From Candidatus Acidiferrum typicum (GTDB lineage Bacteria > Acidobacteriota > Terriglobia > Acidiferrales > UBA7541), in the NCBI GenBank assembly GCA_025463055.1, contig JAOAPV010000129.1, positions 1 through 64,000 of the forward strand: a stretch of DNA of 64,000 bases. The letters are read 5' to 3'. Position 1 is the stretch's first letter. Every line of letters begins with the position of its first letter. The notes under the pieces were generated by a model that worked only from the letters and a program-made list of their open reading frames with translations, was not told the DNA's origin and did not search any database. This document shows positions 1-64,000 of the stretch, one piece after another. A program made the translations under genes and the position numbers.

Positions 1-174
1 ACCGCCACCTCCTTCCACCTCCCCACCGAGCCCCTCTTCCTTCTTTTCGGCATCGACCAACTGATGGACATGGGCCGCACCGCCGTAAACGTCCTGGGCA
101 ACTGCCTGGCCACTGTAGTAATCGCCCGCTGGGAGCACGAATTCCCGACTAATCAAAAGCAAGTTGCAGCGTGA
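1..174 (+). CDS. Dicarboxylate/amino acid:cation symporter (DAACS), C-terminal fragment
   Basis: The first 57 codons in frame 1 are the end of a membrane symporter that begins before the window. They contain the helix-8 signature DMGRTAVNVLGN followed by ATVVIARWE. In the glutamate/aspartate transporter family (GltPh, DctA, GltP) the Asp, Arg and Asn of this signature line the substrate and sodium sites. Asp, Arg and the first Asn are kept here; the last position, an Asp in GltPh, is Asn. Substrate is likely a C4-dicarboxylate or acidic amino acid, taken up with Na+ or H+; the fragment cannot separate these. It ends 210 bases before the next gene. Confidence 0.85.
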   Translation, partial: TATSFHLPTEPLFLLFGIDQLMDMGRTAVNVLGNCLATVVIARWEHEFPTNQKQVAA

Positions 175-346
175 CACTGAATTGTTTTGGAGTGCGGCGC
201 TCTTGTTCACCCTGAGCCTCGAAGGGCCGTTTTCAGCCCTTAAACCCTTCTCCAATTGCATCGCCAGGTGCACCCCACGCATCCGATGTCTCTGGGCTCG
301 TTCGTGAACCCGCGTTATCTTTTTCCTTATTCTCTGGCGTCTAGAG

Positions 347-375
347 TTAGCTCTCTACAAAATCTACGGTACAAT
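347..375 (+). promoter_or_regulatory. Candidate promoter of the ABC-F gene
   Basis: A good -10 hexamer TACAAT (370-375) lies 17 bases after a weak -35 TTAGCT (347-352). The ATG follows only nine bases after the -10, with no clear Shine-Dalgarno sequence, so transcription would start at or just before the start codon and the mRNA could be leaderless. Sequence match only. Confidence 0.35.
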
Positions 376-384
376 TAGAAGCTT

Positions 385-2010
385 ATGCTTTCAGTCAATA
401 ACATATCCATGCGCTTCGGCCCCCGCATCCTTTTCGAGGATGTGACCTGCACCTTCATGGCTGGCCGACGCTACGCCGTGACCGGCCCCAATGGCGCCGG
501 CAAATCGACATTCATGAAAATCCTGACCGGTGAACTAGAGCCCACCAAAGGCTCCATCACCGCCCCGAAAAAAATGGGCGTTCTCCGCCAGGATCAATTC
601 GCCTTCGACGAATTTCGCGTAATCGATACCGTCGTAATGGGCAACAAAGTCCTCTGGGACGCATTGCAGGAACGCGACGCCCTCTACGCCAAGCCCCACG
701 AAGAACTCACCGACGCTGATGGCATGCGCCTCGGTGAACTCGAAGGTGTCGTCGGCGAAGAAGGCGGCTACACCGCGGAAGCGGACGCCGGCATTTTGCT
801 CGACGGCCTCGGCATCGAGAGCTCGCTGCAAGAGCGCAAAATGGGCGAATTGCAAGGCGGCCAGAAAGTTCGCGTACTACTCGCGCAAGCTCTTTTCGGC
901 AATCCCAGCGCTCAGCTCCTCTACGAGCCCACCAACCAACTCGACCTTTATTCGGTGCACTGGCTGCAGGATTATCTTCGCGAATACGAAGGCGTCTTGA
1001 TTGTCATCTCCCACGACCGCCACTTCCTCAACAGCGTCTGCACCCACACCGCCGACATCGACTACGAGACCATCATCATGTACATCGGCGGCTATGACGA
1101 CATGGTGGTCGCCAAGACCCACATTCGCTCCCGCATCGAATCCGAAAATTCCCAGCGCGAAAAGAAAATCGCCCAACTCAATGAATTCATCGCCCGCTTT
1201 TCCGCAGGCACCCGCTCGGCGCAAGCCACTTCGCGCAAGAAAGAAGTCGAGCGCCTGCAAACAACCGAGCTTGCCAGGTCCAACATTCAACGCCCCTACA
1301 TCCGTTTCGACATGAAGCGCGCTTCCGGTCGTCATCCGCTCGAGATCCGTAGCGTTGAAAAATCGTATGAGGATCTCAAGGTAATCCCGCGGTTCTCCGC
1401 CAGCGTAACGCGCGGCGAGAAAATCGCGCTAATGGGCCGCAACGGCACCGGCAAAACGACACTACTCAAATCCTTGGTCCGCAACGCAACCGGCTATATC
1501 GAAGACTCCGACCGCGAGTTTCCCATCGACGGCGGCGCGGTCGTCTGGGGGCACGAAGTCGCTGTCGGTTACTTCGCGCAAGATCACGGCGATTCCATCA
1601 CCAAGGGTATGACCGCGATCGACTGGCTCTGGCAGTTCGACCCCGCCGCCAATCAGCAGGAGCTTCGCGGTCTGATGGGGCAAATGCTTTTCAGCGGCGA
1701 CGACGCCCTCAAGCCCACCAAAGCTCTCTCCGGCGGCGAATCCGCCAGGCTAATCTTCTGCAAGCTAATGCTGCAGAAACCCAATTTCTTAATCCTCGAT
1801 GAGCCGACAAACCATCTCGATTTGGAATCCATCAACGCGCTAAACATCGCGCTGCAAAAATACGACGGCAGCGTCCTCCTCGTAACTCACGACCACGACG
1901 TAATCGACGAAGTCGCCACCCGCATCTGGCATTTCAAAGACGGCAAAATCGAAGACTTTAAGGGCCCCTACGAAGAATACCTGGCCTACGCCCAAGAAAA
2001 AGCCTCTTGA
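385..2010 (+). CDS. ybiT: ABC-F family ATPase, YbiT type
   Basis: A soluble protein with two ATP-binding domains and no membrane segments, 541 residues. ABC-F proteins bind the ribosomal E site and act on translation. Domain 1 has Walker A GPNGAGKST (about 34-42), a signature read as LQGGQ (about 155) and an H-loop SHDRH. Domain 2 has Walker A GRNGTGKTT (about 351), LSGGE and the normal LDEPTNHLD (about 472). The linker includes the family's SAxxRxAxxR-like stretch (SAGTRSAQATSRKKE). The N-terminal half most resembles E. coli YbiT, which also lacks a canonical first signature. Odd: Walker B of domain 1 reads LLYEPTNQLD, with Tyr180 (codon 922-924, TAC) where Asp (GAC) is expected. A stop-proximal palindromic repeat follows five bases later. 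Confidence 0.9.
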   Translation: MLSVNNISMRFGPRILFEDVTCTFMAGRRYAVTGPNGAGKSTFMKILTGELEPTKGSITAPKKMGVLRQDQFAFDEFRVIDTVVMGNKVLWDALQERDALYAKPHEELTDADGMRLGELEGVVGEEGGYTAEADAGILLDGLGIESSLQERKMGELQGGQKVRVLLAQALFGNPSAQLLYEPTNQLDLYSVHWLQDYLREYEGVLIVISHDRHFLNSVCTHTADIDYETIIMYIGGYDDMVVAKTHIRSRIESENSQREKKIAQLNEFIARFSAGTRSAQATSRKKEVERLQTTELARSNIQRPYIRFDMKRASGRHPLEIRSVEKSYEDLKVIPRFSASVTRGEKIALMGRNGTGKTTLLKSLVRNATGYIEDSDREFPIDGGAVVWGHEVAVGYFAQDHGDSITKGMTAIDWLWQFDPAANQQELRGLMGQMLFSGDDALKPTKALSGGESARLIFCKLMLQKPNFLILDEPTNHLDLESINALNIALQKYDGSVLLVTHDHDVIDEVATRIWHFKDGKIEDFKGPYEEYLAYAQEKAS

Positions 2011-2014
2011 CCGT

Positions 2015-2044
2015 GTAGGGGCGCAGCACTGCTGCGCCCCAGCT
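2015..2044 (+). repeat. Palindromic 3'-end repeat, copy 1
   Basis: A 30-base element with perfect 11-base arms (GGGGCGCAGCA and its complement) around one base, flanked by GTA and AGCT. It starts five bases after the ABC-F stop. The same 30 bases recur at 6383-6412, and a near copy lies at 32349-32377 in the opposite orientation but again just after a stop codon. There is no U tract, so it is not a standard terminator. Confidence 0.8.
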
Positions 2045-2329
2045 ACTCGGGCCACAGCCGCAGTCGCAATCGGTTCCTCGTCTACAATCCTCAAAATCAC
2101 CGCCGCTCAACAAGCAGTAACCTCCGGCCGTCCAGAACATGACTTTGTTTTGACTTTCCTGTGACATTCCCCACGCATCGAAAAAGCTAAATTCATTTCC
2201 GCCGCGAGCATCGGCCTGCGCAACCTTCGGCACGCATCATGCCCGCGCTCAGGAAACCTGTTCCAGTAGCTCATCGCGCCACCATTTTTGCCGCGCTGAC
2301 CTAAATCTGATTTCGGAGGTAACTCATTT
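2045..2329. other. Intergenic stretch before the TIGR03118 gene
   Basis: No gene is supported here; the open frames on both strands have no family resemblance. The only feature seen is the ribosome binding site GGAGG near 2315, which fixes the start of the next gene. Confidence 0.6.
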
Positions 2330-3610
2330 ATGCAGCATCTCTTGAAGTGCGCAAAGGTCTCATCTGCCCTTGCGTTGGCAGTCTTCGCTCTTCCCAACAT
2401 CACGCCCGGGCAAAGCTCAACCAATTCCTCAACGTCGGAGCGGAGCGAGCGCGGACATTATATTCAAACGAACTTGGTCTCGGACCCTACCGGTTCAGTC
2501 GGCAAAGCGCCAGTTACCGACCCCAACCTGCTCAATCCCTGGGGACTCACTCGTTCTCCCAATGGCAGCCCTTGGTGGATTAGCAATAACAACTCCGGAA
2601 CCTCCACGCTGTACGCAATTTCCGGAACCCCCGCCACCGCAACCCCCACAAGTAACTTCGTAGCGGATCCTCATCCCGATTCCAACGGTAACGGGATCAA
2701 CAGCCCGTTCAATAATTTTGTTATGGTTCCGCCTCCTGGCTTCGCACCCGGCACCCAGTCCGCGCCGACCGGCATTGTCTTCAACGGCAGCCCCACTGAT
2801 TTTCTTTTGAACAAGGGTAAGCCCGCTGGCTTGCCCGCCCTCTTCATCTTTTCCACTGAGGACGGAACAATTTCCGGATGGAACCCCGGCGCCAACGTCG
2901 CCGCTGGTGCCACGCCTCCCTCGGTCAACGCCGTCCTCGAAGTCGATAACTCCGACAAGGGCTCGCGCAACAGCGCGGTCTACAAGGGCATGACCTCCGG
3001 CGAAATCGATGGCAAGAAAGTCCTCTACGTCGCAAACTTCCGGTCCGGCCGCGTCGAAGTCTACGATACCAATTTCCGCCCCGTGCATTTAAGCGAAGCA
3101 GCTTTCGATGACGACACCATTCCCCGCGATTTCGCTGCGTTCAACGTCCAGAACATCGGCGGAAGCATTTTCGTAACCTACGCCAAACAGGATGGGCCGC
3201 GCCACGATCCCGTCGCCGGCGATGGCTTTGGCTTCGTCGACATCTTCAGCACCAAGGGCGAATTCCAGGGCCGTCTCGAACACGGCGATTTCTTCAACGC
3301 GCCTTGGGGCGTGGTCTGGACACCCCGCGATTTCGGCGAGTTCAGCAACACCATTCTGGTCGGAAATTTCCGTAGCGGTTGGATTGCAGCTTTCAACGGC
3401 TTTAGCAAGAAATTCATCGACTTCGTCCGCAATCCGGATGGGTCTTTGGTGACCATTGGCGGCCTTTGGTCGCTTACCTTCGGTAACAACGGCGGTGCAG
3501 GCTCTTCGGATACTCTCTTCTTCACTGCCGGCGGCGCCGACGAACTGCACGGCCTGTTCGGCACGCTAACCCCGGTGCCCGCCGAGCTGGGCGAAGGCGA
3601 CGAAGAGTAG
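2330..3610 (+). CDS. TIGR03118 family secreted protein
   Basis: 426 residues with a Sec signal (MQHLLKCAKV... followed by a hydrophobic core and a cut near ITPGQS). The mature part opens with the typical family string YIQTNLVSD and then LLNPWGL, and contains the repeated blade-like segments seen in TIGR03118 proteins (SPNGSPWWISNNNSGTSTLY, GTISGWNP, NAPWGVVWTP, LFFTAGG). The family is expected to form a beta-propeller outside the cytoplasm; its role is unknown. The start is set by GGAGGT eight bases upstream. It is a single gene between an ABC-F ATPase and an ADOP permease, with no sign of coupling to either. Confidence 0.85.
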   Translation: MQHLLKCAKVSSALALAVFALPNITPGQSSTNSSTSERSERGHYIQTNLVSDPTGSVGKAPVTDPNLLNPWGLTRSPNGSPWWISNNNSGTSTLYAISGTPATATPTSNFVADPHPDSNGNGINSPFNNFVMVPPPGFAPGTQSAPTGIVFNGSPTDFLLNKGKPAGLPALFIFSTEDGTISGWNPGANVAAGATPPSVNAVLEVDNSDKGSRNSAVYKGMTSGEIDGKKVLYVANFRSGRVEVYDTNFRPVHLSEAAFDDDTIPRDFAAFNVQNIGGSIFVTYAKQDGPRHDPVAGDGFGFVDIFSTKGEFQGRLEHGDFFNAPWGVVWTPRDFGEFSNTILVGNFRSGWIAAFNGFSKKFIDFVRNPDGSLVTIGGLWSLTFGNNGGAGSSDTLFFTAGGADELHGLFGTLTPVPAELGEGDEE

Positions 3611-3886
3611 TTTGCCCAAGCGAGGCCTCCGTATAGCAATCGGCATCTGAGGCCTCGCATGTTCTTTTGAACTGGGTTTTTTGATTTATTCCGAATTGAT
3701 ATACCAGCACCTCGCCAATCCCGCGTCAGCACCACCCCTGCCAACTCCAAGCTCACTTTTCCGCATCAGACTCGTCATCATTCTCATGCGCCTCGCTCTT
3801 TCTCTTGGCGCGCTTGCATAAGGAACATCTAAGTGCCGGAGCACGTATAGCTTTCAGGTCTCTTCCACCCAATCAGGAGGCACGCT

Positions 3887-6325
3887 ATGGGCACGCTCGG
3901 CCAGGATATCCGCTTCGCACTCCGCAACCTCCGGAAAAGCCCATCTTTTGCCATAATCGCCGCCGTCACCCTCGCCCTCGGCATCGGCGCCTCCACCGCC
4001 ATCTTTAGCGTGATCGAAAATGTCTTGATGGAGCCGTTTCCGTACACCGACGCCACCCGCCTGGTCTCCGTCCAAATCCACGATACCGAGCAAAACCAGC
4101 CAGGCGGCCGCGGCGGCTTCTCCGGTCCCGAATTTCTCGATTATGTTGAGCAGAATCATGTCTTTGACCGCGTCATCGCCAACGACGGCCTCGACATTCT
4201 CTACCGCTCCGGCGAAGGCACCGAGCGCTTCGACGGCAACCTAATCACCCCAGGCACTTTTGAATTCCTGGGTATGCCCGCCTATCTCGGCCGCGTCGCG
4301 CGCCCCGCTGATTACGAGCCCGGCGCCCCGCCCGTCTTCGTAATGCGCTACAAAACCTGGATCACTCGCTTCAGCGCCGATCCCAAACTCATCGACAAAA
4401 CCTTTGTCCTCAACGGCACGCAGCGAACCCTCATCGGGGTCATGCCCCCGCGCTTCGGTTGGGGCGATGCCGATATGTGGATTCCCACCAAGCCCATCCG
4501 CGCCGCCGCACAATCCCGCAACGGATTCCCCCAGTTCTGGTTCTTGCTAGGCCACCTCAAGCCCGGCATTTCCATCCGCCAAGCCGAATCCGACCTGACC
4601 GTCGTCGCTAAAAATCTCGCCACCGTGTACCCCAAGGACTACCCGAAAAAGTTCAGCGTCCACATCGAAACGCTCACCGATCTCGTCGTCGGCCGCTTCC
4701 GCACCACCTTATACATTGTCCTCGGCGCTGTAGGTCTCCTGCTCCTCATCGGGTGCGGCAACGTCGCCAACTTGCTCCTCGCTCGCGCCACTACCCGGGA
4801 AAAAGAGTTCGCCATTCGCGCTGCACTCGGCGCAGGCCGCTGGCGCATCATCCGCCAACTCCTCGTCGAAAGCTTTCTCCTCGCCGTCAGCGGAGCCGTC
4901 CTCGGTGCCTTCCTCGCTTGGGGAGGCCTCAAGGCCCTTGTCGCCATCATCCCCAAGCAGATCATTCCCGCCGAAGCCGTCATTCGCCTCAACATCCCCG
5001 TCCTTCTCTTCACGCTCTGCGTCGCCGTGCTCACCGCCATCATTTTCGGCCTGGCACCCGCGCTCCAAGTCGTTCGCCGCGATCTCAACGATCCGCTCCG
5101 CGACAGCGGTAAAGGCACCAGCGGCGGCTCCGCGCATGGTCGCCTCCGCAACGTCGTAGTCGTCCTCGAAGTAGCTGTCTCGCTCACATTGCTAGTCGGC
5201 GCTGGCCTCCTAATGCGCAGCTTCGTAGCCCTCCGCGATGTTCACCTCGGCCTGCAGCCCGACCATATCTTCGTCGCGCGCCTTCCTCTTCCCGAAGACC
5301 GCTACAAAAGCGCCGACCAAGTCGCCGGCTTTTTCCGCCCGCTACTCAATCGCCTCAAAGCCGTTCCCGGCGTTCTTGAAGCTACCGAGACCAGTACGCT
5401 TCCGCCCTACGGCGGCATTCCCAGCGACATCGAAATCCCCGGCAAGACCCACGCCGAAAAATGGAACGCGCTCTTTCAGCTCTGCAGCGAAGGCTATTTC
5501 CCCGTCCTCAAAATCCAGTTCATCGACGGCCGCCCCTTCACCGAAGCCGAAGTGGAAGGGAAGCGCAAGCTCGCCGTCGTCAACCAAACCTTCGTGCACA
5601 AATATCTCGCCAAGGAAAACCCCATGGGCCAGCGCGTCCACATCGCGCAGCTCGAGCAATTTCCAGACAAGCTCGCCGATCCCTGGTTCGAGATCATCGG
5701 CGTAGTAGCCGACGTAAAGAACAACGGCTTGCAAGATCCCATACAGCCCGAAGTCTGGGTTCCTTACACCATGACCGGCTCCGGCGCGCGCGGTGTCCTC
5801 GTACGCACCGGTCCCGAGCCCATGACCCTGATGAATCCCATCCGCCAGGAAATCTGGGCCACGGACAGCAACGTTGCCCTCACCTTCACCGGCACGCTAG
5901 AAAGTTTCATCGCGTCTTTCTCGTACGCGGGGCCGCGCTTCGGCTTCCTGCTAATGACTGTTTTCGGCGTGATCGGCCTGATGCTAGTCACCATCGGCGT
6001 CTATAGTGTCCTGGCCTACACCACCGCCCGGCGCACGCACGAAATCGGCATACGCATGGCCCTTGGTGCAGAGAAAGGTCATGTACTCAGCCTCGTAATC
6101 CGCATGGGCCTCGGCCTCGTTGGCGGCGGTATCATCCTCGGCATAATCGCCAGCCTCGCCGTAGCCCGCGTGATCGCCACGCAACTCTGGGGCGTCTCCG
6201 CCTACGACCCAATCACGCTATCCTCCGTAGCCGCGCTCCTCCTAATCACCGGAATCGTAGCCTGCTGGGTCCCAGCCCGTCGCGCCTCCCGCGTCGACCC
6301 GCTCGTAGCCCTCCGCTACGAATAA
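3887..6325 (+). CDS. ADOP-type ABC transporter permease (MacB/FtsX-like)
   Basis: 812 residues. The N-terminus (IRFALRNLRKSPSFAIIAAV, then TLALGIGASTAIFSVIENVL) is the start of the MacB_PCD/FtsX duplicated permeases that are abundant in Acidobacteria (ADOP, acidobacterial duplicated orphan permease). One membrane segment near residue 20-45, a periplasmic domain to about 270, three segments at about 275-400, a second periplasmic domain, then three segments with the FtsX motif (YTTARRTHEIGIRMALGAE) and the C-terminal PARRASRVDPLVALRYE. An AGGAGG sits just before the ATG. No ATPase is next to it, as usual for ADOPs. Likely role: export or mechanotransmission of an unknown substrate together with a separately encoded ATPase. 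Confidence 0.92.
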   Translation: MGTLGQDIRFALRNLRKSPSFAIIAAVTLALGIGASTAIFSVIENVLMEPFPYTDATRLVSVQIHDTEQNQPGGRGGFSGPEFLDYVEQNHVFDRVIANDGLDILYRSGEGTERFDGNLITPGTFEFLGMPAYLGRVARPADYEPGAPPVFVMRYKTWITRFSADPKLIDKTFVLNGTQRTLIGVMPPRFGWGDADMWIPTKPIRAAAQSRNGFPQFWFLLGHLKPGISIRQAESDLTVVAKNLATVYPKDYPKKFSVHIETLTDLVVGRFRTTLYIVLGAVGLLLLIGCGNVANLLLARATTREKEFAIRAALGAGRWRIIRQLLVESFLLAVSGAVLGAFLAWGGLKALVAIIPKQIIPAEAVIRLNIPVLLFTLCVAVLTAIIFGLAPALQVVRRDLNDPLRDSGKGTSGGSAHGRLRNVVVVLEVAVSLTLLVGAGLLMRSFVALRDVHLGLQPDHIFVARLPLPEDRYKSADQVAGFFRPLLNRLKAVPGVLEATETSTLPPYGGIPSDIEIPGKTHAEKWNALFQLCSEGYFPVLKIQFIDGRPFTEAEVEGKRKLAVVNQTFVHKYLAKENPMGQRVHIAQLEQFPDKLADPWFEIIGVVADVKNNGLQDPIQPEVWVPYTMTGSGARGVLVRTGPEPMTLMNPIRQEIWATDSNVALTFTGTLESFIASFSYAGPRFGFLLMTVFGVIGLMLVTIGVYSVLAYTTARRTHEIGIRMALGAEKGHVLSLVIRMGLGLVGGGIILGIIASLAVARVIATQLWGVSAYDPITLSSVAALLLITGIVACWVPARRASRVDPLVALRYE

Positions 6326-6333
6326 TCCGTGTG

Positions 6334-6355
6334 GCACAGCCAATCGTGGCTGTGC
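6334..6355 (+). repeat. Hairpin after the ADOP permease gene
   Basis: Perfect 9-base arms (GCACAGCCA and TGGCTGTGC) around the loop ATCG, starting nine bases after the stop. No U tract follows, only GGGGG. It may slow 3' decay or terminate weakly. Confidence 0.55.
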
Positions 6356-6382
6356 GGGGGCACAACGTTACGTATTAACCGC

Positions 6383-6412
6383 GTAGGGGCGCAGCACTGC
6401 TGCGCCCCAGCT
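6383..6412 (+). repeat. Palindromic 3'-end repeat, copy 2
   Basis: Identical over 30 bases to 2015-2044, with the same orientation relative to the upstream gene. It lies 58 bases after the ADOP stop, downstream of another hairpin. Confidence 0.8.
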
Positions 6413-6532
6413 GGGCAAGTAGCTGCGTGTCACTGACTATTCGATTTTGCGAAACGTACGTCGGCCCACCCAATCGCCTCGGCTGAAGCAGATTGACACG
6501 TCCCATACAAACTAATAAATTTCAGCGCTGGA

Positions 6533-6892
6533 ATGATTCGCGCGCTGTCCTCCTCAAAAATACTCATCCCGTTATTCGCGCTTACCGCGATGTCAGCAGT
6601 CGGGTTATCGCTTCTTGCGATCCGTCATCGCGAACCTTCTGCGTTGACGCACCTGCTTTGGGCTTGGGGATTCAGCCTAATCTTAGTTTGCTGGGTACGG
6701 GTGGACGCGCGGGCGCGCGGCTACGTTCCGCCTTTTGATTTCGATGCCTTTATCTTCTTCGGCTGGCCATTCGTGGTCCCCTATTACTTGTACCGAACTC
6801 GTCGCGCGAGAGGACTTCTCTCTGGCTTAGGCATTTGCACCCTGTACTTTGTGCCAGATGTGGCAGCGCAAATCATTCGCCTGACCCGGTAG
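6533..6892 (+). CDS. Small hypothetical membrane protein
   Basis: 119 residues, not recognised. It has hydrophobic segments at about 10-27 (ILIPLFALTAMSAVGLSLLA), 38-55 (LLWAWGFSLILVCWV), 68-85 (FIFFGWPFVVPYYLY) and 93-112, joined by short basic loops, so it should be an integral inner-membrane protein. The segment FGWPFVVPYYLYRTR resembles small acidobacterial membrane proteins of unknown role. It begins ATG with no strong ribosome site and ends 50 bases before the antiporter start. Confidence 0.6.
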   Translation: MIRALSSSKILIPLFALTAMSAVGLSLLAIRHREPSALTHLLWAWGFSLILVCWVRVDARARGYVPPFDFDAFIFFGWPFVVPYYLYRTRRARGLLSGLGICTLYFVPDVAAQIIRLTR

Positions 6893-6942
6893 TCGCCTCC
6901 GCCCCTTTTCGCGTAACCTTACAAGCTCAAGGACCTTTCCCA

Positions 6943-8553
6943 ATGATGCAAAGCGGCGGAATCCACGCAGTCGAAATTGTCTTCCTCATCCTTCTTCTGT
7001 TCGTAGTGATCTTCGCCGCCTTAGCACGCAAACTCCAAACGCCCTATCCCATCGTTCTAGTCGTCGCCGGCCTTCTCCTCAGCTTCATCCCCGGCATTCC
7101 CAGAATTTCACTCAATCCCGACGTCATTTTTCTCGTCGTCCTGCCCCCGCTCCTCTACGCCGCCGCCTGGTTCACCTCTTGGCGCGATTTCAAATTCAAT
7201 TTGGTCAGCATTCTCCTCCTCGCCTTCGGACTTGTAAGCTTCACCGTGCTCGGCGTCGCCACAACCGCCGAATGGCTGTTCCGCGGCTTCGACTGGCGCC
7301 TCGGTTTCGTCCTGGGCGCCGTGGTCGCCACCACCGACGCGATCGCCGCCACTTCCATCGCCAAACGCGTCGGCCTCCCCCAGCGCATCGTGGACATTCT
7401 CGAAGGCGAAAGCCTCGTCAACGACGCCACGGGTCTCCTCGCGCTCGAATTCGCCATCGCCATGGTCGTCGAAGGTCGCACGCCCACCGTCGCACAAGGC
7501 GCCATCCGACTTACCTATTTAATCGCCATTGGAATCGGAATAGGCCTCGTCCTCGGCCTCGTTGTCGAATGGTTCGAGCGCCGCATCGACGACGCCCCCA
7601 TCGAAATCGTCGTCAGCATCCTCACACCCTACGCCGCATATCTCGCCGCTGAATCCGTACGCGCCTCCGGAGTCCTCGCCGTAGTTGCCTGCGGCCTGTA
7701 CCTCAGCCGCCAAAGCTCCGAATTTTTCTCAGCCAGCGTCAGGATGAAAACTTTGGCCGTCTGGGATTCTCTTACCTTCGCCGTCAACGGTCTGGTGTTC
7801 GTCCTGATCGGTCTGCAGCTTCCGCACGTCCTCGCCGGCATCCGCGGCTATAGCTTGCGAGAGTTGCTCCTGTACGGCGCGCTCTTCAGCGCCATCGTCA
7901 TCGTCCTGCGCCTGCTCTGGATGTTTCCCGCCACGAAGCTCTCCTATTTCATCCGTACACGAATTCTCGGCCAAACCTACGCCAAGCCCAACGCAAAGCA
8001 GATTTTTGTCGTCGGCTGGACCGGCATGCGCGGCGTCGTAGCCCTGGCCGCCGCCATCGCTCTTCCGGAATTTTTGCCCGATGCCAGCCCCTTCCCCCAC
8101 CGCAATCTCATTATCTTTCTCACCTTCTGCGTCATTCTCGTCACGCTAGTGCTGCAAGGCCTGACGCTGCCGCCGCTAATCCGCGCCCTCGGACTCGCAG
8201 GCAAAGGCGGCAACGAGGACGAAGAAGCAGAGGCCCGCCGCATCATCACCAGCACCGCGCTAAGCCATCTCGAAAGCGCCCGCGGCGAAGACTTGCAAGA
8301 TTTCGCCGCCGTCTACGACGATCTCTCTCGCCGGTACACTCGCCGCCTCGCCAGCCTGAGCAAAGAAGCCTCCGACGACAACGGCATGAGCAACCAAGAG
8401 CTCTCCCGCTACCGCAAAATCCTAGGCGAGCTCCTCCGCCTCGAACGTAAAACCGCCGTCCGCCTCCGCAACGAAGGCCGCATCAACGACGAAGTCCTAC
8501 GAAAAATCGAACACGAACTAGACCTAAGCGAAACCCGCCTAACCCTGAGCTAA
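6943..8553 (+). CDS. Na+/H+ antiporter, CPA1 family
   Basis: About 536 residues from the ATG at 6943 (a second ATG follows directly at 6946). The open frame extends further upstream but overlaps the preceding gene and has no membrane-protein character there. Twelve or so membrane segments fill residues 8-420. The antiporter core is clear: LPPLLYAAAW, then ATTDAIAATSIAKRVGLP with the conserved Asp, and ILEGESLVNDATG with the ND pair. Later GWTGMRGVVALAAAIALP matches the conserved arginine/glycine helix. A hydrophilic C-terminal tail of about 110 residues, rich in Glu, Arg and Lys, is likely cytoplasmic and regulatory. It exchanges Na+ (or K+) for H+ across the inner membrane. Confidence 0.92.
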   Translation: MMQSGGIHAVEIVFLILLLFVVIFAALARKLQTPYPIVLVVAGLLLSFIPGIPRISLNPDVIFLVVLPPLLYAAAWFTSWRDFKFNLVSILLLAFGLVSFTVLGVATTAEWLFRGFDWRLGFVLGAVVATTDAIAATSIAKRVGLPQRIVDILEGESLVNDATGLLALEFAIAMVVEGRTPTVAQGAIRLTYLIAIGIGIGLVLGLVVEWFERRIDDAPIEIVVSILTPYAAYLAAESVRASGVLAVVACGLYLSRQSSEFFSASVRMKTLAVWDSLTFAVNGLVFVLIGLQLPHVLAGIRGYSLRELLLYGALFSAIVIVLRLLWMFPATKLSYFIRTRILGQTYAKPNAKQIFVVGWTGMRGVVALAAAIALPEFLPDASPFPHRNLIIFLTFCVILVTLVLQGLTLPPLIRALGLAGKGGNEDEEAEARRIITSTALSHLESARGEDLQDFAAVYDDLSRRYTRRLASLSKEASDDNGMSNQELSRYRKILGELLRLERKTAVRLRNEGRINDEVLRKIEHELDLSETRLTLS

Positions 8554-8584
8554 TGTTGGACCCCAGCCACCATTCCCCGAAGGA

Positions 8585-8600
8585 GCACGGCGAGCCGTGC
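8585..8600 (+). repeat. Hairpin downstream of the antiporter gene
   Basis: Perfect 7-base arms GCACGGC/GCCGTGC around GA, 31 bases after the stop. No U tract. The rest of 8554-8810 holds nothing recognisable. Confidence 0.45.
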
Positions 8601-8810
8601 CCGCGCCGTGTAGGCGACCGACCCCCTTTTCCCGCAACCCCTTTGTATTCAAATTCATACAAATCCCCGCGGGTGTTGGGGGCCGCCCTGCCGTTCCGGC
8701 CCCAGGCAATGCGCCATCGCTGCGCCGCCTTTCCGCCCGTCCCAACAGTCTAATCCCTGCCGCTCCAATGAGCGGGTTCCGTCTGTGCGCTAAGCACGGG
8801 CCCTTTCACT

Positions 8811-9917
8811 GTGACCAATTTTGCCTCCAAGACTTGGGACATGCTGCGCCTGATCAGTCGCGGTGGCCCGGCGCTCTGCAATGTCGCCGTGACCAACGCG
8901 TGCAACGCCGCATGCGACTTCTGCAATTTCGCCCGCGGCAAAGTCGGCTCCGGCAATCTCCGCTGGATCGACGCCGACCAGTTCGGCCGTGCCCTGGACA
9001 TTCTCCGCAAGCGCGACATCCGCTACATCAGCTTCTTCGGAGGCGAGCCTCTTCTGCACGCACGCCTAGGGGACATGATCTCCATGGTCGTTCAGCGCGA
9101 CATGGGGCCCGCGCTAATCACCAACGGCTGGCTGCTCCCCACGCAACTGCAAAAGCTCGCCGCATCCGGACTGAAAACCATCTACATCTCCGTCGACGCA
9201 GCAACCCTCACCAAGCACGAAGCCAATCGCGGCCTCCAAGGACTTGGCGCGCGCATTCGCACCGCCACCAAGCGCATGCGCGAACTAGGCATGACGCCAC
9301 TCGCGCAAGTCACCATGAGCAAATTGCTAGGCGATTATCGCGATCTAGCGCCACTTCTCCGCGAACTCGGTTTCGACGCGGTCGCCTTCTCCTATCCGCA
9401 GACCACCCGCCTCGGCTCCTCCTCCCTCGCGTGGTCCAGCGATTCGCAGCTAATGAATTTCACTACGCAAGAGATGGTTTCGGCATTCGATTCCGTCGAC
9501 GCCATGCGCGCCGAATTTCCCGTCAACAATCCAAGCGCCTCCGTAGCGGACATGAAGCGCCACCTTCGCGGCGAGCAGGAAGCCTTCGAGTGCTACGGCG
9601 GCTTCAAAAGCTTCTATATGGACTGGAATTACGACATGTGGCGCTGCGATTCCTGGAGCAAAAAGATTTGCCCTGTCTGGGATTTCGCGGACGCGCCGCC
9701 AATCCGCGATGGCTGCACAGCCTGCGTTGCCGACTGCTACCGCGACTCCAGCGTAATGCTGCACTTCGCCGTCTCGCTCGGCGACGCGATAGACCATTTG
9801 CGAAACGGCCGCGTGCGCGCCGCAACCAAAGCGTTAACGGACCGCCGCAACTTTATTTCACTCGGCGCCGTCCTGGAAAACGCGCACGTGTTAACGCGAC
9901 TGGCGCGCCTGGGCTAG
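8811..9917 (+). CDS. Radical SAM protein with C-terminal cysteine cluster
   Basis: 368 residues from a GTG. The radical SAM core shows CNAACDFC (CxxxCxxC, about residues 28-35) for the 4Fe-4S cluster, GGEP in SFFGGEPLL for SAM binding and ISVDA on a later strand. The C-terminal part carries further cysteines (FECYGG, WRCDSW, ICPVW, DGCTACVADC), which suggests a SPASM-like auxiliary iron-sulfur site. SPASM enzymes modify peptides or sugars or mature other enzymes, but no precursor peptide gene is visible nearby. The substrate is unknown. It is followed 12 bases later by a lipoprotein phosphatase, so the two may be co-transcribed. The GTG start lacks a strong ribosome site. Confidence 0.85.
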   Translation: MTNFASKTWDMLRLISRGGPALCNVAVTNACNAACDFCNFARGKVGSGNLRWIDADQFGRALDILRKRDIRYISFFGGEPLLHARLGDMISMVVQRDMGPALITNGWLLPTQLQKLAASGLKTIYISVDAATLTKHEANRGLQGLGARIRTATKRMRELGMTPLAQVTMSKLLGDYRDLAPLLRELGFDAVAFSYPQTTRLGSSSLAWSSDSQLMNFTTQEMVSAFDSVDAMRAEFPVNNPSASVADMKRHLRGEQEAFECYGGFKSFYMDWNYDMWRCDSWSKKICPVWDFADAPPIRDGCTACVADCYRDSSVMLHFAVSLGDAIDHLRNGRVRAATKALTDRRNFISLGAVLENAHVLTRLARLG

Positions 9918-9929
9918 CGCCAAATATTG

Positions 9930-10631
9930 ATGCGATACCGAAACGTTATCTTATTTCTCCTGCCGCTCGCGATCATCGGATGCCGCTCCGCCGCAGAGTC
10001 GCCCATCCGAGCCAACGCTCCGGACATTCGGCGTATTCATCCCGCGCCAGGCACGCACATCGTTCGCTTTCAGGAATTGGACGAAGGCATCTACAAGGGA
10101 TCAAAACCAAAAACCGATGCCGACTACGAATTCCTCCAATCAAAAGGCGTCAAGTACATCGTCGAGCTGAGACTCTTCCCGTGGCACAATGGCGGAGAGA
10201 AACGCAAAGTCACAAAATACGGCATGACGCTACTGACCGGTACCATCAACGCGTCGCCCATGACTCCATCTGAGAAACATGTCAACGCCGTCCTCTGCCT
10301 TCTGCGCGACAAGCGCTATCATCCCATCTACATTCACTGCGATTTGGGCCGTGATCGCGCCATGCTAATCGCCGGACTCTACGAAATGTATTACAAAGGA
10401 AAATCCAGAGAAGAAGCGTACAAAGAAATGAAGTATTACGGATTCAAAGACGACTGGACGCTCGCCGGCCTGAAAAACTATTTCGAGAAGCACTCCCAGC
10501 AACCAGTCAGCAAGTACATCCCGCATTGCCCCGAGCGCCCATTACAACAGAACCCGATCCACACCGAAGTGGGCGACTCACAAGAAAGCGATTTGGACAC
10601 TCTTCCTGATTTTTCCGATTCGTGTCACTAA
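9930..10631 (+). CDS. Lipoprotein with cysteine (dual-specificity type) phosphatase domain
   Basis: 233 residues from ATG; a TTG directly before it is also possible. The N-terminus MRYRNVILFLLPLAIIGC is a lipoprotein signal with lipobox IIGC, so the protein should be membrane-anchored outside the cytoplasm. The phosphatase signature is IHCDLGRDRA (HCx5R, about residues 135-143) after the hydrophobic strand YHPIYI. An Asp/Glu general acid cannot be placed by eye. Cysteine phosphatases of this shape remove phosphate from proteins, inositol phosphates or other small molecules. The gene lies between a radical SAM gene (12 bases) and a secreted phosphoesterase (28 bases), so a three-gene transcript is likely. 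Confidence 0.8.
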   Translation: MRYRNVILFLLPLAIIGCRSAAESPIRANAPDIRRIHPAPGTHIVRFQELDEGIYKGSKPKTDADYEFLQSKGVKYIVELRLFPWHNGGEKRKVTKYGMTLLTGTINASPMTPSEKHVNAVLCLLRDKRYHPIYIHCDLGRDRAMLIAGLYEMYYKGKSREEAYKEMKYYGFKDDWTLAGLKNYFEKHSQQPVSKYIPHCPERPLQQNPIHTEVGDSQESDLDTLPDFSDSCH

Positions 10632-10659
10632 CCAACGAGGAACTCATATTACGAGCCCA

Positions 10660-11625
10660 ATGAACGGACCAGTGCTAAAAATCGCAATAGCAATTACGGC
10701 AGCCTTTGCATTGCTACTCTGCTCCGCACTTTCCCGCGCCCAAGTGCCGCGCTTCGATCACGTCTTCATCGTGGTCGAAGAAAATCAGGACTTCAGTTGC
10801 GTCATCGGCAACTCAACAATGCCGTTCCTGAATGGTTTGGCCGCCAAATACGGAGTGGCGACTTCCTACTACGCCAATGGGCATCCCTCCATCAGCAATT
10901 ATTTTGTCCTCACCACCGGCCAAGCCATTTCCAAGGGGCGAATGGGCGACTTCCGCACCGATGCTGTTGATGTGGACAATGTGATTCGCGAGCTGAAGCA
11001 AAATGGAAAAACCTGGCGCGCTTATGTCGAAGGCGTCCCGGGACCGGGATACATGGGCGGAAATATCGACAGCACCGGATACGTAAAGCGCCACAACCCT
11101 CTCGCGTATTTTCAGAAAGACATGTCTCCGGCAGAGCGCGCCAACCTCGCCCCATTTTCTCAATTCTCCGACGACTTGACGCAAAACCACCTCGCCAATT
11201 ACACCTTCTTCGTTCCCAATCTCTACGACGACGGCCACAGCATCAAAGGCAGCAACGGGCGCGATCAAGGAAGCGCGCGCTGCGGCGACGCAAACGCATT
11301 GAAGCAAGCGGACGACTGGCTGAAGAATATTTTCAGCCCGCTCCTCGCCAGCAAAGTATTTGAAGATACCGGGCTGTTGGTGATTACCTACGACGAAGCC
11401 TCCAACGACGACGAAAGCGATGGAGCAGGGCATTGGGGCGGTGGCCGCGTGGCAACAATTGTGGTCAGCTCAAAAATGAAGCCGGCGTATCGCTCAATCG
11501 TCCTGTTTCACCACGAAAGCACGCTGCGCCTGATGCTGGAAGCGCTCGGCCTCGACGAAAATCACTGGCCAGGCGGTGCAAAGAACGCCACCAGCATGGC
11601 CGAATTTTTCTTAGGCTCGAAGTAG
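10660..11625 (+). CDS. Secreted phosphoesterase (AcpA/phospholipase C family, PF04185 type)
   Basis: 321 residues with a Sec signal ending near SRAQVPRFDH. The metal-site strand FDHVFIVVEENQDFSCVIGN matches the N-terminal motif of the phosphoesterase family that includes acid phosphatases and phospholipase C (hydrophobic strand, then EN). Further family elements are NGHPSISNYFVLTTG, YTFFVPNLYDDGH and LLVITYDEASND with GHWGGG. The substrate may be phospholipid or a phosphomonoester. It follows the lipoprotein phosphatase by 28 bases, and its 3' end converges with the aldolase gene on the other strand 26 bases away. Confidence 0.85.
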   Translation: MNGPVLKIAIAITAAFALLLCSALSRAQVPRFDHVFIVVEENQDFSCVIGNSTMPFLNGLAAKYGVATSYYANGHPSISNYFVLTTGQAISKGRMGDFRTDAVDVDNVIRELKQNGKTWRAYVEGVPGPGYMGGNIDSTGYVKRHNPLAYFQKDMSPAERANLAPFSQFSDDLTQNHLANYTFFVPNLYDDGHSIKGSNGRDQGSARCGDANALKQADDWLKNIFSPLLASKVFEDTGLLVITYDEASNDDESDGAGHWGGGRVATIVVSSKMKPAYRSIVLFHHESTLRLMLEALGLDENHWPGGAKNATSMAEFFLGSK

Positions 11626-11651
11626 CAGAAGATGTCGTGAAGATTCGCGCA

Positions 11652-12428
11652 CTAATCGAAAAGGTCCGGCTGTTCACGGGTAATGCGCTGCCAAAGCGGT
11701 TGGAACTGGAACCACCCGGCCATGTGCGTACCAACTTGGCCCCGCGTGACCAGCGCGTTTTCTTTGTCGATCGCGATCGGTTTCCCGGCCGCTTCCGCCA
11801 AAAGCTGCGCTTGGCAACTTCGGTCCATAGTGATGAACCACCACACCGCTTCGTCCACCGTTTCGCCCACGGTGAGTAAGCCATGATTGCGCAAGATCGC
11901 CGCTTTGCGCGCCCCAAGTGTACGCGCGATGCGTTCGCCTTCGCTCGTGTCGTACACGACGCCGGTGAAATCATCGAACACCACGTGGTCCTCAAAAAAG
12001 GCGCAAGCGTCCTGCGTTATGGGATCAAGCAGCCGCCCAAGCGAAGACCACGCTTTCCCGTGCAGCGAATGCGAGTGCGCCGCGGCAATCACGTCCGGCC
12101 GCGCGTGATGCACGCTGGAATGAATCGCAAACGCCGCGCCATTCAGCGGATGCTTGCCCTCCACCACTTCGCCCTTCGCATTCACCAGCATCAGATCGGA
12201 GACGCGAATCTGGCTGAAGTGCACCCCAAACGGATTCACCCAGAAATGATCCGGCTGCTCCGGATCGCGCGCGGTGATGTGGCCCGTGACGCCCTCATCG
12301 AAACCGAATTTGGAGAACAAACGAAACGAAGCAGCCAGTCGCTCTTTGCGATGCCGCCGCTCTTCTTCAACGCTGGCGAATTTGGGAGGTCCCGGAAAAC
12401 CAGGATTCTTAACCGGCGCGGTAGCCAT
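11652..12428 (-). CDS. Class II aldolase/adducin family protein
   Basis: 258 residues from the ATG at 12428, chosen because GGAGG lies five bases upstream; an upstream in-frame ATG at 12479 has no such site. The metal-binding set of the family is present: HSSVHH...AAHSHS (HxH) and a later His in ILRNHGLLTVGE; the phosphate-loop-like GHITARDP is also kept. Members cleave or epimerise sugar phosphates, or decarboxylate small acids. This one resembles the subgroup annotated as class II aldolase without a proven substrate. It is read toward the phosphoesterase gene, with a 26-base gap. Confidence 0.85.
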   Translation of the reverse strand: MATAPVKNPGFPGPPKFASVEEERRHRKERLAASFRLFSKFGFDEGVTGHITARDPEQPDHFWVNPFGVHFSQIRVSDLMLVNAKGEVVEGKHPLNGAAFAIHSSVHHARPDVIAAAHSHSLHGKAWSSLGRLLDPITQDACAFFEDHVVFDDFTGVVYDTSEGERIARTLGARKAAILRNHGLLTVGETVDEAVWWFITMDRSCQAQLLAEAAGKPIAIDKENALVTRGQVGTHMAGWFQFQPLWQRITREQPDLFD

Positions 12429-12513
12429 GTGCACCTCCAAAGAAAACAAAGCTCTCTTCGGCGGAGTATAGCACTGCACGGCTTGCGCATTGTTCCGAGT
12501 CTATTCGAACGCA

Positions 12514-13482
12514 TTAGCGTAGGCTGGCGACATTCGCTCGAAATCGCTGCTGTCCGTCGCGCAACGACGTCGGGGTGTCTCTATTGAGCAATTCGTTCAC
12601 GCGCTTCATCAAAGCTTGTGCGTCAAAAGGCGCGCGCACCTTCGCGTCGTTATCGAAATAGACGTAGACGTCGCGCACCTTTCGTTTCGCAGCGGGCTTG
12701 GGAATGACGCACTCCGCGTCGCTCGGCTCGTTGCCAGTGGCCCATGCGACAACGCGGCAAGCCCACGCGTCAATATCGACGTCTTCGTAGCCGCTCACGT
12801 AGAGCTCTTCCGAGCCGTGCAGGCGCACATAGACAAAATCGGTAGTGAGATCCATCAAGCGCGGCCAATCGACTGTATCCGCGCAGACCAGCGCAATATC
12901 GTGTTCACGCAGCAGATGAATGAATTCTGGAACGCGAAAACTCTCGTGCCGAATCTCAAGCGCATGACGAATCGGCATTTTCACGCGAGGGCGAAGGTCG
13001 GCGCGATTATTTAGCCGATAGTCGTGATGACTGGCCAGCCGCGCAGCCGTTTTCGTACCACGCGGGAGCAACTTGAAAAATGTTTCAAGGCGCTTCGCGT
13101 CAAACCCGAGATTTGGCGGAAGCTGCCAAAGAATAGGGCCGAGCTTGTGGCCAAGACGGAAAATACCGGAAGCAAAGAAATTGGCCAGCGGAGTCTCGCA
13201 GTCCTTTAACTTCTTCATGTGCGTGATAAAGCGCGGACCCTTCACGGCGAAAACAAAATCCTCAGGCGTTGCTGCGGCCCAAGCCTCAAAGCTTTCCGGC
13301 CGTTGCAAGGAATAAAATGTTCCGTTGATTTCGACAGAAGGAAAGATGCTCGCGGCATATTCAAGTTCGCGCCGTTGCGGCAAACCCTTCGGATAGAAGA
13401 CGCCCCGCCACCCTTTGTAGCGCCAGCCAGATATCCCAATGCGAATGTCTCCAGGAGTTTGCACTATGTGTTTCTCACGCAT
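12514..13482 (-). CDS. DUF72 (YecE-like) protein
   Basis: 322 residues forming a TIM-barrel-like fold. Family landmarks are IRIGISGWRYKGWRGVFYP at the N-terminus, then EINGTFYSLQ, FVFAVKGPRFITH, LGPILWQLPPN, FVYVRLHGS and VYVYFDND near the end. DUF72 proteins are widespread and without a proven reaction; conserved charged residues at the barrel mouth suggest an enzyme. It sits 111 bases downstream of a uracil-DNA glycosylase gene on the same strand. Confidence 0.88.
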   Translation of the reverse strand: MREKHIVQTPGDIRIGISGWRYKGWRGVFYPKGLPQRRELEYAASIFPSVEINGTFYSLQRPESFEAWAAATPEDFVFAVKGPRFITHMKKLKDCETPLANFFASGIFRLGHKLGPILWQLPPNLGFDAKRLETFFKLLPRGTKTAARLASHHDYRLNNRADLRPRVKMPIRHALEIRHESFRVPEFIHLLREHDIALVCADTVDWPRLMDLTTDFVYVRLHGSEELYVSGYEDVDIDAWACRVVAWATGNEPSDAECVIPKPAAKRKVRDVYVYFDNDAKVRAPFDAQALMKRVNELLNRDTPTSLRDGQQRFRANVASLR

Positions 13483-13510
13483 ACACAGCGCATGTAGCGC
13501 CGTCCTGTAG

Positions 13511-13545
13511 CGCAGGGCGGAGTCCGCGGAGCCCTGCGGCTTTTT
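13511..13545 (+). terminator. Terminator-like hairpin between udgX and the DUF72 gene
   Basis: Arms CGCAGGGC (13511-13518) and GCCCTGCG (13531-13538) enclose TCCGCGGA, itself a palindrome, and are followed on the plus strand by GCTTTTTC. The T run is on the plus strand while both flanking genes are on the minus strand, so it would act against antisense transcription. It may instead be one of the dispersed intergenic palindromes of this genome. Confidence 0.4.
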
Positions 13546-13593
13546 CTTCGCCTCTTAGCGAGCAGGCCCCTTCAGCCGTGAAAATGCCTGCCT

Positions 13594-14223
13594 TCACGCG
13601 AACCTTGCAAGCTGCTTCAAATCTTGAATGAAGCGCTGCATTTCCGCGTGGCGCGTTTCGTCGTCAGGCGCGCGCAATATGGAAGAGGGATGCACCGTGG
13701 CCATGATGAACGGCGCCAGCGACGATTTCAGTAGCTCGCCCCGATGCTGCGTCACGCGAAAATCGCGGCCTAGCAAAGCCTGCGCAGCCGTTGCGCCCAG
13801 GCAAACAATCACTTGCGGCTTTAGCACCGAAATTTCCGCATCAAGCCACGGCCGACAAGCAGCGATTTCCGCGGCATTCGGTTTTTTGTGGATGCGGCGC
13901 TTGCCCCGCGGCTCCCACTTGAAATGTTTCACGGCATTGGTGACATACGTTTTGCTGCGGTCGATCCCTGCTTCTTCAAGCGCCGAATCCAATAATTTCC
14001 CCGCAGGTCCGACGAACGGTTTGCCTTCCAGATCTTCCTGATTACCAGGCTGCTCGCCCACAAACATGATTTTCGGGTGCGCCGCGCCCGCGCCGAAAAC
14101 AGTTTGCGTGCCAGTCCGCCAAAGGTCGCAAGCTTTGCAATTCTTCGCCGCCTGCCGCAACGACTCGAGCGTGGGATTCATCGGAATAAGGGGCCGCGGC
14201 TTATCGACAACTCGCTTCGCCAT
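13594..14223 (-). CDS. udgX: Uracil-DNA glycosylase, UdgX type
   Basis: About 209 residues from ATG 14223 (an upstream in-frame ATG at 14238 is also possible; neither has a strong ribosome site). It has the family-4-like core: CKACDLW with clustered cysteines near the N-terminus for the iron-sulfur cluster, GEQPGNQEDLEGKPFVGPAG, then TNAVKHFKWEPRGKRRIHKKP and HPSSILR. The RGKRRIH loop is the mark of UdgX, whose His in this loop forms a covalent bond with the DNA sugar after removing uracil. It acts in cytoplasmic base repair. It is upstream of the DUF72 gene. Confidence 0.9.
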   Translation of the reverse strand: MAKRVVDKPRPLIPMNPTLESLRQAAKNCKACDLWRTGTQTVFGAGAAHPKIMFVGEQPGNQEDLEGKPFVGPAGKLLDSALEEAGIDRSKTYVTNAVKHFKWEPRGKRRIHKKPNAAEIAACRPWLDAEISVLKPQVIVCLGATAAQALLGRDFRVTQHRGELLKSSLAPFIMATVHPSSILRAPDDETRHAEMQRFIQDLKQLARFA

Positions 14224-14324
14224 GGCCTTTAGATGCATTCGGATTCGAGACGGACTAACTAGGAGTTACGAATCAGCTTCAGGCAGTAAAAGACAACAAC
14301 GAAGCCACCTTTTAAAATTGTTCT

Positions 14325-15383
14325 ATGGCGGCGCTATACAAAGTGTGTCTCGGATTGGCGGCTTTAGTTTTGATTGCAGCAGCTGGCGTTTGCGGTTGGT
14401 TTTTTGTTTACACGAACGACTTGCCTAAGACCGAGCAGCTATCGGAGTTTGCACCAGCAGTTGGGCATCTCGCGACGGATTCTTGCCTGGCTGGCCTCTC
14501 GTTCGCTATTCCGTTCGACGGCATTGGGAAGCCGTTCCTAGATGCGTTTGAGAGCGCAGAACGGCGTTTGTCGTTTTCGGATCAAATTGCACGCACACTA
14601 ATGTGTAACAGACTCGAACGCGCCGGTCGATATCACTTGGACGTTTTTAGACTGAGTTGGCATATTCGAAGACGTTTTTCGGAACAACAACTATTCACTA
14701 TTTACGTGAACAGAGCCTACTTCGGCCCTGGGGCGACGGGCATTGAGAATGCGTCTGATCACTTCTTTCAAAAGAGCGCTAATGCGCTAACTATAGAGGA
14801 AGCGGCCCTGCTAGCAGGGGTGCTGCGATCCCCCGCAATGTTTTCGCCATTCAAACATCCCGATCTGGCATTACAAAGACGCAACGAGATTTTGCAAGCC
14901 ATGGCAGCTCGTGGAAAACTGAATGCCACTGAATTTGCAGCCGCCGTAGCGACCCCTATTAGCACGCGCTCGCTAGGCAATACGGAAGTGAATCCGTTGC
15001 CTCCTGGTGTTCTTGAGGCCCTTGTCGCAGATGAAACAGAGTATTGCGACAGATTTGAGGATCACTTCAACAAGAGTTGCAAAGAGGAGTTTCGAATTAA
15101 CCTGATGTGGCGCGAGTTGCCTGTAGCGCCGCGAGGGCTTCCCGCTATTCTGGTCGAGAATAGGAACGCGGGATTCTGCGGGTCAGCGGGGTGCGCCCTT
15201 GATCTTTTCATTCAGCAGCAAGATGGGCATTACGCTCAGGCTCTAGAAGAGGTCGGAAATGTTGATAGGATCACGGCGTTGAAAACGGTCACGGACGGCT
15301 ACTACAACATCCAGAAGACGTGGGCCGACGGCAAGACACACACAATTTACCGCTGGAAGGGCTCACGGTATTCTGCCGATTAG
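14325..15383 (+). CDS. Degenerate glycosyltransferase-51-like membrane protein with CGSxGC domain
   Basis: 352 residues: an N-terminal membrane anchor (about 5-27), a GT51-like region (about 60-220) and a C-terminal segment of about 65 residues. The GT51 similarity is in DQIARTLMCN (for STITQQLxxN), FSEQQLFTIYVNRAYFGPGATGIENAS, then LTIEEAALLAGVLRSPAMFSPFKHP and RRNEIL. The usual EDxxFxxHxG block with the catalytic Glu is reduced to AFESAERRLSF, and about 25 residues after it are missing, so peptidoglycan polymerisation is doubtful. The tail has FCGSAGCALDLF, NGYY-like and RWKGSRY elements found in small hypothetical exported proteins. Base composition is more AT-rich than its neighbours. Confidence 0.7.
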   Translation: MAALYKVCLGLAALVLIAAAGVCGWFFVYTNDLPKTEQLSEFAPAVGHLATDSCLAGLSFAIPFDGIGKPFLDAFESAERRLSFSDQIARTLMCNRLERAGRYHLDVFRLSWHIRRRFSEQQLFTIYVNRAYFGPGATGIENASDHFFQKSANALTIEEAALLAGVLRSPAMFSPFKHPDLALQRRNEILQAMAARGKLNATEFAAAVATPISTRSLGNTEVNPLPPGVLEALVADETEYCDRFEDHFNKSCKEEFRINLMWRELPVAPRGLPAILVENRNAGFCGSAGCALDLFIQQQDGHYAQALEEVGNVDRITALKTVTDGYYNIQKTWADGKTHTIYRWKGSRYSAD

Positions 15384-15437
15384 CGCTTTCTAATTGCTAG
15401 TAAACGCATAAATCAGGGATCGACGCGCTTACGACGC

Positions 15438-15466
15438 TTGACAGGATCGATAGTTTTGCGGAGAAT
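15438..15466 (+). promoter_or_regulatory. Candidate promoter of imuA-imuB-dnaE2
   Basis: A perfect -35 TTGACA (15438-15443), a 17-base spacer and a -10 GAGAAT (15461-15466), 59 bases before the imuA ATG. No palindromic operator of the GAAC-N-GTTC LexA kind was seen around it, so the DNA-damage regulator, if any, is not identified. Confidence 0.45.
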
Positions 15467-15525
15467 CACAATAGGCGAAACAAAAGCGAAATATCCCCGT
15501 CCCTCGCCGCTCGCCCTACACACCC

Positions 15526-16317
15526 ATGGCTGCCAGTTCACTCGCTACCCTACGCTCTAAAATCGAAGCGGATTTGCGCGGGCGGGTTGCTTCGCCTTTT
15601 GCTTATCGGGATCGCAACACATTTGAATTGGTCTCCACGGGCATCCCAGAGATGGATGCATTGGTGGGGGGATTGCCGCGCGGGGCTATGACGGAGATTT
15701 GCGGGGCGGCGTGTTCGGGGCGGACCAGTTTGCTGCTTTCGGCTTTGGCTTCGCGAACGGCGGACGGAGAAGTGTGCGCGTTGGTGGACGCGCGCGACAG
15801 TTTCGATCCGCTGACAGGGAATGCGGCGGGAATTGCGCTCGAAAAATTGCTCTGGGTGCGTTGTCAAAATATCGATCAGGCGCTGCGTGCTATGGATTTG
15901 CTTATCCAGGCTGGCGGGTTTGGGATGGTGGCGGTGGACTTGAGCGATGTGCCGACGCGCACGGTGCGGCAGGTACCGCTGAATGCCTGGTTTCGTTTTC
16001 GGCGTGCGGTGGAGGATACGCCGACGATTTTGCTGATGATCGAACAAGAGTCGAATGCGAAGACGTGCGCGTCATTGGTATTGCGATTGGAGATGGGGGA
16101 GGCGCGATGGGCGGCGGCTTCTGAAAGCTCAAACTTCTATCCGTTTGCGAAGCTGTTGCGTGGATTTTCCGTGCGCTCTGATTTGGTGCGGTCGCGGATA
16201 CAGGTGCCGGAGCAGCAGGTGATTGATATTCGAGTAAGAGCACAGCCAAAAACGGTTGTGCAACAGAGCACGGGTCGCGAAATGTTTGCGACGGAGACAA
16301 TTTGGAGATCTCGATGA
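15526..16317 (+). CDS. imuA: ImuA-like RecA-fold protein of the translesion cassette
   Basis: 263 residues with one RecA-like ATPase fold. It reads STGIPEMDALVGGLPRGAMTEICG then a P-loop GAACSGRTSL, in which Arg replaces the usual Lys; acidobacterial ImuA proteins often show this. VCALVDARDSFDP follows as a Walker-B-like strand. In the known cassette ImuA and the inactive polymerase ImuB help DnaE2 copy damaged DNA and cause mutation. It lies upstream of imuB and dnaE2 in that order. A dispersed repeat separates it from imuB. Confidence 0.88.
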   Translation: MAASSLATLRSKIEADLRGRVASPFAYRDRNTFELVSTGIPEMDALVGGLPRGAMTEICGAACSGRTSLLLSALASRTADGEVCALVDARDSFDPLTGNAAGIALEKLLWVRCQNIDQALRAMDLLIQAGGFGMVAVDLSDVPTRTVRQVPLNAWFRFRRAVEDTPTILLMIEQESNAKTCASLVLRLEMGEARWAAASESSNFYPFAKLLRGFSVRSDLVRSRIQVPEQQVIDIRVRAQPKTVVQQSTGREMFATETIWRSR

Positions 16318-16326
16318 CGGATACGA

Positions 16327-16350
16327 GCGCCGGCTGGAAGCCAGCGCTAC
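16327..16350 (+). repeat. Short dispersed-type repeat at the imuA-imuB junction
   Basis: The stretch contains GCCGGCTGGAAGCCAGCGC, an imperfect inverted repeat (GGCTGG/CCAGC) ending CTAC. It forces a 60-base gap where such cassettes are usually tightly joined. Only one copy was found in this window. Confidence 0.4.
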
Positions 16351-16377
16351 ACAGTATGCGGATCGATTTAGATTTTT

Positions 16378-17982
16378 ATGGGTTTTGCTTGCGTTTATAT
16401 TGCGGACTTTTTGGTGCAGGCGGTGGTACGCGGGCAGCGCGCGCTTAGAGAGGGGCCACTGGCTTTGCTTGGCGGCGCGCCGCCATTGTGGAGCGTCGTC
16501 GCGGCAAATCCGGCGGCATTCGAAGCCGGAATTCAGTTGGGGATGACCAAGGCGCAGGTGGCGCAGTTTGGCAATGTGCAGATTTGCATGCGGTCGGAAG
16601 TGCAGGAGAAGGCGGCGCATGCGGCATTGCTCGATGCGGCGTGGAGCGTGTCGCCACGCGTGGAAGACGCGGCGCTGGATACGATTGTGCTCGATCTCCA
16701 GGGGCTGGCGTCTTTATTCGGTTCTGACGAAAACATTGCGCGGGAATTAGCACAGCGCGTTGCGGCCATTGGCTTGGCGGCGCGTGTTGCGGTTGCCGAA
16801 AACATTGAAGTGGCGATTCACGCGGCGCGCGGTTTCACAGGCATCACGATTATTCCCCCAGGCGAAGAGCGACAGCGTTTAGGCGCTTTGCCGGTTGGTG
16901 TGCTTACCACGGAAGTAGAAACCCTGGAAATTGTGGAGCGTTGGGGAGTGGAGACGCTGCAGGCGTTGGCGGCGCTGCCAGTGCTGCAGCTTTCGGAACG
17001 CCTGGGGCAAGAGGGCGTGCGGCTAAGCGAGTTGGCGCGCGGCGTCAGGCAGCGTTCGTTGGTGCTGGCGCAAGCATCTTCCCGTTTTGCGGAAGAAATG
17101 GAGTTGGATGACGCGGTGGAAGAGCTGGAGCCGCTATCGTTTTTGCTGGGGCGGTTGCTGGACCAGCTTTGCGCGCGGCTGGAGGCGCGGGCACTTGCGG
17201 TGCGCGCGGTGCGGATTCGATTCGAATTGCAGCCTTCGTTTGAAAAAGATTTCCAGACGTTGAAGGAAGATGTGCGAACAAAACCGAGCGCGAAGCAGTA
17301 CGAGAAAATGCTGACGCTGCCGGTGCCAATGCGAAATGGAAAAACGCTGCTGAAATTACTGCGGCTGCAATTGCAAAGCAACCCTCCGGCGGCACCGATT
17401 CAGAAAATCTATATGACCGCGGATGCCGCAGCCCCACGCGTGGCCCAAAACGGCTTATTTGTCCCATGCGGGCCGGACCCGGAGAAATTGGAAGTAACGA
17501 TTGCGCGGTTGGGAAAATTGGTGGGGGAAGGGAATTTGGGTTGCGCGGAATTAGTAGATAGCCATCGGCCAGAAAGTTTTCGAATGAAGCGGTTTGTTGT
17601 TGCGAATGAACAAAATAAACGACGAGGAAAATGCGAGTCAAAGCTTAAAGAAACATCCAAATCGCGCGCGACTATGACTGGGTTTCGTGTAATGCGGCCG
17701 GCGCAGGCTGTACGTGTGGAGATGCGGGAGGAGCAGCCCGCGAGAGTTTATTGGCGGGGCATGCGCGGCGAGGTTGTGGCGGCGTCGGGACCGTGGCGCA
17801 GCTCGGGGGATTGGTGGCAAGAAGATGCGTGGCATCAGCACGAATGGGATTTGGCAATTGCATTTCCTGCGGCGCAAAAGGGAAATGCGCAAAAGCGCGG
17901 GGAATGGCCGGAGCAGGGACTCTATCGCATTTATTACGACGAGCTGCGGCAGGAATGGTTCCTGCGCGGAATGTATGACTGA
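16378..17982 (+). CDS. imuB: ImuB, catalytically inactive Y-family polymerase
   Basis: 534 residues. The start is fixed by a stop codon at 16369-16371 in the same frame and by the family start FACVYIADF. The N-terminus lacks the catalytic Asp pair of active Y-family polymerases, as expected of ImuB. Later elements: PPLWSVVAANPAAFEAGI, GMTKAQ, VLDLQGLASLFG, AARVAVAENIEVAIHAARG, then an HhH-like segment and the little-finger region. The end GLYRIYYDELRQEWFLRGMYD is typical for the family. ImuB is the hub that binds the beta clamp and DnaE2. Its stop overlaps the dnaE2 start by one base (TGATG), giving translational coupling. Confidence 0.92.
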   Translation: MGFACVYIADFLVQAVVRGQRALREGPLALLGGAPPLWSVVAANPAAFEAGIQLGMTKAQVAQFGNVQICMRSEVQEKAAHAALLDAAWSVSPRVEDAALDTIVLDLQGLASLFGSDENIARELAQRVAAIGLAARVAVAENIEVAIHAARGFTGITIIPPGEERQRLGALPVGVLTTEVETLEIVERWGVETLQALAALPVLQLSERLGQEGVRLSELARGVRQRSLVLAQASSRFAEEMELDDAVEELEPLSFLLGRLLDQLCARLEARALAVRAVRIRFELQPSFEKDFQTLKEDVRTKPSAKQYEKMLTLPVPMRNGKTLLKLLRLQLQSNPPAAPIQKIYMTADAAAPRVAQNGLFVPCGPDPEKLEVTIARLGKLVGEGNLGCAELVDSHRPESFRMKRFVVANEQNKRRGKCESKLKETSKSRATMTGFRVMRPAQAVRVEMREEQPARVYWRGMRGEVVAASGPWRSSGDWWQEDAWHQHEWDLAIAFPAAQKGNAQKRGEWPEQGLYRIYYDELRQEWFLRGMYD

Positions 17983-20900
17983 TGTACACGGAACTTCATG
18001 CGCGATCGGCATTCAGTTTTCTGGAAGGTGCATCCGTACCCGAAGAGTTGGCGGCGGCTTGCAAGGCGCACGGGATGTCTGCGATGGCCGTGCTGGATCG
18101 TGACGGAGTGTACGGAGCGCCGCGCTTTCATCTGGCAGCGGTTAAGAGCTCTGTGAAGGCGCATATCGGAGCGGAAGTAAGTTCCGCTTTCGGTTGGCGG
18201 TATCCGCTGCTGGTGAAATCGCGCGAAGGCTACCAGAATTTGTGCCGCTTGATTACGCGGATAAAATTGCGGGCGGCGCGCAAAGGCGAAGGACACGTCG
18301 AGCGGGAAGAGCTTGCGGGCCTGCATGCAGGATTGATTTGTCTTACGGGTGGGGAAGAAGGGCCGCTGGCGGCTGCGTTGGCGAGCGGTGGGATTGTAAA
18401 GGGAACGGAATGCGTGCGGCAGTTGTGCGATTTGTTCGGGCGCAGAAATGTTTACGTGGAATTGCAGCGCCATTACTGCCGGGAAGAAGAGGCGCGCAAT
18501 CAAGCTGCGGTTGAGATTGCGCGCAAATTGTCTTTGCCCCTGCTCGCCACGAACGGAGTCTGCCATGCCGTGCCGGACGAGCGTGAATTGCTGGACGTGT
18601 TTACTTGCATTCGAAATCACCACGTGCTGGCCACAGCGGGGCGACTGCTGAGCCGAAATTCGGAGCGGCACTTGAAGTCGCCGGCGGAGATGGAGCGATT
18701 GTTTGCGGATTTGCCGGAGGCGATTGCGAATACGCAGGAGCTTTCGTCGCGCCTGGAATTTACTCTGCACGATTTGGGATATGAGTTTCCCCGGTACCCG
18801 GTGCCGGAAGGCAGCTCACAGATGCAGTTTTTGCGCGAGCGAACGCTGGAAGGGATGCGCGAGCGCTATGGATCCGCGAATGGGAAGGTCCACAAACAAA
18901 TCGACCGCGAGTTGGCGCTGATCGAGAAACTCGACCTGCCCGGATATTTTCTGATTGTTTGGGACATTGTGCGCTTTTGCCGCGAGAAAAATATTCTGGT
19001 GCAGGGGCGCGGCTCGGCGGCGAATAGCGCGGTTTGTTATGCGCTGGGAATTACGGCGGTTGATCCCGTTGGGATGGAGCTGCTGTTCGAACGATTTCTT
19101 TCCGAAGAGCGTGGAGAGTGGCCGGACATTGATTTGGATTTGCCCAGCGGAGACCAGCGCGAGCGCGCGATTCAGTACGTGTACGAGCGCTACGGAAAGT
19201 TAGGTGCGGCCATGACCGCGAATGTGATTACGTATCGCGGTCGTTCGGCTGCGCGAGAGATTGGAAAGGCGCTATCGTTCGATCCGGAAACGCTGGCGCG
19301 GCTGGCGAGTTTAGTGGGCGCGTGGGAATACAAGGACGAGAACGACACGTTCGAACGCCATTTTCACGACGCCGGCTTCGATATCCGTCATCCAAAAATC
19401 CGCAAGTTTTTCGAACTCTGTATCAAGGTACAAGATTTGCCGCGGCATCTGGGGCAGCACTCTGGCGGGATGGTGGTGTGCCAGGGGCAATTGGATTCGG
19501 TGGTGCCGCTGGAGCCGGCGACGATGCCGGGGCGCGTGGTGGTGCAATGGGACAAAGAAGATTGCGCGGACATGGGCATCGTGAAAGTGGATTTGCTGGG
19601 ATTGGGAATGATGGCGGTGCTGGAAGATTCGCTGAAGTTGATTCGCGATCATTACGAAAAAGAGGTGGACCTGGCGCGATTGCCCGCGGATGACGCGGTG
19701 GTTTACGACACGCTGCGAAAAGCGGATACCGTCGGAATGTTTCAGATCGAGAGCCGCGCGCAGATGGCTTGCTTGCCGCGGCTGAAGCCGGTGAAATTTT
19801 ACGACATTGTGGTTCAGGTGGCGATTATCCGGCCGGGGCCGATTGTGGGGAAGATGGTGCATCCGTATTTGAAACGGCGGCAGGGGCGCGAGGCTCCGGA
19901 GTGTTTGCATCCATCGCTGGAGCCGGTGCTGGAGCGAACGCTGGGCGTGCCGCTGTTTCAGGAGCAGTTACTGCGCATGGCGATGATTGCGGCGGGGTTT
20001 ACCGGCGGCGAGGCGGAGGAATTGCGGCGCGCGTTTGGGTTCAAGCGTTCGGAAAAGCGCATGAAAGAAGTGGAAGTGAAGCTGCGGCGTGGGATGGAGA
20101 AAAACGGGATCACAGGAACGGTGCAGGACACGATTGTTAAATCGATTACTTCGTTTGCGCTGTATGGATTTCCGGAATCGCATGCGGCGAGCTTTGCGCT
20201 GCTGGCTTACGCGAGCGCGTATTTGAAATGCCATTACCTGGCGGCGTTTACGGCGGCGATTTTGAACAATCAGCCGATGGGATTTTATTCGCCGGCGACG
20301 CTGGTGATGGATGCGCAGCGGCATGGATTGCGCGTGCGTGCGATCGATGTGACGTGTTCGGATTGGTTTTGCACGATTGAGAGGGATAGGGAGAGTTTGT
20401 GTGTGCGGCTGGGATTGCGATTTGTGAAAGGGTTGCGCGAGGAAGTGGGGAAGGAAATTGTGCGTGAGCGCGGTGTTCGCGCGTTTGGCTCGATTGAAGA
20501 TTTGAAATTGCGTGTGCCGGGGCTGCAGAAATCGGAGCTGACGGCGCTGGCGGAGATTGGCGCGCTGAATTTTGTGGGGAGTCGCGCGGGATTTCACCGG
20601 CGCGATGCGCTTTGGCAGATTGAGCGGGCTTCGCGGCGGGCTGGGCCGCTGCTGGAGAGTTGCGAGGAATCGGATGCGGCCATGGTTGAGGACACGGATT
20701 CGGCGAATGCTGGCGAGCAGAGTGTGAAGTCTATTCGCGAAAAATATTCTCCGCTTGCGCCGATGACTCCGGAGGCGCGGCTGGTTTCGGATTTTCGCAA
20801 TATGGGGATGACGGTGGGGCCGCACCCGATGAGTTATCACCGGGCGAACTTGCGACGGCAGGGTATTTTGTCGGCGCGGGATTTGCATCGCTTGCCGGAT

Positions 20901-21179
20901 GGGATGCACGTTCGTGTGGCGGGAGCGGTGATTGCCCGGCAACGGCCTGGGACGGCGAAGGGATTTGTGTTTTTGAGCTTGGAGGATGAGACCGGGATTG
21001 CGAATGCGATTATTACGCCGCAACTTTTTCAGGAGCATCACGTCACGGTGGTGCATCAGCAGTTTTTGTTGATTGAAGGGCGATTACAGAATCAGGACAA
21101 CGTGATTTCGGTTAAGGCGGAACGGGTGAAGGCGCTGGGGATTACGCGCGCGGAGACGACGTCGCACGATTTTCATTGA
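17982..21179 (+). CDS. dnaE2: Error-prone DNA polymerase DnaE2
   Basis: 1065 residues, the expected length of DnaE2 and shorter than replicative DnaE. Order: PHP domain (TELHARSAFSFLEGAS, residues 3 to about 230), palm with GRGSAANSAVCYALGIT and the catalytic WPDIDLDLPSGDQRE (about 380-394), then fingers, a tandem HhH region (GFPESHAASFALLAYASAYL) and an OB fold (VRVAGAVIARQRPGTAKG...LEDETGIANAIIT). It ends with SHDFH, usual for DnaE2. It extends primers across lesions with ImuA and ImuB and raises mutation rate. The ATG overlaps the imuB stop. Confidence 0.95.
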   Translation: MYTELHARSAFSFLEGASVPEELAAACKAHGMSAMAVLDRDGVYGAPRFHLAAVKSSVKAHIGAEVSSAFGWRYPLLVKSREGYQNLCRLITRIKLRAARKGEGHVEREELAGLHAGLICLTGGEEGPLAAALASGGIVKGTECVRQLCDLFGRRNVYVELQRHYCREEEARNQAAVEIARKLSLPLLATNGVCHAVPDERELLDVFTCIRNHHVLATAGRLLSRNSERHLKSPAEMERLFADLPEAIANTQELSSRLEFTLHDLGYEFPRYPVPEGSSQMQFLRERTLEGMRERYGSANGKVHKQIDRELALIEKLDLPGYFLIVWDIVRFCREKNILVQGRGSAANSAVCYALGITAVDPVGMELLFERFLSEERGEWPDIDLDLPSGDQRERAIQYVYERYGKLGAAMTANVITYRGRSAAREIGKALSFDPETLARLASLVGAWEYKDENDTFERHFHDAGFDIRHPKIRKFFELCIKVQDLPRHLGQHSGGMVVCQGQLDSVVPLEPATMPGRVVVQWDKEDCADMGIVKVDLLGLGMMAVLEDSLKLIRDHYEKEVDLARLPADDAVVYDTLRKADTVGMFQIESRAQMACLPRLKPVKFYDIVVQVAIIRPGPIVGKMVHPYLKRRQGREAPECLHPSLEPVLERTLGVPLFQEQLLRMAMIAAGFTGGEAEELRRAFGFKRSEKRMKEVEVKLRRGMEKNGITGTVQDTIVKSITSFALYGFPESHAASFALLAYASAYLKCHYLAAFTAAILNNQPMGFYSPATLVMDAQRHGLRVRAIDVTCSDWFCTIERDRESLCVRLGLRFVKGLREEVGKEIVRERGVRAFGSIEDLKLRVPGLQKSELTALAEIGALNFVGSRAGFHRRDALWQIERASRRAGPLLESCEESDAAMVEDTDSANAGEQSVKSIREKYSPLAPMTPEARLVSDFRNMGMTVGPHPMSYHRANLRRQGILSARDLHRLPDGMHVRVAGAVIARQRPGTAKGFVFLSLEDETGIANAIITPQLFQEHHVTVVHQQFLLIEGRLQNQDNVISVKAERVKALGITRAETTSHDFH

Positions 21180-21293
21180 TGCGGGTAGTTTTACTGTGTG
21201 TCGCAGCTACGGCGCTCCGGAATATTTGTGCTTTCTCTACTCCACAGATCATTCCCAGTGTGGATTACGGGAGCACAGTCAAGAGTGCCTGTG

Positions 21294-22616
21294 CTACGTG
21301 AGCCAGTCCAGGAGTTTGTACCACGCGCCTGCGAACGGCAGGAACCACGGGCGGCCGTTGTAGAGGCCTAGCGGCGCGCTTGGGAAGGGGATTTGGGCGA
21401 AGGGATTGTCGTTGCGGCCCTGCGAAATTGTATGAGCCGATTTGTCGTTTGCGTCGCGAAGAATGAATTGCGCGATCTTGTCGCCGAGGTAGGTGGACAT
21501 GGCTACGCCGTGGCCGGCGTAGCCTAGGGAGAAGTGCAGGCCGTCTAGCTGGCCGGCGTGGGGCATTATGTCGAACGCGAAATCGAGTGTGCCGCCCCAG
21601 ACGTATTCGATTTTTGCGTCGCGCAATTGCGGGTAGACGGTGAGCATGCCGCGGCGAAGGATTTTGGCGCTGCGGCGGATGGTGCTGCTGGTTTCGGGGA
21701 AGAAGGCGGCGCGGCCGCCGAAGAGCATGCGGCGGTCGGGCGTTAGGCGGTAGTAGTAAAGGTAATTTTTGGAGTCGAAGATCATGCGATTGCGGGGGCT
21801 TAGTTCGGTGGCGAGTTTTTCCGGCAGGATTTCGGTGACGATGATGTATGAGCCGATGGGGATGATTTTCTTTTGGAGAGTGGGAGTGACGCGGCTGGTG
21901 TAGCCACTGGTGGCGACGAATACGTTTTGCGCGCGCAGGGTTCCGCGTTGCGTCGCGACCTTCCAGCCGCGGGCGCCTTCGCGCTGAATTTCTTCGACGT
22001 GAGCGTGCTCGAAGATGGTGGCTCCGGCGCGTTCCGCAGCGCTTGCCAAGCCAGCGACAAGGCGGGCGGGGTTTACTCCGGCACTGGATTCGTCTACTAA
22101 ACCGCCGTGATAAATGGTGGAGCCGATTTCGGATTGGAGTTGGTCTTTCGGGATCAGGCGCTGCTGATGGTTGAAGTGGCGCGAGGTTTCTTCGGCGCTG
22201 CAGCGGAAGTCGTCGAAATGTTTTGGTTTGCACGCTACTTCTAGATGGCCGCAGCGGGCGAAATCGCAGGCGATATTTTCTTCGCGCACTAATTTTTCCA
22301 CGAAATCTATGGATTCGAGCGACGCGGCGTACATGCGCGCGGTGGGTTCTTTGCCGTAGCGCGCGATCAGCGTGCTGGCGGGGAGTTTTAGTCCGGTGAG
22401 GACCATGCCGCCGTTGCGGGAGCTGGCGCCCCAGCCGACGGTTTGGGCGTCGAAGACGGCGACGGATGCGCCGGATTTTGCGAGCGTTCTGGCGGCGGAG
22501 AGGCCGGTGAAGCCGGCGCCGATTATGGCGACGTCGGCCTGTTGAGGAAAATCGCGTGCGACTGGAGTTGGGATTTCGACGGTTTCGAGCCAGAAGGTTT
22601 TTTCGTTGATGGTCAT
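21294..22616 (-). CDS. FAD-dependent amine/amino-acid oxidase (DAO family, PuuB/OrdL-like)
   Basis: 440 residues. The Rossmann FAD motif is VAIIGAGFTGLSAARTLAKSG (about 28-48), followed by VFDAQTVGWGASSRNGGMV, the DAO-family flavin-contact region. Late in the protein SLGYAGHGVAMSTYLGDKIA is the C-terminal FAD strand. The pattern GWGASSRNGG and the length are those of gamma-glutamylputrescine oxidase and related OrdL proteins. It probably oxidises an amine or amino acid brought in by the transporter encoded 18 bases upstream, and is probably co-transcribed with it. That transporter is interrupted by a stop codon. Confidence 0.85.
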   Translation of the reverse strand: MTINEKTFWLETVEIPTPVARDFPQQADVAIIGAGFTGLSAARTLAKSGASVAVFDAQTVGWGASSRNGGMVLTGLKLPASTLIARYGKEPTARMYAASLESIDFVEKLVREENIACDFARCGHLEVACKPKHFDDFRCSAEETSRHFNHQQRLIPKDQLQSEIGSTIYHGGLVDESSAGVNPARLVAGLASAAERAGATIFEHAHVEEIQREGARGWKVATQRGTLRAQNVFVATSGYTSRVTPTLQKKIIPIGSYIIVTEILPEKLATELSPRNRMIFDSKNYLYYYRLTPDRRMLFGGRAAFFPETSSTIRRSAKILRRGMLTVYPQLRDAKIEYVWGGTLDFAFDIMPHAGQLDGLHFSLGYAGHGVAMSTYLGDKIAQFILRDANDKSAHTISQGRNDNPFAQIPFPSAPLGLYNGRPWFLPFAGAWYKLLDWLT

Positions 22617-22634
22617 GGAATTGGTTTGAAGAGT

Positions 22635-23981
22635 TTACGCGGAAGAGCGGCGGCGCGACCACTGGGAAACGGCGTAGGCCAGCGGGCCGAGCAGGATTGC
22701 TGCTGGGGCGCAGAGGAGGACTAGGCGATCGTTGCGCTGGACACTGTCGGCTACGCTGCCGGCTGTGGCGATGATGCCGAGCAGTAACGGTGCGGCTACG
22801 GCGTAGAGCAAGCCTTTGCGGCCGCCGGGGATTACGAAGGGGCGCGGCATTTCTGGTTTGAGCTGGCGCAGCTTCCACGCGGAGAGCACGGTCATTACGG
22901 AAGTGGCTACGCGGAGCCAAGCGTAGACGGCAATGATCTGCGTCAGCGTGAACATGGCGAAGGCTGTGTAGATTGCGCCCGAAACAACGATGGCGAGAAC
23001 GGGTGTGCCGTAGCGCGGGTGAATGCGAGTGAAAGCGCGAGGGAAGAATCCGTCTTGGGCGAGAGCGAATGGCATTCGGGTCGTGGCGAGCACGGTGCTG
23101 TTGAGCAAGGCGGTGTTGGCGATCATGGCGGCTAGCGCGAGCCAGCCGCCGAGGAAGGGTCCACCGATGAGCCTTGCGGCTACGGGAAGATAATCTGTGT
23201 GCCAGACCTGCCAGTTGTCTAGCGCGGCTAGGGAAGCCAGGGTGGGAAGGAAATAGGTAGCGATGGAGAGAGGAACGACCAGGGCTAGCGCGCGTGGGAA
23301 GGTGCGGCGGGGATTTTCGACTTCTTCGGCGACGGTGGAGAGTTGCTCGTAGCCGGAGTAGAGCCAGACGCCGAGTGCGAGTCCTACGCCGAAGACTTGG
23401 AAGAATGGTTTGTGCGGGGGAATGATGGGGACAAACGGATTGTGCTTCCATTGGGCGAGGCCCATAACGACGAGCACGGCGACGGGCATGAGGACGAAAA
23501 TCTCGAGCAACGTGGAAATGCGGCCGACCATCTGAATGCCGCGCACGTTGATGTAGGTGATTACTGCGATTAGCGCGGCGGCGACGAGGTAGTGGTTGCG
23601 TCCGGTGAGCTGCGGGAAATAGAAGCCGAGGTAATCGGCGAAGAGGACGGCGTAGGCGCTGCCGAGGAGGAAGGACGCGGTCCAATTCCACCAGCCGGCG
23701 AGGAAGCCCCAGAAGTCGCCGAAGGCTGCGCGTACCCATCGGTAGAAGCCGCCTTGCACGGGCATGGCGGTGGTGAGTTCGGCGGCGACGAGCGAGATCG
23801 GGATGCACCACAGTAGTGGGATGAGCAGGTGATAGAGCAAGGTCATGCCGGGGCCGGAGCTGCTGACTTACTCTTCGAGGCCGAAGGGGCCGCCGGTGGT
23901 GTAGGAGTACATTACGAATACAAAGGAGAGAAGGGTGGCTTTGCGGACGAAGGGCTGGGGCGCGCGTGGGTTCGTATTCAC
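22635..23981 (-). pseudogene. APC-family amino acid permease interrupted by an in-frame TAA
   Basis: From a GTG at 23981 the frame reads into TTGGPFGLEE, the first helix of APC permeases, then a TAA (23868-23870), then VSSSGPGMTLLYH and an intact permease to 22635. Both sides of the stop match the family in one frame, so a single codon was changed. The remaining frame from ATG 23846 is 403 residues with about 11 membrane segments (AELTTAMPVQGGFYRWVRAA, WGFLAGWWNWTASFLLG, GYEQLSTVAEEVENPRRTFP), but it lacks helix 1 with the substrate-contacting GGPFG turn. Loss of function, readthrough or a base error are all possible. It precedes the FAD oxidase by 18 bases. Confidence 0.8.
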
Positions 23982-24041
23982 CGTGGGTTGAGGCGTAGCA
24001 GTGTACACGGGGATCGAGACCCCCTCCCCCCGTTTTTTCAT

Positions 24042-24109
24042 AAGTGTTGATTCTAAAGAAAGTTAAAGTCGTTTGTTTTGATACACTTTTGCAAGTGTTG
24101 ATTCTAAAG
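24042..24109 (+). repeat. 17-base direct repeat, two copies
   Basis: AAGTGTTGATTCTAAAG occurs at 24042-24058 and again at 24093-24109, 51 bases apart. The bases between are AT-rich, unlike the surrounding genome. It lies in the upstream region of the broken permease gene and could be a binding site pair or a remnant of a small repeat element. Confidence 0.7.
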
Positions 24110-24168
24110 GTACTTACATTGCGCTGGAAATGTTGAGCTTGTGGTCGATGCGGCCGACTATTGGAGAC

Positions 24169-24194
24169 AAAAAAAGCGGCCCTTAGTGGCCGCT
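24169..24194 (-). terminator. Rho-independent terminator, minus strand
   Basis: On the minus strand AGCGGCC and GGCCGCT pair around a six-base loop and are followed by seven T. It would end a transcript coming from above 24200, where no convincing protein gene is seen, so it may end a small RNA or the remnant of a gene. Confidence 0.7.
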
Positions 24195-24658
24195 GAAACT
24201 TTCGGACGCAATTTTAACCGATCGGGACTATAGCTGATGGGTTAGAAGCCGTCAATAGGAAAAAAACGAATCTTTGTTACTGGAACGAAACGGTGGCGTT
24301 AGAGTCTGCATGCTTGTCGTACTTTTTGTTTACGAGTTCGGCGTGGACTTCGTAAAGGGATTTGTATGCAGCGACCCCTGACAGAACGGCGCTGTCGCTT
24401 TGCGACATTTTTAGATGTAACCATCGGAAAATCTGGATCACGGGACCCCGCTTCATCACCACAGAACGAGACAAAAATTCTACGCCGTCCCTCCTGGACT
24501 CAGGGCGAATGTTGCCGCACTGTTCCCCAGCACTGCGTGCTGGGCTAAATTCTTCGGCGTCCCTCCGGGACTTGTCGGATCCTCGCTGCGCTTGGACTGG
24601 GACGCGCTAAAGCACGCCCCTACAACGTCTCGCTAAAGCATGCTGCAGGGGTGCATTG
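24195..24658. other. Intergenic region with repeat-like text, no clear gene
   Basis: Nothing here looks like a known gene. A 65-codon minus-strand frame (24277-24474) ends 83 bases before the terminator but has no ribosome site and no recognisable domain. Around 24475-24630 two related segments (GCCGTCCCTCCTGGACT and GGCGTCCCTCCGGGACT) and several GC-rich inverted pieces suggest dispersed intergenic repeats. Confidence 0.5.
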
Positions 24659-26263
24659 TTAATTACCGGCGTAGCGACGGAAGAAGGACTCCGGCTTCCA
24701 CTGGGGACGGGCAGATGCGCTAGCCGTTTCGAGGAGTAACCGCCGCGTGAATTCCTCGTATAGCGCGGCGGATTGCAGGTCGACCGGTTGGTTCACGTCA
24801 TCGGACGGTGCGTGATAGCGATTTGTGAGCCAGTCCTTGAAGATTTTCTGCTCGGGCGTGCCCAGTTCGGAGCCGACGTCTGCTTTGACCGCAGGCACAC
24901 CTTTCTTGATGAAGCTGTACTGATCGCTGCGGATGAACGCATTGCGCAGCGGCTCTGGATCAGCGATTGGCTTGATGCCCATCGATTGCGCAACGGCGGC
25001 GGCGCGCGACCCGAGATCGGATTCGTCGATACCTTGCACCTTTAAGATTTTCAACGGCACGATGGGAAGAAACATGTCCACGTTGACGTCGGCGACGATG
25101 GATTTGATCGGCACCGTGGGATGCTCGGCAAAATATTTTGAGCCGAGGAGGCCTTTTTCTTCCGCGGTCACCAACAGGAAGAGCAGCGAGCGGCGTACTT
25201 GTTCAGGATGTGCTTTCAGGCTGGCCGCTTCATCAAGAACCAAAGCGCTGCCTGAGCCATCGTCCATGGCACCGTTGTAGATGTGATCGCCGTTGATCGG
25301 AGCGCCGATGCCGAGGTGATCCATGTGCGCGGAAAGAACGATGAACTCGTTTTTCAACACGGGATCGGAGCCCGGTAGCTTGGCCACTATGTTGGCGGAC
25401 TCCACCGTGGTGGTTTGGATAGCCGCTTTGCCGTCCAGCGACACGGCCAGTGGGAAATGCGGAAGAGGCTTGCGGTCCTTACCCAGAGCGGCGATCTCGG
25501 CAAAGGTGTGCCCGGACCCCGCAAAGAGTTTCTCTGCTGACGCTGGATTGAACGTGACACCGAGTTGAAGCCCGGGAGTCTCGTAGAACTCCGGATCAGC
25601 GAGATCCATCGATGGCTGGTTGCGGTTCACCGAAATACGGGACCATGGAATGTCCATCGAGGCAGGGTTGGGAATGGTGATCAATCCAATAGCGCCCGCG
25701 GCGTGCAGGGATTTCCAGCGCTCGGGCGGAGTCTGATAGTGCGACGCTAGCGCCGTAGGAATATCAGAAGGCGAACCGGCGAGATAAACCACAATCTTGC
25801 CCTTCAAATCTGCCCCAGCGAGTTCATCAAGATTCTTTTCGGGAATCTTGAGGCCGTAGCCAATGAAAACCAAGGGCGCACCGACATTGACGGAGCTGCG
25901 CGTGGACCGCGAGCTGATGAACGCATCATCCGAGAACGAGAGGGGTTGAGATTTTCCGCTGGCGACGAGGGCAAGCGACGACTTGGATTCGTCCACTTGG
26001 AATTGCGTGAAGCGAACGGATTGGTAGAAGCCATCCGTGCCGGCGGGCTCGAGGCCGGCCTTCTGCAGTTGTTCCACCGCGTACGCTTGCGCTTTGCGAA
26101 GACCTTCGCTGCCGGTGTTGCGGCCTTCGAGCGAATCGTCCGCCAGAAATTTTACGTGCGCCCACCAGGAGTTGCCGTCGAAATGGGTGGTCAGTGCATT
26201 TTGCTGAGCGAAGCTAGCAGCAGCAAAAGTGAAAAGCAGCAGACAAGTTACGGACTTGCGCAT
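24659..26263 (-). CDS. Secreted M28 family zinc peptidase
   Basis: 534 residues with a Sec signal (MRKSVTCLLLFTFAAASFAQ). After a leading region comes a PA-like insert (about 130-260: GKIVVYLAG, GAIGLITIPNP), then the M28 catalytic domain. The metal and catalytic residues are visible: LSAHMDHLG, NGAMDDGSGSALVLDEA, TAEEKGLLGSKYF, DVNVDM, and a late RYHAPSDDV supplying the last His. Members are aminopeptidases or carboxypeptidase-like hydrolases acting outside the cytoplasm. A weak AGGAG precedes the ATG. Confidence 0.92.
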   Translation of the reverse strand: MRKSVTCLLLFTFAAASFAQQNALTTHFDGNSWWAHVKFLADDSLEGRNTGSEGLRKAQAYAVEQLQKAGLEPAGTDGFYQSVRFTQFQVDESKSSLALVASGKSQPLSFSDDAFISSRSTRSSVNVGAPLVFIGYGLKIPEKNLDELAGADLKGKIVVYLAGSPSDIPTALASHYQTPPERWKSLHAAGAIGLITIPNPASMDIPWSRISVNRNQPSMDLADPEFYETPGLQLGVTFNPASAEKLFAGSGHTFAEIAALGKDRKPLPHFPLAVSLDGKAAIQTTTVESANIVAKLPGSDPVLKNEFIVLSAHMDHLGIGAPINGDHIYNGAMDDGSGSALVLDEAASLKAHPEQVRRSLLFLLVTAEEKGLLGSKYFAEHPTVPIKSIVADVNVDMFLPIVPLKILKVQGIDESDLGSRAAAVAQSMGIKPIADPEPLRNAFIRSDQYSFIKKGVPAVKADVGSELGTPEQKIFKDWLTNRYHAPSDDVNQPVDLQSAALYEEFTRRLLLETASASARPQWKPESFFRRYAGN

Positions 26264-26318
26264 AGGTGCTCCTCGAAGTATGAAAATGCAAGCCGGAAGG
26301 ATAACAGAGACACGAGCC

Positions 26319-26663
26319 TCAGGGAGCGGAGTCTTTCCGTAAAGCGGAGATTGTGCATTTCACCGCGATGCCCCAAACCAAGAGGCAGGCTGCCCATATG
26401 ATGACCGTTCCAAGCAACGCCTGCCGAAAACTCACGTGCGGATTGTGAAGATCTTCTAGAACAGGAATGGCAAAGGCCACTGTTGCGAAGAATGCGACCA
26501 CTCCCGAGGCCGATGCAGCAATCCACGATGCGCGTCTTCGAACCGATGCACGCTTTGTCCGGGAAGATTGAACATAGGCCACGGCCACGGCACTGATCAG
26601 TACAAGCACAATACCAATGAATATAACTAGGGGTGCCTTGTCCTCGAACGGAGTCACGCGCAA
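26319..26663 (-). CDS. Small hypothetical membrane protein
   Basis: 114 residues, not recognised. Three hydrophobic segments at about 11-31 (PLVIFIGIVLVLISAVAVAY), 47-66 and 82-102 (LLGTVIIWAACLLVWGIAV) are separated by basic loops (SSRTKRASVRRRA), so an inner-membrane location is likely. It lies alone between the M28 peptidase and the PASTA protein genes, on the same strand as both. No domain or motif suggests a role. Confidence 0.55.
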   Translation of the reverse strand: MRVTPFEDKAPLVIFIGIVLVLISAVAVAYVQSSRTKRASVRRRASWIAASASGVVAFFATVAFAIPVLEDLHNPHVSFRQALLGTVIIWAACLLVWGIAVKCTISALRKDSAP

Positions 26664-26774
26664 TATCCTTGAATCACAATCGAATTCTACTCATAAGTTT
26701 GGACTGACAAGCAAAGAACTGCGGGAAATGCATCGAAACGGTATGAGGTCCTCCTTGCGGGGAAATGTTCCTCA

Positions 26775-27557
26775 TTAATTGGCGACGGTGAGTTCGATCG
26801 TGCTGGCGGCGGGGAGGCGGGCGCCTGCTAGGGGCGATTGGTCGATTACGGTGGCGTGGGGCCATTGGGGGGCGGTTACGTAATTTACTTTGCGGCGGAG
26901 GCCGGCGATGTCGAGGCGGCGCTGGGCGTCGGATTCGGTCATGCCTACGAAGTGAGGCATTACGTAGGCGGATTCGTGCGGGCCTTGGGAGACTAGGACG
27001 TCGACGCGCGGGGTGGCTGCGCCGTGGCCGGGGCGCGGCGTTTGGATTACGACTTCGTCGGCGGGTTTGCCGGGCATGGTTACGGCGGAGACTTCACCGA
27101 CTTGGAGGCCGGCGCGGAGAAGTTCGATTCGGGAGGCGCGCAGGGAATTGCCTTCGAGCAGGGGGATTTGGAGTTGGCGCTGGCCGAGGCTTAGGACTAC
27201 GTGGACTTGCTGGGATTCTTTCATTAGCAGGCCGGCGGGCGGCGTCTGGCGGACGACTACGTTGATGGGGAGGTCGCTGTAGACGCGGTCTGCTACGCGC
27301 AGCATGAGGCCGCTGGAGCGGACCATGCTGGTGGCCTCGGCTACGTTTTTGCCGGTGAGGTTGGGCATGGTGACTTCGCGGCCGTGAATGGCGATGCGCA
27401 TGGCGGTGATGGCGCTGAGAAAGGCGGCGGAGGCTAGGATGAAGATTAGGAGGGCCATTTGGCCGAGTTCTTCGAGGCGCTTGCGAAAATTTAGGGAGGC
27501 CCGAGGATCGCGTGCGTCGATGGGATCGATGGGGGCGTCTTGGCGGTCGGCGGTCAT
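26775..27557 (-). CDS. Membrane-anchored protein with three PASTA domains
   Basis: 260 residues. One membrane segment (about 33-55: MALLIFILASAAFLSAITAM) is followed by three PASTA repeats: VTMPNLTGKNVAEATSMV..., IPLLEGNSLRASRIELL..., and VMPHFVGMTESDAQRRL.... Each ends with a VVxQTPPAG-like loop (VVVRQTPPAG, VVIQTPRPG, VIDQSPLAG). PASTA repeats bind muropeptides or beta-lactams in kinases and penicillin-binding proteins, but no kinase or transpeptidase domain is present. The gene follows the TldD/TldE-like pair and the def-fmt genes on the same strand, a common acidobacterial arrangement. Confidence 0.88.
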   Translation of the reverse strand: MTADRQDAPIDPIDARDPRASLNFRKRLEELGQMALLIFILASAAFLSAITAMRIAIHGREVTMPNLTGKNVAEATSMVRSSGLMLRVADRVYSDLPINVVVRQTPPAGLLMKESQQVHVVLSLGQRQLQIPLLEGNSLRASRIELLRAGLQVGEVSAVTMPGKPADEVVIQTPRPGHGAATPRVDVLVSQGPHESAYVMPHFVGMTESDAQRRLDIAGLRRKVNYVTAPQWPHATVIDQSPLAGARLPAASTIELTVAN

Positions 27558-27677
27558 TGCTTTGGGTGAACGTGCTGGGAAAAAGTCAAAGGCGCCCGCG
27601 AAAGTCCGCGGCCGCTACGGGTGCTTGGCGGAAAGTTGATGGCTGGTGGGAGCATCGCGATAGTGTGACAGGGCTGG

Positions 27678-29393
27678 TCATTTTTTTTCTAGCGGCGGAG
27701 CTGGGTAATCTGGGAGTTTGTCTTTGCTGGTGTCGGCGCGCTTTACTTCTAGCTCGTCGAAGAGCAGCGAGGGGCTGATAACGGTGGTGGCGATGCCGCC
27801 GCTGCGATTGCTGACTTCGGGATCGTTGCCTACGGCGATTAGGTCGCTGCGCAGAGCGCGGACATCTAGTTCGCTGAAGACGGCGCCGCGAACTAGTTCT
27901 TCGTGGCCGTCTGGGTAGACGCGATAGAGCAGGCGCGGAGAATTGCCGGCGCCGAGGGTTTCGACGCGATAGCCATACGGCTTGCCCTGCTCGGTGATCA
28001 TCTGGATGACGCGCTTCTTCAATTCCTCGGGAGATTGCGCTTCTTTGCTTTTCAGCACTAGGACGCCGAGATTTGGCGCGGGAAAGGCGCCTGCGCCGGC
28101 GCGGCCATGACCGTTGGAAGAGGGGAAATCGCGGATGGGCTGGCGCCCGACTAGGTAGTTGACGAGCGTGCCGTTATCGACGAGGGTTACGGGCTGCGCC
28201 TTGACGCCGTCGTCGTCGACTTCATAGGTGCCGACGAGGCTCTTGCCTTGAAAATCGCGCAAGGTGGGATCGTCGACTACGCTAAGGAAGTTGGGGAGCA
28301 CGCGCGACTTAAGGCTGGTGGCGAATGCGCCTACGGTGCGATTGGGCCGGCCAAGCTGCGGCTTGCGGCCGAGAACGTTGGCGCCGAGGAGCGAGGCGAC
28401 CACGTCGGTGGCGGCATCCGGCGCGAACAGCACCGGGCCGCGATATTCCTCCTCGACGATGGGTGCTTGCCGCAATGCGACTAGCGTGTCGAGAGTTTTG
28501 CGCGCATCGGCGAGCAGCGCATCATGCGTGGGCAGCTCTTTGGCGTCGGCAAACATCCAGAAGGGATTGCGGCTTAGGCGCATGCCGTCCGCAGCTTGCG
28601 CGGAACTGTTGATGCCGATGTTGTAGGTTTTTTTGCCGGAACGGGTGACAGTACCCTCGGAGTTCACGAGGTACTCATTGATGGCGGAGAAACGCGCGGA
28701 GGCGCTGACCGATTGCACATCCGGATACTGGCGATAAAGATTGGTGACGTCTTCCAAAGTTTTCTTCCACTTGGCGTCGTCGACCTTCAGAGCGACTGTG
28801 GGTTCCACGTCCGCGACGATTGGAGCTTTAGCGAAATCATCAACGGGACTTAAATCGGCGCTGTACTGCTTTAGCGCAGCTTGTTTTTCGGTAAGAGCTT
28901 CACCTGCAGCTTTGTAAGCCACATCGGTGGCCAACCAGATCTGGTGGCGAAGGGCGATGGGATCATCGTCAAGGGGGAGAATATTGGTCTCGCCCATGCC
29001 CTGGTTGTAATAGCTGTCCTGTTTGTAGTCGCCAATGCGCACGACTACGCGGAGAACGCGATAGCGCACGCGCTGGCTTTCGCGGACGGCGCCGAACGCG
29101 GCTTCGGCCTGGTATTCCTCGACATCGTTGACGCGGTATTCAATGTAGTAGGGGGCGGCGACCTGATCCATTTTTAATTGCGCTCTGGAGCGATCGAGCT
29201 CGGTGAGCAGAGCGTCCAGTAGAGTGTCGCCACCCGCCGCGAGGCGGGCGGCGGCCAGTGGATCTGGCACTGCGTCCTTGGTGGGGTCGTCTTTTGCCTT
29301 GCCGGCGTGTTTAGCAGCGGCGTAAAGCGAGGTGCCGCCTAGAGTGAGAAGAGCCGCAGATGCGAGGGTAAACGTTGCGCGGGCGATTTTCAC
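27678..29393 (-). CDS. Exported TldE/PmbA-like protein without the zinc motif
   Basis: 571 residues with an N-terminal signal (TFTLASAALLTLGGTSLYAA). It has the TldD/PmbA fold layout: SEGTVTRSG..., then FAPDAATDVVASLLGANVLG where a TldD would have HExxxH, SRVLPNFLSVVDDPTLRDFQGKSLVG, NYLVGRQPIRDFPSSNGHGR and a C-terminal beta region ISPSLLFDELEVKR. Both the zinc motif and the Cys of TldD are absent, as in TldE (PmbA), the non-catalytic partner. Its ATG overlaps the TldD-like stop by four bases, so the two should be made together and may form a heterodimer outside the cytoplasm. Classical TldD/E are cytoplasmic. Confidence 0.82.
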   Translation of the reverse strand: MKIARATFTLASAALLTLGGTSLYAAAKHAGKAKDDPTKDAVPDPLAAARLAAGGDTLLDALLTELDRSRAQLKMDQVAAPYYIEYRVNDVEEYQAEAAFGAVRESQRVRYRVLRVVVRIGDYKQDSYYNQGMGETNILPLDDDPIALRHQIWLATDVAYKAAGEALTEKQAALKQYSADLSPVDDFAKAPIVADVEPTVALKVDDAKWKKTLEDVTNLYRQYPDVQSVSASARFSAINEYLVNSEGTVTRSGKKTYNIGINSSAQAADGMRLSRNPFWMFADAKELPTHDALLADARKTLDTLVALRQAPIVEEEYRGPVLFAPDAATDVVASLLGANVLGRKPQLGRPNRTVGAFATSLKSRVLPNFLSVVDDPTLRDFQGKSLVGTYEVDDDGVKAQPVTLVDNGTLVNYLVGRQPIRDFPSSNGHGRAGAGAFPAPNLGVLVLKSKEAQSPEELKKRVIQMITEQGKPYGYRVETLGAGNSPRLLYRVYPDGHEELVRGAVFSELDVRALRSDLIAVGNDPEVSNRSGGIATTVISPSLLFDELEVKRADTSKDKLPDYPAPPLEKK

Positions 29394-31228
29394 GGCTTCA
29401 CCTCCGTCTTGGATAGCGCGCCCTGCGCAGTGGTCGTAGTGATTTCAAAACCGGGCGGAGGCAAGATAGGCGGACGCTCGTGCAAGTGCCCGCGCTTTTG
29501 CACTTCCATTTCGGAGAAAAGCATGGCGGGAGCAACCGCGGAAACAGGAACGCTGCCGCTTTCCGCGCCGCAGACACCGTTGAAGACGTGCTGCTGATCG
29601 CCGGTGGTCATGATGCGAGTGAGGGCGGCGAGCGGAGTGCCGACGATATCGACACCGCGGACCAATTCGTCAGGGCGGCCGTCGGCGTAAACGCGATAAA
29701 CGACTACGGGCAGAACCTGAAAGGCCTGCGGAAGCTGGCGGGTGGTGAGCGTGAAGCCGCCTTGAATGTCGTCAAAGTAGAGGCCGTAGGGCTTGCCTTG
29801 GCGCTTTACTTCGTCGATTAATTTCTGACGGAGCTGCGCTTCGGGAACAGTTTGCGTGGAGGTGACGATCAAGTTTCCTTGGCGGCCGGTGGGCATGAGT
29901 CCGGGTTGATTGCGGCCGTGGCCATTGGAAACGCCGAAGTTTTTAATCGGCATGCGGGACATCAGGAAATTTTTGAGCACGCCATTCTGGATGACTTCGA
30001 CGCGCTGCGCCGGGGAGCCTTCATTGTCGTACTCGTATGAGCCGGATAGCTTCATTCCGGCGAGTTCGTGAACGGTGGGGTCGTCCGCGACGCTGAGAAA
30101 CTTGGGCAGCACTTGCTGGTCAATTTTCTTGGTGAATGTTTGTCCTTCGTCTTCGTCGCGCTGACGATGGCCTTCGAGGCGATGGCCGAGGACTTCGTGG
30201 AAGAATACGGCGGCGGCGCGTCCGCTCAGAAGGGCGGGGCCATCGTAGGGCTCGGCTGCCGGTGCTTTGCGCAAATCTTTCAGATCCTCGGCCATTTTGT
30301 CGATTTTCGCGCTCAGATCGGCTTCGCTCGGAAGGCCGGCGGCGGAGGGCGCTTGAAACGTTTCCACACGAATCAGTTCCATGCCGTCATCGGCGCGAGT
30401 CTCCGCTTCCATGATCAGGCGGGTGCTGGTGCTTGGCGATGCGATGGCTGTGCCTTCCGTGGAGACCAAACGCGAATTGGAATTTTGCACTTGCAGGACG
30501 ACGCTGGCGAAGTAGACGCCGGGATATTTGCGGAACGCGCCGGAGAGGCGGCGAATCTCGCCTTCCAAACCTGCGCGGTCGAAACCAATGGGCACTAACG
30601 CCTCACCTGTGTGCGTTTGCGCAGCTTCCTTGGAGAAGTCGGGAGACTTGTCCTCTTCTTCGGCGCGGACGGCGGTGTTGGTCTTGACGTTCAGGAACGC
30701 CGGAGCAGCGCGCTTGTATTCGCGATCGGTGAGCTCCCACAGGACGCGAGAGATGGCTTCGGGATTGTCGCCGAGCGGAAGAGGCCCAGAGGTCATGCCG
30801 CTTACGCGGCTCTGGCCATGCGTGTTGTCCAACGCGGGTGAACCTACGCGCATGACGACGTCGGCTTGGCGGCGTTGCAGGGCGGCGTCGGTCAGCAAGC
30901 TACCGTAGGCGCCGACCAGCACAACGATGTCCTGGTCATTGACGGTGTAGCTCAGAAAATAGGGGGCAGGATCGGTTTTCGAGAGGGAACTGGTGGCGCG
31001 AGACAACTCGGACTGCATTACCTTGAGGATGGGATCGGCAGATTTTGCCGGGGCAGTTTTCGTGGACGCGGATTTTTCTGGTGGCGCGGCGGACAGAAAC
31101 GGGGCGAAGGAAAGCTGTAAGGCCATGAAGCAGGAAGCGGCGAGGCGAAAGAACTCCTGAGCGGAAATTGGCAACTTCACTTGGAAAGGCAACTTGAGTT
31201 GTGCTGGTGCGAGGCGAATAATTTTCAT
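29390..31228 (-). CDS. Exported TldD-like zinc metallopeptidase
   Basis: 612 residues with a hydrophobic N-terminal export signal (about 25-48, FRLAASCFMALQLSFAPFLS). The catalytic motif is FFHEVLGHRLEGHRQ (HExxxH, about residue 340), and the later NGVCGAESGSVPVSAVAPAM provides the conserved Cys that completes the zinc site in TldD. The central SNGHGRNQPGLMPTGRQGNL matches the TldD family. TldD/TldE proteases process unfolded peptides such as microcin B17 precursor; an exported pair must have another, unknown substrate. It is 114 bases downstream of fmt on the same strand and overlaps the TldE-like gene by four bases. Confidence 0.85.
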   Translation of the reverse strand: MKIIRLAPAQLKLPFQVKLPISAQEFFRLAASCFMALQLSFAPFLSAAPPEKSASTKTAPAKSADPILKVMQSELSRATSSLSKTDPAPYFLSYTVNDQDIVVLVGAYGSLLTDAALQRRQADVVMRVGSPALDNTHGQSRVSGMTSGPLPLGDNPEAISRVLWELTDREYKRAAPAFLNVKTNTAVRAEEEDKSPDFSKEAAQTHTGEALVPIGFDRAGLEGEIRRLSGAFRKYPGVYFASVVLQVQNSNSRLVSTEGTAIASPSTSTRLIMEAETRADDGMELIRVETFQAPSAAGLPSEADLSAKIDKMAEDLKDLRKAPAAEPYDGPALLSGRAAAVFFHEVLGHRLEGHRQRDEDEGQTFTKKIDQQVLPKFLSVADDPTVHELAGMKLSGSYEYDNEGSPAQRVEVIQNGVLKNFLMSRMPIKNFGVSNGHGRNQPGLMPTGRQGNLIVTSTQTVPEAQLRQKLIDEVKRQGKPYGLYFDDIQGGFTLTTRQLPQAFQVLPVVVYRVYADGRPDELVRGVDIVGTPLAALTRIMTTGDQQHVFNGVCGAESGSVPVSAVAPAMLFSEMEVQKRGHLHERPPILPPPGFEITTTTAQGALSKTEVKP

Positions 31229-31342
31229 GAACTACAGTCTCCCGGTACAGCGATATCCGAAAGGGTTGGCGGACCCTGATGAAGTCGAGGTATTTGAGGT
31301 GGACAATACGAGAGTATGCCTCAGCAGTCCTCTCGGCGCAAT

Positions 31343-32284
31343 TCAGGCGTTCTCGAAGCGTTCCCGTTCAGTCAACCGCGCGCCGTTCGCAAATTCCACC
31401 GCCGAAATTTGTTTGCGTCCTTCCACTTTGACGGAGATAAGGCGCAATAAGGTTGCGTGGCCGCAGGCAATTAGAATTTGCGTGTCTTCGCGAAAAATCG
31501 TTCCCGGGGCGCCGCCGGTTAGCGTGGGCAGGGAAAACGGTTCGGCCCAGAGCTGGCAGGTTTGTCCGCGGAAAGAGGTGTACGCGCCGGGCCAGGGGGT
31601 GAAGCCGCGCATGCGATTGTAGATTTCTTGCGCGGGGCGGTTCCAGTCAATGTGACCGTCTTCTTTTTTTAGGAGCGGCGCATAGCTCGCTTCGGCATCA
31701 TTTTGCGGACGTGCTATCAGCTTTCCTTCCGGGAGGCCGCGCAAGGTTTCAAGCATCAGCGGCGCACCGGCTTCCGACAGGCTTGCGGCGAGTTCCGGTG
31801 CGGTCTCCTCGGGGGCAATGTCGATTTGTTCTTGCTGGAGGATGTTGCCGGTGTCCATGCCGGCGTCTATGCGCATGGTGGTTACGCCGGTTTCCGTTTC
31901 GCCGTTGGCGATTGCCCAGTTGATGGGGGCGGCGCCGCGGTATTTGGGGAGCAGCGAGGCGTGGAGATTAATCCAGCCGAGCTTGGGAATGTCCAAGAGA
32001 CGAGCGGGAATGATTTGGCCGTAGGCGATGATGACGATGCAATCTGGCGCAAGTTGCTTGAGCAGATCCTGCGCTTCGGGTGAACGGATTTTTTCGGGTT
32101 GATGCACCGGGACACTTGCGGCAATGGCCGCTTCTTTCATGGGAGAGGCGGAGACTTGTTGGCCACGGCCGCGGGGGCGGTCGGGTTGCGTGATTACCGC
32201 GGCGATCTCGATGTCAGATTGCGCGAGGAGGTGGATGAAGGTGGGGACGGCGAAGTGCGGGGTGCCACAGAAGATGATGCGCAT
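31343..32284 (-). CDS. fmt: Methionyl-tRNA formyltransferase
   Basis: 313 residues, the usual length. It transfers a formyl group from 10-formyl-tetrahydrofolate to Met-tRNA(fMet). N-terminal FCGTPHFAVP, INLHASLLPKYRGAAPINWAI with the catalytic Asn and His, and TTMRIDAGMDTGNIL with the catalytic Asp are intact. The C-terminal OB domain (GAPGTIFREDTQILIACG) is present. It follows def on the same strand with a 112-base gap that holds a palindromic repeat. Confidence 0.95.
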   Translation of the reverse strand: MRIIFCGTPHFAVPTFIHLLAQSDIEIAAVITQPDRPRGRGQQVSASPMKEAAIAASVPVHQPEKIRSPEAQDLLKQLAPDCIVIIAYGQIIPARLLDIPKLGWINLHASLLPKYRGAAPINWAIANGETETGVTTMRIDAGMDTGNILQQEQIDIAPEETAPELAASLSEAGAPLMLETLRGLPEGKLIARPQNDAEASYAPLLKKEDGHIDWNRPAQEIYNRMRGFTPWPGAYTSFRGQTCQLWAEPFSLPTLTGGAPGTIFREDTQILIACGHATLLRLISVKVEGRKQISAVEFANGARLTERERFENA

Positions 32285-32348
32285 GGGTTAGTCCGAAGCG
32301 AAGCTGGCGATTACGGTTTGGAGTGCTTTACGGTTGAGATCTTGCCTA

Positions 32349-32377
32349 CCTGGGGCGCAGCGGTGCTGCGCCCCTAC
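32349..32377 (-). repeat. Palindromic 3'-end repeat, copy 3
   Basis: On the minus strand this matches the copies at 2015 and 6383 except at the centre and one flank. It begins 20 bases after the def stop, in the same orientation relative to the preceding gene as the other two copies. Confidence 0.7.
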
Positions 32378-32396
32378 GAGGGCGGCGGTCATGTTG

Positions 32397-32975
32397 CTAC
32401 CACTCGCCTTGTTTTCTTAGCTTTTTGATTTTGCGCTTGATGAGGTCGCGCTTCAGCATGCTGAGATGTTGGATGAAGAGAACGCCATTAAGATGATCGA
32501 TCTCGTGGCAGAAGGCGCGGGCAAGCAGGTCTTCGCCGCGGATTTCGAAGGATTCACCCTTGGCGTTTTGCGCTCTTATGGTGACGAATTGCGGGCGCAG
32601 GACGTAGCCACGAAAACCGGGAATGGAAAGGCAGCCTTCCTCTTCGCGCTTTTCGCCTTCGGCGTGAATGACTTCCGGGTTGGCAAGAACGATTTTGGCC
32701 TCGGGATTTTTTCCGCCGGTGACATCGACCACGGCGACGCGCAGCGGGAGGCCGATTTGCGGCGCGGCGAGCCCGACCCCAGATGCGGCATACATGGAGG
32801 CGAACATGTCTTCAGTGAGCTGCTCCAGTTCGGCGTCAAATTTTGTCACCAGCGTTGTGGGCTTTTCGAGGATGGGGTCGCCGTACTTGACGATCGAATA
32901 GATCTTGCGCGCAGCCGAAACGGTTTCCGGGGCAGCGGCTTGCGTGGGTTCAGAACTCGTCGATTTGTCGGGCAT
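32397..32975 (-). CDS. def: Peptide deformylase
   Basis: 192 residues from ATG 32975 (MPDKSTSS); the frame opens further upstream but that part lies inside aroC and has no family match. All three metal motifs are intact: GVGLAAPQIG, EEGCLSIPG (Cys ligand) and HEIDHLNGVLF (HExxH). It removes the N-formyl group from new proteins. The first 20 residues are a Ser/Thr/Pro-rich extension. The start overlaps the end of aroC by 26 bases, and fmt lies downstream. Confidence 0.94.
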   Translation of the reverse strand: MPDKSTSSEPTQAAAPETVSAARKIYSIVKYGDPILEKPTTLVTKFDAELEQLTEDMFASMYAASGVGLAAPQIGLPLRVAVVDVTGGKNPEAKIVLANPEVIHAEGEKREEEGCLSIPGFRGYVLRPQFVTIRAQNAKGESFEIRGEDLLARAFCHEIDHLNGVLFIQHLSMLKRDLIKRKIKKLRKQGEW

Positions 32976-34122
32976 AGTTGTCAAAATTCCGCCGCATCTC
33001 GGCGAGAGAGTCTCCTCCAAATTTTTGCAGAAAAGCATCGGCGAGCACAAGTGCAACCATCGCTTCACCAACGACGCCGCCCGCAGGGACGACACACCAG
33101 TCCGAGCGCTCGTAGGCGGCTTGTACGGGTTCCTTGGTGACCATGTCGGCAGTACCGAGGGCGCGACGCAGCGTGGAGATGGGCTTGAGGTAGCCGCGCA
33201 CGATCACGTCTTCGCCATTGGTGATGCCACCTTCGAGACCGCCGGCGCGATTAGAGGAGCGGTGGAAGCGCTTGGCGGATTTGTCATACGAGATTTCGTC
33301 CTGCACTTCGCTGCCGTAAGAGCCCGCGGCGGTGACGCCAGCGCCGATTTCGACTGCTTTCACGGCTTGAATGCTCATTACCGCTTGCGCTAGGCGGCCG
33401 TCGAGCTTCTCGTCCCACTGCGCGTGACTGCCGAGGCCTATTGGGATGTTGTGGGCGATGACTTCGAAGATGCCGCCGACAGTGTCGCCAGCTTTTAGCG
33501 CGGCGTCTACTTCGGCCTTCATTTTGTCTTGCGCTACTGAATCGACGCAGCGGAGCGGTGACTCGAGATCCGCGCTAACCGCGCGGACTTCGTCCCAACT
33601 AGCAGGACGAGCAAGTTTCACGTGTCCGACTTGCACAGTGTGGCTGGCGATCTCGGTGCCAAATTGACGAAGCAGGAGCTTGGCAAATGCCGCGGCAGCT
33701 ACACGAGATGCGGTTTCGCGGGCGGAGGCGCGCTCGAGAATGTAACGGGCGTCGTGAAAATTAAATTTCTGAGAGCCGGCGAGATCGGCGTGACCGGGGC
33801 GCGGGGCGACAAGCTTTTTTGTTGGTGAATCATCTTCTGAAGAGTCTTCCACCGGAAGAACCTTCTCCCAGTTGGCCCAGTCGCGGTTTTCGATGCGCAG
33901 CGCGACGGGAGCGCCGATGGTCTTGCCGTGGCGTACTCCCGCGAAGATATCAGCGCGGTCTTTTTCGATTTTCTGGCGGCCGCCGCGGCCGTAGCCGAGC
34001 TGGCGGCGATGGAGTTCGTGATTGATGAAATCGACGTCGACCGGAAGCGAGGCTGGAAGGCCGGAAATGAAGGCCAGCAGAGCTTGTCCGTGCGATTCAC
34101 CGGCAGTGTAGAAGCGGAGCAT
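32950..34122 (-). CDS. aroC: Chorismate synthase
   Basis: 390 residues from ATG 34122, where the family normally starts (MLRFYTAGESHG); an upstream ATG at 34200 would add 26 residues without similarity. Converts EPSP to chorismate with reduced FMN, the last shared step to aromatic amino acids. GESHG, RRQLGYGRGGRQKIEKD and APRPGHADLAG are the conserved flavin and substrate regions. Codons at the 3' end overlap def. The gene is divergent from mlaE, with about 175 bases between starts. Confidence 0.95.
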   Translation of the reverse strand: MLRFYTAGESHGQALLAFISGLPASLPVDVDFINHELHRRQLGYGRGGRQKIEKDRADIFAGVRHGKTIGAPVALRIENRDWANWEKVLPVEDSSEDDSPTKKLVAPRPGHADLAGSQKFNFHDARYILERASARETASRVAAAAFAKLLLRQFGTEIASHTVQVGHVKLARPASWDEVRAVSADLESPLRCVDSVAQDKMKAEVDAALKAGDTVGGIFEVIAHNIPIGLGSHAQWDEKLDGRLAQAVMSIQAVKAVEIGAGVTAAGSYGSEVQDEISYDKSAKRFHRSSNRAGGLEGGITNGEDVIVRGYLKPISTLRRALGTADMVTKEPVQAAYERSDWCVVPAGGVVGEAMVALVLADAFLQKFGGDSLAEMRRNFDNYARQIDEF

Positions 34123-34298
34123 GTAATTTGGAACAAGCAGTGTAGCGGCGGCGTGCTTGCGCGTCCAGTACGCGAGGGGAAGGTAAGGGTTCGACATCAT
34201 ACCGATACGCTTGACGTGACTCGCGCTGGCGGTTACGCTTCTGGCTTAGTGTTTGTCTTGCAACGAGTCGCGGTAGAGCGGCGTATCGATAGGGAATT

Positions 34299-35141
34299 GT
34301 GGCAGACACTTCTTTCCAGGTAGCGGGTCAGCAAGCAGAACCTGTGGAACGCATTTCCATGGGCGCAGTGCTGACCGACGCCTTCAAGCGATTACTCGCA
34401 AACATTCAAGATTATGCGGAGATGTCCGGGCGGGCGCTTCTGAACCTGGCCAGCGGTCCGCGGTATTTCCAAGACATACTCGACCAAATGGACGACATCG
34501 GCGTGGGGTCGCTTCCCATCGTGTTGATGGCGGGCTTCTTCATCGGGGCCGTGATGGTGCTGCAGACGGGGTCGCAGTTCACGCGCTTCGGGCAGACGGC
34601 GCTTACCGGGGACGTGGTGTCCATCGCGCTGGTGCGTGAACTAGGACCGACGCTGACGGGAATTTTGGTGGCGGGGCGCTCGGCGTCGGGGATCGCGTCC
34701 GTGCTTGGCTCCATGGTGGTAACCGAGCAGGTCGATGCCATGCGCGCCATGGGCACGGATCCGAGCCGCAAGCTGGTAACGCCGCGAGTGCTGGCGGGAA
34801 TTTTGATGCTGCCTTTGCTGACTGCGCTGAACGATTTCGTTGGATTGCTGGGCGGCTGCCTGGCGTCGGTTTTCTCGCTGCGCTTGAATGCGGTGGAATT
34901 CTGGACGCGCGCGATCAACGCACTGGATTTTGCAGACATCATGCAAGGAATGATGAAGCCGCTGGTGTATGGATTTATCCTGGCGACGGTCGGATGCTAC
35001 AAGGGGTTGACGGTCCGCGGGGGCACGCAGGGAGTGGGCCGCGCAACCACGCAGGCCGTGGTGGTCGCGTCCGTGTTGATCATTGGCGCGGACCTGTTCT
35101 TGACCAAACTTGCGTTGTTCCTGGGAGACAAAATCTTTTGA
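34299..35141 (+). CDS. mlaE: MlaE-type ABC transporter permease
   Basis: 280 residues from GTG. It carries the whole MlaE pattern: GSLPIVLMAGFFIGAVMVLQ, VRELGPTLTGILVAGRSASG, and VTEQVDAMRAMGTDP followed by the last helices. It is the inner-membrane channel of the Mla (MCE) system that moves phospholipids between membranes. It is the first of three genes, and its stop overlaps the mlaF start (TTGA), so the set should be co-translated. Confidence 0.93.
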   Translation: MADTSFQVAGQQAEPVERISMGAVLTDAFKRLLANIQDYAEMSGRALLNLASGPRYFQDILDQMDDIGVGSLPIVLMAGFFIGAVMVLQTGSQFTRFGQTALTGDVVSIALVRELGPTLTGILVAGRSASGIASVLGSMVVTEQVDAMRAMGTDPSRKLVTPRVLAGILMLPLLTALNDFVGLLGGCLASVFSLRLNAVEFWTRAINALDFADIMQGMMKPLVYGFILATVGCYKGLTVRGGTQGVGRATTQAVVVASVLIIGADLFLTKLALFLGDKIF

Positions 35142-35977
35142 CGCCCTCTGCGCAAGAGCACGACACCTCCACAGTAGTGGCTTTCACAAACGTAAAAATA
35201 GGATTTGACGAAGGTGATGTGCTGCGCGGTGTGTCGTTCGAGGTGATGCCGCGAGAGACGGTAGTGTTGCTGGGCGAGACAGGGACGGGAAAAACTCTGA
35301 CGCTGAAATTGGCAGCGGGGCTGCTTCGTCCGACGGAAGGCAAGATCCAAGTGCTCGGCGAGGAAGTTTCGTCCATGAGCGAGAGGGAATTGCTGCCGTT
35401 TCGGCGGAAATTGGGATTTGTGTTTCAGGAAGGCGCGCTATTTGACTCGCTGACCGTGGCAGAGAACGTTGCATACCGGTTGCGCGAGGATCGACTCAGC
35501 GAGGATGAAATCGAGACACGTGTACAGGAAGCACTGCGCTTCGTGGAACTTGAGCACACAGGGGATATGCTGCCTTCGGAGCTTTCGGGCGGCATGCGGC
35601 GACGCGTCTCGATCGCGCGCACGTTGGCGACGCGGCCTCCGATAGTGCTATACGATTCACCCACCGCAGGACTTGATCCGGTCACGGCGCAAACGATCAT
35701 CACGCTGATCCTGCGGCTTCGGGATGTGTTCGGCGTAACGGCGATAATGGCCACGCATCGATTACAGGATGGATTTGGACTAGCGAACTTTCGATTCGAT
35801 CCGGAATCCAAGCGCGTAGTGCGCCTCGACGAGAAGGAAGGCGCCGCAGCGCCGAATGGCGAGCCGGCCACACGGTTTCTGGTTTATCGAGAGGGGCGGA
35901 TTTATTTCGAGGGTAAACCGGAGGAGCTGGCGGAGTCGAAGGATGCGTATTTGCAGCGGTTTTTGGCGTCAATTTGA
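35138..35977 (+). CDS. mlaF: MlaF-type ABC ATPase
   Basis: About 279 residues from the TTG at 35138 that overlaps the mlaE stop; a GTG at 35177 is an alternative. The Walker A is GETGTGKT, the Q-loop VFQEGALFDSLTVAENV, the signature LSGGMRRRVSIAR and the H-loop MATHR. Walker B reads VLYDSPTAGLDP: the catalytic Glu is replaced by Ser (codon 35657-35659). The neighbouring MlaE and MlaD leave no doubt about the role. If the change abolishes hydrolysis then the transporter would work with ATP binding alone or with another base. Confidence 0.92.
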   Translation: MTPSAQEHDTSTVVAFTNVKIGFDEGDVLRGVSFEVMPRETVVLLGETGTGKTLTLKLAAGLLRPTEGKIQVLGEEVSSMSERELLPFRRKLGFVFQEGALFDSLTVAENVAYRLREDRLSEDEIETRVQEALRFVELEHTGDMLPSELSGGMRRRVSIARTLATRPPIVLYDSPTAGLDPVTAQTIITLILRLRDVFGVTAIMATHRLQDGFGLANFRFDPESKRVVRLDEKEGAAAPNGEPATRFLVYREGRIYFEGKPEELAESKDAYLQRFLASI

Positions 35978-36020
35978 TAGGCTGTGTGGGCGTAAAAGCT
36001 AGCGAGGGCCGGAAGATTTC

Positions 36021-37106
36021 ATGGCGCAGCGCAAACAACTAACCTGGACGGAACTGCGCGTTGGGCTATTTGTGCTGGTCGGATTATTCGTGCTGGCGGT
36101 CGGAATCTTTTACGTGACCGGCGCGAATTTTATTGGCCCGAAGTATCGGCTGAAAACGTATTTGCCGGAAGTGTCGGACTTAGCCATCGGAGCGCCGGTA
36201 CGCGTGGATGGCGTGGAAGTCGGAAATGTGGAGTCCATCCGGCTGGTGCCGCGGACGCCGGGGCACGTTCCGGAGAAGAACAGAAACATTGAAGTAGTGA
36301 TGCGCATCGACCGGAGATTCCAAAACGACATCTTGACTGATTCGACGGCAAGCCTGGTGACGGAAGGCTTGCTGGGCAATCGAGTGGTGAATATAACGCG
36401 CGGCTTCACGGGCGTGCCACTTAAAGAGGGCCAAGAAATCACTGGGGTCGAAGAGAAGGCCATCAAGCAAGTGGTCGAGCGCAGCGCCGACGTCCTGGCC
36501 AATTTGCAGGCGCTCTCGGATACTGCCAAAGATTTGCTGGCGGGCGTGCAGGAAGGCCAAGGAACATTGGGTAAGCTGCTCACGGACGATCAGGCGTACA
36601 AGAACCTCAATAGCGTGCTTGCCAAAACAAACCAGGTGGTGAGCGACATTCAGGCAGGGAAGGGCACGCTCGGCAAGCTGGTGGCTTCCGACGAGCTGTA
36701 CGGTAAGGTGAACACCACGGTCGATAACGTCAACACGATTATGAGCGACGTGCGCAGCCAGAAGGGTACGTTGGGCAAGCTGCTGTACGATCCGTCGCTG
36801 TATGACGAAGCTAAAAAGGCTTTGAGCAGCGGCAACGCAATGATCAGCGACGTGCGCGGGGGCAAAGGTACGCTTGGCAAGCTGGCCACGGACGATGTCC
36901 TCTACAACAAGCTAAGAGACACGAGTACGAACCTGGCTGATGCTACGGCGAAACTGAACGACAACACGACGAGCGTCGGAAAAATGTTTTCCGACCCAAA
37001 GTTATACGACAATTTGTCCGGCCTGACGGGGGACCTGCGCCTGTTGATCGGCGATTTTCGGCAGAACCCCAAGAAATTTCTGCACTTCAAGGTCACGATA
37101 TTTTGA
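36021..37106 (+). CDS. mlaD: MlaD-type MCE protein with 34-residue repeats
   Basis: 361 residues. A membrane segment (about 13-34) leads to one MCE domain (about 38-140: RLKTYLPEVSDLAIGAPVRV...VTEGLLGNRVVNIT). After a helical linker, five copies of a 34-residue repeat begin at residues 181, 215, 249, 283 and 317, each opening GTLGKL (the last as TSVGKM). MCE domains bind lipid in the periplasm and pair with MlaE. The repeats are not part of a standard MlaD and probably form a helical stalk. It is the third gene of mlaEFD. Confidence 0.92.
   Translation: MAQRKQLTWTELRVGLFVLVGLFVLAVGIFYVTGANFIGPKYRLKTYLPEVSDLAIGAPVRVDGVEVGNVESIRLVPRTPGHVPEKNRNIEVVMRIDRRFQNDILTDSTASLVTEGLLGNRVVNITRGFTGVPLKEGQEITGVEEKAIKQVVERSADVLANLQALSDTAKDLLAGVQEGQGTLGKLLTDDQAYKNLNSVLAKTNQVVSDIQAGKGTLGKLVASDELYGKVNTTVDNVNTIMSDVRSQKGTLGKLLYDPSLYDEAKKALSSGNAMISDVRGGKGTLGKLATDDVLYNKLRDTSTNLADATAKLNDNTTSVGKMFSDPKLYDNLSGLTGDLRLLIGDFRQNPKKFLHFKVTIF
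36561..37010 (+). repeat. Coding tandem repeat of 34 codons in mlaD
   Basis: The GTLGKL box recurs every 102 bases at 36561, 36663, 36765 and 36867, with a divergent copy at 36969. Protein spacing is exactly 34 residues each time. The DNA is less alike than the protein, so the repeat is old. Confidence 0.8.
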
Positions 37107-37195
37107 CGATTTCGCTGCTTTGCCCGAACCCTCTGCGCTGTGTTGTAATGAGCGTGTAACAAAGACTCAATAAGGTCCAGTTAATCGGGTCAATC

Positions 37196-37975
37196 GTGCC
37201 GACAAACGTGATGGATACGCAGGATCAGCAGCAGAAAACGGCTCCGCGCCAGGACGCGGCAAAATCGACGCTGCCACAGCCGGGGCGGCCGGTCCCGAGC
37301 CGCGCGTATCCCGGGGCGCTAATCGTGGTCGAGGGTACGGACGGCTCGGGCAAGAGCACGCAATTGTATTTGTTGAAGCGCTGGCTGGAGATTGGCGGGT
37401 ACCGACTGCATTTCACGGAATGGAACTCTTCGCCGCTGGTGAAGTCCGCTACCCGGCGCGGGAAACAGCGGCGGCTGCTTACGCCGACAACGTTTTCGTT
37501 GCTGCACGCCGCGGATTTCGCGGATCGCTGCGAGCGGCAGATTATGCCGCTGCTTCAAGGCGATTATCTTGTGCTCGCCGACCGCTACATCTATACGGCA
37601 TTTGCGCGTGATGCCGCCCGCGGCTGCCCGCCGCGCTGGCTGCGCAATCTTTATCGGTTCGCGCCAATTCCGGATATCACGTTTTATTTTCGTGCGCCGC
37701 TTGATGTTGCCGTAAACCGTATTCTCAGCGGCCGTCCGAAGCTTAAATACTACGAAGCGGGAATGGATCTGGGATTGTCATTCGACCGCTCAGAGAGCTT
37801 TCGCTTGTTCCAGGGGCGCATCCTGGAGGAATACGACAAGATGGTGGATACGGATAACTTTGTTGTCCTCGATGGCACCATTCCCGTCAACAAACTGCAA
37901 AAACAGATGCGCGATATTGTGGCCTCTAAAATTGACCTAAAGCGGTTCGCGCCTCGCGTGGCCGAGGCGGAATAG
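37196..37975 (+). CDS. Thymidylate-kinase-like P-loop kinase, first of a tandem pair
   Basis: 259 residues from GTG (an ATG five codons on is also possible). The P-loop LIVVEGTDGSGKSTQ (about 42-56) is the Tmk form. DRYIYTAFARDAARG corresponds to the Tmk DRY/DRF region, and the sequence is otherwise divergent, with no typical RxxR lid. A 40-residue polar N-terminal extension precedes the kinase fold. It may phosphorylate dTMP or another nucleotide; a separate canonical tmk was not seen in the window. It is one base upstream of a second, related gene, then Ppx/GppA and SixA. Confidence 0.75.
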   Translation: MPTNVMDTQDQQQKTAPRQDAAKSTLPQPGRPVPSRAYPGALIVVEGTDGSGKSTQLYLLKRWLEIGGYRLHFTEWNSSPLVKSATRRGKQRRLLTPTTFSLLHAADFADRCERQIMPLLQGDYLVLADRYIYTAFARDAARGCPPRWLRNLYRFAPIPDITFYFRAPLDVAVNRILSGRPKLKYYEAGMDLGLSFDRSESFRLFQGRILEEYDKMVDTDNFVVLDGTIPVNKLQKQMRDIVASKIDLKRFAPRVAEAE

Positions 37976-37976
37976 C

Positions 37977-38825
37977 ATGTCTGACCAGGAAAAAGACAAA
38001 GACAAGCCGACGCCCCCCGGAACCGCAGTCTCGGACGCCACATCCGCGCCGGTGGCCGGCGCCGCGACGAAGACTGCCACCGAAGAAGAAGCCTCGCAAT
38101 ATTTTTATGGTGAAGCACTAGTCGGCTTCGATCCCAGCGAAATCACCGGCAGCTTGATCGTCATCGAAGGCATGGACGGTTCCGGCCGGTCGACGCAAAT
38201 TACCCTATTGCAGGAGTGGCTCGAGTCTGAAGGTTTTGCGGTGCAGACAAGCGGTCTGCGGCGTTCGAATCTGGTTGGACGCGACATCGATCAGCTGCTA
38301 GCGAAAAACGCGGTAACCCGGCTGACCCTTTCCCTAATGTATGCGACGGATTTTTTCGATCAAGTGGAGCATCGCATCCTGCCCGCGCTGCGTTCCGGCA
38401 CTGTCGTGCTCGCTGACCGTTTCATTTTCACCTTGATCGCGCGCGGCGTCGTGCGCGGCATCAATCGCGACTACATCAGCGGCCTGTACGCGATGGCGTT
38501 GCGTCCTCATCTCACTTTTTGGCTCAACGTGCGTCCGGAAACCGCCTTCGCCCGTGAATTCAAGAAAGCGCAAGCGATCAGCTATTGGGAAGCTGGCCGC
38601 GACATGTCCCTTTCACACGATCTGTATTGGTCGTTCATTCGCTACCAGACAATGATCAAGCGCGAGTTTGAAGTTATGGCCAAGCGCCACAACTTTATTG
38701 AGCTCGACGGAGAAGCGAGCGTCTCGGCGGTCAACAAGCTGCTGCGCCAGCGCATTGCCGAGCAGTTAGGCATCCGAGCCACGAAGTACACTCCCTCCGC
38801 TGCGCTGGCACATCTCTGGCGGTAA
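37977..38825 (+). CDS. Thymidylate-kinase-like protein with altered P-loop, second of the pair
   Basis: 282 residues. It begins with a charged, Ala/Thr-rich stretch, then LIVIEGMDGSGRSTQ (about 61-75): the Walker A Lys is Arg71 (codon 38187-38189, CGG). ADRFIFTLIARG matches the DRF motif of the first copy's DRY. The two proteins share the same helical order (YEAGMDLGLSFD versus WEAGRDMSLSHD), so they arose by duplication. The change probably weakens ATP binding; it could be a regulatory partner of the first protein. There is one base between the two genes. Confidence 0.72.
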   Translation: MSDQEKDKDKPTPPGTAVSDATSAPVAGAATKTATEEEASQYFYGEALVGFDPSEITGSLIVIEGMDGSGRSTQITLLQEWLESEGFAVQTSGLRRSNLVGRDIDQLLAKNAVTRLTLSLMYATDFFDQVEHRILPALRSGTVVLADRFIFTLIARGVVRGINRDYISGLYAMALRPHLTFWLNVRPETAFAREFKKAQAISYWEAGRDMSLSHDLYWSFIRYQTMIKREFEVMAKRHNFIELDGEASVSAVNKLLRQRIAEQLGIRATKYTPSAALAHLWR

Positions 38826-38834
38826 ACTCTGCGC

Positions 38835-40385
38835 ATGTCTGAGCCGGTCCACATCGCCGCGATCGACGCCGGCTCTAACGCAGTGCGGCTTTCTGTTGCG
38901 CGTGCTTATTCTGCGTTGGACATCGAGCCTCTGCATAGCGAACGCTATTCGCTGCGACTCGGCGAGAGCGTGTTCGTTCGTCACCGTTTCAGCGAAGACA
39001 TTCTAAAGAAGGGCGTGAAAGCGTTTCGGCACTTCAAGGAAATCATGGACGAGTTCGGCGTGACGCGCTATCGCGCTGTAGCTACGAGCGCTTCACGCGA
39101 GGCACGCAATCGCGCCGCGTTCGTCAGGCAAATCAAGCAGAAGGCGGGCATTGCGCTGGAGGTGGTCAGCGGTACGGAGGAATCTCGTCTGGGCAGGGAA
39201 GCGGCCATTGCCGCGCTCGGACCGGAATCGCCTCCGCGCTGCATCGCCGATCTTGGCGGCGGCAGCCTGGAAATAAATATTCTTCGCGATCACTCTGTCG
39301 AACAAAGCGCGCAATTGCCAGTGGGCACGGTGCGCCTGATGACCACACTCAATCTCCCCGGCGTAATTCGTCCCGCGCAAGAGGAGCAGGTGAAGCGCTA
39401 CGTGCGAGCGTTGTTGGAGTCGCGCCTTCCCTCGCGGCCCAACCTTGCGGAAAGCATCGCCGTGGCGCTGGGCGGCAACGCGGAAACTCTTATGGCCGTC
39501 GCGCCCGGTCCGCGCGAGCACGGGGTCCCGACCTTGCAACTCTCGCTATTGCGCGAGCGCCTGGACGACATTTTGCGCCGCGACGTTCGCGAGCGGATGA
39601 AGGCGTACGCGGTGCGACGAGACCGCGCTGATGTAATGGCCATCGCTGCGATCACGTTCGTGACGCTGGGCCGCTATCTTAATCTGCGCACCCTTTCGAT
39701 TCCGGGCGTTGGGATTCGCGAAGGCCTGCTGCAGGAAATCGCGCGCGATGCGTTCTCTCGCAAGGAGCCGCATCGTTACAATGCGGCCGCGCGGCAACTC
39801 CTGGTGGGTACGCGCAGCTTCGCGCGACGGCTAGAGTACGACCAGCGCCATGCCGAGCACGTTCGCGAGCTGAGCATCCTGCTTTTCGACAAGCTGCAAC
39901 CTGTGCATCATCTGCTGGCAGAATCGCGCGTGTTGCTCGAAGCCGGGGCGCTGCTCCACGACGTTGGCCACATGATCAGCCACCGTGGGCATCACAAGCA
40001 CGGCGAATACCTTGCGCTCAACGGAGATATCCCGGGCCTCGAGGGCCGCGACCGTGCCGTAGTCGCTGCGGTGGTTCGCTATCACAATCGGAAGTCCGAG
40101 CCTGCCGGGCACCATACCGCGTATGCTTCGCTGAATAACAACGATAAGCGCATGGTCCGCCGACTGGCTTCCATTCTTCGCATTGCGGAGGCTTTAGATC
40201 ATTCGCACCGCCAGCGTGTGACGAATCTCGACGCTTCTTTCCAGCGCGGTGCGGTGGGTGTGCAGGTCAGTGCGCGCGGCGACGCCGCCGAAGATCTTCG
40301 TGATGCCAATCGCAGCGCGGAACTCTTCGAAAAAGAATTTCATGTGCGCATGTATTTCCGGCAAGCTGGAGCTGCCCGTTTGTAG
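38835..40385 (+). CDS. Ppx/GppA phosphatase with C-terminal HD domain
   Basis: 516 residues. The N-terminal two-thirds are the Ppx/GppA actin-like fold: AAIDAGSNAVRLSVA, YRAVATSASREARN, GTEESRLG, ADLGGGSLEI and LPVGTVRL. The rest is HD-like: EAGALLHDVGHMISHRGHHKHG with the HD pair and later histidines. It hydrolyses exopolyphosphate or the pppGpp gamma phosphate; the sequence alone does not decide. It is nine bases downstream of the tandem Tmk-like pair and 47 bases upstream of sixA, probably one operon. Confidence 0.9.
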   Translation: MSEPVHIAAIDAGSNAVRLSVARAYSALDIEPLHSERYSLRLGESVFVRHRFSEDILKKGVKAFRHFKEIMDEFGVTRYRAVATSASREARNRAAFVRQIKQKAGIALEVVSGTEESRLGREAAIAALGPESPPRCIADLGGGSLEINILRDHSVEQSAQLPVGTVRLMTTLNLPGVIRPAQEEQVKRYVRALLESRLPSRPNLAESIAVALGGNAETLMAVAPGPREHGVPTLQLSLLRERLDDILRRDVRERMKAYAVRRDRADVMAIAAITFVTLGRYLNLRTLSIPGVGIREGLLQEIARDAFSRKEPHRYNAAARQLLVGTRSFARRLEYDQRHAEHVRELSILLFDKLQPVHHLLAESRVLLEAGALLHDVGHMISHRGHHKHGEYLALNGDIPGLEGRDRAVVAAVVRYHNRKSEPAGHHTAYASLNNNDKRMVRRLASILRIAEALDHSHRQRVTNLDASFQRGAVGVQVSARGDAAEDLRDANRSAELFEKEFHVRMYFRQAGAARL

Positions 40386-40432
40386 CTCGCACACAATGAA
40401 TTTGCAACCAGCTCACTTGAAAGGCCACGCTC

Positions 40433-40930
40433 ATGCAGCTCTACATCGTCCGCCACGGCATCGCCATCGATCGCGAAGACCCGAAATCTCCATCGGAGGC
40501 TGATCGGTATCTGACCGAGGAAGGTATCGAGAAAACCAAGCAAGTGGCTAAGGGGATTGCCGCTCTGGGTTTACACGCGGACTTGATGATCAGCAGCCCG
40601 TACGCGCGTGCAATGCAAACCGCCGCTATTTTCGCCAGCGCGCTCGAGTATCCGAAGCAAAAAATTCGGCAGAGCGATAGTTTGCTTCCCGGAGCCGAGC
40701 CCACGGCGCTCTTACGCGAGCTTGCGAGAGAGAAAAACGTTTCGTCCGTATTTTGCTTCGGTCACGCTCCCCACGTGGATGGTCTGCTTGCTGCTGCTGT
40801 TGGGACGCCGCATCAGATCACCTCGATGAAGAAGGCGGGGGTTGCTTTCGTCGAGCTAAAGCGCTTGTTGCCTCCGAACGGCCAGCTCGTGTGGCTCGCC
40901 ACGCCGAAGCTCATCCGCAAATCGAAATAA
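40433..40930 (+). CDS. sixA: SixA-type histidine phosphatase
   Basis: 165 residues. Histidine phosphatase core: the RHG motif in YIVRHGIAI, the conserved arginine in SSPYARAMQTA, GAEPTALL, and FCFGHAPHVDGL with the second catalytic His. SixA removes phosphate from phosphohistidine proteins such as ArcB or PTS components. The cluster with Ppx/GppA suggests a link to polyphosphate or phosphate signalling, as in CHAD-associated sets, but no CHAD gene is in the window. It is the last gene of the Tmk-like/Ppx run. Confidence 0.88.
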   Translation: MQLYIVRHGIAIDREDPKSPSEADRYLTEEGIEKTKQVAKGIAALGLHADLMISSPYARAMQTAAIFASALEYPKQKIRQSDSLLPGAEPTALLRELAREKNVSSVFCFGHAPHVDGLLAAAVGTPHQITSMKKAGVAFVELKRLLPPNGQLVWLATPKLIRKSK

Positions 40931-41023
40931 CGTAATCCGCAGACGCCGGCATATTTATTCCCGCGCTCCGCCTCTGCAGCTCTCGCGCGTGTCGTGTTAC
41001 TCTCTTCGCCGCAAGGGAGCCCC

Positions 41024-42559
41024 ATGACTGAAAACAATTCGATTCCGCGTCGAAAATTCCTTTCGCAGGCCGCCGCGACGGCCGCACTGACCATCGTGCC
41101 CCGCCACGTTCTGGGGCGCGGGTTTGTGCCGCCGAGCGACAAGCTCAACATCGCGGGCATTGGCGTGGGCGGGATGGGTCGCGCCAATCTTATCAACGTC
41201 GCCTCGCAGAACATTGTCGCTCTTTGTGATGTGGATTGGGGCTATGCGGGGAAGGCTCTCGACCGTCTCGATTCTGACATTGAAAAGCTGCATGGCCGCA
41301 TCGACGCGCCGCCGGTCGAACTAACGCCCGGGCAGGGCGCACCCGAATTCAATCGCGAGAAGGCCAAGGAACAGCTTTCAGGCATGATCCAGCTCAAGGC
41401 CGAGGTGCCGAAAGCCAAGCGCTACAAAGACTATCGCCAGATGCTTGAGCAGCAGAAGGACATTGAGGCCGTCATCGTCGCGACTCCCGACCACATGCAC
41501 GCGCCTATCGCGCTCGCCGCCATGGATCTCGGCAAACATGTGTATGTGCAGAAGCCGCTCACTTGGTCCGTTGACGAAGCTCGCCGCCTCGCTCGTCGTG
41601 CCAAAGAAACGAAAGTCGCCACGCAAATGGGCAATCAAGGCCATTCCCGTGACGAAGCGCGCACCGCCGTCGAATATGTATCGGCCGGAGCCATTGGAGA
41701 CGTAAGCGAGGTTCACGTCTGGACCAATCGCCCGCTCGGCTTTTGGCCGCAAGGCGTGCCACGCCCCGAGCCGCTAAAGGCGCCTGCGGACACGCTGCGC
41801 TGGAACGGCCCCGGCGTGGACGCACGCCTGGCCGCCGCGCTAGCGGGCAACTATCCTGTGCCCGAAGGGCTGGACTGGAATCTTTTTCTCGGTGTCGCGC
41901 CGCAGGTGGAATATCACCCCATCTATCATCCTTTTAATTGGCGCGGATGGACGGATTGGGGCGTCGGCGCGATTGGCGATATGGGTGCACACCTGATCGA
42001 TGTCTCCATGTGGTCGCTTGATCTTGGAATGCCCACAACCATCGAAACGGTTTCGACACCGTTCAATCGCGCTTCCTATCCGCACGCTACGATGACCTTC
42101 TACGACTTTCCCGCGCGCGGCAAAATGCCGCCTGTCAAACTCACCTGGTACGACGGCGGGCTCCTGCCCCGGCGCCCGGACGAGCTTGGTGACGAGCAAC
42201 TAAATAAAGAGGGCGGAGCACTGCTCGTCGGCAGCAAGGGAAAGCTTCTGCACGATACTTACGGTCTCAATCCTCGCCTTCTTCCCAAATCCCTGAACAC
42301 TTCCGTCGGCAAGCCCGCGCAAAGACTCCCGCGCATCCCGGGAGAGCACCACGAGCTAAACTGGGTCGACGCCGCCAAAGGCAAGGCCGCAGCGTCTTGT
42401 CCCTTCGAGTACGCCGCGCGCCTAACTGAAGTGATGCTCCTCGGAATCGTCGCCCTGCGCGCCGGAACCAAAATCCGATACGACGCCGAAAACATGCGCG
42501 TAACCAATGTCATCGGCGCCACCGACTACCTCACGCGCCAATACCGCACCGGCTGGTAG
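41024..42559 (+). CDS. Tat-exported Gfo/Idh/MocA family oxidoreductase
   Basis: 511 residues from ATG 41024 (GGGAG upstream; an upstream TTG/ATG has no site). The N-terminus IPRRKFLSQAAATAALTIV is a Tat signal (twin Arg, hydrophobic Ala run). The Rossmann start is LNIAGIGVGGMGRANL. EAVIVATPDHMHAPIALAAM and KHVYVQKPLTWSVDEARRLA are the NAD(P)-binding and family motifs (the EKP-type as QKP). Members oxidise or reduce sugars and inositol; exported forms are typical of Acidobacteria and Planctomycetes. It ends before a large outer-membrane protein gene. Confidence 0.92.
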   Translation: MTENNSIPRRKFLSQAAATAALTIVPRHVLGRGFVPPSDKLNIAGIGVGGMGRANLINVASQNIVALCDVDWGYAGKALDRLDSDIEKLHGRIDAPPVELTPGQGAPEFNREKAKEQLSGMIQLKAEVPKAKRYKDYRQMLEQQKDIEAVIVATPDHMHAPIALAAMDLGKHVYVQKPLTWSVDEARRLARRAKETKVATQMGNQGHSRDEARTAVEYVSAGAIGDVSEVHVWTNRPLGFWPQGVPRPEPLKAPADTLRWNGPGVDARLAAALAGNYPVPEGLDWNLFLGVAPQVEYHPIYHPFNWRGWTDWGVGAIGDMGAHLIDVSMWSLDLGMPTTIETVSTPFNRASYPHATMTFYDFPARGKMPPVKLTWYDGGLLPRRPDELGDEQLNKEGGALLVGSKGKLLHDTYGLNPRLLPKSLNTSVGKPAQRLPRIPGEHHELNWVDAAKGKAAASCPFEYAARLTEVMLLGIVALRAGTKIRYDAENMRVTNVIGATDYLTRQYRTGW

Positions 42560-42865
42560 TCGCGGAAAACTCCATGCTGTCCTTATGCCCGAACACGAGG
42601 TAGTTGAGGACCTGCGCCATTTCCGCAAAATTAAATTGTCTCTGTGATGTCCTTATGGTAATACTGCCATACAGGAATCACCTGATGGCGCTCGACGGAG
42701 AGATTTGCAAAAGTCCCGCCGACGGTGGTGCCCAAAAAAACGAAAAATTGACGAAACGTTCGCGGAGCCGTGATGGTATCGCTCGGTACTTGTGATGGCA
42801 TTGCGTCGCCTGTGCGTTTGGTTGCCGTGGTTTTAAAAAAACTGAATCAGGAAAAAGGAGCCCAG
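42560..42865. other. Upstream region of the large receptor gene
   Basis: 306 bases with no supported gene. A TTGACG at about 42747 followed 17 bases later by a weak -10 is the best promoter match, and the strong ribosome site AAGGAG ends at 42860. Frames that run through are not supported. Confidence 0.35.
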
Positions 42866-46366
<3,501 letters not shown>

Positions 46367-46602
46367 TGCCGCGAGTTTAACGTAATGTTGCCCGAGTAGC
46401 CCTAGGGCTCCTAGCGCTACGAGTTTACCGTTCCGTTGGACTATTTCGGCAAGCCGCAGAGGGGCTTTCGTCTCGTCTTCTACTTTCAATGCGACGCTGT
46501 CGCGGCGTAATGGCCTCCTCACATTTGACACTCAGCGGTCTCCTCACCTGCCGCTCGCTTGACGTGCTGCTACAATAACTTCAGGGGTACCCTACACAAC
46601 GC

Positions 46603-48036
46603 ATGTTCGCCGTTCGTTTAATCGGGGTCCTGGCGCTCGTCGCGCTTAATGGTTTTTTTGCCGCGGCCGAGTTCTCGCTTGTCGCTGTGCGTCTCTCGCG
46701 TGTGCGCCAGCTGGTCCGCCAGGGTGACGCGCGTGCCCGCGTTGTAGAGGTTCTGTTGGGCGACATGCATCGCGTAGTGTCCGCAGTGCAACTCGGAATC
46801 ACGCTCACCAGCCTTGCACTGGGTGCCCTGGGCGAATCCACCTTTGCCGCGATGATCCGTTCCGTTGTGCCGGTTACGCCTGATGTGCGCATTACTCTCC
46901 TTACTCACGCCGCCGCCTTGGCCATCGCCTTTGCCATGCTCAGCGCTTTGCATGTCGTAATCGGCGAACTCGTGCCGAAGACTGTCAGCTTGGCCCGCGC
47001 CGAGCGTGTCGCGCTGATGATTGCGCGCCCCTTCTCGTGGTTCCTGAAAACGTTTCGTTGGGCGATTGACCTTCTGGAACGCGTCTCCGGAGCCATCGTC
47101 AAAGCTCTTGGCGTCTCCGAACCGCAAGTCTCCAGCGGTGCACATTCCACCGAAGAGCTGCAAATTCAAATTCAGCAAGCGCGCGAGCGCGGGCTCCTTG
47201 CTCCCGGCGAAGAAAGATTTATCGTCAGCGCCATCGAGCTTGGCCAGGTGCAGGTTCGCGAAATCATGGTGCCCCGGCCGGATATGCACATGGTCCCGGT
47301 GGAATCCACATTAGACGAAGTCCTGCGCGCTTTCGCCACCACGCAGCGTTCTCGCATCCCCGTTTATCGCGGCACGGAAGATCAGATCCTCGGTTTTGTA
47401 CACATCAAGGACATGCTCTGGGTTCTGCTCGACCGCGAGCGGCGGCTGGAAGAAAATCTTTCGGCGTCGCCATTCGATCTGCGCCGCGTGCTGCGCGAAG
47501 TGCTCATCGTCCCGGAGACAAAGCCCGCGAGCGAGTTGCTTCTGGAGTTGCGCACGCATCACGTCGGTTTGGCCGTTGTGGTCGATGAATTCGGCAGCGT
47601 TCTTGGCCTTGTGACATTGGAAGACATTCTCGAGCAAGTCGTCGGAGAAATTCACGACGAATTCGACGTCGTCGAGCGCCCGCTTACGCTTGCAGATGGC
47701 GCGATCGTTTTCGATGCCGCGTTGAACGTCCGCGATCTAGACACGCAGTACAACATTACGCTTCCGGAAGATCCCGCCTATGCCACGGTCGGAGGTTTCG
47801 TACTCGATCAACTCGGCTTCATCCCGCGGGGAGGCGAAAGCTTTGAGTTTGGAAATTATCGCTTCTCGGTTGTGGAGATGGACGGCAGGCGTGTGGCTCG
47901 CGTAAAGATTCAGCGTGCCCGTCCCGTAACTAATGATCGTACCGAGGACGCTGCGCCAGCGCCTGCCGCGGACGGGCCCCAATCCGTTAAAGCGGCGAAA
48001 TCTTCGCAAGGCAATTCATCGGCGGACACTCGCTGA
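46603..48036 (+). CDS. CNNM/CorC-family protein (HlyC/CorC transporter type)
   Basis: 477 residues. A CNNM (DUF21) membrane domain with three to four segments (about 4-22, 95-120, AALAIAFAMLSALHVVIGELVPK) precedes two CBS domains (ERFIVSAIELGQVQVREIMVPRPDM..., ...DQILGFVHIKDML) and a C-terminal CorC_HlyC domain (IVFDAALNVRDLD...ATVGGFVLDQLG...GNYRFSVVEMDGRRV). A Pro/Ala-rich tail follows. Likely a divalent-cation exporter or regulator. Its stop overlaps the dppB-like start (TGATG). Confidence 0.92.
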   Translation: MFAVRLIGVLALVALNGFFAAAEFSLVAVRLSRVRQLVRQGDARARVVEVLLGDMHRVVSAVQLGITLTSLALGALGESTFAAMIRSVVPVTPDVRITLLTHAAALAIAFAMLSALHVVIGELVPKTVSLARAERVALMIARPFSWFLKTFRWAIDLLERVSGAIVKALGVSEPQVSSGAHSTEELQIQIQQARERGLLAPGEERFIVSAIELGQVQVREIMVPRPDMHMVPVESTLDEVLRAFATTQRSRIPVYRGTEDQILGFVHIKDMLWVLLDRERRLEENLSASPFDLRRVLREVLIVPETKPASELLLELRTHHVGLAVVVDEFGSVLGLVTLEDILEQVVGEIHDEFDVVERPLTLADGAIVFDAALNVRDLDTQYNITLPEDPAYATVGGFVLDQLGFIPRGGESFEFGNYRFSVVEMDGRRVARVKIQRARPVTNDRTEDAAPAPAADGPQSVKAAKSSQGNSSADTR

Positions 48037-48956
48037 TGGCGCGTCATCTACTACAGCGTTTTCTTCTGACACTGCCGGCCCTGTGGCTCGTCCTCACTCT
48101 GGTTTTCCTGATGATTCACATCGTACCCGGCGATCCTGTCGAGCAGATGCTCGGCGAAGGCGCGGCGCCTGGAGAAATCACGCAGCTGCGGCACGCTTTG
48201 AATCTCGATCAGCCGCTGCTGGTGCAATACGGGCATTATCTAAAGGAGCTGGTCAGAGGCGACCTCGGGCAATCCTTCAAGTTTCAGGCGCCCGTGCGCC
48301 GCATTATCTTCGAGCGCTATCCTGCCACGCTCCAGCTCGCCTTCTGCGCACTGTTGGTCTGCGCGGCTATAGCCATTCCCGCGGGCGTGCTGGCCGCGTA
48401 TCGCCGTGGACACGCTGCCGATCGTGCCGTCTCGTTATTTACGCTTTTTGGCCTCGCGTTTCCGAATTTTGCCCTCGGCCCCGTGCTCATTCTTTTCTTC
48501 TCTATTTATCTCGGGCTACTGCCGGTGTCCGGACGCGGTGGCCCGAGTTATTACATTCTGCCGGCCGCGACGCTCGGCGCCGCGCTCGCTGCCATTCTTA
48601 CGCGCATGGTTCGCGGCTCCATGCTCGAAGAACTCTCAAGCGACTATGTTCGGACCGCTCGCGCCAAAGGCCTGCCCTTGCGCGCAGTTTTGTTTCGCCA
48701 CGCGTTTCGTAACGCGCTCATTCCCATCATCACTATTCTCGGTTTGCAGTTCGGCACGCTGCTGGCTGGCACGATCGTCACCGAAACAATTTTCTCTTGG
48801 CCCGGCATTGGTCGACTGACGGTGCAAGCCATCTCTGCCCGCGACTACCCGCTGCTGCAAGGCTGCATCCTCGTAATCGCGGTCTCCTATGTACTGGTGA
48901 ATCTCCTCACCGATATTCTCTACGCCGTAATCGATCCGCGGGTGCGCCTCGCATGA
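48036..48956 (+). CDS. Peptide/nickel-type ABC transporter permease (DppB-like)
   Basis: 306 residues, six membrane segments. The N-terminus LLQRFLLTLPALWLVLTLVF, HIVPGDPVEQMLGE and the EAA loop DYVRTARAKGLPLRAVLFRHAFRNALIPI are typical of DppB/OppB. It is coupled to the CorC gene upstream by one base and to the DppC-like gene downstream by ATGA. No ATPase or binding-protein gene is in the window beside it. Confidence 0.92.
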   Translation: MARHLLQRFLLTLPALWLVLTLVFLMIHIVPGDPVEQMLGEGAAPGEITQLRHALNLDQPLLVQYGHYLKELVRGDLGQSFKFQAPVRRIIFERYPATLQLAFCALLVCAAIAIPAGVLAAYRRGHAADRAVSLFTLFGLAFPNFALGPVLILFFSIYLGLLPVSGRGGPSYYILPAATLGAALAAILTRMVRGSMLEELSSDYVRTARAKGLPLRAVLFRHAFRNALIPIITILGLQFGTLLAGTIVTETIFSWPGIGRLTVQAISARDYPLLQGCILVIAVSYVLVNLLTDILYAVIDPRVRLA

Positions 48957-49897
48957 GCACGGTTACCGCGCCCCCCGTGAATTCCTCGCGAGGCGAAGCC
49001 ATCGCATCGTCATCGAAATCGAAGCAGCACACCCGCTTTTTGCCTATACGCGAATTCCTGCGCCAGAGCATGCTCGCGCGGCTCGGCTTTGCCTTTGCAA
49101 TGCTGCTAATTCTCGGTGCGCTCTTGGCGCCGTGGATCGCTCACTATAGTCCCACAGTGCAGAATTTGCCGACTCGCCTCGAATCGCCTTCGCGCGCGCA
49201 TTGGTTCGGCACGGACGAATTAGGCCGAGACACTTTTGCCCGCACGCTGTACGGCGCGCGCGTTTCACTTCTTGTAGCCATTTCCGTTGTATGTGGATGC
49301 GGTCTAACTGGGCTCGTGCTCGGAATGCTGGCGGGTTATGCGGGAGGATGGTTCGATCGCGTCGTCAATCTATTGCTCATTAACGCGTTTCTTTCGTTTC
49401 CCGGAATCTTGCTGGCCATCGCCTTTGCCGCGTTCCTCGGGCCAGGAATCGGCAAAGTAATCCTCGCCCTGGTGATTACCGGATGGGCTGGTTACGCGCG
49501 GCTGGCTCGCGCGCAAGTTCTAAAGGTGAAGGAGCTTGAATTCATTTTAGCCGCGCGCTCGCTCGGAGCTTCGCACGCACGCATTCTCGCCAAGCATCTG
49601 CTGCCCAATATTTTGCAACCTGTGCTGATTCAAGCGACGATTGGCATGGCCGGCGCGATCCTTGCGGAATCGACGCTAAGCTTTCTCGGCCTGGGCGTTC
49701 TCGCTCCAGTGCCGAGCTGGGGCTCCATGCTCAACGACGCCCGCAGCCATCTCTTCGACGCACCGCACATGGTGATTTTCCCGGCGCTTGCCGTGATGCT
49801 TGCGGTTCTAGCTTTCAACTTGCTTGGTGACGCGTGGCGCGACTGGCTCGACCCGCGCACGCGTTCCCAGATGGCCGCCCTGGAACTGACGCGATGA
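48953..49897 (+). CDS. Peptide/nickel-type ABC transporter permease (DppC-like)
   Basis: 314 residues from ATG 48953, which overlaps the dppB stop by four bases; the upstream frame has no support. After a polar N-terminus come the OppC signature LARLGFAFAMLLILGALLAP and HWFGTDELGRDTFARTLYGAR, and an EAA loop (YARLARAQVLKVKELEFILAARSLGASHARILAKHLLPN). It forms the permease heterodimer with DppB. The partner ATPases (DppD/F) and binding protein must be elsewhere. It converges on the next gene with one base between. Confidence 0.92.
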   Translation: MSTVTAPPVNSSRGEAIASSSKSKQHTRFLPIREFLRQSMLARLGFAFAMLLILGALLAPWIAHYSPTVQNLPTRLESPSRAHWFGTDELGRDTFARTLYGARVSLLVAISVVCGCGLTGLVLGMLAGYAGGWFDRVVNLLLINAFLSFPGILLAIAFAAFLGPGIGKVILALVITGWAGYARLARAQVLKVKELEFILAARSLGASHARILAKHLLPNILQPVLIQATIGMAGAILAESTLSFLGLGVLAPVPSWGSMLNDARSHLFDAPHMVIFPALAVMLAVLAFNLLGDAWRDWLDPRTRSQMAALELTR

Positions 49898-49898
49898 A

Positions 49899-50693
49899 CT
49901 ATTTATTTTCGAGCACTACGGGAGTGCCGCGCCCGATGCTCAGCGTGCGTGAAGCATTTCCCTTGTTCACGCCAATCTCAACGTATCCAGCCGAACCAAC
50001 GTACGCCACGGCCTCGCCAGCATTGCCGCTCGCAAACGTTGGAACCATCCGCGAAACAGACTGAGTGCCCACTTGGAATTTCACCTCGCCGTTTGTCATC
50101 GCGCTTTCCGGCAGATCTTCCGGACGGAAATTCGTAACCAGGTTTCCGAACGCGTCCACACGCATCACAATGCCTTTTGCAACCCCGTCGGTGGCCTTCG
50201 GCTTAGGCAGCGCGAATTTCTTATAGTCCGTGACTTCCTCACCCATGCTCGCTGTCTGCCACCCCTTCGAAAGCCAGGCGGCCACCGGCGCAAATACATC
50301 TCGCCCGTGAAAAGTTTTGCTGACCGGCTGCAAGTAGTAGTGCTCCGCGGTAATGTGCCGCGCCACGACATTTTCCTCTCGCTCGTAAATCACGGAGAGA
50401 ACCCCATTGTCCGGTGCCACAAAATATTGGTTTTCGGCGGTCACCAGGAGCGGTCGCCGTTCCGTGCCGACTCCCGGATCAACCACCACCACATGAATCG
50501 TCCGCGGTGGGAAATAGGAATACGCGGATCCGATTGCCAAAGCCCCATCCAGCAAGTCGAACGGCGCCACATTGTGCGTAATATCAACAATCGTCGCTTC
50601 CGGATTGATCTTGAGGATGACTCCCTTCAGCGTGCCCACCAAGTGATCGTTGAGCCCGTAGTCAGTCGTCAAGGTAATGATTGCGTTCGGCAA
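49899..50693 (-). CDS. SAM hydroxide adenosyltransferase (DUF62/SAM chlorinase-like family)
   Basis: 264 residues from a TTG at 50693 with GGGAG six bases upstream; a GTG at 50726 is possible but lacks a ribosome site. Domain 1 carries ITLTTDYGLNDHLVGTLKGVI and ATIVDITHNVAPFDLLDGA with the family Asp/Asn set; VVVDPGVGTERRPLLV and APDNGVLS follow. Domain 2 (VMRVDAFGNLVTNF) is the C-terminal barrel. Family members hydrolyse SAM to adenosine and methionine; halogenation needs a different loop, which is not evident here. Confidence 0.9.
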   Translation of the reverse strand: MPNAIITLTTDYGLNDHLVGTLKGVILKINPEATIVDITHNVAPFDLLDGALAIGSAYSYFPPRTIHVVVVDPGVGTERRPLLVTAENQYFVAPDNGVLSVIYEREENVVARHITAEHYYLQPVSKTFHGRDVFAPVAAWLSKGWQTASMGEEVTDYKKFALPKPKATDGVAKGIVMRVDAFGNLVTNFRPEDLPESAMTNGEVKFQVGTQSVSRMVPTFASGNAGEAVAYVGSAGYVEIGVNKGNASRTLSIGRGTPVVLENK

Positions 50694-50948
50694 TGGATTC
50701 TCCCGTTCTGTACTCTGCAGGGCCACCGTTGCTGAAGTGGGGAGGCACTCCGCTCTTTGACGCTAGCGAACACCCGCACCGGCGTCAAGACAACCTGCAG
50801 GGAACCATTGCGCAATTCGCTACCGGCCAAAACGAGGCTGTGAAGGAAACTGCGCGCGCAAAAAGAAGCCCGCTCGACAAGTCGCGTTATTCCGAACGCA
50901 ACCCATCTCGCTGGTTCTTTTTGCCTATTCTTGGCTTATTTACTCTGC

Positions 50949-51578
50949 TTAGCGCTCTCTACGGTTAAACGCGTCCTGATAGCCGCGCAAAAATCCCTTC
51001 TTGTATTCTGACTTGTAAGCGTCCTTGCTTCCGTAATTCTTGCGGTATCCGTGATCGGCGTCTTCATACGAATCGTGCTTTTCCGGGCGATAGTCCTTGC
51101 GATCCCGCAAGTCCTTCTGACCCGCGCCGAGCCCGTCGCGGTAACCGGTGTCAAAGGCCACGTCGCCATAAGTCCAGTTCGCATAGCCTTCGGCGTCCCG
51201 GTCGCTTCGCGGAACTCGATCCGGATCGTAAGCGTCGCCCTTCAGCCCATAAATGTCCGACCGCATGGGCCGATTACTGTAACCGTCTTCGTAACCGGCT
51301 TTGTACCCTTCGCGATAGCCGCTCTGGAACTGGTGCCGGTCGCCCATGTAATCCTCATACCCTAGGTCCGCACGCCGGTAATCTTCACTGTCGAAGCTCG
51401 GACGGACATTGTTGTTCAGGTCCGCGCGACCCTGGCGCAGGCCATCCCGGTACCCGTGCTGATAGCCGTGGTCCCGGGCGTCCCTCGCGCCACCATAATC
51501 TCCTTGTGCAGCCGCCAAGCTGGCGACAAACAATAGGGCAGCCACCAAAGTTACTGCGTATTTCAGTCGTCTGACCAT
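50949..51578 (-). CDS. Secreted Tyr/Gly/Asp-rich protein with two internal repeats
   Basis: 209 residues with a Sec signal (cut near SLAAAQGDYG). The mature part is made of two related blocks of about 62 residues (42-103 and 145-207). Each has GYRDGL followed by GxxDL, then an aromatic-rich middle and a GY/GF-rich close (GYREGYKAGYEDGY; KKGFLRGYQDAF). AAGGAGGATGA lies just before the ATG. No enzyme motif is visible. It could be a surface or coat protein. Similar short Tyr/Gly repeats are known in acidobacterial exported proteins. Function unknown. Confidence 0.65.
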   Translation of the reverse strand: MVRRLKYAVTLVAALLFVASLAAAQGDYGGARDARDHGYQHGYRDGLRQGRADLNNNVRPSFDSEDYRRADLGYEDYMGDRHQFQSGYREGYKAGYEDGYSNRPMRSDIYGLKGDAYDPDRVPRSDRDAEGYANWTYGDVAFDTGYRDGLGAGQKDLRDRKDYRPEKHDSYEDADHGYRKNYGSKDAYKSEYKKGFLRGYQDAFNRRER

Positions 51579-51866
51579 TCATCCTCCTTGCTGCCCGCCT
51601 ATGCGCGCAGGAACGAATCGTGCCATTCAGTTTGCGACCCGGGCTTATCAGGTCGATGCGGTATACGCCCTAGGAATTGCTTAGTGCTAATGTATTGACA
51701 CTGAGCCCGAGACCGTTGGCACACCGCTGGAGTAACGCATCAGGTTAGTATCAGGACCGTTACTCTGATGCGTAAAATGACCCTCTCGTGGTAGCTTTAT
51801 AGCCCCTGCTCCTACCGCACTTCTTTTTGGGCCAAGCACAAACTAAAACTTTGCGAGGGAACTCTT

Positions 51867-52601
51867 ATGACCAGCCCAGTTCCGCGCGCTTGGCGTCGCG
51901 CCGGGGAGATATTGCGTTGGCGCGGCCCAGGCCATTTTTTCCTGCTCGTTTTGCGCGAAGTGCTCCGTCCACTGATCTATTGGTACGCCTGGAATATCTA
52001 TCTCACCGACCTTCAGGAGCCGCTCCCTAGGCCGTACGCTAAAGGCAAGTTCAACGTGCGCATCTTCTCCGGAGAGAACGATCGCGAAATCGCTCGGGAG
52101 CAACTCGCGTCTCTCGGAGAACCTTTGCCGCCGAACTTTGCCCAGCGCATCAATCGCGGCGACGCCTTGGCCATTGGGCATTGCGGCCCGGAACCGGTCG
52201 CATTCGCCTGGATGACGTTCTCCAGCGGCATGGAATTAGCGTACGGAACCACCTGGATCCTTCACCCGAATGAAGGCACGCAGTACGGCACCTTCGTGCT
52301 CCCCAAGTGGCGCGGCCAGGGCATCCATAGCGTATTGAACGTCGCCCTGAACACGTACGCGCGGGAGCACGGCGTTTTGCGCTCCGTAGGTTCCATAAGC
52401 GTGTTGAACAATCAGTCTCTGAGCATGGCCAAGCGCCTGGGCAAAAAAAAGATCATGACCGTGATTCTCGTTCATGTCCGCGGCATCGGCTGGACGTTTC
52501 GAAAGGCCATTGGCGCGCCGCTGCACACGCGTTTCGCGGGCAAAGGTGTGGACCTGGGCCATGCGGCGCCAGCAAGGCTCGGCCTTGGCGACAAAGTGTG
52601 A
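51867..52601 (+). CDS. GNAT-family acetyltransferase
   Basis: 244 residues. After about 60 residues with amphipathic character (LREVLRPLIYWYAWNIYL), the GNAT core is seen: ALAIGHCGPEPVAFAWMTFSS, then LPKWRGQGIHSVLNVALNTY, where RGQGIH is the acetyl-CoA pyrophosphate loop, and SISVLNNQSLSMAKRLG, the typical late part. A GAGGGA ribosome site precedes the ATG. Substrate unknown. It is the first of three small plus-strand genes (GNAT, DUF1440, DinB), each with its own ribosome site or gap, without evidence for one transcript. Confidence 0.82.
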   Translation: MTSPVPRAWRRAGEILRWRGPGHFFLLVLREVLRPLIYWYAWNIYLTDLQEPLPRPYAKGKFNVRIFSGENDREIAREQLASLGEPLPPNFAQRINRGDALAIGHCGPEPVAFAWMTFSSGMELAYGTTWILHPNEGTQYGTFVLPKWRGQGIHSVLNVALNTYAREHGVLRSVGSISVLNNQSLSMAKRLGKKKIMTVILVHVRGIGWTFRKAIGAPLHTRFAGKGVDLGHAAPARLGLGDKV

Positions 52602-52719
52602 CGACTATCAACGGGCCTGCTGCTGCGTGATGATCGGTACAGGCAATCCGTTCCGCGCATAAGGCCCCGCACGGATTAATCATTGAGCCCTGGTCTCCTA
52701 CTCTGGAGCCGGGTGACTC

Positions 52720-53286
52720 ATGAACTATTCCTCACGAACGAGTAGAACCCGGATCTCCTCGACGAAATCAGCACTCGACGGCGAAGTCTGGAAGGGAACA
52801 GCCGCGGGAGCCCTTGGCGGCCTCGTCGCGTCCTGGGCGATGAACGAGCTTTCACCCGTGATCCAAAAAATCACCTCGCTAGTTGACAAGGGCCACCAAC
52901 AAAAGCAAAGAGTAAACGGCGAGCAGCAGCCCGAAGATCCGACCATGACCACTGCGGAGAAGATTTCAGAAACAGTCGCAGGTATAAGGCTCACGAAAGA
53001 ACAAAAGAAAAAGGGCGGCACCATAGTGCACTACGCGTTTGGCGCATTAATGGGCGCACTTTACGGCGCCGCCGCCGAAGTCCTCCCCCCGGTAAAGTCG
53101 CTTGCCGGCCTGCCCTATGGAGCGGCGCTGTTCGTCGGCGCCGACGAACTCGCCCTCCCCGCCCTCCGCCTCTCGAAAAGGCCCAGCGAATATCCGCTCT
53201 CCAGGCACTTGTCCGGCCTCGGCCAGCATCTCGTCTATGGCGTGACCACGGAATTCGTCCGCCGTACGCTGCGCGATAGGTTATAG
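52720..53286 (+). CDS. DUF1440 (YagU-like) membrane protein
   Basis: 188 residues. The pattern WKGTAAGALGGLVASWAMNE, VHYAFGALMGALYGAAAEVLP and LPYGAALFVGADELALPALRLS fits DUF1440, the family of E. coli YagU. The hydrophobic segments place it in the inner membrane. YagU is linked to acid tolerance. A polar loop (about 50-95) rich in Gln and Lys separates the first helix from the others. A hairpin follows the stop. Confidence 0.75.
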   Translation: MNYSSRTSRTRISSTKSALDGEVWKGTAAGALGGLVASWAMNELSPVIQKITSLVDKGHQQKQRVNGEQQPEDPTMTTAEKISETVAGIRLTKEQKKKGGTIVHYAFGALMGALYGAAAEVLPPVKSLAGLPYGAALFVGADELALPALRLSKRPSEYPLSRHLSGLGQHLVYGVTTEFVRRTLRDRL

Positions 53287-53299
53287 CTCTTTCTACTTG

Positions 53300-53322
53300 C
53301 TCCTGCCGGCCCAAGGCAGGAG
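53300..53322 (+). terminator. Hairpin after the DUF1440 gene
   Basis: Perfect 8-base arms CTCCTGCC/GGCAGGAG around a 7-base loop, 14 bases after the stop. There is no T run, so termination by it alone would be weak. Confidence 0.5.
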
Positions 53323-53391
53323 TGCACCCGACCTTTAGCCGCATCGTCCGAAAAGGTATAATCCCCCTCATCCACCTGAGGAGGCTCCAAA

Positions 53392-53925
53392 ATGTCGCGA
53401 CCCTTGACTCCCGACCTTGCCGAATTCTGGCTGAACGATGTTCTGCTCGGCACTCTGAAAAACGAGCATCGCACCACCAAAAAAGTCCTCGAAGCGGTCC
53501 CTGCGGACAAATCCGACTACCGCCCCGATCCCATTTCCAAGAGCGCCATGGAACTTGTCCGACACATCGCGGCAGCCGAAATCCGCTTCCTCGAGACCAC
53601 CATCCATGCCGAATTTCCGTCCGCAGGAGGATTGCCGGAGACCATCAAGACGCCCGCCGAAGTCGCCGCCTGGTATTCCGAAAATTTCGCCCGCAATTTC
53701 GATAAGCTCACCCAACTCAAAGGCGATCACCTCATGAAAATCACCGACTTCCGCGGCCTCTTTAAGCTACCCGCCGTAGCCTTCTTGCAAGCCGGCATGA
53801 ACCACAGCATCCACCATCGCGGCCAACTCTCCAGTTACCTCCGCTGCATGGGCGCGAAAGTCCCCTCCATCTACGGCGAAAGTTTCGACGACGCCCAGGC
53901 CCGCAAGGCCGCCGCCCAAGCCTAG
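53392..53925 (+). CDS. DinB-family protein
   Basis: 177 residues, four-helix metal-binding bundle. The usual histidines are in VRHIAAAEIRF and AGMNHSIHHRGQLSSYLRC, the latter matching the DinB helix-4 motif HxxHHRGQ. The mid part (VAAWYSENFARNFDKL) is the amphipathic helix 3. Many members are thiol-S-transferases or are of unknown function. A strong GAGGAGG precedes the ATG (53392). Confidence 0.85.
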   Translation: MSRPLTPDLAEFWLNDVLLGTLKNEHRTTKKVLEAVPADKSDYRPDPISKSAMELVRHIAAAEIRFLETTIHAEFPSAGGLPETIKTPAEVAAWYSENFARNFDKLTQLKGDHLMKITDFRGLFKLPAVAFLQAGMNHSIHHRGQLSSYLRCMGAKVPSIYGESFDDAQARKAAAQA

Positions 53926-54042
53926 CCTGCTCGGTCTCTCGGGAGAGCACCTAGGGCGCAACACATCGTGCCCCCAGCAAGTCCGCGAGCGCGCATGATC
54001 AACGAAGCGTGCGTAGGGTAAACTCTGTATTTGCGATGCTAG

Positions 54043-55230
54043 GTGTTCCCCTATAGTGTCTACCTTTTGACAGGTGCAGTTTCAGGGGAGCCTTTGGCAG
54101 AACACCGTTTAGCGCCCATTACCATCGCTCGGTCGGAACCTTCCGGCCAGAATGCAGAGCTCTTTCGTCTCCTCGTTGAGAGCGTAAAAGACTACGCTAT
54201 CTTCGTTCTTGATCCCGACGGCCATGTCCTCACCTGGAATGAGGGTGCCCGAGCGATCAAGGGCTACACAAGCAACGAGATTGTCGGTCAACATTTTTCC
54301 AAGTTTTATCCTCCCGAAGCGGTCCAGAGCGGCTGGCCCGCACGCGAGCTGGCCCTGGCCGAACGCGAAGGCCGCTTCGCGGACGAGGGTTGGCGCGTAA
54401 AGAAGGATGGCTCGTCATTTTGGGCGTCGGTAATTATCACGCCGTTGCGCGACCCCGAAGGCCGTCTTTCCGGCTTCGCCAAGGTCACGCAAGACCTGAG
54501 CGAACGCAAGCAATGGGAAGAGCGCATTCAAGAGCTAAACAAGGAACTGCGCACCCACGTCGCGCAACTCGACGAGTCACAACGCCTGATCGAGCTGCGT
54601 ACCTTGGACCTGCAAAAACTCTCTGCGCAGTTGCTGCACATTCAAGACGAAGAGCGCCGCCGCATCGCCCGCGAACTGCACGATGAACTAGGCCAACATC
54701 TCAGTGGCCTCAAAATGGTGCTCGACTCCAAGAAAGGAAATGAAGACGCCAGCGAGCTCGCCGACACGGCCTTGGCCATGGTTCGCAATCTCTCGTACCT
54801 CTTGCATCCGCCGCTATTGGACGAATCTGGTTTGCGCCCTGCGCTTCACTGGTATGTGGACGGCTTGACGGAAAGAAGTAAGATCCAGATCTCGCTGGAC
54901 TTGAGGCCACAGCTCTTCCCCCGTTTGCCCAAAGATATCGAAGTGACTGCTTTTCGCGTGATTCAGGAATCACTCACCAACGTCTATCGCCACTCCGGAA
55001 GTAAAAGCGCTCGCGTCGAGATTGAAAAGCAAACAGAGATCGTCATCATCCGGGTTCGCGATTATGGTAAGGGTTGTCCCCTGGAACTTGCCGGCACGAA
55101 ACCGTCCATTCGCCTGGGGGTGGGTATCAGTGGCATGCGCGAGCGCATTCGCCAACTCGGGGGGGAATTGATTATTGCGCGCGCCGAACCTGGCACCCTC
55201 ATCGAGGCAAGAATCCCGCTTTTCGGCTGA
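54043..55230 (+). CDS. PAS-domain sensor histidine kinase, NarX/HisKA_3 type
   Basis: 395 residues from GTG (a TTG 17 codons on with GGGGAG three bases upstream is possible). One PAS domain (about 40-150, YAIFVLDPDGHVLTWN, GFAKVTQDLSERKQ), a coiled-coil linker, the HisKA_3 box RRRIARELHDELGQHL with the phospho-His (about residue 213), and a HATPase (VIQESLTNVYRHSGS, RDYGKGCP, ISGMRERIRQLGGEL). No membrane segment was seen, so it is likely cytoplasmic. Three stand-alone receivers follow on both strands, but no DNA-binding regulator. Confidence 0.92.
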   Translation: MFPYSVYLLTGAVSGEPLAEHRLAPITIARSEPSGQNAELFRLLVESVKDYAIFVLDPDGHVLTWNEGARAIKGYTSNEIVGQHFSKFYPPEAVQSGWPARELALAEREGRFADEGWRVKKDGSSFWASVIITPLRDPEGRLSGFAKVTQDLSERKQWEERIQELNKELRTHVAQLDESQRLIELRTLDLQKLSAQLLHIQDEERRRIARELHDELGQHLSGLKMVLDSKKGNEDASELADTALAMVRNLSYLLHPPLLDESGLRPALHWYVDGLTERSKIQISLDLRPQLFPRLPKDIEVTAFRVIQESLTNVYRHSGSKSARVEIEKQTEIVIIRVRDYGKGCPLELAGTKPSIRLGVGISGMRERIRQLGGELIIARAEPGTLIEARIPLFG

Positions 55231-55301
55231 AACGAAAAAGCCGAACCACACCCAAACTGTCGGCGCGGACTATCTCAATCCTTGTAGGCTTTCCGGGTTG
55301 C

Positions 55302-55673
55302 TCAGACGGTTTTTGGCGCGAGGAGCGCTTTCAGATGCTCTCCCAGCTTCTTGATGCTGTCAGCCTTTGATAGCGCCAAGTCAACCCCCGGTGTGGCAGC
55401 TAATCCCTTGTTTCCGTCGGCATGCAGCGTAAACAAGATTATTTTTACGTCGGGTATCGTCTGCTTCAGAATCGGCGCCGCCTGCGTGCCGGTCATCACC
55501 GGCATAGTCAGGTCGAGCAGAATCAAAGCAGGCTGCAGTTCCTTCGCCTTTTCAATGGCTTCCGCGCCGTTCTCGGCCTCTCCGCATACGGTGAAGCCGT
55601 TGCTTTCCACGTAGGTTCGTAGCAGATGGCGAATGTTCGGATTATCGTCGACAACAAGGATGCCGTTGGACAT
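55302..55673 (-). CDS. Stand-alone response regulator receiver 1
   Basis: 123 residues, receiver domain only. VVDDNPNIRHL has the acidic pair, LILLDLTMPVMTG the phospho-acceptor Asp (about 53), LFTLHAD the Thr, and LSKADS the conserved Lys. No output domain. It is convergent with the kinase gene and adjacent to a second receiver on the same strand, 12 bases downstream of it. Related most to the second receiver. Confidence 0.9.
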   Translation of the reverse strand: MSNGILVVDDNPNIRHLLRTYVESNGFTVCGEAENGAEAIEKAKELQPALILLDLTMPVMTGTQAAPILKQTIPDVKIILFTLHADGNKGLAATPGVDLALSKADSIKKLGEHLKALLAPKTV

Positions 55674-55685
55674 GACGGTTGGTGG

Positions 55686-56117
55686 CTACGACGGCCGATC
55701 GCGTCTTGCGGTCTGTCCGTCCGTAACGCCCTCTAGCCCCATCTGGCCGCTCACCGGCGTCAGCAGTGCCTTCAGATGCTCGCCAAGTGTGCGGATGCTC
55801 TCTGATTTCGAGATCACACGATCAATATTAAAGGTGGAGGCCAGCGACTGATTAACGCCGTCCGCATGAAAAGTAAACAGGATGATCTTCACGTGCGGCA
55901 ATTTCAGCTTCAGAGCCGTTGCTGCCTCCGTGCCCGTCATACCTGGCAGCGTCAGGTCAAGCAAAACCAAATCAGGCTGCAGTTTCTTAGCTCTTTCGAG
56001 CGCCTGCGCACCGTTTTCAGCTTCTCCGCAAACTTTAAAGCCTGTGGTGCTCTCAATGAACGAGTGCAGCAGATGGCGGATGTTGGCGTTGTCGTCGACG
56101 ATGAGGATGCCCGGCAT
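55686..56117 (-). CDS. Stand-alone response regulator receiver 2
   Basis: 143 residues. IVDDNANIRHLLHSF, VLLDLTLPGMTGTEAA, LFTFHAD and ISKSES are the receiver landmarks; a C-terminal tail (about 20 residues, polar) has no domain. It shares the ENGAxAxExAKxLQP pattern with receiver 1, so the pair arose by duplication. It is probably transcribed with receiver 1. Confidence 0.9.
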   Translation of the reverse strand: MPGILIVDDNANIRHLLHSFIESTTGFKVCGEAENGAQALERAKKLQPDLVLLDLTLPGMTGTEAATALKLKLPHVKIILFTFHADGVNQSLASTFNIDRVISKSESIRTLGEHLKALLTPVSGQMGLEGVTDGQTARRDRPS

Positions 56118-56286
56118 AGCTCGGTGAGACTAGCAATCGCATCACATCTCTGACATACAGCGAATACTGTACTTTCCTCGCGCCTGGGCTTCTTAGTAAC
56201 TGCAACGGCACATCTCAGCTTCACCCAATTTCTACAGCAATCGCTGTACTGTTCAAAATTGGACACCTCACCCATACTTGCGTTTG

Positions 56287-56697
56287 ATGCCACACACTAT
56301 ACTCATCGTCGACGACAGCCCCGATGTCTGCAGCATCGTAAAGACTTTCTTGCAGCGAGATGCCGAATTTAGAATTTGCGGCGAAGCGGGCACCGGTCTT
56401 GAGGCTATTAAGAAGGCAGAGAAACTGAGACCCGACCTGGTTCTGCTGGACCTGAAGATGCCGGGAATGAACGGTATCGAGGTCGCCAGTATTCTGAAAC
56501 GCGTCCTGCCAAAAGCGCAGATCGTCCTTTTCTCCGCCTACACCGACGCGCTTGGTGGCACGACGCTGACAACCGCCGCAGGTATTGACCTCGTGGTGCA
56601 AAAAGGTAGCTTGGCGGACATGGCGCAATCCCTTAGAACTCTGATCTCCCGCAAGTGGATGTCCCCAGTAAATGACCCAAGCGAGCCGTCAATCTAA
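56287..56697 (+). CDS. Stand-alone response regulator receiver 3
   Basis: 136 residues from ATG 56287. TILIVDDSPDVCSIVKTF, LVLLDLKMPGMNGIEVAS, VLFSAYTD and VVQKGSL show acidic pair, phospho-Asp, Ser in place of Thr and Lys. No output domain. It lies divergently from receiver 2 and converges with the MDR oxidoreductase gene. With the PAS kinase it makes a four-gene signalling cluster with no visible effector. Confidence 0.9.
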   Translation: MPHTILIVDDSPDVCSIVKTFLQRDAEFRICGEAGTGLEAIKKAEKLRPDLVLLDLKMPGMNGIEVASILKRVLPKAQIVLFSAYTDALGGTTLTTAAGIDLVVQKGSLADMAQSLRTLISRKWMSPVNDPSEPSI

Positions 56698-56703
56698 TAA
56701 TCG

Positions 56704-57705
56704 CTACACCGTTACGACAATTTTGCCGATCTGCTGGTTTGACTCCATGTAGCGGTGCGCTTCCACGATCTGCGCAAATGGAAACACGCGGTCTATACGC
56801 GGCTTGAAGTCGCCCGCCTTGACGTGCTCGAAAACGTACTGCACAGCTTTCACCTTCAGCTTCGGGTCGCCAAGTATTTCACGGAGCGTGTACCCACGAA
56901 CCGACAGCCCCTTGCTCAGCGCGGTAAACAGCGGAAACGGTGTCGGCTCCGGCGCAAGTGCTCCATATTCGAAGATCGTTCCTCCAACAGCCGCCGCCTG
57001 CGCGAGCAGCTCAATACCCCTTCCCCCAATAGGGTCAAAGATCACGCGAGCGCCTTTGCCACCGCTAATTTCCTTGACCCGTTCGACCAAGTTCTCTTCT
57101 TCCGTCATGATCACGTGTGTTGCTCCCACCTCCGTCAGCGTGGCCTTTTTCTTGGATGTTCGCGTAGTCGCAATACTGATAGCGCCTTCCGCCTTCACCA
57201 TTTCGATGGCCGCAATTCCTACGCTGCTACTGGCTGCCGTGATGACGACGAAGTCGCCTTTTGTGATCTGCGCGTGTTCAATCAGAGCCCCATAGGCCGT
57301 CAGATATTGCATCCAGATCGACGTGCCTTCTTCCGGCGTCAGCTTCTCCGGATAAACCGCCAGCGCACTCGCTGGAACAATCGCCACCTCCCCATACACG
57401 CCGTAGTTCGTCATCAGGAACGCCGGCAGAGTGCTGGCCTTCTTGCCCAGCCAGCCCTTGCCCACGTCTGGCCCGACTGCTGCCACTACACCGGCCGCCT
57501 CATAGCCGAGCTTAGACGGCAGGACGGGTGACTCCAGGTATTGTCCGCGCCGGAACATCACCTCCGCTCGATTCAGACCAATCGCTTTAACATTCAGCCG
57601 AACTTCGCCTTTCCCCGGCTCCGGAATTGCTTCTTCCTGAATCTTCAATACTTCCGGCCCACCCAGTGCATGGAAGCGGACAATTTTTGCGGTTTCCTTC
57701 GCCAC
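56704..57705 (-). CDS. Zinc-independent MDR oxidoreductase (quinone oxidoreductase type)
   Basis: 333 residues, NADPH-binding MDR. RFHALGGPEVLKIQEEAIP, AIGLNRAEVMFRRGQY and LGYEAAGVVAAVG form the catalytic domain; VVITAASSSVGIAAIEMVKAEG is the Rossmann turn with the AASSxVG pattern. No zinc Cys set. GKIVVTV is the usual end. It reduces quinones or enones with NADPH. The start has a weak ribosome site, and a convergent gene ends six bases away. Confidence 0.9.
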   Translation of the reverse strand: MAKETAKIVRFHALGGPEVLKIQEEAIPEPGKGEVRLNVKAIGLNRAEVMFRRGQYLESPVLPSKLGYEAAGVVAAVGPDVGKGWLGKKASTLPAFLMTNYGVYGEVAIVPASALAVYPEKLTPEEGTSIWMQYLTAYGALIEHAQITKGDFVVITAASSSVGIAAIEMVKAEGAISIATTRTSKKKATLTEVGATHVIMTEEENLVERVKEISGGKGARVIFDPIGGRGIELLAQAAAVGGTIFEYGALAPEPTPFPLFTALSKGLSVRGYTLREILGDPKLKVKAVQYVFEHVKAGDFKPRIDRVFPFAQIVEAHRYMESNQQIGKIVVTV

Positions 57706-57896
57706 CTAATCTCCCTCGCGCCGCCGTAATCCCTTGGGCCTAATCAGATGCGAGCCGCCACCTAGCGGGTACGCGGCGCGCGATTACGGCGCCTTTATAG
57801 ATTCACAGCTTCCGTTACGTAACTTGTCGGCCGTTCGCACGGAGATTTTAGGTGAACGATTGTTGTCCGCCTCTATCATTGGAATATGGGACGCGT

Positions 57897-58403
57897 ATGC
57901 CTGTAAACGATTTTGAGCTCGCAGAACTGAGGCACGCGTATCAGGTCCTCGGCGTCTCACAAGGCACCTCAGCACCCTCGATCAAAAAGACCTACCGGCG
58001 ACTCGTAAAGAGATGGCATCCAGACCTCTACCCAAACGGGACCCCCGCTCAGGCCGAGGCAACGCAAATGACCAGGCTGATAAACGAAGCGTACTCAGCA
58101 ATCGTCGATGCCCCGCTGCGCGATTATACGGACACGTATCCCAATCAGGCGGGTCAGAGAAGCAGGCAAACACCAAGTCGCTCAGTGCTTGAACGAATCC
58201 GAATCTGGACAAATAATAACCAGAGATTTGGAATGGCAATATTCTTAGCCCTCGTTGCCGTGTCTCAGTTCGGGGTAAATTATCTGGTTGGGTCGCGCCG
58301 ACATGCCAATGGCCGCCTAGTCTTCTATTCCTTCTCAGCTCTGTGCGCCCTAATCTACGCGCTTCTAGCAAAACCAAAAACTCTCCCGCCGGATACGAAA
58401 TAA
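57897..58403 (+). CDS. Membrane-anchored J-domain protein
   Basis: 168 residues from ATG 57897 (an earlier GTG in frame has no site). The N-terminal J-domain (about 6-75) has YQVLGVSQGTSAPSIKKTYRRLVKRWHPDLYP with the HPD triad that stimulates DnaK. A basic/polar linker leads to two hydrophobic segments (FGMAIFLALVAVSQFGVNYL and LVFYSFSALCALIYALLA). No Gly/Phe or zinc-finger region. It probably recruits DnaK to the membrane. Neighbours do not suggest a client. Confidence 0.85.
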   Translation: MPVNDFELAELRHAYQVLGVSQGTSAPSIKKTYRRLVKRWHPDLYPNGTPAQAEATQMTRLINEAYSAIVDAPLRDYTDTYPNQAGQRSRQTPSRSVLERIRIWTNNNQRFGMAIFLALVAVSQFGVNYLVGSRRHANGRLVFYSFSALCALIYALLAKPKTLPPDTK

Positions 58404-58513
58404 GAGCACCTACACATCAGAAATTAGAGCAGAGCATTGCCATGAGTTTCTGATTTGCATAGCGTGCTAACGCTTGGCTAGCCAGGCTCGTCTTAACCGC
58501 CAAAGGAGCTGCC

Positions 58514-59641
58514 ATGCACCGATTGCACCTTCTCCTCATCGCTCTCGCCACCACCGGTATCGTTTACGAATCCGCATCCTATTTCGACCGGAGCAGCGTT
58601 CTTGCGAATATTTCGTCCGCAGGTTCAGTCAGCCCGGCGTCGCCCATGCTTGAACCGCGTTCAGGCCACACCGCGACGCTATTGCAAGACGGCAAAGTGC
58701 TCATCGCTGGGGGAATGCGCCGCAATCGGGATTTCTACACTTCCGCCGAATTATTCGATCCTGCCACGGGAAAGTTTCAGGCAACTGGCGCGATGAGCGT
58801 TGCGCGCGTCGGACACGCCGCGGTTCTGCTCCGCTCAGGCAAGGTGCTTGTTATCGGTGGGTGGGTAGGCCCCGGTTGCACGGATTCCGCCGAACTCTAC
58901 GATCCCGCGACCGGCATCTTTACGGCGCTGTCGAGAATGAACGCCAAGCGCGGCCGGCCGACCGCTACGCTGCTCGCTAGCGGGGAAATCCTCATCGCAG
59001 GCGGTGCAGACCACGACACTCCAGGCGGAGTCGCATCCGCCGAAATCTTCCACGCAGTCACCTCCAAATTCGAGTCCGTGGGCCCGATGCACACTGGCCG
59101 CATCTCGCAAACGGCGATGTTGCTGAACGATGGCCACGTGCTGATCGTGGGCGGTCGCGGCGAGGCGGTCACTGCCAGTGCCGAACTTTACGAACCAATC
59201 TCGAAACAGTTCGTCGTGACGGGCAGCCTCCACACTGCCCGCTATAAGCATTCTGCGGGAAAGCTTCCGGATGGCCGGGTACTCATCGTCGGTGGATCAG
59301 ACGAACGCGATTGGCAGGGAACGACGAACAGCGCAGAAATCTATGACCCCCGAACGGGGAGGTTTAGCGCCACGTCTCCTTTGAACGAAAGCCGCTTCAA
59401 GCTTCCCGAGGAAGCGGCGCAACTCGCATCGGGACAACTACTGGTGGCCGGGGGAAGCAAAAAGGTCGAGGTATACGATCCAGCGAGCGGAAAATTTCTG
59501 ATTGCCGCAGGGCAGCTGGCGGACGCGCGCCACTTTATGTCCGAAACCAGGTTAAAAGACGGCAGTGTACTGCTCGCGGGTGGCTATCCCAACAACGATC
59601 AAAGCACTGCGGAGACTTGGATCTACCATCCCGCCCAGTAA
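58514..59641 (+). CDS. Secreted Kelch-repeat protein
   Basis: 375 residues with a Sec-type N-terminus (MHRLHLLLIALATTGIVYES). The mature part has about six Kelch blades, each with a GG pair and a Tyr-Asp/Pro turn: KVLIAGGMRRN, KVLVIGGWVG, EILIAGGADHD, HVLIVGGRGE, RVLIVGGSDE, QLLVAGGSKK, and SAELFDPATGKF-like connectors. It should form a beta-propeller outside the cytoplasm. AAAGGAG is just before the ATG. Function unknown. Confidence 0.88.
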   Translation: MHRLHLLLIALATTGIVYESASYFDRSSVLANISSAGSVSPASPMLEPRSGHTATLLQDGKVLIAGGMRRNRDFYTSAELFDPATGKFQATGAMSVARVGHAAVLLRSGKVLVIGGWVGPGCTDSAELYDPATGIFTALSRMNAKRGRPTATLLASGEILIAGGADHDTPGGVASAEIFHAVTSKFESVGPMHTGRISQTAMLLNDGHVLIVGGRGEAVTASAELYEPISKQFVVTGSLHTARYKHSAGKLPDGRVLIVGGSDERDWQGTTNSAEIYDPRTGRFSATSPLNESRFKLPEEAAQLASGQLLVAGGSKKVEVYDPASGKFLIAAGQLADARHFMSETRLKDGSVLLAGGYPNNDQSTAETWIYHPAQ

Positions 59642-59751
59642 AGAACGAGAGCACTAAAAATTAGGAGAGGTATTCCGGCAACGATTTTGTACGGCGTAGA
59701 GCAAACGGAACGGTTATCGGGTCCATAATCCTTTGTTCCTGCCGAACGGCT

Positions 59752-60006
59752 TTATACCAGGACGGGCTCTTTCGCCATTCTCACGTTGCCGTTGTTGTAG
59801 TTCTTTGCACACGAGTCGCAGAATAGAGCTCGATAGGTCGTGCCGTCTTTCGCGCTAGCGTCCGGGAACGGGTTCCAACCCTTTGCCTTCGTGAGCTTGC
59901 CACTCTGCGTCAACCCCTGAAACAGGTGCTCGCAGATGTAGTCCATTCCATCCGCCTCTGCCTTTTTCGCGTCGGTAAGCCTGTGAATCCAGATAGTTTG
60001 CGCCAT
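59752..60006 (-). CDS. Small protein with CxxC near the C-terminus
   Basis: 84 residues, not recognised. The ATG is set by GGAGG six bases upstream. A motif CEH (about residue 25) and FCDSCAKNY (about 62-66) may hold a metal. The rest is charged and polar without membrane segments or signal. Between it and the neighbouring genes nothing else is seen. Confidence 0.6.
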   Translation of the reverse strand: MAQTIWIHRLTDAKKAEADGMDYICEHLFQGLTQSGKLTKAKGWNPFPDASAKDGTTYRALFCDSCAKNYNNGNVRMAKEPVLV

Positions 60007-60299
60007 ACGGTTCCTCCGCGTTCAACTCCACTGTGGCACACGCGCCGCCGCGAAATCGCCTGCCCAAAGGGGCAGATGTGCTCCGCTGGCAACCATGCTT
60101 GATGTTGAAGCAGCTCTCCCGTGCTGTATTTTCAATGCTTTACAGCCTCTTTGGCCAAGAACACGAGGGGGTATATCCCTCCCGCCGCCCCGAGGTTCAA
60201 AGCCGGTTCCGGCACTTGTAGCGGCCACGGACTGTCGCGGGTGCCTTTTTCTCAATGGCGTTTGTGCAGAGGGGAGCAAGACTCCCGGACGACCCGGGC

Positions 60300-61321
60300 T
60301 CAAAGCGTCCGGAAGAAAAAGTGCCAGGTAGCATCAACCAGCGCATGGACCAAAGCGGATGCGAAAATTGAATTGCTTTTGTGCCACGTCCAGCCGAAAA
60401 AAGACCGGCAATCGAGGCGAGGATTACATAGCGCCAGTTCGGAAAGCCTAGATTCGTAATGTGGGAGAAGCCGAAAAGAACGGAAGCGGTCCACCACCCG
60501 GCTAAATCGCTCTTGCTGGACCGTGACAGGATGTTCTGCAGCAGCCCGCGAAAGAGGAACTCTTCCGGCCACGCGGTGAAAAAGAGAATCGCAAGCGAGA
60601 CAAACGGCAGCGACCTCCAAGCGTGCCACTGCGGCGCAAATTGAATGAAGTGCAAACCAATGCCCAGCGGTATCGCGATTGCCCCGAACGCAAGAAAGCT
60701 GGCGACAACATAAAATCCCCAGCGGCTGCCCCAGCCGATGTTGTAGCCAACGCCAGGGACTCTGCGGACCAGGAGGAAAGCGGCAAGAGCGACGTTGACG
60801 CAGAGGAGCACGGTGAAAACGTAAGCGAGGCGTCCGCCAGGATAAGGCCAGAGCCAATGCGAAGAAAACTTCACGGTTACCCAGATTCCAGCGAGCGTGA
60901 GGTAATCCTGCCAAGCGCCCGCCGGCTCGCGCTCCGCAGAAGCGGCCAGCGCGAGCGGTATGAAAATTAGCGCGGCGATGGCCCCCACGCGCGAGAATGC
61001 GAAAGTATTTGTTCCGATGTCATAAATCAGATATGCAAGGAACGCGGCAGCGCCAAGCAAGTAGCCAGCCCCGGCGCCGAAACGGGTAGAGAGGAATTCA
61101 ACGCCGCGGGCCGCGAATAAAAGCATCACGCCGAAGTAAAATGAAAAGACCGTGAGCGTAGCGGCGAACCCGCGGCCGCCATAGCCTTGCCAGGAGGCGT
61201 AAAGGCCGCCGCCAAAACAGAGCGCAGCCCAGAGACCCAGGGTGGAAAGCGGACCGAGTTGGCGATTGCCAGCCAAGCTAAATTTGTTACGTTTGTTAAG
61301 GTCCAAAGAAAACGCCGGCAT
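60300..61321 (-). pseudogene. CPBP-family membrane protease with a frameshift
   Basis: From ATG 61321 the frame encodes about eight membrane segments, the first CPBP motif EEFLFRGLLQN (Glu-Glu and Arg) and the second FGFSHI. After ASIAGLF the frame breaks: the continuation GLFFGWTWHKSNSI then ALVHALVDATW, the third motif, is in the -1 frame and ends at 60300. The change falls in a run of six A on the plus strand (60397-60402; T on the coding strand). One missing base, or -1 slippage on the run, would explain it. Without it the product ends at 60197 with an unrelated tail. CPBP (CAAX prenyl protease-like) proteins are Glu/His proteases. Confidence 0.8.
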
Positions 61322-61334
61322 GAATGCCGGCGTT
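61311..61334. promoter_or_regulatory. Perfect palindrome between divergent genes
   Basis: AACGCCGGCAT and its exact complement flank GA. On the minus strand the palindrome is followed by TTTTCTTT, so it could end or attenuate minus transcription, or be an operator. It covers the first codon of the CPBP gene as called, so a later start there is possible. Confidence 0.5.
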
Positions 61335-61359
61335 ACCAGGAGATTGTAGCCGCAACGAG

Positions 61360-62538
61360 ATGGCGGACCAAATTCAACTAGCGAACCTGGGCGGAGCGCC
61401 CGCGAACCCTGTGCGACTCGCTTACATCGATTGGCTGCGCGGGTTAGCGTGCGTGCTGATGTTTCAAGCGCACTGCTACAACTCTTGGCTCAACGCGGAT
61501 GCGCGGAAATCCGAATTTTATCGCTGGTCGCAGGCACTGGCGACTCTACCGGCGCCTCTGTTCATTTTTCTGGCTGGCATTTCGACCGCATTGGTTACGC
61601 AGCGTTTGCGCGAGAAAGGCGTCCCGCGCAACGCGATTGCGCGCACTACGATTTTGCGTGGCGCTGAAATCTTTGGGTTAGGGTTGCTGTTCCGCGGGCA
61701 GGAGTATCTGCTGGGCTATCCTAAATCTCCTTGGACGGATCTGTTGCGCGTCGACGTGCTGAACATCTTAGGCCTCTCCATGATGCTGCTGGGCGTGTTG
61801 TGCTGGCTCACCGCGTCGGCAACACCGGAAAAATCAAACACGCGAACAATGCTATGGGGATTGGCCGTGGCAGCAGTAATTGCGATCGTGACTCCGTGGC
61901 TGTGGACGACGCACCAGCCGCGTTGGCTGCCATGGCCCCTCGAGTCCTACGTCAACGGCGTGCATATTTACTCCCAGCCGCAGGTCTGGTTGTTCCCCAT
62001 TTTCCCGTGGGTGGCCTTTGGGTTTGTAGGCTTGGCCATCGGCTTTCTGCTGTTCTCGGAATTATCACGAACGAAAGAAATTGTTGTGCTCGTGGCGATT
62101 GGCGTCGCGGGAATCGCGGTGTCTCTCTTGTCGCTGCTTTTCGATGCCGGGCCGATTCGCCTATATTCTGCCGCCATCTACGACTACTGGCACACGAGCC
62201 CGAACTTCTTTCTAATACGCTGCGGCGTTTTGCTTGCGTTGGTTTTTCTGGCGTACGCATGGTGCCGCTGGGGTTTGGCGCAACGCGGCTTCAGCCCCAT
62301 CATTCAGCTCGGCAATACTTCCTTGATGGTCTATTGGGTGCACATCGAATTTGTCTACGGGCGATTCTCAATCCTGCCAAAAGGGAAGTGCGGCATTTTG
62401 AGGGCGACCGCGGGGCTGCTGATTATTTTCCTGGCGATGGTTGCGCTATCCGTCCTGCGGACCAAGTGGAAAAAGCGTCACGCTAAGGCTTTGCGCGCGA
62501 GTCCGGAGCCGGCTGCTGCGACGGTGGGATCCGGATAA
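61360..62538 (+). CDS. HGSNAT/DUF1624-like membrane acyltransferase
   Basis: 392 residues from ATG 61360 (an ATG at 61324 lies in the palindrome). The start RLAYIDWLRGLACVLMFQAHCYNSWL matches the N-terminus of the heparan-alpha-glucosaminide N-acetyltransferase (HGSNAT) catalytic family, including the DWLRG and His of helix 1. Nine to ten hydrophobic segments follow. GNTSLMVYWVHIEFVYG is the conserved late element. It may acetylate sugars at the membrane. Its 3' end overlaps the FtsB gene by 56 bases on the other strand. Confidence 0.78.
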   Translation: MADQIQLANLGGAPANPVRLAYIDWLRGLACVLMFQAHCYNSWLNADARKSEFYRWSQALATLPAPLFIFLAGISTALVTQRLREKGVPRNAIARTTILRGAEIFGLGLLFRGQEYLLGYPKSPWTDLLRVDVLNILGLSMMLLGVLCWLTASATPEKSNTRTMLWGLAVAAVIAIVTPWLWTTHQPRWLPWPLESYVNGVHIYSQPQVWLFPIFPWVAFGFVGLAIGFLLFSELSRTKEIVVLVAIGVAGIAVSLLSLLFDAGPIRLYSAAIYDYWHTSPNFFLIRCGVLLALVFLAYAWCRWGLAQRGFSPIIQLGNTSLMVYWVHIEFVYGRFSILPKGKCGILRATAGLLIIFLAMVALSVLRTKWKKRHAKALRASPEPAAATVGSG

Positions 62539-62845
62539 TAATTTCACCCGGTTTGGCGCGCTGAAGATCTTCGCGCGCGATCTTTTCGATAAGCCGCGGA
62601 TCAGTCTTCAGCGCTCGCACCTGATCGCCGAGCTCCTCGTTCTCCTTACCCAGGCGGGCGAGATCTTTTTTCACGCGATCGATTTCGCTCTGCGTCCGCC
62701 GCATAGCGATAAAACCATGCGCACCGAAAACATCGTGAACCACAAGCGCGAGAACGAAGAGGCCCAGAATCGTGCGGCCGTGCCGCTCCAGAAATGCGCC
62801 GAACCTAGACTTCGGTTCCGGCTGCTTTAATTTTTTAGTACCCAC
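62483..62845 (-). CDS. ftsB: FtsB/DivIC-type septum protein
   Basis: 120 residues from GTG. A membrane segment (about 25-46: TILGLFVLALVVHDVFG) is followed by a coiled coil (IDRVKKDLARLGKENEELGDQVRAL) and the family motif DPRLIEKIAREDLQRAKPGE. It forms the FtsB-FtsL-FtsQ or DivIC complex at the septum. The start overlaps the phosphohexomutase stop by 19 bases, and its 3' end overlaps the HGSNAT-like gene. Confidence 0.88.
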   Translation of the reverse strand: MGTKKLKQPEPKSRFGAFLERHGRTILGLFVLALVVHDVFGAHGFIAMRRTQSEIDRVKKDLARLGKENEELGDQVRALKTDPRLIEKIAREDLQRAKPGEIIIRIPPSQQPAPDSRAKP

Positions 62846-64000
62846 TCAGTAGCCTCGCGTGCCAAGCGCGCAGACGCGTCCTCGCTGTCCGCTTCCACGT
62901 ATAGACGCAGCAGCGGCTCCGTTCCGGAGAGACGCAGCAGCATCCACGTGCCGTCATCGAAGATAAATTTTGCGCCGTCCGTGCGGTCGATGGAAACAAC
63001 TTTTCGCCCGAGGAGTGTCGAAGCATCCACGGCAACTCTCTTCACCGCGTTTGCCTTCTGTTCGTCGCTGAGATGCAGATTCTCGCGCAAAGGCCAAAAC
63101 TCACGCCCAATCTTTTTGAACAATTGCTGAATTTGTTCTTTGATAGAAGCGCCGCGAGCCGCAAGCATTTCCGCAACAAGCAAGCATGCGAGAATACCGT
63201 CCTTCTCCGGAACATGTCCGCGAATCGTCAGGCCCGCGCTTTCCTCGCCGCCGAGTGCAATCTTGTCTTCGCGAATAAGCTGGCCGATGTATTTAAATCC
63301 CACCGGAGTCTGAAACGTTTTTTGGCCGTGAACTTTGGCTGCGGCGTCAATCATTTGCGACGTGGCTACGCTGCGAGCGGCGGGCATTTTCCAGTTGCGT
63401 GTTTCTACGAGATAGTCGTACACGAGCGCGAGGATTTGATTTGGAGAAATCCAGGTGCCGTCGCGATCGATTATCCCGAAGCGGTCGGCATCGCCATCGG
63501 TGGCCAGGCCCGCCGCGGCGTTCGAATCGGTTACGGCTCTGCGGAGCGGCGCAAGATTTTCTTCGGAGACGTCGGGGCCGGTGCCGTCGAAAAGGCAATC
63601 ACGATTAGTGCGCAGCGCTTGCAGAGAGACGCCGTGATCCGTTAGAGCGCGATCGAGATAGCCGGCGCCGCATCCGTGCAACACGTCGACGATGAATTTA
63701 CTTTTGCTCTTGCAAAGGACGTCGAAGCGGACCAGCTCTTCCAGGCGCTTTAGGTACGTCTCGCGCAGATTTACCGTTTCGCCCTGTCCGTTCTTGCTCA
63801 GATGAGAAGGAGCGGCGTGCGCAAAAGGGAATGGGCCATCCTTTTCGATTATCTTTGCCACGCGCGCTTCAATGTCTTTGGTGACTTCGGGAAGGGCAGG
63901 GCCCGCGTCGCCGGAAGAAAATTTCAGGCCGTGATATTGCGCAGGATTGTGGCTCGCGGTGAAGTTGACGGCGCCATCGAGTTTGCGGCGCATGATTTCG
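62827..64000 (-). CDS. Phosphoglucomutase/phosphomannomutase, N-terminus outside the window
   Basis: At least 390 residues; the frame continues past 64000 with EIM before the first visible Met, so the true start is beyond the edge. The catalytic Ser is in NFTASHNPAQYHGLK, the Mg2+ loop is ATDGDADRFG, the sugar-binding loop GGEESAGL, and the phosphate loop RLSGTEPLLRLYVEA. It interconverts glucose or mannose 1- and 6-phosphates. It overlaps ftsB by 19 bases. Confidence 0.92.
   Translation of the reverse strand, partial: EIMRRKLDGAVNFTASHNPAQYHGLKFSSGDAGPALPEVTKDIEARVAKIIEKDGPFPFAHAAPSHLSKNGQGETVNLRETYLKRLEELVRFDVLCKSKSKFIVDVLHGCGAGYLDRALTDHGVSLQALRTNRDCLFDGTGPDVSEENLAPLRRAVTDSNAAAGLATDGDADRFGIIDRDGTWISPNQILALVYDYLVETRNWKMPAARSVATSQMIDAAAKVHGQKTFQTPVGFKYIGQLIREDKIALGGEESAGLTIRGHVPEKDGILACLLVAEMLAARGASIKEQIQQLFKKIGREFWPLRENLHLSDEQKANAVKRVAVDASTLLGRKVVSIDRTDGAKFIFDDGTWMLLRLSGTEPLLRLYVEADSEDASARLAREATEWVLKN

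Follow-up and report, generated by a model that had tools for sequence, protein, structure and literature searches.

Whether an organism stores polyphosphate is generally judged by its ppk genes. PPK1 is unrelated in fold and mechanism to the paired thymidylate kinase (Tmk)-like proteins analysed here, and PPK2 is described as a P-loop kinase of Tmk-like fold that acts on polyphosphate. The class II PPK2 PA3455 is reported to combine one inactive with one active domain, and in a published Dali table for FtPPK2 the entries for the Sulfolobus tokodaii protein ST1543 are the closest structures outside PPK2. Sulfolobales are described as having no known PPK1 or PPK2, and a figure legend places SixA, PPX, a dTMP kinase and CHAD together in their gene clusters. 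An archaeal family 3 polyphosphate kinase has been reported from Crenarchaeota (Hofmann et al. 2024 preprint; J Biol Chem 2026, 302:111283) and is presented as a distinct polyphosphate kinase of organisms without PPK1 or PPK2. The family probably consists of ST1543-type proteins. For Acidobacteriota, the known polyphosphate gene set, ppk included, is reported in 21 of 50 MAGs (PMC8100337).

In a 64,000-nucleotide stretch of DNA from Candidatus Acidiferrum typicum, hereafter the window, ORF calling placed four genes on the forward strand in the order A, B, Ppx/GppA-HD and SixA. Gene A (37196..37975, + strand, 259 aa) and gene B (37977..38825, + strand, 282 aa) are 1 base apart and match Pfam Thymidylate_kin (PF02223) at 67.4 and 71.4 bits (cut-off 27). 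Translation of A may begin at the GTG at 37196 or at the in-frame ATG at 37211. Nine bases downstream of B lies the gene of a Ppx/GppA phosphatase with domain III/HD according to Pfam (38835..40385, + strand, 516 aa), a probable exopolyphosphatase, followed by that of a SixA-type histidine phosphatase (40433..40930, + strand, 165 aa), which matches Pfam His_Phos_1 and NCBIfam SixA (80.1, cut-off 74.5). This arrangement, including the close spacing and an arginine at position 71 of B, had been proposed in the initial annotation and is borne out by the ORFs, the Walker A motifs and the Pfam and NCBIfam models. PF02223 was the sole family matched by A or B in hmmscan at E<=0.001, with no match to PPK2 (PF03976) and none to PPK1 (PF02503). 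Nor did PPK1 match anywhere in the window's whole genome, and no CHAD was found there. The pair differs from PPK2 in giving no match to PF03976 and in consisting of two genes, with no A-B fusion flagged among loci with two readable copies.

The Walker A motif reads GSGKST in A and GSGRST in B. We aligned relatives from 13 Acidobacteriota families, the window included (46 A and 45 B rows). In A the motif is intact (GTDGSGKST), and its Lys53 (codon AAG, 37352..37354, + strand) is lysine in all 46 rows. The corresponding Arg71 of B (codon CGG, 38187..38189, + strand) is arginine in 45 of 45 rows, which rules out a sequencing artefact or a one-off mutation as its source; in the rows aligned, B is kept and the lysine is never restored. 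The alignment further places in A the DR motif Asp129-Arg130 (37580..37585, + strand) and a lid region with Arg175, Arg180, Lys184 and EAGxD at 187-191 (37718..37768, + strand). At the sites of Arg180 and Lys184 the window's B carries Ala198 and Ser202; across the B rows, arginine occupies the first site in 7 of 45 and lysine the second in 0 of 45. B retains the DR motif and other arginines, and the Lys-to-Arg change alone is no proof that it is inactive. A candidate polyphosphate track in A is the basic strip at residues 83-93 (37442..37474, + strand; alignment). Position 90 is lysine in 46 of 46 rows, and lysine or arginine stands at 83, 87, 88 and 92 in 44, 45, 41 and 42 of 46. Of these positions, ordinary Tmks usually have a basic residue at 87 alone, and the strip is mostly lost in B (position 90 still lysine in 21 of 45). 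We consider it likely that the two proteins together make up a polyphosphate kinase with the thymidylate-kinase fold, its activity predicted here, in which A is the proposed catalytic subunit and B the proposed pseudokinase subunit.

For both proteins the closest solved structure is ST1543 (PDB 2plr, 4nzy, 4rzx, 5h70), which A matches at 206 bits (E 5e-60) and B at 138 bits (E 3e-39), with the next Tmk at 55 and 53 bits. Structure comparison with ST1543 (VIA) gave Z 27.4 (rmsd 1.6, 207 aligned) for A and Z 27.1 (rmsd 1.8, 203 aligned) for B; no PPK2 structure was among the 50 structure matches listed for each, an absence that rules nothing out. ST1543 has WNSS, DRYIYTAxARD and EAGxD in common with A, while differing from A and B in being archaeal. 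In the tree it joins A at 87/88, an open fork, and sits on a long branch. According to its figure legend, the Sulfolobales cluster has the same neighbour gene set as the pair. The A/B pair is probably the bacterial branch of the recently reported archaeal polyphosphate kinase family, from which it differs in its host, the Acidobacteriota. The suggestion that the operon is a new system is weakened by this likely counterpart in Sulfolobales.

Bacterial Tmk shares with A the fold, the Walker A and the DR motif; the pair departs from it in the replaced dTMP-site residues of A, the P-loop arginine of B and the pairing of A with a second gene. One alternative is that A phosphorylates thymidylate (or another NMP) and that B, its paralogue, is regulatory; the polyphosphate linkage would then reflect nucleotide or phosphate housekeeping. 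The scores of A and B with TIGR00041 (84.6 and 85.8), barely above the cut-off of 83.25, favour this, as does the deposition of ST1543 as a dTMP kinase. We find it unlikely nonetheless. The EPGG, AADR and AY sites hold residues that we take to be typical of the dTMP site; nine ordinary Tmks have E7 P9 G6 G6, R9 and Y8 there, and the 46 A rows have W46 N46 S46 S46, F46 and R46, the dTMP-site residues being replaced throughout. A convincing separate Tmk is encoded in 25 of 30 pair genomes, the window's included, and the strong association of the pair with Ppx and CHAD, and against PPK1 (below), likewise speaks against such a role. Since the other five (G005, G018, G032, G109 and G136) have no other convincing Tmk, A might still phosphorylate dTMP. 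The separate Tmk genes also disfavour a simple tmk duplication.

The pair pattern is more general than a single window and extends to many Acidobacteriota. A rows and B rows each form their own clade in the tree, A lies upstream of B, and A is always paired with a second gene, loci cut by contig ends aside. Distances among A and among B correlate (r=0.90; permutation maximum 0.23, 36 pairs), and in 15 of 30 distant loci the stop of A and the nearest start of B overlap by four bases. On plasmids we found only 8 records, at most 33% identical and five of them annotated tmk; phages gave no match at E<=1e-8.

In other genomes, the pair recurs beside polyphosphate genes. Ppx, CHAD or SixA lay within 6 kb in all 53 loci of the window's kind and in 24 of 30 distant loci, in reshuffled order, the remaining six distant loci having no polyphosphate gene within that distance. 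Controls gave 0 of 5 for loci with a degenerate B and 0 of 5 for ordinary tmk loci, these controls being small and the neighbour models derived from the same loci that they score. On this count, the degenerate-B clade (L127, L133-L136) is unsupported as the same system; PPK1 occurs in 3 of the 4 genomes carrying this clade only. PhoU was also among the pair's neighbours. PstB counts were left out, as its model came from two seeds and is unspecific, being open to matches from any ABC ATPase. In genomes that have both, Ppx is found no more than 8 kb from PPK1 in 21 of 82; for Ppx and the pair the count is 19 of 25.

Hydrolysis of pppGpp is a known activity of Ppx/GppA enzymes, and the gene in the window includes an HD domain, both of which would suit an operon for nucleotide signalling, for example (p)ppGpp turnover. 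Such a function appears very improbable given the recurrent PhoU and CHAD neighbours, CHAD being described as a polyphosphate-binding module (PMC6537752), and given that the GppA-like gene obtains its highest score from TIGR03706, an exopolyphosphatase model, albeit below the cut-off of that model (197.5 vs 307). The initial annotation had considered it plausible that a kinase/pseudokinase pair works in polyphosphate or nucleotide signalling. For a conserved pair tied to polyphosphate there is good support from the invariant Lys and Arg, the order and coupling of the genes, their neighbourhood and the genome profile; nucleotide signalling gained nothing.

We profiled 199 genomes, 30 with the pair and 169 without. 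PPK1 was present in 2 of 30 pair genomes vs 103 of 169 pair-less ones (p=1e-8). Within the 94 PPK1-less genomes, Ppx occurred in 23 of 28 with the pair vs 7 of 66 without (p=2e-11) and CHAD in 25 of 28 vs 5 of 66 (p=9e-15); the genomes are non-independent, and the genus-level p is 5e-4. Ppx was absent from 5 of the 30. This profile suggests that the pair does the same job as PPK1. Strict exclusion is rejected in the window's own order, where the two coexist: A has a match at E<=1e-30 in 82 of 95 genomes (at least two matches in 78 of them), and 25 of the 26 genomes with PPK1 are among these 82. The pair might instead mainly consume polyphosphate, as a PPK2-like polyphosphate-dependent nucleotide kinase. 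The fold common to Tmk and PPK2, the place of ST1543 in the FtPPK2 Dali table and the inactive and active domains of PA3455, which recall B and A, are consistent with this. We regard it as quite unlikely: what pair genomes tend to lack is PPK1, the main synthase, and not PPK2, which is additionally present in 24 of 30, and the six with neither enzyme would have no known polyphosphate source.

In the two-subunit polyphosphate kinase that we favour, A would bind ATP and use its gamma-phosphate to extend polyphosphate at the chain end, or catalyse the reverse. B, a paralogue in which the Walker-A lysine and two basic residues of the lid are gone, would be non-catalytic, pairing with A as a Tmk-type dimer to hold or guide the chain. 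The operon's Ppx would degrade the chain, CHAD would bind it in relatives, and SixA may be an accessory phosphatase. In lineages without PPK1, the pair would serve as polyphosphate synthase. We give about even chances to a wider proposal, namely a third bacterial polyphosphate synthase, shared with Sulfolobales and having replaced PPK1 several times in Acidobacteriota, in which a Tmk-fold kinase forms an obligate heterodimer with its paralogous Arg-P-loop pseudokinase and the pseudokinase holds the growing chain.

If the pair is a synthase, the 'thymidylate kinase' labels of its genes are wrong, and it would offer a phylum-wide natural system for a fixed Lys-to-Arg pseudokinase working with an active paralogue. 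PPK1-less Acidobacteriota would then be mistaken for organisms that cannot synthesise polyphosphate. Among them would be three pair genomes that lack PPK1 as well as PPK2 and look like Chloracidobacterium.

The four-gene layout described in the initial annotation was borne out. The Tmk-like gene A (37196-37975) and its paralogue B (37977-38825) both belong to Pfam Thymidylate_kin, and profile matches identify the third gene (38835-40385) as Ppx/GppA with domain III/HD and the fourth (40433-40930) as SixA, all on the forward strand with successive spacers of 1, 9 and 47 bases. The window's genome also carries an ordinary but divergent Tmk (G000:C3), next to a gene that we read as YggS-like, and one copy of PPK2; searches of this genome for PPK1 and for CHAD gave no match to either. 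A weak Tmk-family match (27 bits) at G000:C82:52891-53355, with the motif IEGPLRVGKST, resembles in our reading a deoxynucleoside kinase and shares its locus with a glycosyltransferase-like gene. Directly upstream of A, we read 34299-37106 as MCE/Mla-type transporter genes (MlaE, MlaF, MlaD-like), and gene clusters of this stretch recur upstream in the related loci L040, L045, L048, L067 and L081.

We aligned A and B from 84 loci (the window, 53 of its kind and 30 distant loci from the phylum-wide survey), which gave 46 A and 45 B rows after near-copies of the window were thinned and one truncated row was dropped. The Walker-A position is Lys in 46/46 A rows and in 9/9 ordinary Tmks, and Arg in all 45 B rows, so that the replacement first noticed in the window's B is fixed. 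B retains the DR motif, Arg156, Arg160 and Arg193 (45/45 each). The lid Arg180 is present in 46/46 A, with Arg at the equivalent site in only 7/45 B; Lys184 occurs in 45/46 A, the equivalent B site being Asp or Ser in 44/45, and a basic strip at positions 83-93 of A is mostly missing from B. The EPGG, AADR and AY of most ordinary Tmks, which we take to be dTMP contacts, are replaced by WNSS, F and R in 46/46 A.

AlphaFold models gave both proteins a Tmk fold (mean pLDDT 89.4 for A, 88.4 for B). By sequence and structure comparison, the best solved-structure match of each was ST1543 of Sulfolobus tokodaii, deposited as a dTMP kinase. In published work, the Dali table for FtPPK2 lists ST1543 entries as its nearest structures outside PPK2 (PMC4748334), Sulfolobales have PPX homologues while PPK1/PPK2 homologues were not found in Crenarchaeota (PMC6864096), some Crenarchaeota accumulate polyphosphate (PMC7831078), and a crenarchaeal gene cluster combines SixA, PPX, a dTMP kinase and CHAD (PMC10892726). 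Hofmann et al., as cited in PMC11677633 and PMC13318637, describe the crenarchaeal synthase as a distinct third PPK family. We infer that this synthase is an ST1543-type protein. With this probable archaeal counterpart, the pair is less likely to be a wholly new system. The archaeal enzyme may itself be Tmk-like. A report of such a pair in Acidobacteriota was not found in the open-licence literature, among the titles and abstract beginnings of the matches listed, which is weak evidence of absence.

A tblastn survey of 199 genomes of the phylum found adjacent strong (at least 113 bits) double matches to the pair in 30 genomes of 13 families. Scanning a one-genome-per-species collection, which reaches close relatives only and is silent on other phyla, gave 67 loci, 53 of the window's kind (L035-L087) and 14 ordinary Tmk-like. 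By record title, the 53 belong to Acidobacteriota or its subgroups; the two exceptions, L039 (titled Betaproteobacteria) and L074 (titled Bacillota), are probably MAGs under a wrong name. The contig starts after A in L066 and L087, and A is truncated in L055; wherever both genes are present, among these 53 and the 30 distant loci alike, A comes before B. No A-B fusion was flagged among the pair loci. The stop of A and the start of B overlap by 4 bases in 15/30 distant loci, measured with the nearest start codon of B, which suggests translational coupling. A tree built from 65 rows placed A in one group (87/88) and B in another (100/99), with ST1543 joining A at an open fork on a long branch. 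Pairwise distances among A proteins rise with those among B proteins (r 0.90, 36 pairs; permutation maximum 0.23), as shared descent alone would also lead one to expect, and divergence is greater in B in 96.5% of comparisons.

The pair recurs beside ppx and sixA elsewhere, as the initial annotation had proposed to check: in L035-L087, Ppx lies downstream on the same strand in 53/53, and SixA and CHAD lie within 6 kb in 50 and 38 loci, some loci being cut. The 30 distant loci are arranged differently: often, Ppx immediately precedes A, CHAD comes after B, or SixA adjoins B. At least one of the three lies within 6 kb in 24/30, the six without being L104, L120, L123-L125 and L131; PhoU does so in 4/30. 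CHAD and PhoU assignments were confirmed with Pfam on representatives. By contrast, any of the three lay within 6 kb in 0/5 ordinary tmk loci and 0/5 loci of a related degenerate-B clade, small controls with neighbour models built from proteins of the loci themselves. Recurrence of the same genes in different orders across many families argues more strongly for a shared pathway than a single conserved operon would.

L067:9597-11336, one of a cluster of genes found downstream of SixA in relatives, encodes on the opposite strand a single protein in which a Ppx-III/HD-like domain comes after a CHAD domain; the window's genome is without CHAD. L116:11397-11777 and similar genes in families f5, f18 and f32 (about 100-165 aa) lie between B and a gene for CHAD or a metallophosphoesterase; a single representative was run against Pfam and had no match.

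PPK1 was present in 105/199 genomes, in 2/30 with the pair versus 103/169 without (Fisher p 1e-8), and, hand-counted by genus, in 3/21 versus 57/99 (p 5e-4). Families f25, f29, f33 and f47 each mix pair-only with PPK1-only members. Ppx or CHAD occurred in 28/30 pair genomes, 94/103 PPK1-only genomes and 10/66 with neither. Six genomes have the pair but neither PPK1 nor PPK2: G028, G074 and G118 (completeness 86% for G118), plus three members of a single genus, G123 among them. Simple replacement of PPK1 by the pair is counted against by their coexistence in the window's order: A was matched at E<=1e-30 in 82 of 95 genomes, 78 of these with at least two matches, and 25 of the 26 genomes with PPK1 are among the 82. 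Within this order, PPK1 is an addition to a stably kept pair. In genus g130 of the window's family, PPK1 was found in 10/10 genomes with four A matches, apparently a second pair, versus 2/8 with two.

The fixed Lys/Arg difference, paralogy, overlap, linkage, profile and fold of the pair are established; we infer the dimer, substrate, reaction direction and role of B. Most likely, A, with its normal P-loop, would transfer phosphate between ATP and the end of a polyphosphate chain, while B, as the pseudokinase partner in a Tmk-type dimer, would bind the chain. A precedent for this layout is PPK2 PA3455, which has one inactive and one active domain (PMC8776046). The main doubt is a dTMP role of A, considered since five pair genomes have no other clear Tmk (a weak match only in G018, G032, G109 and G136, none in G005); there A may serve dTMP also, or instead. 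In G005, the lack may be an assembly gap, as its contig stops roughly 0.6 kb past B, and G021, of the same family, has a tmk about 7 kb from the pair on that side.

The degenerate-B clade comprises L127 and L133-L136 (G116:C37, G131, G107, G167, G062). Its A3 kinase carries GSGKTTQRK or GSGKSTQRK, KWNSS/RWASS and EAGQD, and is followed in 4/5 loci by a B3 gene that has lost both P-loop and DR motif (AAPY). Upstream in L134 and L135 are genes that we read as sucAB-like.
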